Source of the DNA: Clostridia bacterium
GTDB taxonomy: Bacteria > Bacillota > Clostridia > Oscillospirales > Acutalibacteraceae
Length of the DNA: 46,170 nt
Reading direction: 5' to 3'
NCBI GenBank assembly: GCA_017409845.1
Contig: JAFQRY010000017.1
Span: 1-46,170, forward strand
Every line of letters starts with the position of its first letter. Position 1 is the first letter of the stretch. The notes under the pieces are model-generated. The model was not told the DNA's origin and made no database searches. It saw nothing but the letters and a program-made list of their open reading frames with translations. Both the position numbers and the translations under genes were made by a program. Positions 1-46,170 of this stretch are shown here, piece after piece.

Positions 1-140
1 CTCTGACATCTTTTTTTCTCGTTATTTTCGAGAATTACTGCTGTACTTGAAAGTACATACTCAAATTAATCTTCAAGGGTTTTTCTTGAATCGTTGTTTA
101 ATTTTCAAGGTGCGTTTCTCTCCGCTCTCTTGCGGAGTGC
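1..140 (-). other. Untranslated leader, probably of an rRNA operon beyond the left edge
   Basis: Downstream of the strong leftward promoter there is no plausible reading frame. The transcript would begin with a hairpin (arms CTCCGC/GCGGAG, 120-137), followed by an ACCTTGAAAATTAAAC stretch like the CTTGAAAA segments found in rRNA leaders and spacers of Clostridia, then further short inverted repeats (TTCAAG/CTTGAA, TTCTCG/CGAGAA). No mature 16S sequence is inside the window, so the assignment to an rRNA operon is inference. Another stable RNA is possible. Confidence 0.45.
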
Positions 141-146
141 TTGAAT

Positions 147-246
147 AATATATCACAACAAAATCAAATTGTCAACACTTTTTTTACATTTTTTTCAGAT
201 TTTTTCACTCTTTACAGTTATGCACATTATCGGAAAGTTATGTCAA
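147..246 (-). promoter_or_regulatory. Tandem strong leftward promoters, probably of an rRNA operon
   Basis: Read on the minus strand, a consensus -35 TTGACA (170-175) is followed after exactly 17 bases by TATATT (147-152). Further upstream a second TTGACA (241-246) is followed after 17 bases by the weaker GCATAA (218-223). A/T tracts lie upstream of both boxes, as UP elements do. Two stacked near-consensus promoters with no coding sequence downstream before the edge fit a stable-RNA operon. The first is clear in the sequence; the second is weaker and tentative. Transcription would start near 140 and run off the left edge. Confidence 0.7.
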
Positions 247-297
247 AAAATTCTATAAAAAATGCACAAACAAATAACACTATATATAATATTGTAA

Positions 298-903
298 TTA
301 ATTATATAGTTTATTTTTTATACTTTCTATTATTTCTATCAATTTAAACCTTATTTCATATTGCGGTTTGCTTCTGATAATACTGCCGCCTTCCTTTGTA
401 ATGTACAAGTCAATTTCGGTATTTCCGGCTGCAGCAGGCAGACAAAGCGGCGGAAACATAACGCACCACCAGTTATGTCCCTCTCCTTCACCGAGCACCA
501 CCTTTATTGCTCTGTATTTTCCTGCAGGCAAGGTATAATCTTCATAGGTTCGGGTTGTGAAATATTCTTCGGCAAATCCTATTTTTGCAATATAATCAAA
601 ACCGTTTTCCTTCAGCACTTTGTTTGCGGTTTCAACCAGTTTTTCTTTTTCATTCGAAAGAATTTCTTCGGCGTCCGACACATTCGTTTTTCCTGAAAAA
701 ATCTCTGTTCCGCTTGCAAGAAGAGCATCACGCACCATCAGCTTAACCTGTTGGTCCTCAGGGCTGTCTGAATTTGCAAGGATATGAAGCCTGAGAACGC
801 TGTCACGGATTTTTTCACATTCATTATCAAATCCGACAAGCGAAAACACAATTGATATTACCAACGCAATTGCCAATGATATTTCCAGTCTGTTTCTTTT
901 CAT
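298..903 (-). CDS. spoIIR: Stage II sporulation protein R (SpoIIR)
   Basis: SpoIIR is the secreted forespore signal that triggers SpoIIGA-dependent processing of pro-sigma-E in the mother cell. The 201-residue product has an N-terminal membrane/signal segment (about residues 8-24), then the family's conserved block VLRLHILANSDSPEDQ and the C-terminal motif GHNWWCVMFPPLC. Length is normal for the family. It is the last gene of the leftward recD2-comF-mreB-spoIIR run. In Bacillus the gene is sigma-F controlled; no convincing sigma-F promoter was found here. A hairpin in front of the gene (909-949) includes the likely ribosome-binding site in its 3' arm. The family assignment is secure from the motifs. 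Confidence 0.95.
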   Translation of the reverse strand: MKRNRLEISLAIALVISIVFSLVGFDNECEKIRDSVLRLHILANSDSPEDQQVKLMVRDALLASGTEIFSGKTNVSDAEEILSNEKEKLVETANKVLKENGFDYIAKIGFAEEYFTTRTYEDYTLPAGKYRAIKVVLGEGEGHNWWCVMFPPLCLPAAAGNTEIDLYITKEGGSIIRSKPQYEIRFKLIEIIESIKNKLYN

Positions 904-908
904 AAATA

Positions 909-949
909 AAACCGTCCTTTTATGTTATAAAAACATTGTTGGACGGTTT
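909..949 (-). terminator. Hairpin between mreB and spoIIR (terminator or RBS-occluding)
   Basis: Perfect 9-bp arms AAACCGTCC (909-917) and GGACGGTTT (941-949) flank a 23-base loop. On the minus strand the 3' arm runs into TTTATTT and then the spoIIR ATG at 903. The AAAGGA that would serve as Shine-Dalgarno overlaps this arm. The element could be a terminator for mreB transcripts, or could hide the spoIIR RBS in read-through mRNA. Confidence 0.55.
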
Positions 950-957
950 GAGTGGTT

Positions 958-2004
958 TTATTCGGTTTTTTCGGGTTCAAGTCCGCCGATTTCGTCTCTC
1001 GCTTTGAAAACATAGCCGTTGTAGCTGAGGATATCCATGTGGGTCAGGGCTTCTCCCGTTCCGAGAGCAACACAATTCAGTGAATCCTCGGACACAATGG
1101 TTCTGACACCGGTTTTTTTCTCAATCATTTTATCAATCCCCTGAAGGAGAGCACCGCCGCCGGTAAGCCTTATTCCCGTTTCCATTATATCCGCAGAAAG
1201 CTCGGGAGGAGTAAGTTCAAGAACGGAACGGACAGCTTCGCTTATCGTTTCAAGATGAGGACGCATTGCGAGATAAGCTTCTGTTGAGCTGACCTCAATG
1301 CTTACGGGAAGGTTTGTTATAAAATGCTTCCCCTTTACGGTCATGCCGAGCTCAACATCACGGAGATAGGAGCAGCCTATTTGTTTCTTTATATGCTCCG
1401 CGGTTTTTTCGCCGATTATCACATCTCTTTCACGCCTTATCTGACGCACGATGGCTTCATCAAGTGCATTACCTGCAACTTTTATGGATTTTGAAACGGA
1501 AATGCAGCCCATTGTGATAACTGCAATATCTGTTGTTCCTCCGCCGATATCTACAATCATTGCGCCGACGGGTCTGTTGCTTCCGAGACCTGCTCCGAGG
1601 GCGGCAGCAAGCGGTTCTTCGATAAGACATGCTTTTGCGGCACCCGCAGAGGTTATCAGGTCAAGAATTGTTCTTTTTTCAAGACTTGTTGCCATTGACG
1701 GAACACAGACAACAACATTGGGCTTGAATACCATGTTTTTACATATCTTTGAAAGAAAATAGCGAAGAATATGCCTGGTTGCGGTAAAATCAGAAACAAC
1801 TCCGTGCTCCATGGGTCTGACAACCCTTATTGACTCAGGATTTTTCCCGACCATATCCCATGCACGCTTGCCGACCGCAATAAGCTTTCCGCTTTCTTTT
1901 TCATAGGCGGCGGCACACGGTTCGGAAAGGACTATCCCTTTGTTTTCAACATAAATAACTATAGATGTTGTTCCGAGATCAATGCCTATATTTGTTCCGA
2001 GCAT
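958..2004 (-). CDS. mreB: MreB/Mbl-family rod-shape actin homologue
   Basis: The 348-residue protein is an actin-like ATPase of the MreB family, which forms membrane-associated filaments that orient lateral cell-wall synthesis. The phosphate-1 loop IGIDLGTTSIVIY sits at the N-terminus, the phosphate-2 motif VDIGGGTTDIAVI near residue 150, and the adenosine motif LTGGGALLQG near the C-terminus. Length matches MreB/Mbl/MreBH. The ATG follows comF by only 4 bases, with its RBS (AAGGCGGTGAAGAA) inside the comF tail, so the two are almost certainly co-transcribed. mreC and mreD are not next to it, so it may be a stand-alone Mbl- or MreBH-type paralogue; sequence alone does not separate these. Confidence 0.93.
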   Translation of the reverse strand: MLGTNIGIDLGTTSIVIYVENKGIVLSEPCAAAYEKESGKLIAVGKRAWDMVGKNPESIRVVRPMEHGVVSDFTATRHILRYFLSKICKNMVFKPNVVVCVPSMATSLEKRTILDLITSAGAAKACLIEEPLAAALGAGLGSNRPVGAMIVDIGGGTTDIAVITMGCISVSKSIKVAGNALDEAIVRQIRRERDVIIGEKTAEHIKKQIGCSYLRDVELGMTVKGKHFITNLPVSIEVSSTEAYLAMRPHLETISEAVRSVLELTPPELSADIMETGIRLTGGGALLQGIDKMIEKKTGVRTIVSEDSLNCVALGTGEALTHMDILSYNGYVFKARDEIGGLEPEKTE

Positions 2005-2008
2005 TTCT

Positions 2009-2728
2009 TCACCGCCTTTCCTTTGGTTTTATTTTTTTCTTTGTGAGTGCCGCTGCGACGCAATAAACCTCTTTTGCACCGTAAAGCCAGAGCATTTTTG
2101 CACACTCGTTGAGAGTTTCTCCCGAGGTTGCTATATCATCGCATATGAGCACCGTTTTATCTTTTACTTCTTCGGGATTTTTAACATCAAACACACCCGT
2201 AAGATTTCCTTTTCTGATATTATAATTCAGACCGTGCTGCTTTTCGGTTTCGTAAATCTTCACAAGCACACCGGGTCTGTATTCCATGCCGAGATTTTCA
2301 GATATGCTTTTGCAAAGCAAGGCACACTGATTATAACCTCTCTCCTTCACGCTTTTGCGTGTCATGGGCACTTCGGTTATAAAATCAAAGTCTATGCCGT
2401 CGTATCTCTGAAGAATCGTTTCCGAAATCTCTTTTCCGTAGGCTTTTGCATTATCGGGGCTTTTTCTGAATTTGAAGGCATGCATGCCTTTGCGGACATT
2501 ACCTTCAAAATAAAAAGGTGCAACCAGACTTTCAAAATACATTTCCGCACCCTTGCAAGAACAGAAATCCGTTCCTCTGCCGCATTTTCTGCATACATTC
2601 CCCGTTACTCTCGGAAGACTTTTTTCACATTCCGCACAGACGAGCAAATCAGAGGTTATAACACTTCCGCAATATGCACATCTTTTTGGTAAAACGGAAA
2701 ACAGTATTCGTTTTAATGTATTAATCAA
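2009..2728 (-). CDS. comF: ComF-family phosphoribosyltransferase-like protein
   Basis: The 239-residue protein has the ComFC architecture: an N-terminal double zinc ribbon (CAYCG near residues 17-21, CAEC, CRKCGRG, CSC) and a C-terminal type I phosphoribosyltransferase domain with the PRPP-binding signature VLICDDIATSGET near residue 193. ComF proteins are needed for DNA uptake and single-strand DNA handling in competent bacteria; the actual reaction is not established. Its start codon overlaps the 3' end of recD2 by 4 bases (2725-2728), indicating translational coupling with a DNA-processing helicase. Family assignment is secure; a competence role in this organism is inference. Confidence 0.93.
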   Translation of the reverse strand: MINTLKRILFSVLPKRCAYCGSVITSDLLVCAECEKSLPRVTGNVCRKCGRGTDFCSCKGAEMYFESLVAPFYFEGNVRKGMHAFKFRKSPDNAKAYGKEISETILQRYDGIDFDFITEVPMTRKSVKERGYNQCALLCKSISENLGMEYRPGVLVKIYETEKQHGLNYNIRKGNLTGVFDVKNPEEVKDKTVLICDDIATSGETLNECAKMLWLYGAKEVYCVAAALTKKKIKPKERR

Positions 2729-4926
2729 CCGTCTTCACCCAACATTATAAAGCTTTTGAGGGCAGAATATCTTTTTGCTTTGCTGTTATTAAGAGTCATG
2801 CGTTCAACGGTATTCCGCGAGCCGACAAGAATCATAAGCTTTTTTGCTCTTGTTACTGCAGTATATAAAAGGTTTCTGTAGGCAAGCTGCTCAACAACTC
2901 CCGAAACAGGCATAACAACCGCTTCAAACTCATTACCCTGACTTTTATGAACGGTCACGGCATAAGCATGCTCAAGCTCCGCACCCGCCTCAAACGGATA
3001 TTCGGCAGTTTTATCATCAAATCTGACATAGAGCATATGTGCGGGCTCATCAATCTTTTCGAGCAGACCGATATCGCCGTTAAACACGCCGAGCCCCTCT
3101 TTTTCTTTGCTTGTCCAAGGAATATTATAGTTATTTTTAGTCTGCATAAGCTTATCGCCTTCACGGAAAACACGCTGACCGAAGTTATGTTCACGCTTAT
3201 GCTTTGCGGGAGGATTGATTGCATTTTGCAGATGTTTATTGAGATTAACTGTTCCCGACTCACCCTTTCTTGAAGGGCAGAGAACCTGAATATCCTCAAG
3301 CGGAGAATAGCCGTAAGCCTTAGGAAGCCTTGCAGAACAAAGCTCGGTTACGGTTTTTGCTGCAAGAAAAGGACTGTTACGCTCCATAAAGAAGAAGTCC
3401 TTATCTGTTACGGAAAGCTCGGGGATTTCGCCGCTGACGATTTTATGAGCATTGGTGACAATAAGACTTTCCATCGCCTGACGGAAAACCTCTTTGAGTT
3501 CAACAACAGGCAGAGCCTTTGAATTTATCATATCATGGAGCACATTACCTGCACCGACGGGCGGAAGCTGATCGGAGTCACCTACCATAACAAGACGGCA
3601 GCCTATCGGAAGTGCGTCAAGAAGACTCGAAAACAAAACGATGTCAACCATTGAAAGCTCGTCGATGATAACCGCACCTGCACTGAGCGGATTTCTTTTG
3701 TTACGCTGAAAAACGGGGCGATCGTTTCTGTCCCATTCAACCTCAAGCATACGGTGGATTGTCTGAGCATCCCTGCCCGTAAGCTCGCTCATCCTTTTGG
3801 CTGCTCTTCCCGTAGGTGCGGCAAGTGCAACCTCAAGTCCCTGAGATTCAAAAACCCTGAGAATTCCTCTGAGAGTTGTTGTTTTTCCCGTACCGGGACC
3901 GCCGGTAAGAATGAGTATTCCTTTTTCAACGGCAAGCTTTATTGCAAGCCGCTGCTGTTCATTATATAAAACGCCGCTTATAAGCTCGGCCTTGTTGATT
4001 TCTTCATCAATATCACAGAAGCATTTCGGTGCATACCGCTTCATAAAAAGAACGGTATTTGCCGCACGCTTTTCCGCATTATAAATGTCGGGCATGAAAA
4101 TAAATTCTCTGCCGCTGATGACATCCGAAACAAGCTGCTTCTGCTCAATAACCTTATCAAGATGAATTTCTATTGTTTCTTCATTGCAGCCGAGAAGGTC
4201 GCAGCACGGAGGAATAAGCTTTTCCCTCGGAAGGCAGGTGTGTCCGTTATAAAGATTATGACGCACCGCATATATGATTCCTGCTGAAATTCTGTATTCA
4301 TCGGCAGGCGGAACGGGAAGTCTTGCTGCAATTTCGCAGGCTTTATCAAAGGTTATTCCGATTCCTTCGGAACAAAGAAGATAAGGATTTCTTTCAACCG
4401 TAGCAACGGAATTCTTTCCGAAAACCTTAAACACCCTGAGGCATTCCGCCGTTGTCATGCCGTATTTTTCAAGAGAAATAAGAGCTTCTCTTTCAGCTGC
4501 ACGTTTTTTGAATTCGGTTGAAATCTCTCTTGCTCTTTCACGGGAAATTCCTTTTATCTCAGCAAGCCGTTCGGGGCAGTTTTCAATAACCGAAAAGGTA
4601 TCCTCTCCGAAACGCTCAACAATTTTCTGAGCCGTTTTTTCCTTTACACCCTTGATTATTCCCGACGAAAGATATGAAAGCATATCGGCAGCAGTTTCGG
4701 GCATTTCACGCTGACAGCCTTCGATTCTGAACTGCTTGCCGAAGGTGGGATGAACCGACCATTTGCCGCTGAAGGTAACTTTTTCGCCGCAATAGAGCTC
4801 GCCTACATTTCCCGTTGCAGTAAAAAGCTCACCGCCGCTTGAGAAATCAAGAACAGTGTAGCCGTTTTCATTATTGCGGAAGGTTATGTATTCAACCGTT
4901 CCGGTGATTGTTACCAATTCTTCCAT
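2725..4926 (-). CDS. recD2: RecD2-type ATP-dependent 5'-3' DNA helicase
   Basis: This is a superfamily 1B helicase of the RecD2 type, found in bacteria without RecBC partners and linked to repair and fork stability. The N-terminal OB-like segment (VTITGTVEYITFRN) and helix-hairpin-helix repeats lead to Walker A GGPGTGKTT near residue 342, Walker B IIDELSMVD, GDSDQLPPVG, and the C-terminal motif VHKSQGNEFEAVV. An in-frame TTG at 4935 would add three residues. I prefer ATG 4926 because family members begin close to MEEL, and no clear Shine-Dalgarno supports either start. It lies just downstream of rnpB with no strong terminator between, so read-through is possible. Confidence 0.94.
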   Translation of the reverse strand: MEELVTITGTVEYITFRNNENGYTVLDFSSGGELFTATGNVGELYCGEKVTFSGKWSVHPTFGKQFRIEGCQREMPETAADMLSYLSSGIIKGVKEKTAQKIVERFGEDTFSVIENCPERLAEIKGISRERAREISTEFKKRAAEREALISLEKYGMTTAECLRVFKVFGKNSVATVERNPYLLCSEGIGITFDKACEIAARLPVPPADEYRISAGIIYAVRHNLYNGHTCLPREKLIPPCCDLLGCNEETIEIHLDKVIEQKQLVSDVISGREFIFMPDIYNAEKRAANTVLFMKRYAPKCFCDIDEEINKAELISGVLYNEQQRLAIKLAVEKGILILTGGPGTGKTTTLRGILRVFESQGLEVALAAPTGRAAKRMSELTGRDAQTIHRMLEVEWDRNDRPVFQRNKRNPLSAGAVIIDELSMVDIVLFSSLLDALPIGCRLVMVGDSDQLPPVGAGNVLHDMINSKALPVVELKEVFRQAMESLIVTNAHKIVSGEIPELSVTDKDFFFMERNSPFLAAKTVTELCSARLPKAYGYSPLEDIQVLCPSRKGESGTVNLNKHLQNAINPPAKHKREHNFGQRVFREGDKLMQTKNNYNIPWTSKEKEGLGVFNGDIGLLEKIDEPAHMLYVRFDDKTAEYPFEAGAELEHAYAVTVHKSQGNEFEAVVMPVSGVVEQLAYRNLLYTAVTRAKKLMILVGSRNTVERMTLNNSKAKRYSALKSFIMLGEDG

Positions 4927-4960
4927 ATCAACCAAATATCAACAAACAAATATCATAAAA

Positions 4961-5335
4961 CTGAGCGGGTGCCGAGAGAATCTGTAAGCCGAGTTCTGTC
5001 ATTTAAGGCAATCATCTGTCTACGCCCTGCGTTGCCGCAGGGCTTTAGCCACCCGTCGGAGTATCGTCGAGCAAACGACGGAGCAAAGCTCCTCCCCCGG
5101 TCGGTGTTGCTTCGGATAGGGTTTGCAGGGCCGTGCGGTTCCCCGCACGCCGGTGAGCTCTTACCTCGCCTTTCCACCCTTACCTGTGATGCACAGGCGG
5201 TATATCTCTGTTGCACTTTCCCTAAGGTCACCCTCGGCGGCCGTTAGCCGTTATCCTGCTCTGTGAAGCTCGGACTTTCCTCACGCAGCATTACGCTGCC
5301 CGCGACTGCCCGACTCACTCAGCACACACGCTCCG
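4961..5335 (-). ncRNA. rnpB: RNase P catalytic RNA
   Basis: The minus strand folds and reads as bacterial RNase P RNA, the ribozyme that matures tRNA 5' ends together with RnpA. Conserved region I (GAGGAAAGTCCG, at 5271-5282) and conserved region V (ACAGAACTCGGCTTAC, at 4984-4999) are intact, along with GGGTGGCTAAAGCCC and the GATGATTGCC segment. The termini pair as helix P1 (GAGCG near 5333 with CGCTC near 4963). The overall arrangement fits the ancestral type A class. Ends are estimated from P1 and from the promoter. Open frames on either strand across this RNA are spurious. Confidence 0.96.
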
Positions 5336-5339
5336 TTAT

Positions 5340-5368
5340 ATTTTAAATCACCTTTATTAAAATGTCAA
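5340..5368 (-). promoter_or_regulatory. rnpB promoter
   Basis: On the minus strand TTGACA (5363-5368) is followed by a 17-base spacer and TAAAAT (5340-5345). The expected start, about seven bases further on, coincides with the 5' end of RNase P helix P1. Strong sigma-A consensus for a constitutively made RNA. Confidence 0.85.
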
Positions 5369-5409
5369 ACATTAATTATAATATTTAAAAATATTTACAT
5401 TTAAAGTAT

Positions 5410-5438
5410 TGTATATCTCGTTTTTTTGAGTTAGAATG
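5410..5438 (+). promoter_or_regulatory. Possible promoter of the LCP-GNAT pair
   Basis: TTGTAT (5410-5415), a 17-base spacer and TAGAAT (5433-5438) precede the LCP gene by about 30 bases. The -35 is poor and the region is very A/T rich, so this is only a candidate. Confidence 0.4.
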
Positions 5439-5467
5439 TCTGTAATCAAATCAGAAAGGTTTTAATA

Positions 5468-6517
5468 ATGGAAGATATATATATTTCAAAGAGAAGGCAG
5501 AATATCAATGATTTTCAGATAACAAATCAGGACATGCCTCCAATGCCTCCGCAGCAACAGCCTCCTGAAAAAAAGCCGAAAAAGAAAAAGCACGGATTTC
5601 TTAAAGCAATTGCCGTTTTCGTTCTTGCGGTTTTTCTTTTTACATCTGTTTTTATTTTTGTTTTCGCCGCTGCATCGGGCTACACGCGAAACGATCTTGA
5701 AAAAAACGAATATGTTTCATCATATGAACTGAAAAGCAGTCCGCTTGTTTCAAACATACTTCTTATGGGCGTTGACGGCAGTGCAGATTCCGCTTCACGC
5801 TCGGATTCCATGATTCTTGTTTCTCTTGACTACATGCACGGAAAAATAAAGCTCACCTCATTTCTCCGTGACAGCTGGGTTGAAATTCCGTCAAAGGGCA
5901 AAAAAGCAAAGCTCAACGCTGCCTGCACCTACGGCGGTCCGCAGCTCGTTGTTGACACAATCGAATACAATTTCGGCGTTGATATTGATCACTATGTTAT
6001 GGTTGATTTTGAAATGTTTACCGACATAATCGACAGCCTCGGCGGAATTGATGTTGAGGTTACAAGCAAAGAAGCAAAATTCATCAACAGAACAACACGC
6101 CACACCGTTGAAAGCGGCGAAAGTGTTCATCTTAACGGTGATGAGGCTCTTGTTTACTGCAGAATAAGAAAGCTTGACTCCGACTATATGAGAACATACC
6201 GTCAGAGAAAAGTCATAACAGCTCTCATCGGGCAGGCAAGGTCAGCGGGAATTGACACTCTTCTTTCTGCTATGAAGGATGTTTTTCCGATGATAGAAAC
6301 GGATATGTCTGCTGCAGAGATTACCGCACTCGCTTATAAAGGCGGCTTCGGTGTTCTTGCTTTTGACATAGAGCAGAACCGTGTTCCGACGGATGAACAC
6401 ATGTATCCCGACACGATAAGCGGTCAGTGGGTTGAGGTTGTTGACATTGATGCAACCAAAGATTATCTGCGGGAATATATATATACCAATAATATATCTG
6501 TAGAGGACGAAGAATAA
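5468..6517 (+). CDS. LytR-CpsA-Psr (LCP) family cell-wall glycopolymer ligase
   Basis: LCP proteins transfer undecaprenyl-linked wall teichoic acid or capsule-type polymers to peptidoglycan outside the membrane. The 349-residue product has a proline- and lysine-rich cytoplasmic head (residues 1-42), one membrane span (about 45-68), then the LCP domain with NILLMGVDG, the arginine-rich SRSDSMILVSLD and FLRDSWVEIP. The start is supported by AGAAAGG upstream. It overlaps the following acetyltransferase by one base (TAATG), so both are made from one mRNA. Which polymer it attaches cannot be told from the sequence. Confidence 0.93.
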   Translation: MEDIYISKRRQNINDFQITNQDMPPMPPQQQPPEKKPKKKKHGFLKAIAVFVLAVFLFTSVFIFVFAAASGYTRNDLEKNEYVSSYELKSSPLVSNILLMGVDGSADSASRSDSMILVSLDYMHGKIKLTSFLRDSWVEIPSKGKKAKLNAACTYGGPQLVVDTIEYNFGVDIDHYVMVDFEMFTDIIDSLGGIDVEVTSKEAKFINRTTRHTVESGESVHLNGDEALVYCRIRKLDSDYMRTYRQRKVITALIGQARSAGIDTLLSAMKDVFPMIETDMSAAEITALAYKGGFGVLAFDIEQNRVPTDEHMYPDTISGQWVEVVDIDATKDYLREYIYTNNISVEDEE

Positions 6518-6972
6518 TGAATGTTGTTTTCAGAAAATTCAGACAGTCAGACAAGGATACCTTTTTCAGCATGGTAAAAAAGTTTTATGCTCCCCCTGCC
6601 GTGCTCCACTTTCCGAGCAATGAGGTTATGATGTCGGCGTTTCATGCTTCGTTTGAGCTTCCCGAATATATAAAGGGTTATATGTTTGAATGCGAGGGAG
6701 AGCCTGCGGGATATGCAATTGTTTCGCTGAAATTTGAAACAGAGGTAGGAGGAATTGCTGCATGGATCGAAGAGCTTTTTGTTGAAGAAGAATTCAGAAG
6801 CAAGGGTATCGGCAAAAAATTCTTTGATTTTCTGAAAGATGAATTCAAGGGAAAAATCAGAAGAATACGCCTTGAGGTCGGTGATGAAAACGACGGAGCA
6901 AAGCGACTTTACGAAAACATCGGCTTTGAGTTTCTTGATTATAAGCAGATGGTTATTGATAAGGATTTTTAA
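6517..6972 (+). CDS. GNAT-family N-acetyltransferase
   Basis: The 151-residue protein has the GCN5-related acetyltransferase fold. Motif A reads ELFVEEEFRSKGIGKKFFDFL (residues about 84-104), giving the R-x-x-G-I-G acetyl-CoA loop, and RLYENIGFEFLDY marks motif B near the C-terminus. The substrate is unknown. It is translationally coupled to the LCP gene (shared base at 6517), but a functional link to wall assembly is only suggested by this. A bidirectional terminator follows. Confidence 0.9.
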   Translation: MNVVFRKFRQSDKDTFFSMVKKFYAPPAVLHFPSNEVMMSAFHASFELPEYIKGYMFECEGEPAGYAIVSLKFETEVGGIAAWIEELFVEEEFRSKGIGKKFFDFLKDEFKGKIRRIRLEVGDENDGAKRLYENIGFEFLDYKQMVIDKDF

Positions 6973-6976
6973 TTAA

Positions 6977-7020
6977 AGAAAACCCACGGTGATTGTGCAA
7001 TAAATCACCGTGGGAATTTT
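6977..7020. terminator. Bidirectional rho-independent terminator
   Basis: Perfect 12-bp arms CCCACGGTGATT (6983-6994) and AATCACCGTGGG (7003-7014) flank an 8-base loop. A-rich sequence on the left and T-rich on the right make it work for both the rightward LCP-GNAT unit and the leftward ftsH operon that converge here. Confidence 0.9.
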
Positions 7021-8900
7021 TATGCTTCCTGAGTCATAAGAGCCGCAAATTCTTCACCCGTCATCTTTTCGTTTTCGAAAAGCTTCTGAGCAATAAGATG
7101 AAGCTTATCCATATGCTCTGTAAGAATCGCTTCCGTTCTTGTATAAGCATTTCTGATAATGTTTTCAATTTCTTCGTCAATCTGAGACGCAACATTTTCT
7201 GAGTAGTTGCGGACCTGACCGTAATCCTTGCCGAGGAAAACCTCGCGGTTTGAGCCGCCGAAGGCAATGGGACCGAGCTTATCGCTCATGCCGTATTTGG
7301 TAACCATGCTTCTCGCTGTTTCCGTTGCTCTTTCGATATCATTGGAAGCTCCGGTTGAAATATCGCCGAGAACAAGAGCCTCAGCAACGCGTCCGCCGAG
7401 AAGGCAGACAAGGCTGTCAAGCATTTCATTCTTTGATGTGTAGTTCTTTTCCTCAACAGGTCTGTGGAGCGTATAGCCGCCCGCCATACCTCTGGGGATA
7501 ATCGAAATCTGATGAACGGGATCCTCGTGTTCAAGATAAAAGCTTGAAACCGCATGACCTGCTTCGTGGTAGGCTGTGAGCTTCTTTGCCTTTTCGTTCA
7601 TCTTATGGGATTTCTTTTCGGAACCGACCTGAACCTTGAGTGCCGCTTCATCAATTTCTTCCATCGTTATCGCTTTCTTATCGCATCTTGCGGCAAGAAG
7701 AGCAGCTTCATTAAGAAGGTTTTCAAGGTCAGCACCGGTAAATCCGATTGTTGCGTGAGCAATGCTGTTAAGGTCAACATCAGGACCGATGGGCTTGCCC
7801 TTTGCGTGAACCTTGAGAATTTCAAATCTGCCCTTTGTATCGGGATAATTAACGGTTACCTGGCGGTCGAATCTGCCGGGTCTGAGAAGTGCGGGGTCAA
7901 GAATGTCGGGTCTGTTGGTTGCAGCAATAACAATAACACCTTCGTTGGCACCGAAACCGTCCATTTCAACAAGCAGCTGGTTAAGGGTCTGCTCTCTTTC
8001 GTCATGTCCGCCGCCCATGCCTGCACCTCTGTGACGGCCGACGGCATCAATTTCATCAATAAAGATAATTGAAGGAGAATTTTTCTTTGCCTGGTCAAAA
8101 AGGTCACGGACTCTCGATGCACCGACACCGACATACATTTCAACGAAATCGGAACCTGAAATCGAGAAGAAGGGAACATCGGCTTCGCCTGCAACAGCTC
8201 TTGCAAGAAGAGTTTTACCCGTACCCGGAGGGCCTACAAGCAAAACGCCCTTTGGAATTCTTGCACCGAGAGCATCAAACTTTGAAGTATCCTTAAGGAA
8301 CTGAACAATTTCTTCAAGCTCCTCTTTTTCTTCGTCTGCACCGGCAACATCCTTGAAGGTTGCTTTTCGCTTTTCATCCTTGGCATGCTTTATTCTTGCC
8401 TTGCCGAAGCTCATTGTGCGGTTGTTTTCGTTGGTCATGGTCTGATTCATGCGCTTGAACATAAAGAAGGTAAGCGCACCCATTGCAACAAGGAGAAGAA
8501 GGGTGGGAACAATGTTATAAATCCACTCACCCGTTGAGCCTGCCACATAGTCTGCCTTGATTTTCTTACCGGGATTTTCACGGTTATATTTTATAACGCT
8601 GTCGTGAATATCCTCAACAAAAAGACTTACACTGGGCACAGAGAAATTTTTCTGCTGCTTATCGCCCTCAACATAATAGACAAGTACACCGCTGCTGAGA
8701 TTAAGCTTATATTCGGTAACCTTGCCCTCATCAAAAAGAGAAACAAGCTCGTAATATTCTGTTTTTTCCTGCTTCTGATTTCCTGCATAAAAAACCATTG
8801 CACCGATTATCATAACGGGAATAAGAATATACGGCAGCAAGGTCACGATTTTCTTTTTGAAATTACCGGGATTAGTATTTTTCGTATTCAACTGGAACAA
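7020..8900 (-). CDS. ftsH: ATP-dependent zinc metalloprotease FtsH
   Basis: FtsH is the hexameric membrane AAA+ protease that degrades damaged or regulatory membrane and cytosolic proteins. The 626-residue chain has two membrane spans (about 18-40 and 131-150) around an extracytoplasmic domain, the AAA module with Walker A GPPGTGKT and Walker [13 protein letters not shown], the second region of homology ([18 protein letters not shown]), and the zinc site HEAGH at residues 445-449. The start is unusual: there is no upstream ATG. TTG at 8900 lies three bases after a perfect AAGGAG, and a second TTG at 8891 gives more normal spacing. It is the last gene of the rnj-to-ftsH run; the tilS-hpt-ftsH order is conserved in Firmicutes. 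Confidence 0.96.
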
Positions 8901-8936
8901 TCACTCCTTAAAATAGCATTTCCAAAGAACGCTCTT

Positions 8937-9479
8937 TTATTTTTCGTATACTTCTCTTTTAAGAACTCCGATAAACGGAAGATTCCTGTATTTTTCATCA
9001 TAATCAAGCCCGTATCCGACAACAAATTCATCGGGAACCTCCGCACCCGAATAATCCGCCCACACATCATCAACCACTCTTCTCTCGGGCTTATCGAGAA
9101 GGGTGCATATCTTCATGCTCTTAGGCTTTCTTGATTCAAGAATTTTTTTGATGTAACTGAGGGTTTTTCCCGAATCGAGAATATCCTCAACAATCAGAAC
9201 ATCGTAACCCTCAAGATTAATGTCAAGATCTTTTACGATTTTGACTACGCCCGAGGATTCTGTTTTATTGGCATAACTTGATACGCACATAAAGTCGATT
9301 GCACACGGAACCTTTATTTCTCTCATAAGGTCTGCCATAAAAATAACCGAGCCCTTGAGAACACTGACAAGCAAAAGGTTTTTGCCTTTGTAATCCTCAC
9401 TTATCTCTGCCCCGAGTCTCTGAACGATTTCTTTCAGTTGAGCTTCACTGTAATATATTTTTTCAATATCCTTAAGCAT
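8937..9479 (-). CDS. hpt: Hypoxanthine phosphoribosyltransferase
   Basis: This purine-salvage enzyme converts hypoxanthine or guanine and PRPP to IMP or GMP. The 180-residue protein carries the PRPP loop [14 protein letters not shown] near residue 95, the phosphate-binding [13 protein letters not shown] near residue 43, and a C-terminal [19 protein letters not shown] that forms the purine pocket. Length is typical of bacterial Hpt. A good RBS (AAAGGAAAG) precedes ATG 9479. It lies between tilS and ftsH, as in Bacillus and many Clostridia. Confidence 0.96.
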
Positions 9480-9505
9480 TGCAGCTTTCCTTTCAACCCA
9501 TTGAT

Positions 9506-10801
9506 TTATCTTTTTATTCTGACAGTCATAACCCTGACTGTATCTTTGGTGACAATCGCCCGACTGTCAACTCCGATTCCTTCAAGAATAAGCAATCCTT
9601 TATCATCAGAAACGACTGCAAACGAATCTCTTTTTTCCGGAGGAACCGAAAGCTCATTAAAAAGCTTTTTGAGAGTTTTTGTGCACCCTCTTGCAGGAAG
9701 AGTTATTTTGTCACCCGGTTCACGGCTTCTGACGGATATTCTTCCGTGTATTTTATCATAATCCAAAAAATATTCCAAGTCCTGTTTGGAAAAGTTTTGT
9801 AAATTATTTGTTTCATCAATATTAACGATTTCCGTTTCGAGCGAAACATCGCCGAGACCTTCAGCCTCCGAAGGAAATTCAAGGATTCCTTTTCTTACAC
9901 GGACGGTAACTCCGCCGTTAATCTGATATGCTCCCCCGTTTTTGAGAAGTGAAACCATGTTATCAAGAGAGCGATACTCAGGAGTTACACCCACTTCATT
10001 TTCGGCAATCATTATCAATGCCCGTTTCATAACCGGTGCAGGTGAAGAAAGAAGGGTTTCTGCCGAATATCCGCCCCGCATTTTTGATTTTTCAACAAGC
10101 TCGCCTGCAAGTGAGCTGAGAAACGCCTCATCCTCGTTAAGTGATTCAATGCACCTTGAAGCATTCTTTTCAAAAGAAGGGTTAATCTCGCGAAGCTGGG
10201 AGATAACATTATGCCTGATTCTGTTTCTTGAATAAGTAACATCGGTGTTGGTTTCATCCGTAACATATTCAATGGAATTATCGTCACAGAAAGCGTTTAT
10301 CTCATCCTTTGTGCAGCCGATAAGAGGGCGGATTATGTTGCCTCTGACTGCAGGAATTGAGCAGAGCCCTCTGAGTGTGCTTCCTCTTGTCAGATTAAAA
10401 AGAAAAGTTTCTGCTCTGTCGCTGAGATTATGTGCGGTTGCGATAATAACATTTTCTCCGAGAGAATTGAAGAATTCATATCTTATCTTTCTGCCGCACT
10501 CCTCAAGCCCGAGACCCGATTTCTTTGCTTCGGACGGAACATCCGCTCTCAGAACACGGCATTCCACACCCATCTCAGAGCATTTTTCTTTAACAAAAAG
10601 CTCGTCTCTTTCCGCCGAGTCTCCTCTGATACCGTGGTTGACATGAGCGGCAATAAGACTGATTCCGTATTCGGCTTTAATAGAATTCAGAATAAACAGC
10701 ATCGCCATTGAATCACTGCCTCCCGAAACAGCCGCAACAACAGTTGCACCTTCGGAAAGCATCCCGTGTTTTTCAATTGCCGCTTTAACTTTATTAATCA
10801 T
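9506..10801 (-). CDS. tilS: tRNA(Ile)-lysidine synthase TilS
   Basis: TilS adds lysine to C34 of the tRNA-Ile CAU anticodon so that it reads AUA. The N-terminal PP-loop ATPase motif AVSGGSDSM is at residues 24-32, followed by [34 protein letters not shown]-type residues and the C-terminal TilS substrate-binding domain ([14 protein letters not shown] and onwards). The open frame extends to 10960, but that part lies inside dnaB in another frame. I place the start at ATG 10801 (431 aa), where GGAG lies about ten bases upstream and the product begins like known TilS. The start overlaps the dnaB stop by 8 bases, showing coupling. Confidence 0.94.
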
Positions 10802-12179
10802 CGTGAATTTTCTCCAGCTGAAGGAAGAGCGTGTGTTCGCCGTCAAACGCAAACTGAACGGTTCCCGTTTCACCGTGACGGTTTTTGGCAACGATAACCT
10901 CAGCGACGTTTGCCTCTGCTGCCGCTGCACCGTCATCCGCACCGTCATCATCCTTTTCACCGCTGTAATAGTCAGGGCGGTAAAGCATCATAACAATATC
11001 TGCATCCTGTTCAATTGAACCCGATTCACGAAGGTCGGAAAGCTGAGGACGGTGTGATTTGCCTCTGCCTTCGGTACCTCTCGAAAGCTGAGCACAGCAG
11101 ATAATGGGAATATTGAGGTCCTTTGCCATCATTTTGAGGTTACGGGTTATCTCACTGACCTCCTGAACACGGTTTTCGGTTCTTGTGCTTCCTTTGATAA
11201 GACCGAGATAGTCAATAATAACACACTCAACGCCGCCGAGACGCCTTGTTTTCGCCTTCATTTCGGGAACTGTTATGTTGGAAGTATCGTCAAAATAGAG
11301 CTCGCAGTCATTGAGGGCACTTGTTGCCATTCCGAGTCTTATCCATTCATCCTGAGAAATGTTGCCGTTTCTCATTTTCATGCTCGAAACTCTGGCTTCG
11401 GTGCCGAGGACTCTCATTGCAAGCTGCTCTTTTGTCATTTCAAGAGAGAAGAAAAGAACCTTACGCTTGCCTATTGCAGAAACATTGCGGGCAAGGTTGA
11501 GAGCAAAGCTCGTTTTACCCATTGCAGGTCGGGCACCGATAAGAATAAGGTCGGAACGGTTAAGACCCGTCAGAACTTTATCAAGATCGGAATAGCCCGT
11601 TGTGAAGCCTTTATAAAGCTCCTTATCTTCGCCCGTAATCTTTTTGAGAGTATCGTATACATTATTGACGATAATATCCTTGAGCTTTGAGGGTGCGTTT
11701 GTGGTTTTTCCCTGACGGATATTATAGATTTTCTGCTCTGCGTTATCAAGCAGAGTATCCGCTGTTTCTTCCTGAGCAACCGCACTTTCGATGGTTTCGC
11801 TTGAGATGCCGATAAGAGTTCTCATATAGAACTTTTCTCTGACAATCTTTGCATACATCTCAACGTTTTCGGTTGAGGGAACCATCTGAGCAAGCTCAAA
11901 AAGATAGTTTCTGCCCGAGCCGTTATCATAAACCCCCTGCTGAACAAGCAAATCAAGAATAACAAGTGGATCTATGATTTTTCCCGATGCATCGGTGGTT
12001 ATCATCGCTTCAAATATCGCCGAATGCTGAGGAAGATAAAACGATTCGGGGCTGATATAAACCGCCGCCTGCGAAAGACACGAGGGGTCAACAAGGATAC
12101 TGCCGAGCACCGCCTGCTCCGCTTCCGCACTGAACGGCATCTGAATATTATCTAACGATAACAAACTGTTGTCTGCCAT
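10794..12179 (-). CDS. dnaB: Replicative DNA helicase DnaB
   Basis: The hexameric replication-fork helicase (named dnaC in Bacillus). The 461-residue chain has the N-terminal DnaB domain (MPFSAEAEQAVLGSIL), a linker, and the RecA-like C-terminal domain with Walker A GARPAMGKT near residues 215-222, Walker B CVIIDYLGLIKG, and the DnaB motif QLSDLRESGSIEQDADIVMML. No intein is present. It sits between rplI and tilS, the rplI-dnaB adjacency being widespread in Firmicutes. An acidic/alanine insert (DDDGADDGAAAAEA) before the last motif is of low complexity but also seen in relatives. Confidence 0.97.
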   Translation of the reverse strand: MADNSLLSLDNIQMPFSAEAEQAVLGSILVDPSCLSQAAVYISPESFYLPQHSAIFEAMITTDASGKIIDPLVILDLLVQQGVYDNGSGRNYLFELAQMVPSTENVEMYAKIVREKFYMRTLIGISSETIESAVAQEETADTLLDNAEQKIYNIRQGKTTNAPSKLKDIIVNNVYDTLKKITGEDKELYKGFTTGYSDLDKVLTGLNRSDLILIGARPAMGKTSFALNLARNVSAIGKRKVLFFSLEMTKEQLAMRVLGTEARVSSMKMRNGNISQDEWIRLGMATSALNDCELYFDDTSNITVPEMKAKTRRLGGVECVIIDYLGLIKGSTRTENRVQEVSEITRNLKMMAKDLNIPIICCAQLSRGTEGRGKSHRPQLSDLRESGSIEQDADIVMMLYRPDYYSGEKDDDGADDGAAAAEANVAEVIVAKNRHGETGTVQFAFDGEHTLFLQLEKIHDD

Positions 12180-12203
12180 TTCTTATTCTCCGTTCGGAAT
12201 AAA

Positions 12204-12644
12204 TTATTCTGATACCATAACAAACATTGAAGCTGATATTCCGTTATAAAGCTTGACCTCAACGGGATATGTGCCGAAGGCTTTGATATCTTCGACCGCA
12301 ACCTTACGCTTGTCAAGCTCAAGACCGAACTGCTTTGAGATTGCTGCTGCAACATCCTTTGATGTTACCGAACCGAAAAGCTTGCCGTTTGCACCTGCCT
12401 TTGCGGAAAGCTTGACTGTTTTTCCTTCAATTTTTGCGGCACTTGCCTTTGCAGCCGCAATTTCAGTTTCAATGCGGTGCTTTTCAGCTGCTTCTCTGTT
12501 TTTAAGCTCGCTCATTGCCTGAGCATTTGCTTCCATTGCAAGCTTTCTGGGGAAAAGGAAGTTTCTTGCATAGCCGTCTGAGGTATTTACAAGCTCGCCC
12601 TTCTTTCCGAGTCCCTTGACATCCTGAGTTAATACTACTTTCAT
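12204..12644 (-). CDS. rplI: 50S ribosomal protein L9
   Basis: L9 binds 23S rRNA near the L1 stalk base and limits frameshifting. The 146-residue protein starts [25 protein letters not shown] with the L9 N-terminal signature [13 protein letters not shown], then a long connecting helix and a C-terminal domain ([16 protein letters not shown]). Length is normal. Its ATG is 12 bases after the gdpP stop, giving the gdpP-rplI-dnaB order typical of Firmicutes. Confidence 0.97.
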
Positions 12645-12656
12645 TTTTGTGTCTCC

Positions 12657-14621
12657 TTAGTTTTTATCAAAAAATTCTTTAATTGCATTTTTAAGAGTCA
12701 GCTCAGCCTTCTTCATATCACAGCCCTTGAGCTGGCATGCCGCCATAGTCTGGTGACCGCCGCCGCCGAGAGCTTCCATAATAAGCTGAACATTGATATC
12801 TCCGAAGCTTCTTGCGGAAATATTGACCGCTCCCGCATTTTCAAACATAACAAACGAAGCTTTGATGTTATTTACTTTAAGCAGCTCATCCGCCGCCTGA
12901 GCACTGATAACCCTTATATCCTTTGAGGCAAAATCCGCTCTTGCAATTGCACATTTCATAAAACCTTCCGCAGATGATATGACCTGAGTACGCAGCTTGT
13001 TGATTTCCATGGTGTTTGCAAAAAGCCTTTTGACCTTGACGGTATCCGCATTTTTATCTTTAAGAAAAGCCGCCGCTTCAAAGGTTCTCACGCCCGTGCC
13101 GATAACAAAATCCTTGGTATCAAGCATGATGCCTGCAAGAAGTGCTTCCGCAACGGTCGGGCTGATATTCATTTCGGGATTGATGTACTGAAGAAGCTCC
13201 GTCACCATTTCACAGGTGGATGATGCACCCGGATCATGGTGGAAGATGATCGAGCTGTCAATGTCCGTAACTGCTCTTCTGTGGTGGTCAATGACAACCT
13301 TTGTTTCCGCTCTGTCATAAAGCTTCGGGAATTCAACAAAGCTTTCGATATGAGTATCAACAACGATAAGAAGTGTTTTCTTGTTGAGAAGCTCAAGTGC
13401 ATGCTCCTGACCGACTATGATATCGCCCATATTCTCGCTGTCAAGCTTTTCAAGAAGAGTGGCTGCAAGAGTCTTTTTTCTGTCGGTTGCGATATAAACG
13501 GGTATTCCGAAGCTCTGCACCGCACCGGCAAGACCGACCGCCGCGCCGATTGCGTCAAGGTCTGTATACGAATGACCCATAAGAATAACATTGCTGCTCG
13601 ATTTTATAAGCTCCGCAAGCGTTGAGCCGACAATACGGGTTTTAACCTTGTTTCTCTTTTCCGCACTTTTGGAAACGCCGCCTATATAGTTGTATCCGTC
13701 ACGGGTGCGGATTGCCACCTGGTCACCGCCTCTGCCGAGTGCCATTTCAAGAGCTTTTCTTGATTCTTTTTCGCATGCTTTCACGCTTTCGCCCGAAGCA
13801 ACGCCGAGTGAAAGAGTGACTCCCGTTTTTTTGCCCTTATATTCGTAGCCTCTTACGGTTTCAAGCACCGAAAATCGGTCTTCGGTCATTCGGTCGATGT
13901 TTTTCTTTTCGGTAATTATAAGATAACGGTCATCACCGATTTTTTTGATAAAGCTGTCGTATGACTCCGACCAGTTGTCGAGAGCCGCCTCTACCTGACT
14001 GCGGATTTCGGTTTTTTCGCTGTCTCTGAGGTCGCTTCTTGAATCGTCAAGATTATCCATTTCGACCATCACTGCATAAGGCAGCGTTTCAAGATAACGG
14101 ATTTCTGTCTTTTTGAGTCTTGTGTTATCAAGAAAATAAAGGGCACACAGGTCCTCTCCATCGGACTGATAAGTAACCGTATAAACCGAATAATATCTGC
14201 CGTCAACGGATACGCAGGTTTCCTGCGAATGGATTATTGAATCAAGACTGATACCGTTTGTAAACTCTTCGATTTTATCGGTCTGAGTTATTTCTCCGCA
14301 TGATATTTCATTTAAGAAAAGACCGCTGCACCATTTTATGTAGCCTTTTCCGTCGCACACCGCAACGGGGAAAGGAAACGATGATAAAACATTATTATCG
14401 GTAAAATCAAGTTTTTCCGAAGTGTTGATTATAAATTTTTTATATCTGTTTTTTGCGGTCACCGCTCTGTAAACAACGATAACGCAAACAATCAGAAAAG
14501 CTATGCATTCTGCAATTGCAAGGCGGGGCTCAATAAAAACGGTCATGGCAATAAAAGCCGCTGAAACGCCGGCAATAAGGCAGATTATCAAGCTGTCATA
14601 CCAAAAACCCCTGAATTTCAT
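12657..14621 (-). CDS. gdpP: Cyclic-di-AMP phosphodiesterase GdpP (DHH family)
   Basis: GdpP hydrolyses c-di-AMP and so tunes potassium uptake, osmotic balance and cell-wall stress responses. The 654-residue chain has two N-terminal membrane spans (about 9-30 and 35-52), a PAS-like domain, a degenerate GGDEF domain (LGRGGDQVAI in place of GGDEF) and the DHH/DHHA1 phosphodiesterase module. The latter shows H350, D354 and D356 (GHSYTDLDAIGAA), D445-H446-H447, and GGGGHQ at the C-terminus. These are the expected metal ligands, so it should be active. The start codon abuts the RNase J stop (14622-14624) with no spacer. Confidence 0.95.
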   Translation of the reverse strand: MKFRGFWYDSLIICLIAGVSAAFIAMTVFIEPRLAIAECIAFLIVCVIVVYRAVTAKNRYKKFIINTSEKLDFTDNNVLSSFPFPVAVCDGKGYIKWCSGLFLNEISCGEITQTDKIEEFTNGISLDSIIHSQETCVSVDGRYYSVYTVTYQSDGEDLCALYFLDNTRLKKTEIRYLETLPYAVMVEMDNLDDSRSDLRDSEKTEIRSQVEAALDNWSESYDSFIKKIGDDRYLIITEKKNIDRMTEDRFSVLETVRGYEYKGKKTGVTLSLGVASGESVKACEKESRKALEMALGRGGDQVAIRTRDGYNYIGGVSKSAEKRNKVKTRIVGSTLAELIKSSSNVILMGHSYTDLDAIGAAVGLAGAVQSFGIPVYIATDRKKTLAATLLEKLDSENMGDIIVGQEHALELLNKKTLLIVVDTHIESFVEFPKLYDRAETKVVIDHHRRAVTDIDSSIIFHHDPGASSTCEMVTELLQYINPEMNISPTVAEALLAGIMLDTKDFVIGTGVRTFEAAAFLKDKNADTVKVKRLFANTMEINKLRTQVISSAEGFMKCAIARADFASKDIRVISAQAADELLKVNNIKASFVMFENAGAVNISARSFGDINVQLIMEALGGGGHQTMAACQLKGCDMKKAELTLKNAIKEFFDKN

Positions 14622-16469
14622 TTAAACCTCCATAATAATCGGAAGAATCATCGGACTTCTCTTTGTTTTTTCATAAACAAAATGAGAAACCGCATCTCTG
14701 AGCTTACCCTTTATTGCATTGATATCCGTGATGTTGTTGTAATAACAATTTTCAAGCGACTTTTCAGCAACCTTGCGTGCCTGAGCGATAAGCTCCTCCG
14801 CCTCCTTGACATAAACAAAGCCTCTTGAAACAACCTCGGGACCTGCAATAAGCTGACCGGTTTCATAGTCAACCGAAGCGGTAACAACAATAATGCCGTC
14901 CTGACCGAGGTGCTTTCTGTCACGCAGAACAACGCTGCCTACATCGCCCACTCCGTAGCCGTCAACAAAAATCTTACCTGCAGGCACGGGAGCACCGCTC
15001 TTGATTGAGGCTGATGTCATTTCGGCAACATAGCCGTTATCCGCAATAAAGATATTATCCTTGGGAATACCCATTCCCTCCGCAAGCATTGCATGCTTAC
15101 GCAGATGCTTCTGCTCGCCGTGAACGGGAATGAAATACTTAGGCTTTACAAGTCCCATTATGAGCTTTAATTCTTCCTGACATGCATGACCCGAAACGTG
15201 AACATCATACATCTTTTCGTAAATGACCTCAGCCCCGAGCTTGAGAAGCTCATTGACAACCCTGCCCACGGTTTTTTCGTTGCCGGGAATGGGTGTTGCC
15301 GAGATGATTACATAGTCATTGGGACAGATTTCAACCTTTCTGTGGTCTGAAAAAGCCATTCTCGAAAGTGCCGACATCGGTTCGCCCTGGCTGCCCGTTG
15401 TAATAATAACAAGCTGCTCTGCGGGATATTTGTTTATCAGATCAGCATTTATGAGAACATTTTCGGGAATGTTGAGATATCCGAGCTGTGCACTGATATT
15501 GACAACATTTTCAAGGCTTCTGCCCATGATTGCAACCTTTCTGCCGAGGGAGCTTGCAACATTGATAATCTGCTGAACTCTGTGAATATTGGATGCAAAG
15601 GTTGCAACGATGATTCTGCTTCGCCCTGCTTTTCTGAAAAGCACCTCGAAGGATTCGCCGACCTTGCGTTCACTTTCTGTGTAGCCGGGCCTTTCCGCAT
15701 TTGTTGAGTCCGAAAGAAGAGCAAGAACGCCTTCGTTGCCGAGCTGGGCAAAGCGTGAGAGATCAATCATTCCGCCGTCGATGGGAGTGCTGTCAACCTT
15801 GAAGTCGCCCGTCTGGATTATCGTTCCGCCCTCACACTTTATTGCAAGGGCAATTGCATCGGGGATGGAATGGTTGACATGAATCGCTTCGACCGAAAAT
15901 CCGCCGAGCTCAACAACATCACCGGGAGCGATTTCATGGAGCTTCGCACTGCTGAGAAGCCCGTGCTCCTTAAGCTTGCCCTGAATAAGACCGATGGTAA
16001 GCTTCGTTCCGTAAACGGGAATATTGACGGTTTTCAGAAGATACGCAAGTCCGCCGATATGGTCCTCGTGACCGTGAGTGATAATAATACCCTTTATTTT
16101 ATCAATATTTTTTTCAACATATGTGAAGTCGGGAATAACAAGGTCAACGCCAAGCATTTCGGGGTCAGGGAAAGCAAGACCGCAGTCAACAAGAAACATG
16201 TCGTTTTCATATTCATAGAGCGTCATATTCTTGCCGACCTCGTTAAGACCTCCGAGGAATGAAATTTTAACGGGTGTTTCATTAATCTTTCTGTATTTCT
16301 TTGCCGAGCCGTTCCTTGACTTTGAATATCCCTTCTGCTGTTTTTTGCCACCGCGGAAATTTCTGCTTTTCTGCTGGTTTTTCATTCCGCCGTCTTTAGT
16401 CTGTTTTTCTTCGGCAAATTTTTTCTTTGTGTTTTTTTCTTTTGTCTGTTTATTGTTTTTTTTCTGCAT
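14622..16469 (-). CDS. rnj: Ribonuclease J
   Basis: RNase J is a metallo-beta-lactamase/beta-CASP nuclease with endo- and 5'-exonuclease activity, central to mRNA turnover in Firmicutes. The metal motif HGHEDH is at residues 132-137, then VNHSIPDA, LLSDSTNAERPG, the beta-CASP motif TTGSQGEP and HVSGHA, followed by VHGEQKH. A 62-residue lysine-, asparagine- and glutamine-rich N-terminal extension, longer than in Bacillus RNase J1, is probably disordered and may bind RNA. The start is well supported by AGGAGAAATC-ATG. As first gene of the operon it has its own promoter at 16565-16593. Confidence 0.96.
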   Translation of the reverse strand: MQKKNNKQTKEKNTKKKFAEEKQTKDGGMKNQQKSRNFRGGKKQQKGYSKSRNGSAKKYRKINETPVKISFLGGLNEVGKNMTLYEYENDMFLVDCGLAFPDPEMLGVDLVIPDFTYVEKNIDKIKGIIITHGHEDHIGGLAYLLKTVNIPVYGTKLTIGLIQGKLKEHGLLSSAKLHEIAPGDVVELGGFSVEAIHVNHSIPDAIALAIKCEGGTIIQTGDFKVDSTPIDGGMIDLSRFAQLGNEGVLALLSDSTNAERPGYTESERKVGESFEVLFRKAGRSRIIVATFASNIHRVQQIINVASSLGRKVAIMGRSLENVVNISAQLGYLNIPENVLINADLINKYPAEQLVIITTGSQGEPMSALSRMAFSDHRKVEICPNDYVIISATPIPGNEKTVGRVVNELLKLGAEVIYEKMYDVHVSGHACQEELKLIMGLVKPKYFIPVHGEQKHLRKHAMLAEGMGIPKDNIFIADNGYVAEMTSASIKSGAPVPAGKIFVDGYGVGDVGSVVLRDRKHLGQDGIIVVTASVDYETGQLIAGPEVVSRGFVYVKEAEELIAQARKVAEKSLENCYYNNITDINAIKGKLRDAVSHFVYEKTKRSPMILPIIMEV

Positions 16470-16564
16470 GATTTCTCCTATCCTGGTAGTAGTCGGTAGT
16501 AAACAGTATATAATCTCAATTCTAATCTATGTTTCTGCGGAGCAGTGCTCCTGCCCCACTGTAT

Positions 16565-16593
16565 ATATTATCCTTTTATAACTTTAAAGTCAA
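16565..16593 (-). promoter_or_regulatory. Promoter of the rnj-gdpP-rplI-dnaB-tilS-hpt-ftsH operon
   Basis: On the minus strand TTGACT (16588-16593), 17 bases, TAATAT (16565-16570). The resulting leader of roughly 90 bases contains a small hairpin (GGAGCA/TGCTCC around 16538-16552) before the RNase J start, which could affect mRNA stability or be an autoregulatory site. Confidence 0.8.
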
Positions 16594-16633
16594 GTTTAAA
16601 AAATAAATTAATAAATAATTAAATAACAGCACA

Positions 16634-18952
16634 TTAAAGCTGAGAATTTTTTTCTGATGCCGTTTCAACAATTTCTTCTATTTCGGCACACAGCTCATTT
16701 GCAGCCTCCATAGTATCCGCTTCGGCAAAAATCTTTATCCTTTCTCCCGTTCTTTCGGGAACAACAAGAAGTTTTCCGCTGTTTCTGACAAGCCGTATTC
16801 CTTCAAAATCATTTCTTATGCTGACATTTTCTTCTCCGATAAGCGACGAAAGATTTACCGGCGAAAAATTAATCGGCACCGTCTTTTTAACAACATATTT
16901 TTCGGGAAGCTCCGAAAGCAGCTCATCAAGGCTCATTTCTCTTTCCTTCATCATTGAAAGAAGCTTGACAGCAAGAAAAAGACCGTCACGAACAAAAACC
17001 TGCTTTGCCGCAAGCCTTCTTGCAGCAGAATCGGAATTATCCGCCGGGGTGCTCAGATAGCGGTAGCATTTTCTTCCGCAGCTTTCCGCAAGCGAATCGA
17101 GAAATGCAGGTGCATCATATGGCACAGCTATATCCCTGCCGTTTCTCATCTCGTTGAGGCAGCACAATGCAAGAAGCTTTTCGTGCTCCGCAACCGCAGC
17201 TCCGGATTGTGCCCTGATCCGCGTGCCGCACGGCTCAAGCTCAAAAACAAGACCTTCGCTTTTATGACCTCCAAGCTTCGTGACACAACCCTCGAGAAGA
17301 TTTTTCACGGCTTCGTTTTTACATCTGAACGAAGCTCCGATTTCCCGCAGGCCGTAGGGTGCCTGCTTCAGAAGCTCCTGGGTATAAAGCATTTTTATGC
17401 CCGACATATCCGAAACCGCCTTCAGTTCACCCTCGGAAACATCTCTGTACTCGCCCTTTGAAACGGCATTTTCGATTTCACGCTCAAAAAATCTCGGAAT
17501 TGACAGTCCGCCTTCACCGCATATTCTGACTGATTTTTCTTCTCTTCCGCTGACAAAAAGTCCTGCACCGAGATCGCAGAAATTCACGAGGAAATTAAGC
17601 TGTGCTTCGAAGCACCCGCCGAAATTCCATACCGCACTGCCTCCGCCCGCAAGACCTGCCGTGAGAGCAAGACACATTACATCCGCAGTTACCGAACCGT
17701 CCGAACCGATGCCGACTTTTTTGCCGTTTCTCGTATTACCGATTGCCGCACCAAGCCTCACACATGTTTCGGGAGTAAGACGCATTCCGCTCTTTTCGTC
17801 AACGCCGTTTTCACCGAGCATTTCGGATTTTACGCTCCCGTATTTCAAATCCGAGTGCAGATTCGCACCCGTTCCGACTATTTTACCCGGCCAGATGCGG
17901 ACCCCCGGCATGATTTTTGCATTCTCACCGATTACACAGCCTGAGCCCGCAACGCTGTTTTCATACATTGAAGCACCTTTTTTCAGTGCCGCACCCGAAC
18001 AGACCAATGCACCCGAAACACTTGCACCCGATGCAAGCCAGCTGTTTTCGAGCACAACAGAATGCTTTATTCTTGCATTGCGGCCCACAAAGCAGTTGTT
18101 ATCAATAACCGCGTAAGGACCTATTACCGCTCCGTCCGAAATTTCCGTGTTTTCACCGATATAAACGGGAGGAACAATGCTGTAATCCCCGCACGGAAGA
18201 GCTCTTTCCGCATAAACGCCCTCTGCAACGGGACTGACGGGAGCTTTGATTTTTCCGTCAAAAATATCGTGCTGACATTTCAGATACGCTTCAATGCTGC
18301 CTGCATCACACCAGTATCCGTCGGTGTGATAGCAAAAAACCGGCATATCCCTTTCCAGCATAAGAGGGAATAAATCTGAAGCAAAATCATACTTTTTTCC
18401 GTTCGGAATGAGGTCGAGGCATTCAGGATTTATGATATAGACTCCCGTATTTGCAAGATTGCTCACCGCCTGATTCCATGACGGTTTTTCAACAAATCCC
18501 ATAACACGGTTATGCTCACCAACCTTGATAACGCCGTATTCTCTCGGATCGGATGCCTCTGAGGCAACAATCGTTACCATTGCATTGCTCGCTTTATGAA
18601 AAAGCATTATTTTTTCGAGATCAAAATCGCATACGGCATCTCCGCTGATAACAACGAAAGGCTCTTTAAAGCCTGCTGCGGCTTTTTTTACGCTTCCTGC
18701 CGTGCCGAGCGGTTCATCTTCTTTTATGAAATCAAGCTTCAGGTTTTTGTAGCCGCTTTCATAGCTTTTTTCAACCGCATAAGGCAGATATCCGAGAGTT
18801 ACCGCCGCATGAGTCACGCCGTTAAGACAAAGCAAATCAAAAATATACTCAATAATAGGTTTGCCGAGAAGCTTTGCCATAGGTTTCGGAACGGTGCAGG
18901 TCAGCGGTCTGAGCCGTCTGCCTTCTCCGCCCGCCATAATCACTGCTTTCAT
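16634..18952 (-). CDS. Sugar-phosphate nucleotidyltransferase / left-handed beta-helix / degenerate phosphohexomutase fusion
   Basis: Residues 1-230 form a nucleotidyltransferase domain of the mannose-1-phosphate guanylyl / glucose-1-phosphate family (AVIMAGGEGRRLRPLT, PKPM, VISGDAVCDFD, GFVEKP). Residues about 250-370 are a hexapeptide-repeat beta-helix (PVYIGENTEISDGAVIGPYA). Residues about 370-770 align in layout with a phosphoglucomutase/phosphomannomutase domain. That part has LTPETCVRLGAAIG, but VSGREEKSVRI stands where the phosphoserine loop TASHNP is expected, and no DGD metal motif is visible. The mutase half is therefore probably inactive or regulatory. The frame opens at ATG 18961, but GAAAGGA is spaced correctly only for ATG 18952, giving the canonical MKAVIMAGG start. 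The product nucleotide sugar is unknown. Confidence 0.85.
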   Translation of the reverse strand: MKAVIMAGGEGRRLRPLTCTVPKPMAKLLGKPIIEYIFDLLCLNGVTHAAVTLGYLPYAVEKSYESGYKNLKLDFIKEDEPLGTAGSVKKAAAGFKEPFVVISGDAVCDFDLEKIMLFHKASNAMVTIVASEASDPREYGVIKVGEHNRVMGFVEKPSWNQAVSNLANTGVYIINPECLDLIPNGKKYDFASDLFPLMLERDMPVFCYHTDGYWCDAGSIEAYLKCQHDIFDGKIKAPVSPVAEGVYAERALPCGDYSIVPPVYIGENTEISDGAVIGPYAVIDNNCFVGRNARIKHSVVLENSWLASGASVSGALVCSGAALKKGASMYENSVAGSGCVIGENAKIMPGVRIWPGKIVGTGANLHSDLKYGSVKSEMLGENGVDEKSGMRLTPETCVRLGAAIGNTRNGKKVGIGSDGSVTADVMCLALTAGLAGGGSAVWNFGGCFEAQLNFLVNFCDLGAGLFVSGREEKSVRICGEGGLSIPRFFEREIENAVSKGEYRDVSEGELKAVSDMSGIKMLYTQELLKQAPYGLREIGASFRCKNEAVKNLLEGCVTKLGGHKSEGLVFELEPCGTRIRAQSGAAVAEHEKLLALCCLNEMRNGRDIAVPYDAPAFLDSLAESCGRKCYRYLSTPADNSDSAARRLAAKQVFVRDGLFLAVKLLSMMKEREMSLDELLSELPEKYVVKKTVPINFSPVNLSSLIGEENVSIRNDFEGIRLVRNSGKLLVVPERTGERIKIFAEADTMEAANELCAEIEEIVETASEKNSQL

Positions 18953-19022
18953 CAGAATCATTCCTTTCAGATTTCTCTGAAATATTATTGCCGGAATTAT
19001 CGGTAAATAACCAAAATATATC

Positions 19023-19051
19023 TTGTTATGGAAAAGATTCAGTGTTATAAT
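19023..19051 (+). promoter_or_regulatory. rnhA promoter
   Basis: TTGTTA (19023-19028), a 17-base spacer and a perfect TATAAT (19046-19051) lie about 35 bases before the rnhA ATG. It starts the rightward rnhA-yhhN-lipase unit. Confidence 0.75.
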
Positions 19052-19085
19052 TGCTTTATAACAATACTTTGACGGAGAGAAAAAA

Positions 19086-19532
19086 ATGTCTGAATTAAAA
19101 AAAGTTGATATATTTACCGACGGAGCATGCTCGGGAAATCCGGGACCGGGCGGTTGGGGAGCAATTCTCAGATACGGTGCTCACGAAAAAGAGCTCAGCG
19201 GCGGCGAAGCTTCAACAACCAACAACCGCATGGAGCTTACCGCAGTTATAGAAGCACTCAGAGTTCTTAAGGAAAAATGTGAAATTACTATTTATACCGA
19301 CTCAAAATATGTTGCGGATGCTTTTCTTCAGGGCTGGATATGGAACTGGATGAAAAACGGCTGGAAAAAGGCTGACAAAAAACCCGTTCTCAATCCCGAG
19401 CTGTGGCAGGCTCTGATTACGGAAATACGAAAGCACGAATATAAGATTGTCTGGGTCAAGGGTCACGCAGGTCATCCCGAAAACGAGAGATGCGATGCTC
19501 TTGCAACCGCTCAGGCAGCAAAATTTTCATAA
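19086..19532 (+). CDS. rnhA: Ribonuclease HI
   Basis: RNase HI cleaves RNA in RNA-DNA hybrids. The 148-residue protein has the signature [19 protein letters not shown] with catalytic Asp, then [13 protein letters not shown] (catalytic Glu), YTDSKYV (catalytic Asp) and [14 protein letters not shown] (catalytic His and Asp), so all active-site residues are present. Length matches E. coli RnhA. A GACGGAGAG RBS precedes ATG 19086. Secure assignment. Confidence 0.97.
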
Positions 19533-19545
19533 AGGGGATTGTGAA

Positions 19546-20247
19546 ATGGCTGACATTGCTATCAGAAATGCTTTTGAATTTTTTTCATATTCATTCGCCG
19601 TCATAACAGTCATAATGACGGTATTATATCAGTTTGTTCCCTTTTTCAGAAAGAAACTGTTGCTTTCGAAGATGCTCTCATCCGCATCATTTTTCCTGAC
19701 AGGAATATTTGCAGCCGCAGTTCATCCCGGCACATATGCTTTTTGCATGCTTGCAGCTCTGTTTTTATGTCTTCTCGGTGATTTTTTCCTGGATTATAAA
19801 AAGAAAACATTCTTTATCGGCGTTTCGTTTTTTTCACTCGGGCACATCATCTATATCACAACATTTCTGAAGGTTTGCGCCCCGTCACTGATGCCGAACA
19901 TAGTCCACATGGTCATATTGTTTTTTATTGTTGTGCTTATGGGCATTGTGCATATCAAAATGGATAAAATCCGTTTTGAAGGCAAAAACAAAGTGATGTA
20001 TCTCTATTCGCTTCTTCTCATAGTTTCCTTTGTTGTTGCAGCAACAAGAGGAATTACTTTGGCAATCAGCGGAAACATGCCCTTCGGTCTTTCTCTTGCA
20101 CTCGGCGGAGGCATGTTTATGATATCGGATGCTTTTCTTGCATCTCAGCTTTACGGAGTGCCCAAGCTCAGAAGAACCGATGCGGGAGTTGCTCTTTTCT
20201 ATTTTCCCGCACAGGCTCTGTTTGCTTTAAGCATTATATTTCATTGA
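19546..20247 (+). CDS. YhhN/TMEM86-family membrane protein (lysoplasmalogenase-like)
   Basis: A 233-residue integral membrane protein with about seven or eight hydrophobic spans. It resembles the YhhN family, whose animal member TMEM86B cleaves the vinyl-ether bond of lysoplasmalogens. Family-like blocks are LLGDFFLDY (after residue 75) and GGMFMISDAFLASQLYG toward the end, each carrying the conserved aspartates. An upstream in-frame ATG at 19447 lies inside rnhA. ATG 19546 is preferred because it follows AAAGGGGATTG at good spacing. Many Clostridia make plasmalogens, so the activity would make sense, but it is inferred from the family. Confidence 0.8.
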   Translation: MADIAIRNAFEFFSYSFAVITVIMTVLYQFVPFFRKKLLLSKMLSSASFFLTGIFAAAVHPGTYAFCMLAALFLCLLGDFFLDYKKKTFFIGVSFFSLGHIIYITTFLKVCAPSLMPNIVHMVILFFIVVLMGIVHIKMDKIRFEGKNKVMYLYSLLLIVSFVVAATRGITLAISGNMPFGLSLALGGGMFMISDAFLASQLYGVPKLRRTDAGVALFYFPAQALFALSIIFH

Positions 20248-20263
20248 ATAAAGGGTGATAAAA

Positions 20264-21790
20264 ATGAAAAAAACATTAAGTTTTCTGCTTGTGCTGGCAA
20301 CTGTTTTTTCTCTCGGCACAACAGCGTTGGCAGACTCCGGTAAATGCAGTTGTAACATGACGCCGGTTGTTTATGTTCCGGGTTTCGGAGAACCGATTTA
20401 CAAAAATCCCGGTACGGAAGAAAAGGTTTCTGTTTTTCCGCCGGAGGAGGATGCAATCACAGCTGCCGTTCCCGACATAGTCAAGGCTGTGTTATTCGGG
20501 CTTGCAATCGGCAACTTTGATGCGTTCGGTACTTATGCAATGAAAGCCGCCGACACCATTCTCGGTGCGGCAGCCTGCGACAATGAAGGAAATCCCGTTG
20601 AAAACACGGGTGTTGAATACGAAGACCCGACCGTTGATACGCATAAAAACACGGCATTTGTAAGCGATGACCGTGACGATAACGGGTATTTTATGTTTAT
20701 ATATGACTGGCGTCTTGATCCGATAGAAAATGCAAGGCTGCTCAGGGAATACATAAGTAAAGTCAAAGCCTTGACGAGTCACGACGAAATCGTTCTTTCG
20801 GCACACAGTCAGGGAAACACCGTTGTCATGTCGTATCTTTATCTTTACGGAAACAGCGGCATAGAAAAGCTCGTTTTACTCTCACCCGCCTATCAGGGTC
20901 TTTCGCTTATCGGCTCGCTTTTCGCTCAGGAGGTTTCCGTTATCGGAAAAGGCGACGCTCTTGCGGAATATCTCAACGGAGTTATGGGATACGAGAATCC
21001 AACAAGCCGTCTTATCGCTGCCGCAATCAAAGAAATCAATAAAATCGGAACGGTTGACGGCATTCTTCACTATCTTCAGCGGCTTCTTGACGATCAGCTT
21101 GACAGAGTTTTTGCGGAATGCCTCACCGATATTATGGGAACTCTCCCGGGAGTCTGGGCTTTTGTTCCCGACGAATATTATGAAGCCGCAAAAGCCAAAG
21201 TTTTCAAGGGTTCGGATGAATACAGTGTTCTTATTGAAAAAGCTGACTACTATCATTACAATGTGCAGACCGAAACAGCTTCAATTCTCGTCAACGCAAA
21301 GAAAAGCGGAACGGATATTGTTATATGTGCCGGCTATAACATTTCATCAATCCCCGTTACCAAAGCGGAAACCGCTCACTCGGATTTCCTGATTGATACC
21401 GGATACATGAGCCTTGGTGCAGTCTGTGCACCCTTCGGTAAAACACTTGGCGAAAAATATGCCCAGCAGAAAACCGCCTGCGGTCACAACCATGTTTCAG
21501 CCGACGGAATCGCAGATGCCTCAACATGTCTTTTCCCCGAGTACACATGGTTTTTCAAAAATAACGGACATGCATCATTCGGTTCCGGCTACTGTGAGTT
21601 CATTGAATGGGCAATCCGCCATAAAGGTCAGCCGACGGTGCACACAAACAAAAAATATCCCCAGTTCATGGAGGTTTCCGCCGAGGAGCTTGTTCCCGTC
21701 AGGGAGCCTTCCGCGGAGAAGCCCGAGTCAAACTGCGAAATAATTATTTCATCGCTTATAACACTTATAAAAGAATCAGTTGACAAATAA
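20264..21790 (+). CDS. Secreted LCAT-like alpha/beta-hydrolase (putative lipase/acyltransferase)
   Basis: The 508-residue product begins with a clear signal peptide (MKKTLSFLLVLATVFSLGTTALA). The mature part opens with CNMTPVVYVPGFGEPIY, the oxyanion-type VPG block seen in lecithin:cholesterol acyltransferase-like lipases, followed by FIYDWRLDP and the nucleophile elbow SAHSQGN. This order (VPG, DWR, GHSxG-like) is typical of that family, though the elbow reads S-x-S-x-G with alanine before His. A frame extension uses GTG 20255, but ATG 20264 is better spaced after AAGGGTG. It follows the YhhN gene by 16 bases; both may act on lipids. The substrate is unknown. Confidence 0.75.
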   Translation: MKKTLSFLLVLATVFSLGTTALADSGKCSCNMTPVVYVPGFGEPIYKNPGTEEKVSVFPPEEDAITAAVPDIVKAVLFGLAIGNFDAFGTYAMKAADTILGAAACDNEGNPVENTGVEYEDPTVDTHKNTAFVSDDRDDNGYFMFIYDWRLDPIENARLLREYISKVKALTSHDEIVLSAHSQGNTVVMSYLYLYGNSGIEKLVLLSPAYQGLSLIGSLFAQEVSVIGKGDALAEYLNGVMGYENPTSRLIAAAIKEINKIGTVDGILHYLQRLLDDQLDRVFAECLTDIMGTLPGVWAFVPDEYYEAAKAKVFKGSDEYSVLIEKADYYHYNVQTETASILVNAKKSGTDIVICAGYNISSIPVTKAETAHSDFLIDTGYMSLGAVCAPFGKTLGEKYAQQKTACGHNHVSADGIADASTCLFPEYTWFFKNNGHASFGSGYCEFIEWAIRHKGQPTVHTNKKYPQFMEVSAEELVPVREPSAEKPESNCEIIISSLITLIKESVDK

Positions 21791-21826
21791 AAAAATGCAG
21801 GGTGAGCAATCACTCTGCATTTTTTC
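21791..21826 (+). terminator. Rho-independent terminator after the lipase gene
   Basis: AATGCAGGGTGA, a GCAA loop and TCACTCTGCATT form a 12-bp stem with one mismatch, followed by a T run. It separates the lipase gene from the spoIVA promoter. Confidence 0.85.
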
Positions 21827-21829
21827 GTG

Positions 21830-21858
21830 TCATAAATTGTCCTGCCGTATCATATGGT
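21830..21858 (+). promoter_or_regulatory. Putative sigma-E promoter of spoIVA
   Basis: TCATAAA (21830-21836), 14 bases, then CATATGGT (21851-21858) resembles the mother-cell sigma-E pattern (TCATATT, 13-15 bases, CATACANT). In Bacillus spoIVA is transcribed by sigma-E. No sigma-A promoter was seen here. The match is imperfect in both boxes. Confidence 0.55.
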
Positions 21859-21897
21859 TTACGGAAAACAAACAAAAATAAAATCGGAGGACAAACA

Positions 21898-23376
21898 ATG
21901 GCTAACAGTAATATTTACAAGGATATTGCCGCAAGAACAGGCGGTGACATCTATATCGGAGTTGTAGGACCCGTCAGAACGGGAAAATCCACATTCATAA
22001 AAAAATTTATGGAAAACATGGTTCTTCCAGGCATAGAAGACGGGCTGCGTCGGGAAAGAGCGACCGATGAGCTTCCGCAGTCATCGGGTGGAAGAACAAT
22101 AATGACAACGGAGCCCAAATTCATCCCCGAGGAAGCGGTTGAAATATCCCTTCCTTCAAATTCAAAAATGAAGGTGAGAATGATTGACTGCGTGGGCTAC
22201 ATTGTACCTTCCGCACTCGGCTACATTGAGGGAGAATCGCCGAGAATGGTTAAAACTCCCTGGTTTGAGGAGGAAATACCGTTTAACATGGCAGCCGAAA
22301 TAGGCACCAGAAAGGTTATCTCGGAGCATTCAACAATCGGTCTTGTTGTTACAACCGACGGATCAATCAGTGAAATCCCGAGAGCCGAATATGCCGAAGC
22401 GGAAGAACGTGTCATAAATGAACTCAAGGAACTCAGCAAGCCGTTTGTTGTTCTTCTCAACTGCAAAAATCCCCTCTCTGCCGAAGCACAGACACTTGCC
22501 GCAAAAATGTCGGCGGATTATAACGCACCCGTTGTTCCGGTTAACTGTCTTGAGCTGGGGCAGGATGAAATCTGCAATATTCTTTCTCAGATTCTGTTTG
22601 AATTTCCCGTCAAAGAAATAAAAATAGATCTGCCGGGATGGGTTGCTTCTCTAAAAAAAGGTCATTGGCTGAGAAACGCAATCTATAAAACAATCAGCAC
22701 AGAAGCCGCATCGCTCACAAAGGTGCGTGATGTCAGCACGTTTTCAGATGCTATCAAAGAAAACGAGCATATCCGTTCATCCGCTGTTGACGGAATGAAT
22801 CTTGCAACGGGAAGCGCCGTGATTACGGTTTCTCTGCACCCCGACCTTTTTTTCAGAATTATCGGAGAGGAAACGGGAATAACGGTCGGAAACGAGCAGG
22901 AGCTTCTCAAAAAGATAAAAGAGCTCTCGGAAGCCCGGAGCGGTTATCAGAGAATCCGTGATGCTCTCGATGAGGTCGAGGCAACGGGCTACGGAATCGT
23001 TCTGCCCGATGTTGATGACCTGACACTCGAGGAGCCCGAAATAATGAAGCAGGGCGGCAGATACGGAGTAAGGCTCAGGGCGAGTGCACCGTCACTACAC
23101 ATAATGAGAGCCGATATCCAGACCGAGGTTGCACCGATAGTCGGTTCAGAATCCCAATCGGAAGAACTGATAAAATATCTGCTCAAGGAGTTTGAGGAAA
23201 ATCCCTCGATGATATGGGAATCCAACATTTTCGGCACCTCTCTTCACGAGCTTGTCAACGAAGGACTTCATAATAAGCTTTACCGTATGCCTGGTGACGC
23301 CAGACTGAAGCTGCGTGAAACTCTCGAAAGAGTTATCAACGAGGGCTGCAGCGGTCTGATTTGCATAATTTTATAA
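21898..23376 (+). CDS. spoIVA: Stage IV sporulation protein A (SpoIVA)
   Basis: SpoIVA is the ATPase that polymerises around the forespore and forms the basement layer on which the spore coat assembles. The predicted 492-residue protein is the same length as the Bacillus protein. It shows Walker A VGPVRTGKST at about residues 22-31, the switch-like IDCVGYIVPSALGY, VVTTDGSI, and the conserved C-terminal block ending CSGLICIIL. The open frame runs back to 21802 across a terminator. ATG 21898 is chosen because CGGAGG lies eight bases upstream and the product begins MANSNIYKDIA. Secure assignment. Confidence 0.97.
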   Translation: MANSNIYKDIAARTGGDIYIGVVGPVRTGKSTFIKKFMENMVLPGIEDGLRRERATDELPQSSGGRTIMTTEPKFIPEEAVEISLPSNSKMKVRMIDCVGYIVPSALGYIEGESPRMVKTPWFEEEIPFNMAAEIGTRKVISEHSTIGLVVTTDGSISEIPRAEYAEAEERVINELKELSKPFVVLLNCKNPLSAEAQTLAAKMSADYNAPVVPVNCLELGQDEICNILSQILFEFPVKEIKIDLPGWVASLKKGHWLRNAIYKTISTEAASLTKVRDVSTFSDAIKENEHIRSSAVDGMNLATGSAVITVSLHPDLFFRIIGEETGITVGNEQELLKKIKELSEARSGYQRIRDALDEVEATGYGIVLPDVDDLTLEEPEIMKQGGRYGVRLRASAPSLHIMRADIQTEVAPIVGSESQSEELIKYLLKEFEENPSMIWESNIFGTSLHELVNEGLHNKLYRMPGDARLKLRETLERVINEGCSGLICIIL

Positions 23377-23420
23377 AAAGAGCGGATTGCAAAGGACAGC
23401 TCCGATGCAATCCGCTTTTG
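23377..23420. terminator. Bidirectional terminator between spoIVA and the small lipoprotein gene
   Basis: Perfect 11-bp arms AGCGGATTGCA (23381-23391) and TGCAATCCGCT (23406-23416) with A-rich and T-rich flanks serve the two converging genes. Confidence 0.88.
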
Positions 23421-23430
23421 AATTTTGAAA

Positions 23431-23826
23431 TTATGCAACACCGATATAAACCGAAAGCATCTCACCCACATAAGTGACTTCCGCATAATATCCCTTGTCA
23501 TCGGCAGCACTGTAATAGGTATCGGCTTCAACGGGATTGATTTCAAACCCGCTTTTCTTAAGCTTTTTCAGATAGCTTTTATATTCACCTTTTGAGCATT
23601 TTACCGAGAGTGAATAGCCTATTCCGTCTTCATATTTTTCAACTGTCCTGTTTTTGAAACCGAATTCAGGAATTCTGTCTTTGAAATGGTTGTGAACGGC
23701 AGTTGATTTTGCCGTGATGCTGACAGATATATTTTTATCATCCGGCTTGTCGTTTCTGACTCCGCATGAGCAAAAGCATAAAACAGCTGCCGACGTAAGC
23801 AGTATAGCGGTTATTTTTTTCATCAT
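23431..23826 (-). CDS. Small lipoprotein of unknown function
   Basis: The 131-residue product has a lipoprotein signal (MMKKITAILLTSAAVLCFCSC, with the likely lipidated Cys in CSCG near residue 21), then a charged linker and a compact domain of roughly 85 residues with alternating beta-type segments. I do not recognise the family. GGAGGT eight bases before ATG 23826 supports the start. It is a single gene facing spoIVA and backing onto the permease promoter. No function is proposed. Confidence 0.75.
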   Translation of the reverse strand: MMKKITAILLTSAAVLCFCSCGVRNDKPDDKNISVSITAKSTAVHNHFKDRIPEFGFKNRTVEKYEDGIGYSLSVKCSKGEYKSYLKKLKKSGFEINPVEADTYYSAADDKGYYAEVTYVGEMLSVYIGVA

Positions 23827-23929
23827 CTGACAATACCTCCGTTGAATTTTCCGACAGAATTATAACACAGATTATTTTTTATGGCAAGCATACCGCAATA
23901 ATATTATTTAAATATTTCAAAAAAATAAA

Positions 23930-23958
23930 TTGACTTTTCGTGTATGTTAATGTAAAAT
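23930..23958 (+). promoter_or_regulatory. Promoter of the amino-acid permease gene
   Basis: TTGACT (23930-23935), 17 bases, TAAAAT (23953-23958), about 30 bases ahead of the ATG and an AAAAAGGGG ribosome-binding site. Confidence 0.8.
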
Positions 23959-23989
23959 TTAATTAAAATTTAAAAAAAGGGGTATTGAC

Positions 23990-25369
23990 ATGGCAAACGA
24001 ACTCAAGAAAAAGTACGGCCTGCTTACCGCAATCTGCATGGTAGTCGGTATTGTTGTCGGCAGCGGCGTATTTTTCAAAGCAGAAGCAATTCTCAACAAA
24101 ACAGGCGGTAATCTCAAAATCGGTATTCTCGCATGGATAATCGGCGGTATCATTATGATCATCTCCGCCTACACTTTCTCAATCCTTGCAACCAAATACG
24201 AAAAGGTCAACGGCGTTGTTGACTATGCCGAAGCCACTATCGGCGAAAAATACGGCTATGTTATCGGCTGGTTTTTAAGCACAATCTATTATCCCACCCT
24301 TACAATGGCTCTTGCATGGCTCTCAGCAAGATATACTCTTGTTGTTTTCCAGGGCGACAGTGCAGACCCGACAAGCGGCATGTGCTTTGTTCTTACCGCA
24401 TTCTATCTCATCGGCAGCTATGCACTCAACACACTTTCACCCATCATTTCAGGTAAATTCCAGGTTTCAACAACCTTTATCAAGCTTGTTCCCCTGCTTC
24501 TCATGGGCGTTGTCGGAACAATTTACGGCATCACAAACGACAAAGGCGTTCTTGTTGAAAACTTCACAACCGTTGTTGATCCTTCAATCACACCCGTAAA
24601 CGCAATCTTCACAGCAATCTGTGCAACGGTTTTCGCTTATGAAGGCTGGATTATCGCAACATCAATCAACGCCGAGCTCAAGGACGGTAAAAAGAATCTT
24701 CCCAAGGCTCTTGTTATCGGCTCACTCATCATCGTTGCTATCTATGTTCTTTATTATGTAGGTCTTGCAGGCAGCATAAGAAATGCTGACATGATGGCAA
24801 GCGGACAGGCTGCAGCAAGAAACGCTTTCGGTGCAGTATTCGGCAAAGCAATGGGCACAGGCATCTTTGTTTTCGTTATCGTTTCATGTCTCGGTACTCT
24901 TAACGGTCTTATGCTCGGCTGCACAAGAGGTATCTACTCAATCGCAAGCAGAGGCAGAGGTCCCGCTCCCCACGTTTTCGGCTATCTTGACAAGCACACA
25001 AACATGCCCGGCAACTCATCAATCCTTGCTCTTCTTCTCTGTGCTGCATGGCTTGTTTATTTCTACTTTGCAAACCTCAACAGCGAAACTGCAGCATCAC
25101 TCAAGATGTTTGCATTTGACCCCACAGAGCTTCCCATCGTCACAATCTATCCTTTCTATATCCCCATCTTCTTCAAGATGTTCTCAGACAAATCGCTCCC
25201 CGCTTTCAAGCGTTTTGTTGTTCCCGCACTTGCAATTGCAGGCAGCCTCTTCATGGTTGTTGCCGCATTCGTTGCACACAAAGCGGAAATCCCCGGTTAC
25301 CTCATTATTTTCGCAGTCATCATGCTTATCGGCATGGGCTTTATGAAAAAGAAGAAGGTAAACGCTTAA
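23990..25369 (+). CDS. APC-superfamily amino-acid permease
   Basis: A 459-residue protein with about twelve membrane spans and the APC N-terminal signature ICMVVGIVVGSGVFFKAEAIL, with the unwound GxGxF-type segment of helix 1. AFAYEGWIIATSINAELKDGKKNLPKAL-like sequence in helix 6 and its loop is typical of the LAT/SteT-like branch, which exchanges or imports neutral amino acids. The actual substrate cannot be read from the sequence. Codon use is strongly biased to C-ending codons, as in highly expressed genes. It is followed after 30 bases by an AI-2E-family gene. Confidence 0.9.
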   Translation: MANELKKKYGLLTAICMVVGIVVGSGVFFKAEAILNKTGGNLKIGILAWIIGGIIMIISAYTFSILATKYEKVNGVVDYAEATIGEKYGYVIGWFLSTIYYPTLTMALAWLSARYTLVVFQGDSADPTSGMCFVLTAFYLIGSYALNTLSPIISGKFQVSTTFIKLVPLLLMGVVGTIYGITNDKGVLVENFTTVVDPSITPVNAIFTAICATVFAYEGWIIATSINAELKDGKKNLPKALVIGSLIIVAIYVLYYVGLAGSIRNADMMASGQAAARNAFGAVFGKAMGTGIFVFVIVSCLGTLNGLMLGCTRGIYSIASRGRGPAPHVFGYLDKHTNMPGNSSILALLLCAAWLVYFYFANLNSETAASLKMFAFDPTELPIVTIYPFYIPIFFKMFSDKSLPAFKRFVVPALAIAGSLFMVVAAFVAHKAEIPGYLIIFAVIMLIGMGFMKKKKVNA

Positions 25370-25399
25370 TTTATAATCGAAAGGTCCCGGCGTAAAAAA

Positions 25400-26626
25400 A
25401 TGAAAAACAGCAAAGACGAAAAAAACATCATCGCCGAGCCTCAGAAAAATCAGAATATGAATGACGACAACGGCAGCATAACTTTTAAATTCACTAAAAA
25501 AACATTTAAAATGATTGCTGCCGTTGCAGCTTTTATAATACTGATTTACTGGGGGCTCAACAACACAGACAAGGTCAGCTTCCTTTTCGGAAAGATATTT
25601 ACGGTTGCCGAGCCATTCATTCTCGGCTTTGCAATTGCGTTTGTAATAAACGTTCTGCTCCGTCCGCTTGAAAAGCTCTGGGATAAAATTTTCAGAAAAA
25701 GTAAATCATCGGTTCCGCAGAAGCTCAGACGTCCGCTTTGCCTTATATTGAGCACGGTTATCATGTTCGGGCTTGTTTTCGCATTGCTTTTCCTCGTTAT
25801 TCCCGAATTCAAAAACACATTTGAAGCAATAGCAAAATCGTTTCCGCAATATCTCAAAAAGGCCGAAGGCTGGCTGACGGGACTTGTCGGATTCGCGGAA
25901 AGTCACGGATTTACACTTCCTGAGTTTTCATTTGATATTGAAAAAATAATGAATCTTCTCGGCTCAGCCATAAACAGCAGCGGAATAGTTGATAAAACGC
26001 TCAACATCACCGGTTCCATTGTTTCGGGCATTGTCAATCTTGTTGTTGCTCTTGCCTTTTCTTTCTATTTGCTTGCACAGAAAGAGAAGCTTTCGGAATC
26101 CTCAAAAAAAACACTTTATGCTTTCTTTAAAAAAGAAAAAGTTGATCGCCTTCTCGGTTTTATCAGGCTCACCGATCAGACCTTCACAAACTTCGTGACC
26201 GGTCAGCTTACCGAGGCGGTTATAATCGGCGTTCTGTGTTTTATCGGCATGCTCATTTTCGGTATGCCGTATGCAGCAGTTATATCCGTTCTTGTGGGAA
26301 CAACCGCTTTGATTCCTGTTTTCGGTGCTTTTATCGGTACGGGCATAGGTGCTTTTCTGATACTGTTTGTAAACCCGATGAAAGCGATATGGTTTATTGT
26401 TTTCATTGTTATTCTTCAGCAGCTTGAAGGAAACCTCATCTACCCCAAGGTGGTAGGCAAATCAGTCGGTCTTCCAGGAATATGGGTTCTCACCGCTGTC
26501 ACAATCGGCGGAAACCTGATGGGAGTTATCGGTATTCTGCTGAGCGTTCCTGCCTGTGCGGTGCTTTATACATTGCTTCGTCAGGCGGTCGGTAACCGAC
26601 TTGATAAAAAGAATCTGAAAATATAA
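25400..26626 (+). CDS. AI-2E-family transporter (PerM/YdiK-like)
   Basis: The 408-residue protein has a charged cytoplasmic N-terminus (1-45), a pair of spans, a soluble-looking region, and a C-terminal group of spans with the family block FVTGQLTEAVIIGVLCFIG, TALIPVFGAFIG and the QQLEGNLIYPKVVGKSVGLP signature. AI-2E proteins form membrane oligomers linked to autoinducer-2 export, sodium/proton exchange or general efflux; the role varies and is unknown here. Co-transcription with the upstream permease is likely, since no promoter or terminator lies in the 30-base gap. Confidence 0.93.
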   Translation: MKNSKDEKNIIAEPQKNQNMNDDNGSITFKFTKKTFKMIAAVAAFIILIYWGLNNTDKVSFLFGKIFTVAEPFILGFAIAFVINVLLRPLEKLWDKIFRKSKSSVPQKLRRPLCLILSTVIMFGLVFALLFLVIPEFKNTFEAIAKSFPQYLKKAEGWLTGLVGFAESHGFTLPEFSFDIEKIMNLLGSAINSSGIVDKTLNITGSIVSGIVNLVVALAFSFYLLAQKEKLSESSKKTLYAFFKKEKVDRLLGFIRLTDQTFTNFVTGQLTEAVIIGVLCFIGMLIFGMPYAAVISVLVGTTALIPVFGAFIGTGIGAFLILFVNPMKAIWFIVFIVILQQLEGNLIYPKVVGKSVGLPGIWVLTAVTIGGNLMGVIGILLSVPACAVLYTLLRQAVGNRLDKKNLKI

Positions 26627-26676
26627 AAAACAACCGTTATGAAATCTTCCGTCAGATATCATAACGGTTTTATTTT
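26627..26676 (+). terminator. Rho-independent terminator after the AI-2E gene
   Basis: Perfect 11-bp arms AACCGTTATGA (26632-26642) and TCATAACGGTT (26659-26669), followed by TTATTTTT. Confidence 0.9.
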
Positions 26677-26728
26677 TGTAATGAAAGCATGTTTTGTATA
26701 ATTTGTTCAAAAATTAACATTTAAAACA

Positions 26729-26757
26729 TTGACTATTAATGGATAATTATATATAAT
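26729..26757 (+). promoter_or_regulatory. Promoter of the lipoprotein-GH2 cluster
   Basis: TTGACT (26729-26734), a 17-base spacer and a perfect TATAAT (26752-26757), about 33 bases before the lipoprotein ATG. The surrounding TATATAAT repeats could allow small shifts. Confidence 0.8.
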
Positions 26758-26789
26758 ATATATAATTATAAGTATAATGAGGATTTTAT

Positions 26790-27338
26790 ATGAAAAAACT
26801 GACTGCAATTCTTCTGTCCGTACTTCTGCTTATCGGCGTATGCAGCGGCTGCGGAAACACAAAAGATGTTTATATCGGTGAAGGCAAAATGACTGTTATC
26901 CGCTCGCTTATAAGCACCAACGATTTTTTGGCAAACGAGGTTTTCGGCGAAAACCATCTTCCTGTTGACGCTTCGGAAACACTGACCCGTGACACCCGCA
27001 CCCTTGCACCCGTTGTATCCGACATATTCTCCTCATATGCGGAGCTTGAAAATCTTGTTTACACTACATATACGGAGGATGTTGCAAAAAGGCTTCTCTC
27101 CGAGCCCGAAAAATATGTTGAAATAGACGGCAAGCTTTATTTTGATTTGCACTACTCTGTTCAGCAGAAAACGGAATACGCACGCCGCGATTTCGAAACC
27201 GAATTAAAAAAAGTAAACGATGACGGCAGCTATACCTTTAAGGTTAAATTTATTAACCCTAAAGGATTGGATACAACCGCAAAAATGAATGTTACCGAAG
27301 CAGACGGAACGCTTCGTCTGTGTGATTTTTATAATTAA
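26790..27338 (+). CDS. Lipoprotein of unknown function
   Basis: The 182-residue product has a lipoprotein signal with lipobox near LIGVCSGC (Cys about residue 21). The mature part has a helical first half and a C-terminal half rich in beta-strand patterns (YTFKVKFINP, AKMNVTEADGTLRLCDFYN), somewhat like small anchored beta-sandwich or cystatin-like domains. I do not recognise the family. It is the first gene of the cluster and lies 12 bases before the GH2 gene with no terminator. A substrate-capture role at the surface would be conjecture. Confidence 0.75.
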   Translation: MKKLTAILLSVLLLIGVCSGCGNTKDVYIGEGKMTVIRSLISTNDFLANEVFGENHLPVDASETLTRDTRTLAPVVSDIFSSYAELENLVYTTYTEDVAKRLLSEPEKYVEIDGKLYFDLHYSVQQKTEYARRDFETELKKVNDDGSYTFKVKFINPKGLDTTAKMNVTEADGTLRLCDFYN

Positions 27339-27350
27339 GGAGATGATCCA

Positions 27351-29108
27351 ATGAGCAATCTGAAAACGAGATGGTTCAAAGATATCAACAAAAACTGTCC
27401 TCTTTCAGAATATCCGAGACCACAGCTTGAGAGAAAAAGCTGGATGTGTCTCAATGGCGAATACGACTATGCAATAACTTCCCCGAACGCGGAAAAGCCT
27501 GAAAAATTTGACGGTAAAATTCTCGTTCCCTTCTCGGTTGAATCCGAAGCATCGGGAGTTCAGAAGCCGCTCTCTCCTGAGCAGAGACTCTGGTATCGCA
27601 GATTCTTTACTCCCGGCGACGACTTCAACGGCAAAAGAGCAATTCTTCATTTTGATGCCGTTGACTGGCAATGCAGCGTATGGGTAAACGGCAAGCTTGT
27701 CGGTGAACACACCGGCGGCTACAATCCCTTCAGCTTTGATATCACAGATGTTCTTAACAGCGGAGAAAACGAGCTTACCGTTAAGGTTTATGACCCCACG
27801 GATTCGGGTCATCAGCAGAGAGGAAAGCAGGTTAACAATACTCACGGCTTCTGGTACACCGCAACCTCGGGTATCTGGCAGACCGTGTGGCTTGAGCCCG
27901 TAAATTACTGCCATATCGAAAATATCAGGCTCACTCCCGATATTGACGAGGGCACAATTGAAATCAAAGTCAGCCACAACTGCAAGTGCGGCGGCAAACT
28001 TTATGCCAAAGTGCTTGACGGAGATAAAACTGTTTTTGACGGCGAAATTCAGCCTGATTCAAAAATCCCCGTTCCCGACGCAAAGCTCTGGAGCCCCGAA
28101 AACCCGTTCCTTTACAATCTTGAGCTCACCCTTGACTGCGAAGGTGAAAAGGATGTTGTCAGAAGCTACTTCGGCATGAGGAAATTCTCAATCGTAAAGG
28201 ATTCGGACGGAATTCTCAGGCTTGCACTCAACAACAAGCCCTATTTCCAGAAGGGACTTCTTGACCAGGGCTACTGGCCGGAAAGCCAGCTTACTCCTCC
28301 GACCGATGAAGCAATGATATTTGACATAGAAAAAATGAAAGAGCTCGGCTATAACATGCTCAGAAAGCATATCAAAGTTGAGCCGCTCAGATGGTATTAC
28401 CATTGCGACAGACTCGGAATGCTCGTATGGCAGGATATGGTCAGCGGCGGAGAATTCATCGGTCAGATTCTCGCAGGTGTGCTTCCCAACATAAATGTTC
28501 ATGTCAAGGACAACATGTATAAGAGCTTCAAACGCGGCGAGCCCGAATGGCGTCAGGAATTCAAGGATGAGCTTAAAGGAATGATTGACAATCTTTACAA
28601 CAGCGTTTCAATCTGCTGTTGGGTACCTTTCAACGAGGGCTGGGGTCAATTTGACGCAAAAGAAATCGGCACTTGGGTCAAGGAATACGACCCGTCAAGA
28701 TTTGTTGACCATGCAAGCGGCTGGCATGACCAGGGCGGTCCCGATTTCAGAAGCATGCACCGCTATATCATTCCCGTAACTCCCCCGTTCAGATATGAGC
28801 TCAAGGGCAGACCCTGGGTGCTCAGCGAATACGGCGGATACAGCTGGAATATCAAGGGTCATGTGTGGAATGCCGCAAAATCCTTCGGTTACATAATGTA
28901 TTCCGACAGCAAGAAGCTCTCGGCTGCATATAAAAAGCTGCACGAAAAGCAGGTTATTCCTCTTATTAAAAAGGGTCTGTGTGCAACAGTCTATACTCAG
29001 GTCAGCGACGTTGAATTTGAGGTCAACGGTATTTACAGCTATGACCGCGAGGTTTTAAAGCTTGATAAGGATACCGTTATTGAAATCAACAAAAAGCTGA
29101 CATACTGA
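27351..29108 (+). CDS. Glycoside hydrolase family 2 enzyme
   Basis: The 585-residue enzyme has the GH2 order: jelly-roll sugar-binding domain (1-180; WYRRFFTPGDDF, DAVDWQCSVWVNGKLVGEHTGGYNPF), immunoglobulin-like domain (about 185-275) and TIM barrel (280-585). The acid/base is E429 in PFNEGWGQF and the nucleophile E493 in VLSEYGGY, so both catalytic residues are present. There is no signal peptide, so it acts on imported oligosaccharides. The specificity is not clear; short GH2 proteins of this type include beta-galactosidases, beta-glucuronidases and enzymes of unknown specificity. AAGGAGATGATCC gives a strong RBS. Confidence 0.92.
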   Translation: MSNLKTRWFKDINKNCPLSEYPRPQLERKSWMCLNGEYDYAITSPNAEKPEKFDGKILVPFSVESEASGVQKPLSPEQRLWYRRFFTPGDDFNGKRAILHFDAVDWQCSVWVNGKLVGEHTGGYNPFSFDITDVLNSGENELTVKVYDPTDSGHQQRGKQVNNTHGFWYTATSGIWQTVWLEPVNYCHIENIRLTPDIDEGTIEIKVSHNCKCGGKLYAKVLDGDKTVFDGEIQPDSKIPVPDAKLWSPENPFLYNLELTLDCEGEKDVVRSYFGMRKFSIVKDSDGILRLALNNKPYFQKGLLDQGYWPESQLTPPTDEAMIFDIEKMKELGYNMLRKHIKVEPLRWYYHCDRLGMLVWQDMVSGGEFIGQILAGVLPNINVHVKDNMYKSFKRGEPEWRQEFKDELKGMIDNLYNSVSICCWVPFNEGWGQFDAKEIGTWVKEYDPSRFVDHASGWHDQGGPDFRSMHRYIIPVTPPFRYELKGRPWVLSEYGGYSWNIKGHVWNAAKSFGYIMYSDSKKLSAAYKKLHEKQVIPLIKKGLCATVYTQVSDVEFEVNGIYSYDREVLKLDKDTVIEINKKLTY

Positions 29109-29133
29109 ACACTCAAAAGAAACAGGTGATTGA

Positions 29134-30111
29134 ATGGCAGCAAACGCTAATTCAAGAACGAGGCTACTGTGCCTTATCGAAATCCTTACCATGTATTCGG
29201 ATGAGCTTAATATTCTTTCGGCAGAAGAAATATGCGAAAAGCTCGCCGAATACGGCTATGAAACATCAAAAAGAAGTGTGCTTTCGGATATACGGACCAT
29301 CAACACCACTCCGATAAAAATACTCAGCGTCAATTCACCCAAAAAGGGTTTTTATCTGGCAAAAAGCTATTCTCCTGCCGCAAGCCAGCTTATTCTTGAA
29401 GCAATTTTTGCTTCGGATACGCTTTCGGCAAACGACATTGAATATATCAAAACATATCTGCGCAGGAATATCTGTGTTCCCTCACTTGAGCTTGTTCTCA
29501 ACACGAGCCGCAACTATAATGATCTGACCGCAAAACGCGAAATATCGGTTGATGTGCTTTATAATCTGAGAGCTGCAATCAGGGATAAAAAAAGAATTAC
29601 CGTTGATATTTCAAGAATAGTTCCCGGCGATTATTTTTCAAATACTGAAAAAATTGAAAAATTAACCGTCACTCCGCTTTACATTGCGGTCGCAAACGGC
29701 GGGATTGCTCTTGTTTTTCTGCGTGAAAAAGACAGTGACACGGGAGAATATCTTAATGTTTCAAGAATCCGCAACGCCGTTATCACGGAAGAAAAAGCGG
29801 TCATGCCCGATGAAGATCCGGAAAAGGTTATAAACTACTTTGACAGGCAGACAATTGATTATTATAATTATTCTGCACGCTGGCTGATAATCGAATTCAA
29901 AGAAAGCGATATCGAATTTGTTGAATCTTTTTTCCGTGCACCCGTTCAATACCGCAAATCCGATAAAGAAGGCTTCTGTCTCGCCAAGGTTTATACCGTT
30001 ATCAACCGTGAGCTAATCGGTTGGCTGTTTTTCAACAGCGATAAAATTACAATTCTGGCACCCGACAGCTTACAAGAGCTGTTCAGAAATAAAGCAAAAA
30101 ATATTTTTTAA
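29134..30111 (+). CDS. WYL-type helix-turn-helix transcriptional regulator
   Basis: The 325-residue protein has an N-terminal winged helix (residues about 8-65; RTRLLCLIEILTMYSD, LAEYGYETSKRSVLSDIRTI) of the YafY/DeoR-like HTH type, followed by a WYL-like ligand-sensing domain (LTVTPLYIAVANGGIALVFLR, then VSRIRNAVI) and a C-terminal extension with the segment LIIEFKESDIEFVESFF. The exact WYL tripeptide is not conserved, so the assignment rests on overall layout. It lies 25 bases after the GH2 gene and probably regulates this cluster. The ligand is unknown. Confidence 0.8.
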   Translation: MAANANSRTRLLCLIEILTMYSDELNILSAEEICEKLAEYGYETSKRSVLSDIRTINTTPIKILSVNSPKKGFYLAKSYSPAASQLILEAIFASDTLSANDIEYIKTYLRRNICVPSLELVLNTSRNYNDLTAKREISVDVLYNLRAAIRDKKRITVDISRIVPGDYFSNTEKIEKLTVTPLYIAVANGGIALVFLREKDSDTGEYLNVSRIRNAVITEEKAVMPDEDPEKVINYFDRQTIDYYNYSARWLIIEFKESDIEFVESFFRAPVQYRKSDKEGFCLAKVYTVINRELIGWLFFNSDKITILAPDSLQELFRNKAKNIF

Positions 30112-30129
30112 GTCAAGAGGTAATTATCT

Positions 30130-31311
30130 ATGATTCACTCAAACAAATCAAAAATTTTCAGAAGAATCATCGCAGCAATGCTTGCGTTTGTTCTTGTTTT
30201 TGCTCTCGCTTCCTGCAAGGACAACAAAAACCCCACGAAGGATGAAACTCCCGTTACCCCTTCCGAAAAAAAGGTTGCAATCCTTGTAGCTCCCGAAGCA
30301 CAGTACCCCGAGGATTACAAGGCAGCAAAAGCTCTTGAGGCTGAATATCCCGAAAAGGTTATTATCAGGGAATATGCCGACAGCCGTGTTCTCAAGGCAG
30401 GAAACCCCGAAATCATGACCATCTCCGAGGAGCTTGCAGGCAACGCCGAAATCGGTGCCATCATCTATGCAAGAGCAACTCAGTTCACTTCAAATGCCGT
30501 AAACGCAGCAAAAACAAAAAATCCCTCAATCGTTACGGTTTGTATCGAACCCGAGGAATCTGTTGAAAAAATTTCTTCACTTTCAGATCTTGTTTTTTGC
30601 ATTGACTGGGCAAAAGCTGCAAATGATATCGTTGCAACCGCAAAGAAGCAGGGTGCAAAGAGCTTTGTTGTTTTCTCAATCAACCGTCACATAACCGATA
30701 ATCCCCTTATCTCGGGTGCAAACGGTGCCATCAAGGCAGCATGTGATGCTGAAGGCATCAAGTATATTTACGAAAATTCGGTTGACCCCATCTATTCATC
30801 AGGCATCAAGGGTTCACGCCAGTATATCAAAGAGGCTGTTGCAAGACTCATAAACAACAAAACCATCGAAAACACCGGCGTTGCCCTTTTCTCAACCGAC
30901 AGTGCAGTTCAGCAGACACTTGTTGAGGTTGCAAACGAAAGAGAAATGATTTATGTTTGTCCCTCCTTCCCCACCGCATATAACGGCATTTCAGAGGTTT
31001 ATTCTGCAGAAAATGCAGCAGACTTCGCAGCTTATGTTGAGGCAATCAAGGTAGCTGCAAAGGCAGATGCAGAGGGAAAAGCCAAGCTTTCAATCTATAA
31101 TTTCCCCATGGCAACAACCCTTCTCAAGAGTGCTCTTCACTGTGCGTTTGATATTCTCAACGGCACAACAACCGCTGAAAACATGGCAGCAAATGCAGCT
31201 TCAAGAGCTGCCGTCGCTGCAGATAACAAAGACTTCACAATCGGTGCATACAGCGAAAAACTCAGCAATGTTTTCGCAGCATACTGCCCCGCTTTTGAAA
31301 ATGTAAAATAA
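30130..31311 (+). CDS. Binding-protein-like lipoprotein (resembles DUF3798)
   Basis: The 393-residue product has a lipoprotein signal (VLVFALASC, lipidated Cys near residue 29), then a two-lobed alpha/beta pattern like type 1 periplasmic binding proteins (KKVAILVAPEAQYPEDYKAAKALEAEYP, EIGAIIYARATQ, KSFVVFSINRHI, GVALFSTDSAVQQTL). Its sequence style fits the DUF3798 lipoproteins of Clostridia. No ABC permease genes are nearby, so if it binds a sugar or nucleoside it must work with a distant transporter or as a sensor. Codon use suggests high expression. Family identity moderate, function unknown. Confidence 0.7.
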   Translation: MIHSNKSKIFRRIIAAMLAFVLVFALASCKDNKNPTKDETPVTPSEKKVAILVAPEAQYPEDYKAAKALEAEYPEKVIIREYADSRVLKAGNPEIMTISEELAGNAEIGAIIYARATQFTSNAVNAAKTKNPSIVTVCIEPEESVEKISSLSDLVFCIDWAKAANDIVATAKKQGAKSFVVFSINRHITDNPLISGANGAIKAACDAEGIKYIYENSVDPIYSSGIKGSRQYIKEAVARLINNKTIENTGVALFSTDSAVQQTLVEVANEREMIYVCPSFPTAYNGISEVYSAENAADFAAYVEAIKVAAKADAEGKAKLSIYNFPMATTLLKSALHCAFDILNGTTTAENMAANAASRAAVAADNKDFTIGAYSEKLSNVFAAYCPAFENVK

Positions 31312-31326
31312 TCAAATCAAAAAATT

Positions 31327-31372
31327 TATTCCCCGTAGATTCTGGTATAACGCCTGAATTTACGGGGAATAT
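31327..31372. terminator. Bidirectional terminator between converging units
   Basis: Arms ATTCCCCGTA and TTACGGGGAAT (about 31328-31371) form a 10-bp stem with a long loop between the DUF3798-like gene and the leftward CrtO-like gene. T and A tracts on both sides make it usable in both directions. Confidence 0.75.
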
Positions 31373-31948
31373 TCATTGTGTTTGTTTTTTATTCGCGAAT
31401 CGAAGCATTCTCGGTCTGTTAAAACGCTGCATGATAACAAACGGAAGGTCACACAAAGCAGCAGCCACCGATGTTATAACAAAAACAGACAAACTTCCGA
31501 ACGGTATTGCAAGCAGGATCGGCAAAAACGAGAGAAGAATATTAAGCTCATGCACGAGCTCCGCACCGCACATGGTTTTTGCTATCTCCTGCGGCGTATG
31601 CTTTTTAAGCGAAAAGCTCTCCGGGTCACCCGTCGGCATAAAAATCTTCCATTTTTTTACTTTGATAAGCTTATATATCTTTCTTTCAAAAGCCGTTGTC
31701 TGAAACCAACGCCATTCGGGATTTAATTTTGAATAAAGAAGCTTAGTTGTCAGACTTCCGACCGCAAGCCTCATAACGAAATGATAAAGCATTGTTCCAA
31801 AGGAAATTGCTGCAGATAAATACGGAATTTTATCATGCTTGCCGTACAGCACAATAAACAATATCATCAATGATAACATGACAGAAATCGAAACAGCCGA
31901 TAAAATTCTGTTTGATTTACTTTTACTGCTGAATATATTTTCTTTCAT
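31373..31948 (-). CDS. CrtO-like membrane acyltransferase family protein
   Basis: The 191-residue membrane protein (about four spans) has the pattern of the glycosyl-4,4'-diaponeurosporenoate acyltransferase family: NPEWRWFQTTAFERKIYKLIKVKKWK, then GAELVHELNILLSFLP and the C-terminal CDLPFVIMQRFNRPRMLRF. CrtO of Staphylococcus acylates the staphyloxanthin glucose, but no carotenoid genes are present here, so the substrate is probably different. The frame opens at ATG 31960, but GAGGTG fits ATG 31948 better and I use that. It directly follows the GPH transporter gene. Confidence 0.75.
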   Translation of the reverse strand: MKENIFSSKSKSNRILSAVSISVMLSLMILFIVLYGKHDKIPYLSAAISFGTMLYHFVMRLAVGSLTTKLLYSKLNPEWRWFQTTAFERKIYKLIKVKKWKIFMPTGDPESFSLKKHTPQEIAKTMCGAELVHELNILLSFLPILLAIPFGSLSVFVITSVAAALCDLPFVIMQRFNRPRMLRFANKKQTQ

Positions 31949-31960
31949 AACACACCTCAT

Positions 31961-33403
31961 TTATAAGGCTTGACTTACCTCTTCTGTTTGCTGTGCAACA
32001 AGCCTTCTGCGCTCGTTGAGCTCCTCATACATTCTTTCAAGTTTTTCGCCGCTCAGGTCATAAAAGAGCTTGGGAATTATGCTTAATAGCCCCGTAACAA
32101 TCGGCACTATCGTGCACATTGCAAAAAGTGCAAATTCCGTTTTTTCGCTCTGAGTTCCCGATACGGCACCCTGAACATAACCGATCTTTGAAAGAATAGC
32201 GGTCTGCAAAGTGTCTCTGAAGGTTTTGACAAGCTTTGCCGATATCTCTTTTGCCGCACCCGTCATACCTTCACTGCGATATCCGTTTTTCCATTCTCCG
32301 TAATCAATCGCCTCGTTTTTCATTTCGGAAGGAATAACCTTCATTATTCCGTAAAACATCATCCATATTGTTTCTCTTATCATCCAGGCAGGAATCATTG
32401 CACCGAGTTTTTTATAGTTTTTGTTAAAGCAGCCTACAATAAAAACACCCGAAAGCAAAAGGTTATCGACATGTGAGCCTGCAATCCAGAGCAGCTTAGT
32501 TGAAAACCGTTTTCTTGCCCACGAAACATACGAATAGCTCATCGGTGAAACAAAAGCACCGGGAATTCCTACTATCGTTGCCATTGACGAAAACCCGAGA
32601 ACGTCACGGTAATAAAGACTGAGGTCTCCGCTGACACTGAACGCACCCAGAAACTCCGAAAGAACTATCAGAAGCATCGGTTTATTGGTGATAATCGCCT
32701 TCATACTGCCTTTGACAGCCGGTTTTTCTTCCGACTGCATAACTCTCTCTTTGGCAACAAGTGCATATATGAATGCAAGCACGCCCGAAACAGCGGTAAC
32801 CGTTATGCCTGCCGAAACATAGAGCGAAGATATATCAATTTTAATTATGCCTCTGTCAATGAAATCCATCAGAAATCCCATAACAATCTGAGGTGCTTTT
32901 TCAACAAAACCCGAAAGAAGGTTGGCTTTTGTTATCAGTGAGGTTCTCTCGGCAATATTGGGAGTTATGGTTGCTGTCATGCCCGTTCTTGCAATTGTGA
33001 TTACCGTATGTGCAAGGTCATGGAGAAGCTGAAGTATCAGATATGCCGCAAGCTTCGGTGCATAATACAGTCCGCTTCCTCCGAAAAAATTCGGAAGAAG
33101 CCAAAAAAGAATACTGATTGATACTCCGGGAACGGCATAAATCATCAGCCACGGCTTGAATTTTCCCCAACGGGTTCTTGTTTTATCAACAACGGAAGCA
33201 ACCAACAGATCGTTGATTATATCCCAGATACCCATTATAAAGGTTGCCGTCTTCTGAAAATTCAGACCGATTTTCAGAATATTTATTATGTAAATGCTTC
33301 TGTAATAATCAATATTGAAGCTTTGCGCAATATCATCAAGAACATATGCGACCGTTTCCTTAGTACCTACATACCGACGGTTTTCTGTGTTTAAATCTCT
33401 CAT
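31961..33403 (-). CDS. MFS transporter of the GPH (sugar:cation symporter) family
   Basis: A 480-residue, twelve-span transporter with the glycoside-pentoside-hexuronide signature in the helix 2-3 loop: GIWDIINDLLVASVVDKTRTRWGKFKPWL. A second GPH-like motif is IDYGEWKNGYRSEGMTGAAKEISAKL. These symporters import sugars with sodium or protons; MelB is the best known. Substrate is unknown. A usable RBS (AAAGGGTGATGGC) precedes ATG 33403, but no clear promoter was seen in the short gap from 33404 to 33461. It may lie within read-through transcription. Confidence 0.88.
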   Translation of the reverse strand: MRDLNTENRRYVGTKETVAYVLDDIAQSFNIDYYRSIYIINILKIGLNFQKTATFIMGIWDIINDLLVASVVDKTRTRWGKFKPWLMIYAVPGVSISILFWLLPNFFGGSGLYYAPKLAAYLILQLLHDLAHTVITIARTGMTATITPNIAERTSLITKANLLSGFVEKAPQIVMGFLMDFIDRGIIKIDISSLYVSAGITVTAVSGVLAFIYALVAKERVMQSEEKPAVKGSMKAIITNKPMLLIVLSEFLGAFSVSGDLSLYYRDVLGFSSMATIVGIPGAFVSPMSYSYVSWARKRFSTKLLWIAGSHVDNLLLSGVFIVGCFNKNYKKLGAMIPAWMIRETIWMMFYGIMKVIPSEMKNEAIDYGEWKNGYRSEGMTGAAKEISAKLVKTFRDTLQTAILSKIGYVQGAVSGTQSEKTEFALFAMCTIVPIVTGLLSIIPKLFYDLSGEKLERMYEELNERRRLVAQQTEEVSQAL

Positions 33404-33461
33404 GCCATCACCCTTTCATATATAAGACGAATGACAGCACGGTTTGGTCTGTTTATCTGAA

Positions 33462-33502
33462 AAACTCCCGTATTTTTCAAGACAGAAAAATTACGGGAGT
33501 TT
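33462..33502 (-). terminator. Terminator after the HTH-cupin-acyl-CoA synthetase gene
   Basis: Perfect 11-bp arms AAACTCCCGTA (33462-33472) and TACGGGAGTTT (33492-33502). On the minus strand the stem ends in TTTTTC, so it serves the gene ending at 33507. Confidence 0.88.
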
Positions 33503-33506
33503 AATT

Positions 33507-35825
33507 TTACTTACCTGCTCTCAGATCAACACGGCGGATTTTACCGCTGATGGTCTTGGGCAGATCATCTCTGAATTCAACGATTCTGGGATATTTATAG
33601 GGAGCTGTACGCTCCTTGACATATTTCTGGATTTCCTTCTTGAGAGCATCGGTCTTTTCCGTGCCCTTGGTCAGAACGATATCAGCCTTGACTACCTGAC
33701 CTCTGATTTCATCGGGAGCTGCGGAAACAGCACATTCAAGAACATAAGGAAGCTCCATGATAACGCTTTCGATTTCGAAGGGTCCGATACGGTAGCCCGA
33801 TGACTTGATAAGGTCATCAACACGTCCGACATACCAGAAGAAGCCGTCTTCATCACGCCATGCGGTATCACCTGTGTGATAGATATCGTCGTGCCATGCT
33901 TCCTTGGTCTTTTCTTCGTCACGGTAATATTCCATGAACAGACCGCAGGGTGAGCCAGCTTCTGTTCTGACAACGATTTCACCGACCTCGCCTACCTTAG
34001 CAACTGTTCCTTCATTTGTGATGAGGTCAACATCAAAGAGCGGACTGGGCTTACCCATTGAGCCTACCTTGATTGATGAACCGACAAAGTTACCGATTGC
34101 AAGGGTTGTTTCGGTCTGGCCGAAGCCTTCCATAAGACGGATACCCGTTGCCTTAAGGAACTGCTGGAATACCTCGGGATTGAGTGCCTCGCCTGCAGTT
34201 GTTGCATATTTGATTGACTTAAGGTCATATTTTTCAAGGTCTTCCTTGATAAAGAAACGATACATTGTGGGAGGTGCACAGAAGGTTGTTATTTTATGCT
34301 TGCCGATAAGCTTAAGGATGTCATCGGCAACAAAGCGGTCAAAGTCATAAGTGAAGACGCCTGCTTCGCAGAGCCACTGACCGTAAAGCTTACCCCAGAG
34401 TGCCTTGCCCCAGCCTGTGTCAGAGATTGTGAAATGAAGTCCGTTGGGGTCAACATTATGCCAGTATTTTGCGGTGATGAAATGACCGAGAGGATATCTG
34501 TGGCTGTGCATTGCGATTTTGGGATAGCCCGTTGTGCCGGAGGTAAAGAACATAAGCATCGGGTCGTAGCCGAATGCACCTTCCTCAGCTGAAGGTCTTT
34601 CAAAAACATCGCTGAACTGGCAGTATTCCTCATCAAAGCTTCTCCAGCCCTCACGCTTGCCGTGAGCAATGATTTTTGTTTTAAGAACATCACATTTCTC
34701 TGCCGCAAGCTCTACCTGATGAGCAACATCTCCGTCAGCGGTGCAGACGATTGCACTTATCTGACCTGCATTGAAGCGGTATTCAAAGTCATGCTCAACA
34801 AGCTGATTTGTTGCGGGAACAACGATTGCACCAATCTTATGAAGAGCAAGAATTGAGAACCAGAACTGATAGTGGCGTTTAAGAACAAGCATAACTCTGT
34901 CGCCCTTTTTAATGCCGAGCGAACGGAAATAGTTAGCAGTCATCGCCGAATGGCGTGCCATATCGCTGAAGGTAAAGCGTCTTTCGGTGCCGTCATTTTC
35001 AATATGAAGCATTGCTGTTTTGTCGGGGCTCTTCTTTGCAAGCTCATCAACAACATCAAAAGCAAAATTGAATTTATCATCATTTTTGAATTTTATGCCG
35101 TTGAGAACGCCGTTTTCGTCAAGAGTTGTTTCGATAAACTTCTCATAAACGGGATTCTGAAGATTTGCAAGGTCAACGTTTGTTGTGCTGGGAGTTTTGA
35201 TTTCTTCGCTGTATTCGCTCATTTCGGCTGAACCGTCGGGAGAAATAACGATTGCATAGAATTCGCATTCCTTGCCGCCGACTGCCATTTCGTTATGAGG
35301 AACGGATGAATCAAAATAAATACAGTCACCCTCGTTGAGAGTTTCTGTTCTGTCACCGATGATTACCTTGAGAGTACCTCTTGTGACAATATTTATCTCC
35401 TGACCTGCGTGAGAAACGCAATGATAGGGTGGATTGAGAGCTTCTTCCGAATAGGGAATAACTACTCTGAACGGCTCTGCAATTTTATTCTTGAAGAAGG
35501 GAGCAAGGCGGTTATAAACAAAGCCTTCTCTTCTTGTTATGGGCATTCCCTCGCCTTTTCTTGTGAGAGTATACTCTGTGAGGCTGGGGCTGCTGCCCTC
35601 CATGATATCGGTGATTTCAACACCGCAAACCTGAGCAAAATTATAAATGAAAGTGAAGCTGAAGTCCTTGCTGCCCGATTCATAGAAGCAGTATTCTTCT
35701 TCGCTCATGCCGATTTTTGATGCCATTTCGCCCTGGGTAAGACCCATATCCAGACGAAGTGAAATAATTCGCTGAGCAACCTCCATTATTTTGTTTTCGA
35801 CTGAACCCTGACCGAATGTTATCAT
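33507..35825 (-). CDS. XRE helix-turn-helix + cupin + AMP-forming acyl-CoA synthetase fusion
   Basis: One 772-residue chain joins three modules. Residues about 15-75 are an XRE-type HTH (RIISLRLDMGLTQGEMASKIGMSEEEY). Residues about 115-190 are a cupin (HCVSHAGQEINIVTRGTLKVII, GDCIYFDSSVPH). Residues about 220-772 are an adenylate-forming synthetase with the P-loop TSGTTGYPK at 428-436, GFGQTET, HTGDTAWRDEDGFFWYVGRVDDLIKSSGYRIGPFEIES and the catalytic lysine in KTISGKIRR. This part resembles medium-chain or branched-chain acyl-CoA synthetases more than true acetyl-CoA synthetase. The frame continues upstream to 35933, but AAAGGAGAG fits ATG 35825. A T-box leader with its own promoter precedes it. 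All adenylation motifs are present, so the enzyme should be active; the substrate is unknown. Confidence 0.92.
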   Translation of the reverse strand: MITFGQGSVENKIMEVAQRIISLRLDMGLTQGEMASKIGMSEEEYCFYESGSKDFSFTFIYNFAQVCGVEITDIMEGSSPSLTEYTLTRKGEGMPITRREGFVYNRLAPFFKNKIAEPFRVVIPYSEEALNPPYHCVSHAGQEINIVTRGTLKVIIGDRTETLNEGDCIYFDSSVPHNEMAVGGKECEFYAIVISPDGSAEMSEYSEEIKTPSTTNVDLANLQNPVYEKFIETTLDENGVLNGIKFKNDDKFNFAFDVVDELAKKSPDKTAMLHIENDGTERRFTFSDMARHSAMTANYFRSLGIKKGDRVMLVLKRHYQFWFSILALHKIGAIVVPATNQLVEHDFEYRFNAGQISAIVCTADGDVAHQVELAAEKCDVLKTKIIAHGKREGWRSFDEEYCQFSDVFERPSAEEGAFGYDPMLMFFTSGTTGYPKIAMHSHRYPLGHFITAKYWHNVDPNGLHFTISDTGWGKALWGKLYGQWLCEAGVFTYDFDRFVADDILKLIGKHKITTFCAPPTMYRFFIKEDLEKYDLKSIKYATTAGEALNPEVFQQFLKATGIRLMEGFGQTETTLAIGNFVGSSIKVGSMGKPSPLFDVDLITNEGTVAKVGEVGEIVVRTEAGSPCGLFMEYYRDEEKTKEAWHDDIYHTGDTAWRDEDGFFWYVGRVDDLIKSSGYRIGPFEIESVIMELPYVLECAVSAAPDEIRGQVVKADIVLTKGTEKTDALKKEIQKYVKERTAPYKYPRIVEFRDDLPKTISGKIRRVDLRAGK

Positions 35826-35867
35826 AAAAATCTCTCCTTTCGCTTTGAGCAGAAGTTTTTTGAAATA

Positions 35868-36138
35868 AAAAAACGCCTCAAAGCAATATTTCTTTGCTTT
35901 GAGACGAGTAAAAATCTTAACCCGCGGTACCACTCAAATTGCACTTTCGTGCCGCTCAACGGACTCCAACAAGCCCTACGCTTTAACGCAGCGAATACGG
36001 AAGCTGTCTACTCACCAAAAGATTTTCGGAGCTCCTGCTCGGAAGGGATAGCGATGAATTGTTCCGCTGACGGCTCGCACCAAACGCCGCCTCTCTGAAA
36101 GCCTTGCAACTCTGCCTTCTTCGTCATAGCTTTTCTTG
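35868..36138 (-). promoter_or_regulatory. T-box riboswitch leader
   Basis: The minus-strand RNA has all hallmarks of a tRNA-sensing T-box. The stem I distal part shows AGAGAG (around 36088) and a GGTGCGAG-type loop closed by GGCGGC/GCCGTC. The T-box sequence GAGTGGTACCGCGGGTTAA lies at about 35918-35936. Its TTTGAG arm can pair with CTCAAA as an antiterminator, while CTCAAAGCAA pairs with TTGCTTTGAG in the competing terminator (about 35877-35909) before seven T residues. The T-box bulge UGGU would match a tRNA ending ACCA. The specifier loop between helices GAGTTG/CAATTC and GAAGG/CCTTC reads AUCGCUAUC, allowing GCU (Ala) or AUC (Ile). Confidence 0.93.
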
Positions 36139-36144
36139 AATAAG

Positions 36145-36173
36145 ATAATAGCACCGCAAAAAGAATTTGTCAA
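36145..36173 (-). promoter_or_regulatory. Promoter of the T-box/acyl-CoA synthetase unit
   Basis: On the minus strand TTGACA (36168-36173), 17 bases, TATTAT (36145-36150). It lies immediately downstream of the blaR1-like stop codon at 36192, so the T-box unit is independently transcribed. Confidence 0.88.
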
Positions 36174-36191
36174 TATTTTTTTGAGATTTTT

Positions 36192-39100
36192 TTACCATGA
36201 TGTTGAAAGCAGTTCATACATTGCCCTACCTGCAGCCCCGACATCGTAACGCTGACTGCTGTTCATTTCAACCGTTCCGTCATCATAAACGAAAAGATAA
36301 ATCATTTTATTTCCGTCTATTACCCTTGCAACAAAACAGTTTTCGCTGTGCTGCTCTCCGTCAACGGGATTTGACCAATCAAATCCGTTATACAGCTTAA
36401 CAAACCTTGATTTTTCATCCTCGGAAAGCGTTCTTGTGACAATCACTCCCGACGTGTTCGGCTCGGCATTAATCATATCGGGATTTTCAAGCTTTTCTCC
36501 CGGTCTTGCCTTTCCGACTGTCCGTGATTCAACGCTGAAGCTGATTCTTACATCAATAATGCTGTTTTCGTCCGCACCGCTCTCCGTGCCGTAATAAGCG
36601 CCGGTTATAAGAGCATATCTTCCGTTTCTGCTTTCATCTGCGGAAAAATACGGGTCAAACGGGAAATCAACGGTTATCAGTTGGTTCGGGTAAACGGGAA
36701 CAAGCTCCGTTCTCGGCTCATAACTGCTCGTTATCATCATTCTTTCTGTTGTGTTTTCGCTTGTATATCTTCTCAAAGCCTGATTGGGAACGATATAAAG
36801 AATTCTGTCACCGTCATTGACGAATGTTACGGAAACATATTCTCCCGTGAGGATATCAAGACCCTTGAATTCAAGCCCCGAATTTTCGGAAATATCCGAT
36901 TCAACATCGGTTACAACATATTTCTGATATCTGGTCGGCTCAAAAGACGACTCCGCTGCAGTTGTTGCAGGCGGCTGATACGGCGGATTGAGAGTCATAA
37001 CCCCGGTCATTGCTTCGGTGGTAAAATAATTCGGTCTTATTATATCCAGTGCTGTTGTTTCGGCGGTATATCCGACGCTTTCGCCCGATATATCGGGTCT
37101 GTCGGGCTGAAATACAACACCGTGAGCATCGGTAATATCGTGAACAAGCTTATAAAGCTCCATGGTGCTGCTTTCATAAAAATCGCCTCTTACATCCTCA
37201 ATCATTCCGCCCGAAGAAACGGTAAACTGATATTTCCTGTTATCAGATGCATCAATCACAACATATATCGACTTGCTGTAATCAATATAAGCTTCCCTGA
37301 CTTTTGTGAATTTTGTTTTGTTGAAACATCTGACGATTTCTTCAAGCTCTTCTGCGGAAAGATTGATAAAATTATTATAATTCATTCCCGGATAAATAAC
37401 TCCCGAAACAGCCCCTCTGATTTTTTCTGTAACCGGAATAAGAGTTCCATATGAAAGTGTTTTATGAGCAAGCTGCGGCTTTTTTGAGGTTGCTTTTCCG
37501 ACCTTGATTTCAAGCATAATTTCTTTGTGAATACCGTCATTATCAGAAACAATCAGCTTCAGGACATATGACGGCTCGCTGATTTCATCAATATACATTG
37601 AAAGATCTGCAAAATGCAGAACCTCTGTTCCGACAAGGTATCCCGAAGGAATTGTTGTTTCAAACTGAGTGGCAGGATGCTTCGGGTCATAAGCTTCACC
37701 CGTTTTGCCGTTAAGAAGGACAAAATCATCCAGTAAGTAATACGCACCGCCTTCAGCTGTGTTTTTTGCTCTTATCACAAGACAAGGCTTGCCGAATTGG
37801 TCTGTCACAAGCTCACATCCCGTAATTTTAACGGCGTTGATGCTTTCGTCGGCAGCATATGAATATTCCGTTTCATAGGTTTTGACAAGGCTCAGATACT
37901 CTTTGTATTTACCCCTCGCCTTGTTTTGTGCACGCTCAAAAATTTCATTATCATAGCGGCCTTTTTGCCGTACAGATTCGGGAATATCCTTATCATTTTC
38001 ATAATTTATTACCGAAACAACATTGCCTTTTTCGTCAAGCTCCGCCTTGAAACCAACGGCCGGCATTTCGTCCGTCTGAAAGAGAGCATCCTCATATCTG
38101 AGAAGCTGATAATAAGAAGAATTATAATCATAAATCCTCTGCCATCCGTACGCAGTCATTTTATCCTCGCTTATTTCAACAACCTCTGCAGCGGCTATTC
38201 TCATTTCATATTTATAATGCTCATTGCCTTCGGTCTGTTTTTTCCAATCCTCTTCAAGAAAAATCTCGACTTTTTCCCTGACATCTTCTTTACTGTAGGT
38301 TTTATTGACGGAATTCGTAAGACACACCGCACCGACCGCAATACACAAAACAACACAAATAATAATTGCAACCGTTTTCGGCTTTTTGAAATTGAGAACA
38401 TTGACAATTCTTTTTTCAACGACATTCTCGCCGAATGAAAGCGGTGCACCTGCCGCAAAACGGCGGTTTGAACCGACGGCAACAAGCGTCAATCCGTAAT
38501 TTTTCTTTTCCTCCTCACCAAGCTCACGCAAAACCTTTTCATCGCAGCTCATTTCCATATCACGCACCATGAGATGATATCCCAGCCACACAAGCGGATT
38601 ATACCAATGGAGCATAAGAACCGCAAACGAAAGCAGCTTTGTTATGTGGTCAAGGCGGCGGATATGATTCTTTTCGTGAAGTATAACAAACTTTTTCTGT
38701 TTATCGTCCATTCCGCAGGGAAGAAAGATTTTCGGTCTGAAAAAGCCGAAAACAAACGGCGAACGGATTTTATCGCATTCAAAAATATTTCCTTCAAGCC
38801 TTGTTGCAAATCCGGTTCTTCGGTAAACGCTGACAAGTGAAGCAAGTCCGTAAGCTGCCATAGCTGCTATTCCGATAACCCACAAAACCGCAGCTGCCGA
38901 TGTTATAACCTGCATCGGATTTACGCTTTCACCGATCTGCGGTGCAGGCAAAGCAGGATTGATAGCAGCATCTGCTGCGTTGATACCCGTTGATATTTCA
39001 GGTATCTTCATCGTTCCTATATTATCGGGAACATATCCGTTCACCGTTGCTCCGCCGATTGACGATTCATGTGCAGGAACAGAAAGAAAATTGAATATAC

Positions 39101-39287
39101 TCAGCACCGATGAAATCGAAAACGGGCACAAAAGCCTCAGCCCCGCAATAATCCACAGGCAATACGAAAAGATTTTAGGAGCTTTACGAAGCAAAAATCT
39201 GATAAATATAATCGCAAGAATTATGTAGCTGCCTGTTATGCTCATATTGAAAAATGTTATAAAAGCATGTTCAAGAAAATCAAGCAT
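36192..39287 (-). CDS. BlaR1/MecR1-like M56 metallopeptidase sensor with very large extracellular region
   Basis: The 1031-residue protein starts with an M56 module: membrane spans at about 16-33, 38-55 and 128-152, then a cytoplasmic zinc peptidase with H204-E-K-N-H208 (VILHEKNHIRRLDH) and a downstream EMSCDEKVL glutamate site, and a fourth span at about 305-325. In BlaR1 this domain cleaves its repressor after an extracellular signal. The remaining ~700 residues are outside the cell and are not a penicillin-binding transpeptidase. I see no SxxK-led fold, but several beta-rich segments (about 330-450, 470-600, 620-720, 770-930, 950-1031). The start shares one base with the upstream BlaI-like gene. 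The signal sensed is unknown. Confidence 0.85.
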   Translation of the reverse strand: MLDFLEHAFITFFNMSITGSYIILAIIFIRFLLRKAPKIFSYCLWIIAGLRLLCPFSISSVLSIFNFLSVPAHESSIGGATVNGYVPDNIGTMKIPEISTGINAADAAINPALPAPQIGESVNPMQVITSAAAVLWVIGIAAMAAYGLASLVSVYRRTGFATRLEGNIFECDKIRSPFVFGFFRPKIFLPCGMDDKQKKFVILHEKNHIRRLDHITKLLSFAVLMLHWYNPLVWLGYHLMVRDMEMSCDEKVLRELGEEEKKNYGLTLVAVGSNRRFAAGAPLSFGENVVEKRIVNVLNFKKPKTVAIIICVVLCIAVGAVCLTNSVNKTYSKEDVREKVEIFLEEDWKKQTEGNEHYKYEMRIAAAEVVEISEDKMTAYGWQRIYDYNSSYYQLLRYEDALFQTDEMPAVGFKAELDEKGNVVSVINYENDKDIPESVRQKGRYDNEIFERAQNKARGKYKEYLSLVKTYETEYSYAADESINAVKITGCELVTDQFGKPCLVIRAKNTAEGGAYYLLDDFVLLNGKTGEAYDPKHPATQFETTIPSGYLVGTEVLHFADLSMYIDEISEPSYVLKLIVSDNDGIHKEIMLEIKVGKATSKKPQLAHKTLSYGTLIPVTEKIRGAVSGVIYPGMNYNNFINLSAEELEEIVRCFNKTKFTKVREAYIDYSKSIYVVIDASDNRKYQFTVSSGGMIEDVRGDFYESSTMELYKLVHDITDAHGVVFQPDRPDISGESVGYTAETTALDIIRPNYFTTEAMTGVMTLNPPYQPPATTAAESSFEPTRYQKYVVTDVESDISENSGLEFKGLDILTGEYVSVTFVNDGDRILYIVPNQALRRYTSENTTERMMITSSYEPRTELVPVYPNQLITVDFPFDPYFSADESRNGRYALITGAYYGTESGADENSIIDVRISFSVESRTVGKARPGEKLENPDMINAEPNTSGVIVTRTLSEDEKSRFVKLYNGFDWSNPVDGEQHSENCFVARVIDGNKMIYLFVYDDGTVEMNSSQRYDVGAAGRAMYELLSTSW

Positions 39288-39652
39288 TATCTCCCCTCCT
39301 TATGTGAATTAATAAGGTCAGTCAGCCTTTGTGCCTCCTTTTCGGAAATGGTTTTTCCTCCGAGGAAGGAAGCAAGGAAAGACGGCAGAGAGCCGTCAAA
39401 GGTACGGTCAACAAAGTTTTCACTCTCGTTCGCCTGCACCATTTCTTTGGGAACGAGCACGGATACAACCGCATTTTCATTTTTGATAAGCTCCTTTTCG
39501 CTCATCTTGCGGATTGCATTGTAGGTTGTTGACTTCTTCCAGCCGAGCTTTTCTTTGCAGAGCTCCACCAATTCCCCCGAATTGACAGGTGCACTATCCC
39601 AGACAACGCACATAAACTTATATTCGCTGTCCCATAAAGTTAAATCGCTCAT
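39287..39652 (-). CDS. BlaI/MecI-family transcriptional repressor
   Basis: The 121-residue winged-helix repressor shows the BlaI layout: LTLWDSEYKFMCVVWDSAPVNSGELVELCKEKLGWKKSTTYNAIRKMSEKELI (HTH and wing), then a dimerisation tail ending in EAQRLTDLINSH. Cleavage in the linker by a partner M56 peptidase inactivates such repressors. The stop overlaps the sensor ATG by one base (TAATG), so the two are translated together. Two palindromic sites cover its promoter, consistent with autorepression. Confidence 0.93.
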   Translation of the reverse strand: MSDLTLWDSEYKFMCVVWDSAPVNSGELVELCKEKLGWKKSTTYNAIRKMSEKELIKNENAVVSVLVPKEMVQANESENFVDRTFDGSLPSFLASFLGGKTISEKEAQRLTDLINSHKEGR

Positions 39653-39683
39653 AAAAATTTACCCCGTTTCATACAAGAATTAA

Positions 39684-39738
39684 GGTTTATAATTGCAAAC
39701 CTCACCTTGAGTTTACAATTATAAACCTCATTTGTCAA
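39684..39738 (-). promoter_or_regulatory. Promoter and two operators of the BlaI/BlaR1-type pair
   Basis: On the minus strand TTGACA (39733-39738), 17 bases, TAAACT (39710-39715). Two near-palindromes of the form GTTTAtaattgTAAAC lie at 39685-39700 and 39711-39726, 26 base pairs centre to centre. The upstream one covers spacer and -10, the other covers the likely start. The spacing puts both sites close to the same helix face. They resemble BlaI/MecI operators (TACA...TGTA) only in layout. Confidence 0.82.
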
Positions 39739-39740
39739 GT

Positions 39741-40040
39741 GATTTGATAAAATTTATAAAATCTTAATATTTCCACGCTTCAACGCACAAAAACAGCGGC
39801 GGGATGAGGGCACCCCGCCCTACTGCACTTTTCTTTGAAAACGGGACGGCACACAGGTCGTCCCCTACGATATAAAAATCGGGTAAGGGCGGAGCCCTTC
39901 CTTAATTATTAATTATTAATTATTCATTATTCATTTTTCATTAAAAATCTTTCCGCACCTGACGGTGCGACGGGTCGTCGGGTCGCCGACCCCTACATTT
40001 ATTTCGTTTATGTTTCAGCGACTTTATCGACAGTCAAAAA
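39741..40040. repeat. Gene-free region with modular intergenic repeats
   Basis: No reading frame here is convincing. On the minus strand three G/C-rich modules each begin with GTAGGG (39817-39823, 39862-39868, 39990-39996) and contain local inverted repeats (for example GGGTCG/CGACCC near 39980 and GGGC/GCCC near 39885). Between them lies an A/T tract with tandem TTAATTATTAATTATTAAT and ATTCATTATTCAT (39902-39945). The look is that of the dispersed intergenic repeats common in Ruminococcaceae genomes. Copy number elsewhere cannot be checked from one window. Confidence 0.6.
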
Positions 40041-40061
40041 CGGCGGGTACAAGCCCCGCCG
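40036..40061 (-). terminator. Terminator of the GH3-containing operon
   Basis: CGGCGGGG (minus strand), a short loop and CCCGCCG followed by TTTTTG: a strong G/C stem at 40041-40061, seven bases after the GH3 stop codon. Confidence 0.88.
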
Positions 40062-40068
40062 CTGAATA

Positions 40069-42168
40069 TTATTTTATATTAATTTTTATACATTCTGTAC
40101 CTGTGAGTCTGTTGCTGACTGCATCGGGCTGATGTCCGCCGAAATAAAGCTCAAGCTTACCGTCGGGCTCAACTCTGCTTCCGTCATCAAGAACAGCCTT
40201 AAGCCAGTATCTGTCAATTTCAAGCAAAGCAGTCTTTTCTTCACCTGCCGCAAGCTCAAGTGCCTTTATTCCGCAAAGCTGGAAATGCGGAGTAACCGTT
40301 CTGCTGTCGGTAAACGATGCATAAGCCTGAACTCTTTCAACGCCCGCCATTTCACCGATGTTCTTAACATCAACACTGACCGTGATTTTGTTTTCATCCG
40401 ATGAAATAACCTTTGCATTGCTGTAGGCATATTTCGTAAACGAAAGGCCGTATCCGAAGGGATAAAGTGCTTCTCCTTCGATATATCTGTAGGTTCTGCC
40501 GAGCATTGAATAATCTTCGAAATCGGGCAGATTATGATTGCCGTCATATATTGTTACGGGCAGCTTACCGCCGGGATTTGCAACACCTGCAAGGATATTT
40601 GCAACAGCAAGTCCGCCGAATGCACCGGGATACCATGCATGAATAATTGCCTTAGCATGGTTTCTGACCTTTTCGCCGAGGTCAATTGCACTGCCGCACA
40701 TAAGAACAACAACAACATTATCACAAGCATCGCAGACTGCCTCTGCAAGCTTCTGCTGAGTTGCGGGAAGATAAAGAGTTTTCTTATCGCCGCAAGCGGT
40801 GTAATCGTTATCATAACCCGTATCTTCGCCTTCAATTGAACAATCCAGACCGAGAGCAAGAATTGTTATATCAGCCTCTGCAGCAGTTGCAATGCCGTCG
40901 CTTAACATATTCTGGAATCCGCTCCAATGGCAGAAAGCCTCATCACAGTAGTTTGAGCCTTTTTCAACGCTGATATCCGCATTTGTGAACACTCTGCGGA
41001 TACCGTCAGCAATTGTTATGTATTCAGATGAATAGCCGTTATAGTTGCCTTCAAGAGCGGTAACGGAAAGAGCGTTGGGACCTACAACCGCAATTCTCTT
41101 TGATGTTTCTTTATCAAGAGGAAGGTAATTATCGTTTTTAAGAAGAACAGGGCACTGCTCCGCTGCTCTGAGGTTGAGGGCTCTGTGTTCCCTGCAGTCA
41201 AGCTTTGAAAACGGAATATCCGAATAGGGTCTTGATTCTTCAAATTCGCCTAAAAGATAGCGGATCATAAAGAGTCTTTCCGCCGCAGCGGTAACATCCT
41301 CTTCGGTAATCAAATCCTGCTCGTAAGCATCAACGAGTGCGGAATAGGTTTCACCGCAGTTGAGGTCGCACGTGCTTTTAAGCGATACGGCAGCCGCCTC
41401 CGCCTTGGTTTCGGTGAAATGATGCTCCGCATAGATATCTCTGAGTGCTCCGCAGTCCGAAACAACATAGCCGTCAAAATTCCATTTACCCCTGAGAACC
41501 TCTCTGAGAAGATAGGAATGTGCACAGCAGGGCTCACCGTTTGTTCTGTTATATGCACCCATAACACCTGCAACGCCTGATTCAACGGTCTTTTCAAAAG
41601 CAGGAAGATAGGTTTCATACATATCATGCAGAGATGCCTTTGCATCAAAGCCGTGACGGGTCTTTTCGGGACCTGAATGAACAGCAAAATGCTTTGAGCA
41701 GGCAGCCGCCTTCAAGAATTCACCGTCACCCTGAACGCCCTTGATGAATGCTGAACCGAGAACAGACGAAAGATAGGGGTCTTCGCCGAAGGTTTCCTGA
41801 CCTCTGCCCCATCTGGGGTCACGGAAAATATTGATATTGGGTGCCCAGAAGGTCAGACCCTTGAAAATATCATAGTCATTGTATTTTACATGCTGATTAT
41901 ACTTGATTCTGCCCTCGGTTGAAATAACATCACCGATGGTTTCGATAAGCTCGGGGTCAAAGGTTGCAGCCATTGCAATTGTGTGGGGAAAAACAGTTGC
42001 GGTTCCTGCACGGGCAACGCCGTGTGCACCTTCGTTCCACCAGTTATATTCCTTGATGCCGAGTCTGTCGATTGCCGCCGCATTATATACAAGCTGTGAG
42101 ATTTTTTCTTCAACCGTCATCTGTGACACAAGCTCTTTGGCTTTGATTTTTGCTTCACTTTTAGTCAT
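40069..42168 (-). CDS. Glycoside hydrolase family 3 enzyme (beta-xylosidase/beta-glucosidase type)
   Basis: The 699-residue enzyme has an N-terminal GH3 barrel with EYNWWNEGAHGVARAGTATVFP and the nucleophile D238 in YVVSDCGALRDIY, an alpha/beta sandwich domain (about 340-560; LALGLDCSIEGEDTGYD supplies the likely acid/base region), and a C-terminal fibronectin-like domain (about 600-690). The YNWWNEaxHGVAR and SDCGA motifs are typical of the beta-xylosidase branch, though beta-glucosidases of this branch exist. There is no signal peptide, so it acts in the cytoplasm. It is last in the GH38-mutase-CotH-GH3 run and 19 bases from cotH. Confidence 0.92.
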   Translation of the reverse strand: MTKSEAKIKAKELVSQMTVEEKISQLVYNAAAIDRLGIKEYNWWNEGAHGVARAGTATVFPHTIAMAATFDPELIETIGDVISTEGRIKYNQHVKYNDYDIFKGLTFWAPNINIFRDPRWGRGQETFGEDPYLSSVLGSAFIKGVQGDGEFLKAAACSKHFAVHSGPEKTRHGFDAKASLHDMYETYLPAFEKTVESGVAGVMGAYNRTNGEPCCAHSYLLREVLRGKWNFDGYVVSDCGALRDIYAEHHFTETKAEAAAVSLKSTCDLNCGETYSALVDAYEQDLITEEDVTAAAERLFMIRYLLGEFEESRPYSDIPFSKLDCREHRALNLRAAEQCPVLLKNDNYLPLDKETSKRIAVVGPNALSVTALEGNYNGYSSEYITIADGIRRVFTNADISVEKGSNYCDEAFCHWSGFQNMLSDGIATAAEADITILALGLDCSIEGEDTGYDNDYTACGDKKTLYLPATQQKLAEAVCDACDNVVVVLMCGSAIDLGEKVRNHAKAIIHAWYPGAFGGLAVANILAGVANPGGKLPVTIYDGNHNLPDFEDYSMLGRTYRYIEGEALYPFGYGLSFTKYAYSNAKVISSDENKITVSVDVKNIGEMAGVERVQAYASFTDSRTVTPHFQLCGIKALELAAGEEKTALLEIDRYWLKAVLDDGSRVEPDGKLELYFGGHQPDAVSNRLTGTECIKINIK

Positions 42169-42187
42169 TGGTATACCTCAATATTAT

Positions 42188-43993
42188 TCAGAATTTATTT
42201 ACAAGGTCAAAAGCAACAATAAGCTTTTCAAAAATATTGTTGATTGCAACGGGAATGCTCTTGAGTGCCTTGAGAAGTGCATTTGTCTGGGGAGCATCGT
42301 TCTGAACATCACCGATACCGTTTGCCATAACGCCTGCCTTTGTTGTTGCAAATGAAACAACGCCATCTGTCGCCTTCTTGAATTCTGCTTTGATTGCATC
42401 AACGTCATTTGTGTCGAAAATATTCCAGCGGATTGCATTTGCAACTGCGGAGCCTGTTACTGCAGAAGCATATTCATTCTTTACCCATGAAATTGTTTCA
42501 TTGATTGCTGCTCCGAAGCCGTTATTCCAGACCTTTTCAGCTTCTGCGACAAATGTTGCATTCTTTGTAAGAACATTGAAAACAGTAGGCTTTTCTTCGA
42601 TGTCAGCAGTTCCGAAAACGGTGTTGCGATACATTCTGTTGTAGCAAACCGTCCATTTTGAGGGATCGTTATAGTCATTGCCGAATCTGCCTGAATCATT
42701 GTTGCCGAAAGCAATATCGAAATCCCATGCAGGGCCGCAATACAGCGTGTCACCGACAGGTTTGTAGAAATAAGTGCTGGTCAGACCGAAATCCTGATTT
42801 GAGCACCATTCGTTGAGAATATACATCTGTGCGAGCGACTCAACATTGCAAAGCTTGTTGAGCTCTTCCATGCTCTTGCCTTCATAGATTGCATCTTCAA
42901 CAGCCTGATAATATCCGCTGATATAATCAATCTGATCTTTTGTGAGATATTCGGGAGATTTCATGGTAAAGGGCTGGCTTCTTGTTGTTACAAAGCCGCT
43001 TGCTTCATCGGCATATCTGTTTGCAAGCTCCATTTCAATTATGTAGCCGCCCGTAATTTCATCGGGATTTTCAGGGATATCATACCATTTCTTTGTGCCT
43101 TCAAGAAGACCTGCATATGAGCCGTAAGCACCTGCCTGAGGGTAGGAATCAAGGTCATTCTTATTTGCATCCTCGGTTTCACCTTCAAGGTCATAAATAT
43201 CAACATTTGAACCGTCAACACCTATTCTTGTGGTAAGGATATAAGCTCCCATGTAATCGTTATTGATATAAACATCAACGGGAGTGAACTGAGGAGTGTA
43301 GGGCATGCCTGCATTTTCGGCAGCCTGATATGCAAGAACATTTCTTATAAGAGAAGGATCACCGTGATTTGCGATAAGGCTCCACTTCTTGGTTTTACCC
43401 ATACCGAAAAGGTTTTCTTTGCTGTCGAGCTTGATATTATAGGGCTTCTTTTCCATCTGCCATGTTGAATTGCCTCTGCCCTTGATTTCAAGTCTGCCTG
43501 CATATTCAACATCCGCACCGTCAGCACCGATAATACTGATGTTGCCATCTTCTTCGTTGCCCTTCTTTTCGTGGATATAATCAAGTGAACCTGAATCGGT
43601 CTCGATAAACACCGATGCAACCTTTGACTCTGCGATAATATCAACATTATATTCGGAATTGCCGCATTTAACGGTTATTTCATCCTTGCCCGCAAGGCTG
43701 ATCACTCCGCCGTTTGCAACGGAAGCACCGTCAACGGTAACGGCTGCATCCTTGGGCTCAAAATTAACGGTAACCTCGTCTGTTCCGATTGAGGTTGGAA
43801 CAAAGAGATAATAATTATCGCCCGAATTGAACCAACTTGTTTTTAATTCAGCCGCATCTTCGGGTGTTTCACCGTCAAAAGCGGAAGACACCGCAAAATC
43901 GCTCAGAGCTGTTGTTTCATCGGCATAACCGATAAGTGACATACATGAAAGAAGAGTTGCTGCCGTAAGAATTACTGCAAGTAATTTTTTCAT
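42188..43993 (-). CDS. Exported CotH kinase-family protein
   Basis: The 601-residue protein has a signal peptide (MKKLLAVILTAATLLSCMSLIGYA), an N-terminal beta-rich domain (about 30-130), and a CotH domain. CotH motifs are IKGRGNSTWQMEKKPYNIKL, NLFGMGKTKKWSLIANHGDPSLIRN and the metal/catalytic DxD-like AWDFDIAFGN. CotH of Bacillus phosphorylates spore-coat proteins. Secreted CotH proteins in Clostridia are also linked to cellulosomes and surface protein complexes. The exported form next to glycosidases favours a surface role over a spore coat role, but that is inference. The substrate is unknown. Confidence 0.92.
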   Translation of the reverse strand: MKKLLAVILTAATLLSCMSLIGYADETTALSDFAVSSAFDGETPEDAAELKTSWFNSGDNYYLFVPTSIGTDEVTVNFEPKDAAVTVDGASVANGGVISLAGKDEITVKCGNSEYNVDIIAESKVASVFIETDSGSLDYIHEKKGNEEDGNISIIGADGADVEYAGRLEIKGRGNSTWQMEKKPYNIKLDSKENLFGMGKTKKWSLIANHGDPSLIRNVLAYQAAENAGMPYTPQFTPVDVYINNDYMGAYILTTRIGVDGSNVDIYDLEGETEDANKNDLDSYPQAGAYGSYAGLLEGTKKWYDIPENPDEITGGYIIEMELANRYADEASGFVTTRSQPFTMKSPEYLTKDQIDYISGYYQAVEDAIYEGKSMEELNKLCNVESLAQMYILNEWCSNQDFGLTSTYFYKPVGDTLYCGPAWDFDIAFGNNDSGRFGNDYNDPSKWTVCYNRMYRNTVFGTADIEEKPTVFNVLTKNATFVAEAEKVWNNGFGAAINETISWVKNEYASAVTGSAVANAIRWNIFDTNDVDAIKAEFKKATDGVVSFATTKAGVMANGIGDVQNDAPQTNALLKALKSIPVAINNIFEKLIVAFDLVNKF

Positions 43994-44013
43994 AGATATT
44001 CTCCTTTGATTTT

Positions 44014-45645
44014 TTATTCGGGAATTTTAGCTGCAAGAGTGTTGCGGATTGCCTGCTGTCTGATTTCTGCCTGCTCTCTGTTTTCGCCTTTAACGGAGAA
44101 ATAGAGCTTGAGCTTGGGCTCTGTGCCGGAAGGTCTTGCCGCTGCCCATGAACCGTCTTTGAAGTCGAAACGGAGAACATTTTCCTTGGGAAGACCGTCT
44201 ATACCCTTTGAATAATCATAAAGCACATCAAGATCATCAAACATCTCGTTGCCGCTTTCACGCATTGCCTTCATTGCATCCTGAATCTTTTCCGCACCCT
44301 CTTTTCCTTTGAGAACAAAGGTTTCAAGGCAGTCGAAATAATATCCGTATTCATCATAAATGGCATTGAGTGCATCAACAAGAGTTTTACCCTGATTTTT
44401 GTAATAAGCTGCCATTTCCGCAATCAGCATTGAGGATGAAACCGCATCCTTGTCTCTTGCGTGGGTGCCTGCAAGATAGCCGTAGCTTTCTTCGTAGCCA
44501 AAGAGGAATGTGTTTTCGCCGCTTTCCTCCCAAAGGCAGATCTTTTCACCGATATACTTGAAGCCCGTAAGAGTCTGAACGGATTTTGCACCGTGCTTTT
44601 CGGCAATTGCCGCACCGATTCCGCTGGTAACGATTGTTTTGACAACCGCTGCATTTTCCGGCATAGAATCCTTTCTGAATTTAAGAACAAAATCAACAAG
44701 GAGTGCACCCGTCTGATTGCCGGTGAGAAGCTGATAAGCTCCGTTATGCTTTACGCCGACGCCTACTCTGTCGCAATCGGGGTCTGTGCCGATAACGATA
44801 TCTGCATCCTCTGCCTCAGCCTGTCTGAGTGCAAGAGTGAGAGCATCCTTTTCTTCGGGGTTGGGTGAACGGACGGTTGAGAAATTTCCGTCGGGCATTT
44901 CCTGCTCTTTTACGATTGAAACATTCATGCCGTCAAGGATTCTGCGAACGGGAACATTACCCGTTCCGTGAAGCGGAGTATAAACAATTTTAAGCTCCGA
45001 TGCTTCATTATAAAGGCTCTGCTTTTTAACTTCGGCAAGGAAGGCTGCGAGAGTTTCTTCGCCGATATAAACGAGCTTGCCTGCATTCTTTGCATCTTCA
45101 AGCGTTTCGCAGGGAATATCCCTGATATTTTCAACTGCATTCACATAAGCGATAACCTTATCGGCATATTCGGGAACAAGCTGACAACCCTTGCCGTCAT
45201 AAACCTTATAGCCGTTGTATTCCTTGGGATTGTGGCTTGCGGTGATAACGATACCTGCGGTGCAGTTATGATATCTGACTGCAAATGAAAGAACGGGGGT
45301 GGGCATAAGGGTATCAAAGAGATAAACCCTGATACCTGCCTTGCAGAGCACGCCTGCGGCAACCTCTGCAAAATACTGCGAGTTGTTTCTGGAGTCAAAA
45401 GCAATCGCAACGGATTTTTCACCGTCAAAGCATTCGTTAAGGTAATCCGCAAGACCCTTTGTTGCCTTTGAAACGGTATACTTATTCATTCTGTTGGCAC
45501 CTGCACCCATGATTCCTCTGAGACCGCCCGTGCCGAATTCAAGATCCTTATAAAATCTGTCTTCAAGCTCCGCCTTGTCTGTTATTGCTTCGAGCTCCGC
45601 CTTTGTTGCTTCATCAAAAGTAAGCCAGTATTCAAATGTGTTCAT
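44014..45645 (-). CDS. Phosphohexomutase (phosphoglucomutase/phosphomannomutase)
   Basis: The 543-residue alpha-D-phosphohexomutase interconverts sugar 1- and 6-phosphates. The phosphoserine is S137 in TASHNPKEYNGYKVY, the metal loop is GTDPDCDRVGVG, and the sugar-binding GYEESYG and the phosphate-binding RPSGTEPKLKLYF follow. Layout and length fit the PgcA-like phosphoglucomutase group (about 540-580 residues). It lies between the GH38 mannosidase and CotH genes; with the mannosidase, a mannose-phosphate role is possible. AAGGAGTGAC gives a strong RBS. Active site is complete. Confidence 0.94.
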   Translation of the reverse strand: MNTFEYWLTFDEATKAELEAITDKAELEDRFYKDLEFGTGGLRGIMGAGANRMNKYTVSKATKGLADYLNECFDGEKSVAIAFDSRNNSQYFAEVAAGVLCKAGIRVYLFDTLMPTPVLSFAVRYHNCTAGIVITASHNPKEYNGYKVYDGKGCQLVPEYADKVIAYVNAVENIRDIPCETLEDAKNAGKLVYIGEETLAAFLAEVKKQSLYNEASELKIVYTPLHGTGNVPVRRILDGMNVSIVKEQEMPDGNFSTVRSPNPEEKDALTLALRQAEAEDADIVIGTDPDCDRVGVGVKHNGAYQLLTGNQTGALLVDFVLKFRKDSMPENAAVVKTIVTSGIGAAIAEKHGAKSVQTLTGFKYIGEKICLWEESGENTFLFGYEESYGYLAGTHARDKDAVSSSMLIAEMAAYYKNQGKTLVDALNAIYDEYGYYFDCLETFVLKGKEGAEKIQDAMKAMRESGNEMFDDLDVLYDYSKGIDGLPKENVLRFDFKDGSWAAARPSGTEPKLKLYFSVKGENREQAEIRQQAIRNTLAAKIPE

Positions 45646-45663
45646 ATTAAAGTCACTCCTTAA

Positions 45664-46170
45664 TTATATTTCAACCCCGAGGGTTATGATTTCATATGGT
45701 GAATAGCTGATTTTATCGGTCATGCCGATTTCATCTTCAATAAGGTTGAGCACCGTTGCTTCAACGGGAAGCTCGATTTCGCCCCTTTCGCCGTTTTGCT
45801 CACAAAGACGGATAACCGCATACCTTCCGTTTTCGGAAAGCTTGACCGCCTGAAGCCAGAGAGGCGAAAAATCGGGAAGAGCCGCTTCGATATCTGCTTT
45901 TCTCAGCGGGATGTTATATTCAAAAGCCTTTTCATTTATTTTTGCCGCAACCGCATCTCCCGCATGAGGATAAATCATATAGCAGAAATCGTGCTCACCC
46001 ATATCGGAGGTGGGGTCGGGTCTGATTGTTGAGCGGAGAAGCGAAAGAGCCATAACGGAGCCTTCTGCCGATACACCGTATTTACCCGAATTGATAAGGG
46101 CAACACCGCCGCCCTGCTCCGCCATATCGCACCACTTATGGTGGCAAACCTCAAAGCGTGCCTGCTGCCA
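45664..46170 (-). CDS. GH38-family alpha-mannosidase, C-terminal part (cut by window edge)
   Basis: The frame is open to the right edge, so only the last 168 residues are seen. They include QARFEVCHHKW near the edge, EQGGGVALINSGKYG, and LRSTIRPDPTSDMGEHDFCY, all typical of the C-terminal beta domains of GH38 alpha-mannosidases. The catalytic barrel lies outside. It is the upstream partner of the phosphohexomutase (18-base gap), suggesting one operon for mannoside or other glycoside use. Confidence 0.9.
   Translation of the reverse strand, partial: WQQARFEVCHHKWCDMAEQGGGVALINSGKYGVSAEGSVMALSLLRSTIRPDPTSDMGEHDFCYMIYPHAGDAVAAKINEKAFEYNIPLRKADIEAALPDFSPLWLQAVKLSENGRYAVIRLCEQNGERGEIELPVEATVLNLIEDEIGMTDKISYSPYEIITLGVEI

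Follow-up and report, generated by a model that had tools for sequence, protein, structure and literature searches.

Why should a T-box leader, of the kind that precedes amino-acid genes and genes for aminoacyl-tRNA synthetases, stand in front of a single gene for an acyl-CoA ligase? The question arises in a 46,170-nucleotide stretch of DNA from a Clostridia bacterium of the family Acutalibacteraceae (contig JAFQRY010000017.1 of assembly GCA_017409845.1), called the window here, in which an earlier note had proposed that uncharged tRNA switches on the activation of an organic acid for reductive carboxylation to an amino acid. We think it quite probable that an isoleucine-specific T-box controls a branched-acid:CoA ligase that feeds reductive carboxylation, and that a valine T-box does the same for a sister gene in related genomes.

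The gene lies on the minus strand at 33507-35825, with an ATG at 35825, and encodes 772 residues. As the note had claimed, regulatory domains are joined to the ligase: HTH_3 (residues 22-73, 35607-35762, E 7e-6) and Cupin_2 (residues 138-192, 35250-35414, E 9.3e-11) precede AMP-binding (residues 261-633, 33927-35045, E 3.6e-59) and AMP-binding_C (residues 684-762, 33540-33776, E 6.8e-21), all on the minus strand. The nearest solved relative is MacsA of Methanosarcina acetivorans (3etc), at 655 bits against 367 for the next best, a relative that the note had also named; the match is limited to residues 245-769 and so leaves out the HTH-cupin part, and MacsA is archaeal. The two share the catalytic domain, with Trp259 and the glycine of GWGK conserved. 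W477 of the window ligase aligns with chain position 282 of 3etc, and since motif III is 431-435 in the published numbering, the offset is 23 and W477 corresponds to Trp259, G473 to Gly255 and L476 to Val258; the acyl-pocket motif G473-K-A-L476-W477 is encoded at 34395-34409 (minus strand). In the part of the published work drawn on here (PMC10455477), the Methanosarcina enzyme prefers 2-methylbutyrate, and the place of Acs Trp416, which is Gly in this enzyme, is occupied by Trp259, a residue critical for acyl binding. Gly569 of the window ligase, within GFGQTE, aligns with the same MacsA motif. The MacsA glycine aligned there is presumably the one that replaces Acs Trp416. The best NCBIfam model, and the nearest curated family, is MbcS (NF047394); we do not place the window ligase in this equivalog, as it scores 451.3 bits against a curated cutoff of 850, and it also differs by the HTH-cupin fusion. 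Superfamily relatives carry the annotation acetate-CoA ligase. We take the protein to be a probable branched-acid:CoA ligase of the MacsA kind, with 2-methylbutyrate as its likely substrate.

The leader at 35897-36136 (minus strand) matches the T-box model RF00230 over model positions 1-219 of 219 in a permissive cmscan of positions 35700-36400, with 83.6 bits and E 1.4e-18. Though full length, the match falls short of the gathering score, 93, and an Rfam scan at default thresholds therefore does not list this T-box; in control genomes, likewise, 2/5 of the T-box matches found were over the gathering cutoff. A single-sequence fold of the leader is not unusual for its composition (z -1.15; 16 of 100 shuffles were equally good) and is thus uninformative, so the structure was tested on homologous leaders. 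The alignment holds 49 leaders chosen because their specifier could be read as AUC or GUN (51 were listed, L058 and L085 being omitted), and the structure tested on it was drawn from the window's own leader. Paired cells amount to 89.7% versus 76.7% in shuffles, and the covariation score is 0.426 versus 0.190, with none of 500 shuffles as high and double changes at 34 of 47 pairs. Sliding the partners by 1 to 3 columns lowers pairing to at most 50.3%, a comparison biased towards the unslid version, since the structure was taken from one member. Pairing is seen in 93-99% of cells for the distal stem I helix, for stem III and for the long hairpin that follows it, and in only 43-75% for the helices beside the specifier loop and for helix 9. 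We regard the T-box as confirmed.

The leader has its own promoter, again as first proposed: a sigma-A type site, TTGACA-17-TATTAT with TG preceding the second hexamer, at 36145-36173 (minus strand; 11 of 12 matches). Two other promoter-like sites on the minus strand both lie further upstream, and none was found on this strand between TTGACA-17-TATTAT and the ligase gene, where a start downstream of the T-box would have made the leader irrelevant. The antiterminator (35898-35938, minus strand) consists of UUUGAG, the bulge UGGUACC (35926-35932) and GCGGGU, followed by ACUCGU and CUCAAA; in helix A1 5/6 pairs, and in helix A2 the first three of its six, are identical in 49/49 leaders. The TGGTACC columns of the bulge, present in the window leader, are likewise invariant in all 49 aligned leaders, partly by construction, since the leaders had been located with a TGG-type core pattern. 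An intrinsic terminator, the sole terminator-like site found, follows at 35874-35906 (minus strand), and its 5' arm and the 3' side of the antiterminator have sequence in common. CUCAAA is needed by both antiterminator helix A1 and the terminator, so the two states are mutually exclusive; the terminator version of the structure has a covariation score of 0.449 in the 49 leaders. A likely ribosome binding site, AAAGGAGAGA, was picked out by eye at 35831-35840 (minus strand), as was an inverted repeat followed by a T run past the stop codon at 33464-33500 (minus strand), a likely terminator that probably makes this a one-gene transcript. With its stem I carrying a specifier, its UGGU bulge and its antiterminator/terminator switch, the leader resembles those of amino-acid genes and aminoacyl-tRNA synthetases, and among the 11 other leaders in the same genome the valS leader comes closest, with identity at 181 of 257 alignment positions. 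It differs from such leaders in its target, an acyl-CoA ligase.

Which amino acid does the leader read? Helix register and same-genome calibration give the specifier, which the note had left unnamed, as AUC, isoleucine, at 36047-36049 (minus strand). It stands one base ahead of CUUC (36042-36045), the 3' strand of a basal helix whose other strand is GAAG (36119-36122) and which is paired in 49/49 leaders. Applied to other leaders of the window's own genome, with gene names assigned by eye, this one-base spacing yields a codon that fits the controlled gene for proS (CCC), valS (GUA), trpB (UGG), alaS (GCC), ileS (AUC) and the first ilvA (AUC). The thrS leader breaks it, yielding CCG, with ACC two bases further upstream; the result for the second ilvA leader (CUC) is ambiguous, and no codon comes out for L002, L008 and L012. 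In roughly half of the Ile leaders a C comes right after the specifier, in counts that are uncorrected for five Ile calls made by hand. In the portion of PMC7583486 used here, a purine is given as the usual base at this place.

If the control is more than an oddity of one genome, one might expect it to be kept among orthologues, a check the note had suggested. A protein search gave matches at E 1e-60 or better in 51 of 60 related genomes, and a contig search, from which the best 80 of 586 relatives were kept as loci, brought in further stretches, the scanned DNA holding at least 159 distinct ligase genes; among the loci are those of Ruminococcus flavefaciens SAb67 (L072) and Neglectibacter timonensis (L085). 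Among the matches listed, 131 are fused orthologues that reach about 54% identity and have DNA upstream, and a T-box precedes 118 of these and is missing in 13. All 118 T-box genes listed are HTH-fused, and their specifiers are AUC (Ile) in 97, GUA (Val) in 19 and GUC (Val) in 2; no other codon, a Leu specifier included, was found ahead of the ligase in these 118. Automatic calling of the specifier gave a wrong codon or none for some leaders, and 5 of the 97 Ile calls (L030, L061, L071, L076 and L106) were made by eye or from a separate locus reading. Ten fused-like genes below 54% identity have no T-box, seven of them (L135-L141) sharing a contig with a nearby VorB match, nor do eleven genes whose match is without the HTH-cupin part; a Ruminococcus group has the ligase gene without a T-box. 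Seven genes are truncated and were omitted from the tree.

In a FastTree tree whose outgroups have long branches, the Val-specifier genes form one clade (local support 100), which requires one specifier change. At 13 loci (L084, L101, L108, L114, L116, L120, L121, L122, L147, L148, L149, L162 and L163) an Ile gene comes first and a Val gene after it, both in one orientation. Among the matches listed, position 473 is Gly in 97/97 Ile-type and Ala in 21/21 Val-type proteins, and position 476 is Leu in 97/97 Ile-type and Ala in 13, Met in 7 and Leu in 1 of the Val-type; both are within four residues of W477, the residue aligned with MacsA Trp259. Positions 58, 99, 119 and 123 of the HTH-cupin part separate the types as fully as 473 does, and since all Val-type proteins belong to one clade, the type-separating positions, 473 included, may partly reflect descent. 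A later class-level search gave, not counting the window and one fragment, 27 fused matches of at least 54% identity. Of these, 19 became loci, two of them identical to genes already surveyed (L063 and L067) and others up to 94% alike. The remaining 17 comprise 13 with AUC and GWGK, two with GUA and GWAK, and two (L187 and L188) with no T-box and GWGK, so that the rule of Ile with Gly and Val with Ala held in 15/15 new T-box cases (the specifiers of L197 and L200 being taken by eye). We lean modestly towards a further reading, in which these genes make up a tRNA-coded regulon for acid salvage: after one duplication the specifier would have gone from AUC to GUA and the pocket from Gly to Ala, each RNA sensor and enzyme matching one amino acid, so that the codon serves as a substrate label, with the fused HTH-cupin part maybe a second, acid- or acyl-sensing input. 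As a separate observation, this fused part has changed fully between the Ile type and the Val type.

The company that the gene keeps points to the pathway. At L101, L116, L121 and L122 the order is T-box-Ile ligase, T-box-Val ligase, a CbiA-type ATPase, a small ferredoxin, VorB, VorA, VorC and IlvE, and L108, L114, L118 and L120 show parts of that run from ligase to VOR (2-oxoisovalerate:ferredoxin oxidoreductase) and IlvE. At L121 VorB scores 542.7 (cutoff 399) and IlvE 477.9 (cutoff 307); for the beta and gamma subunits the matches are to 2-oxoacid:ferredoxin oxidoreductase models and stay under the cutoffs. An IlvE-like gene, translated by eye, follows the Val-type ligase in G014. At L122 a 2-isopropylmalate-synthase-like gene (below cutoff) comes after a T-box that the automatic finder called CUC (Leu); leucine made from 2-oxoisovalerate would explain the absence of a Leu-type ligase. 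In the window's own genome the VOR genes are not on the ligase contig; contig 23 carries them together with IlvE and a LeuA-like gene, and also has a separate HTH-cupin protein with a ligase of its own gene after it. This separate ligase reads GWAKSLW, with Ala at 473. There VorB scores 545.9 (cutoff 399) and IlvE 507.3 (cutoff 307), and the beta and gamma subunits again fall below the cutoffs of the 2-oxoacid:ferredoxin oxidoreductase models (136 vs 364 and 116 vs 235). None of the 12 T-boxes found genome-wide is near these VOR genes; T-boxes do stand ahead of ilvA.

Co-occurrence across genomes points the same way, with p values that ignore kinship except in the order-mate set, which holds one genome per family. 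In the 60 related genomes ilvC and ilvD were found in the same 16, ilvC being counted as KARI matches above 200 bits, which excludes a partial 55.9-bit match in G002. With fused-type matches of any identity taken as ligase-positive, ilvC/ilvD were lacking in 39/46 positive versus 5/14 negative relatives (p 0.0008), and among 23 order-mates in 11/13 versus 2/10 (p 0.003), while VorB was present in 13/13 versus 3/10 of these order-mates (p 0.0005). Restricting ligase-positive to fused matches of at least 54% weakens the associations, yet they hold: ilvC/ilvD were lacking in 36/42 versus 8/18 relatives (p 0.003) and in 8/9 versus 5/14 order-mates (p 0.03), and VorB was present in 9/9 versus 7/14 order-mates (p 0.02). 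The class-level sample of 79 genomes of at least 90% completeness (G000 and G049 also being in the first sample, and the split-type G110 counted as negative) has ilvD lacking in 14/21 ligase genomes versus 15/58 others (p 0.0014) and VorB present in 21/21 versus 39/58 (p 0.0019). Ten hand-picked genomes of named loci, eight with a T-box and two without, have VorB in 10/10 and ilvD in 3/10, and R. flavefaciens SAb67 has VorB and lacks ilvD. Some ligase genomes do keep ilvD (7/46 of the positive relatives and 7/21 in the class-level sample), and the window's own genome has both ilvC and ilvD, so that reductive carboxylation would be a parallel route there and not the sole one.

We therefore favour a model built on comparative evidence. 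Uncharged tRNA-Ile would pair with the AUC specifier and the UGGU bulge, stabilizing the antiterminator so that the ligase is made; the ligase would turn 2-methylbutyrate from gut or rumen fluid into 2-methylbutyryl-CoA, which VOR with reduced ferredoxin could carboxylate to 3-methyl-2-oxopentanoate, and IlvE would transaminate this to isoleucine. The sister gene of related genomes, with its Val T-box and altered acyl pocket, might convert isobutyrate to valine by the same route. The conversions of 2-methylbutyrate to Ile and of isobutyrate to Val are known from rumen physiology, at least in the part of PMC7356843 consulted, and the precursor and product pairs proposed here are those of rumen isoacid reductive carboxylation. 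What differs from the reported process is that comparative genomics here offers a putative activating enzyme and its probable control.

Could the same facts be read otherwise? Listeria MbcS is thought to make branched acyl-CoA primers for branched-chain fatty acids, and MbcS being the best NCBIfam model (451 bits), the window ligase might supply such primers, with the T-box merely signalling a general shortage of branched-chain compounds; branched acyl-CoA could even serve both uses. We consider this unlikely, because the score is below the MbcS cutoff of 850, a split into Ile and Val types per amino acid is needless for lipid primers, and the tandem runs include VOR and IlvE. VOR enzymes are reversible, so the pathway might instead run oxidatively, from amino acid to acid and ATP, or the ligase might simply scavenge acetate or propionate, as the annotation of its superfamily relatives would have it, the link to Ile being incidental. 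We give such readings very little credence. T-box control induces a gene under amino-acid shortage, the opposite of what catabolism would require; Gly569 aligns with the MacsA motif in which, presumably, Gly replaces Acs Trp416; and ligase genomes tend to be without ilvD.

It is about equally improbable that the T-box is of little weight and that the gene is controlled chiefly by its own HTH-cupin domain. Fusion to HTH in all 118 T-box genes listed, and the Ruminococcus group that keeps the gene without a T-box, would fit such control; conservation of both switch states with covariation over 49 leaders, and a specifier that tracks the paralogue, speak for the RNA. Least credible of all is a specifier read one base off, as UAU (Tyr), which would make the acid an aromatic precursor. 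The thrS leader shows that the spacing rule can be violated, but in the alignment T, C and A all occur ahead of AUC, which would leave the shifted codon variable; the Val paralogues would turn into UGU (in leaders pre-picked for AUC or GUN), and the CUUC/GAAG helix is paired in every aligned leader. The earlier proposal that uncharged tRNA drives acid activation is well supported, with the substrate and the tRNA response probable from the comparisons above: specifiers, VOR and IlvE neighbours, and the co-occurrence with VorB and against ilvD favour 2-methylbutyrate for Ile and isobutyrate for Val, whereas for isovalerate, which it also named, a pairing with Leu is not supported in this family, no Leu specifier having been seen ahead of a ligase.

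In the parts of the open literature that our search reached, no paper joined a T-box to acyl-CoA ligases or to reductive carboxylation; the T-box surveys of 2008 and 2009 lay outside its scope, and an earlier mention is possible. A word search of the main text of two T-box papers (PMC2494555 and PMC3766115) returned neither 'acyl-CoA' nor 'CoA ligase'. Isoacids serve as a feed additive for ruminants, according to the portion of PMC12272956 used here. The reading favoured here, an Ile or Val T-box over a branched-acid:CoA ligase, adds a further kind of gene to the targets of T-boxes, and offers a natural example of a sensor and an enzyme changing together. That rumen fibre degraders need isoacids has been known for decades, and our analysis names candidate activating enzymes for these acids, each tied to one amino acid through its specifier codon, and suggests how a cell may decide when ATP and ferredoxin go to isoacid activation.

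The T-box ahead of the HTH-cupin-acyl-CoA ligase gene (window 35897-36136, minus strand) has its nearest relative among the leaders of the same genome in that of valS (locus L003), the two being identical over 90 of the 114 positions compared towards the 3' end. This similarity suggests a common origin of the two leaders. In the window genome, T-boxes in tandem also precede ilvA (L006 and L011), and by our specifier rule (the codon one base before the 3' strand of the basal helix) the first reads AUC and the second CUC, although for the second the rule allows another reading. On its upstream side the ligase T-box adjoins a BlaR1-type M56 peptidase and BlaI-type repressor pair (36192-39652, minus strand; domain and NCBIfam matches, under curated NCBIfam cutoffs), and a likely terminator separates the ligase from downstream genes for an MFS_2 sugar-type transporter and a CrtO-like protein (31373-33403, minus strand; domain matches). 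Elsewhere in the window, an Rfam scan places a bacterial class A RNase P RNA at 4969-5321 (minus strand, 277 bits).

Domain matches also identify proteins that accompany ligase or 2-oxoisovalerate:ferredoxin oxidoreductase (VOR) genes at other loci. A protein with ACT and metallo-beta-lactamase domains (L064, 3009-4451) recurs at at least six loci when locus proteins are clustered, and directly follows the ligase in L064, L070, L097, L099 and L104. Inside the VOR gene run of the window genome sits an 834-aa protein (L135, 13178-15682, minus strand) in which a xylose-isomerase-like barrel (AP_endonuc_2) is fused to a second AMP-forming ligase; L097 encodes a protein of equal domain content (7113-9608), and the cluster of the L135 protein has a member in 5 of the 80 loci that represent the best of 586 ligase relatives.

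No T-box lies upstream of the ligase in the class-level orthologues L187 and L188; their source genomes (G112 and G082, respectively) both carry ilvD. The leader is likewise missing before the ligase in a Ruminococcus group (L046, L047, L049-L053, L055, L056, L062 and L068), whereas L048, a close member of the same group, does have one, which offers a natural setting for comparing regulation.
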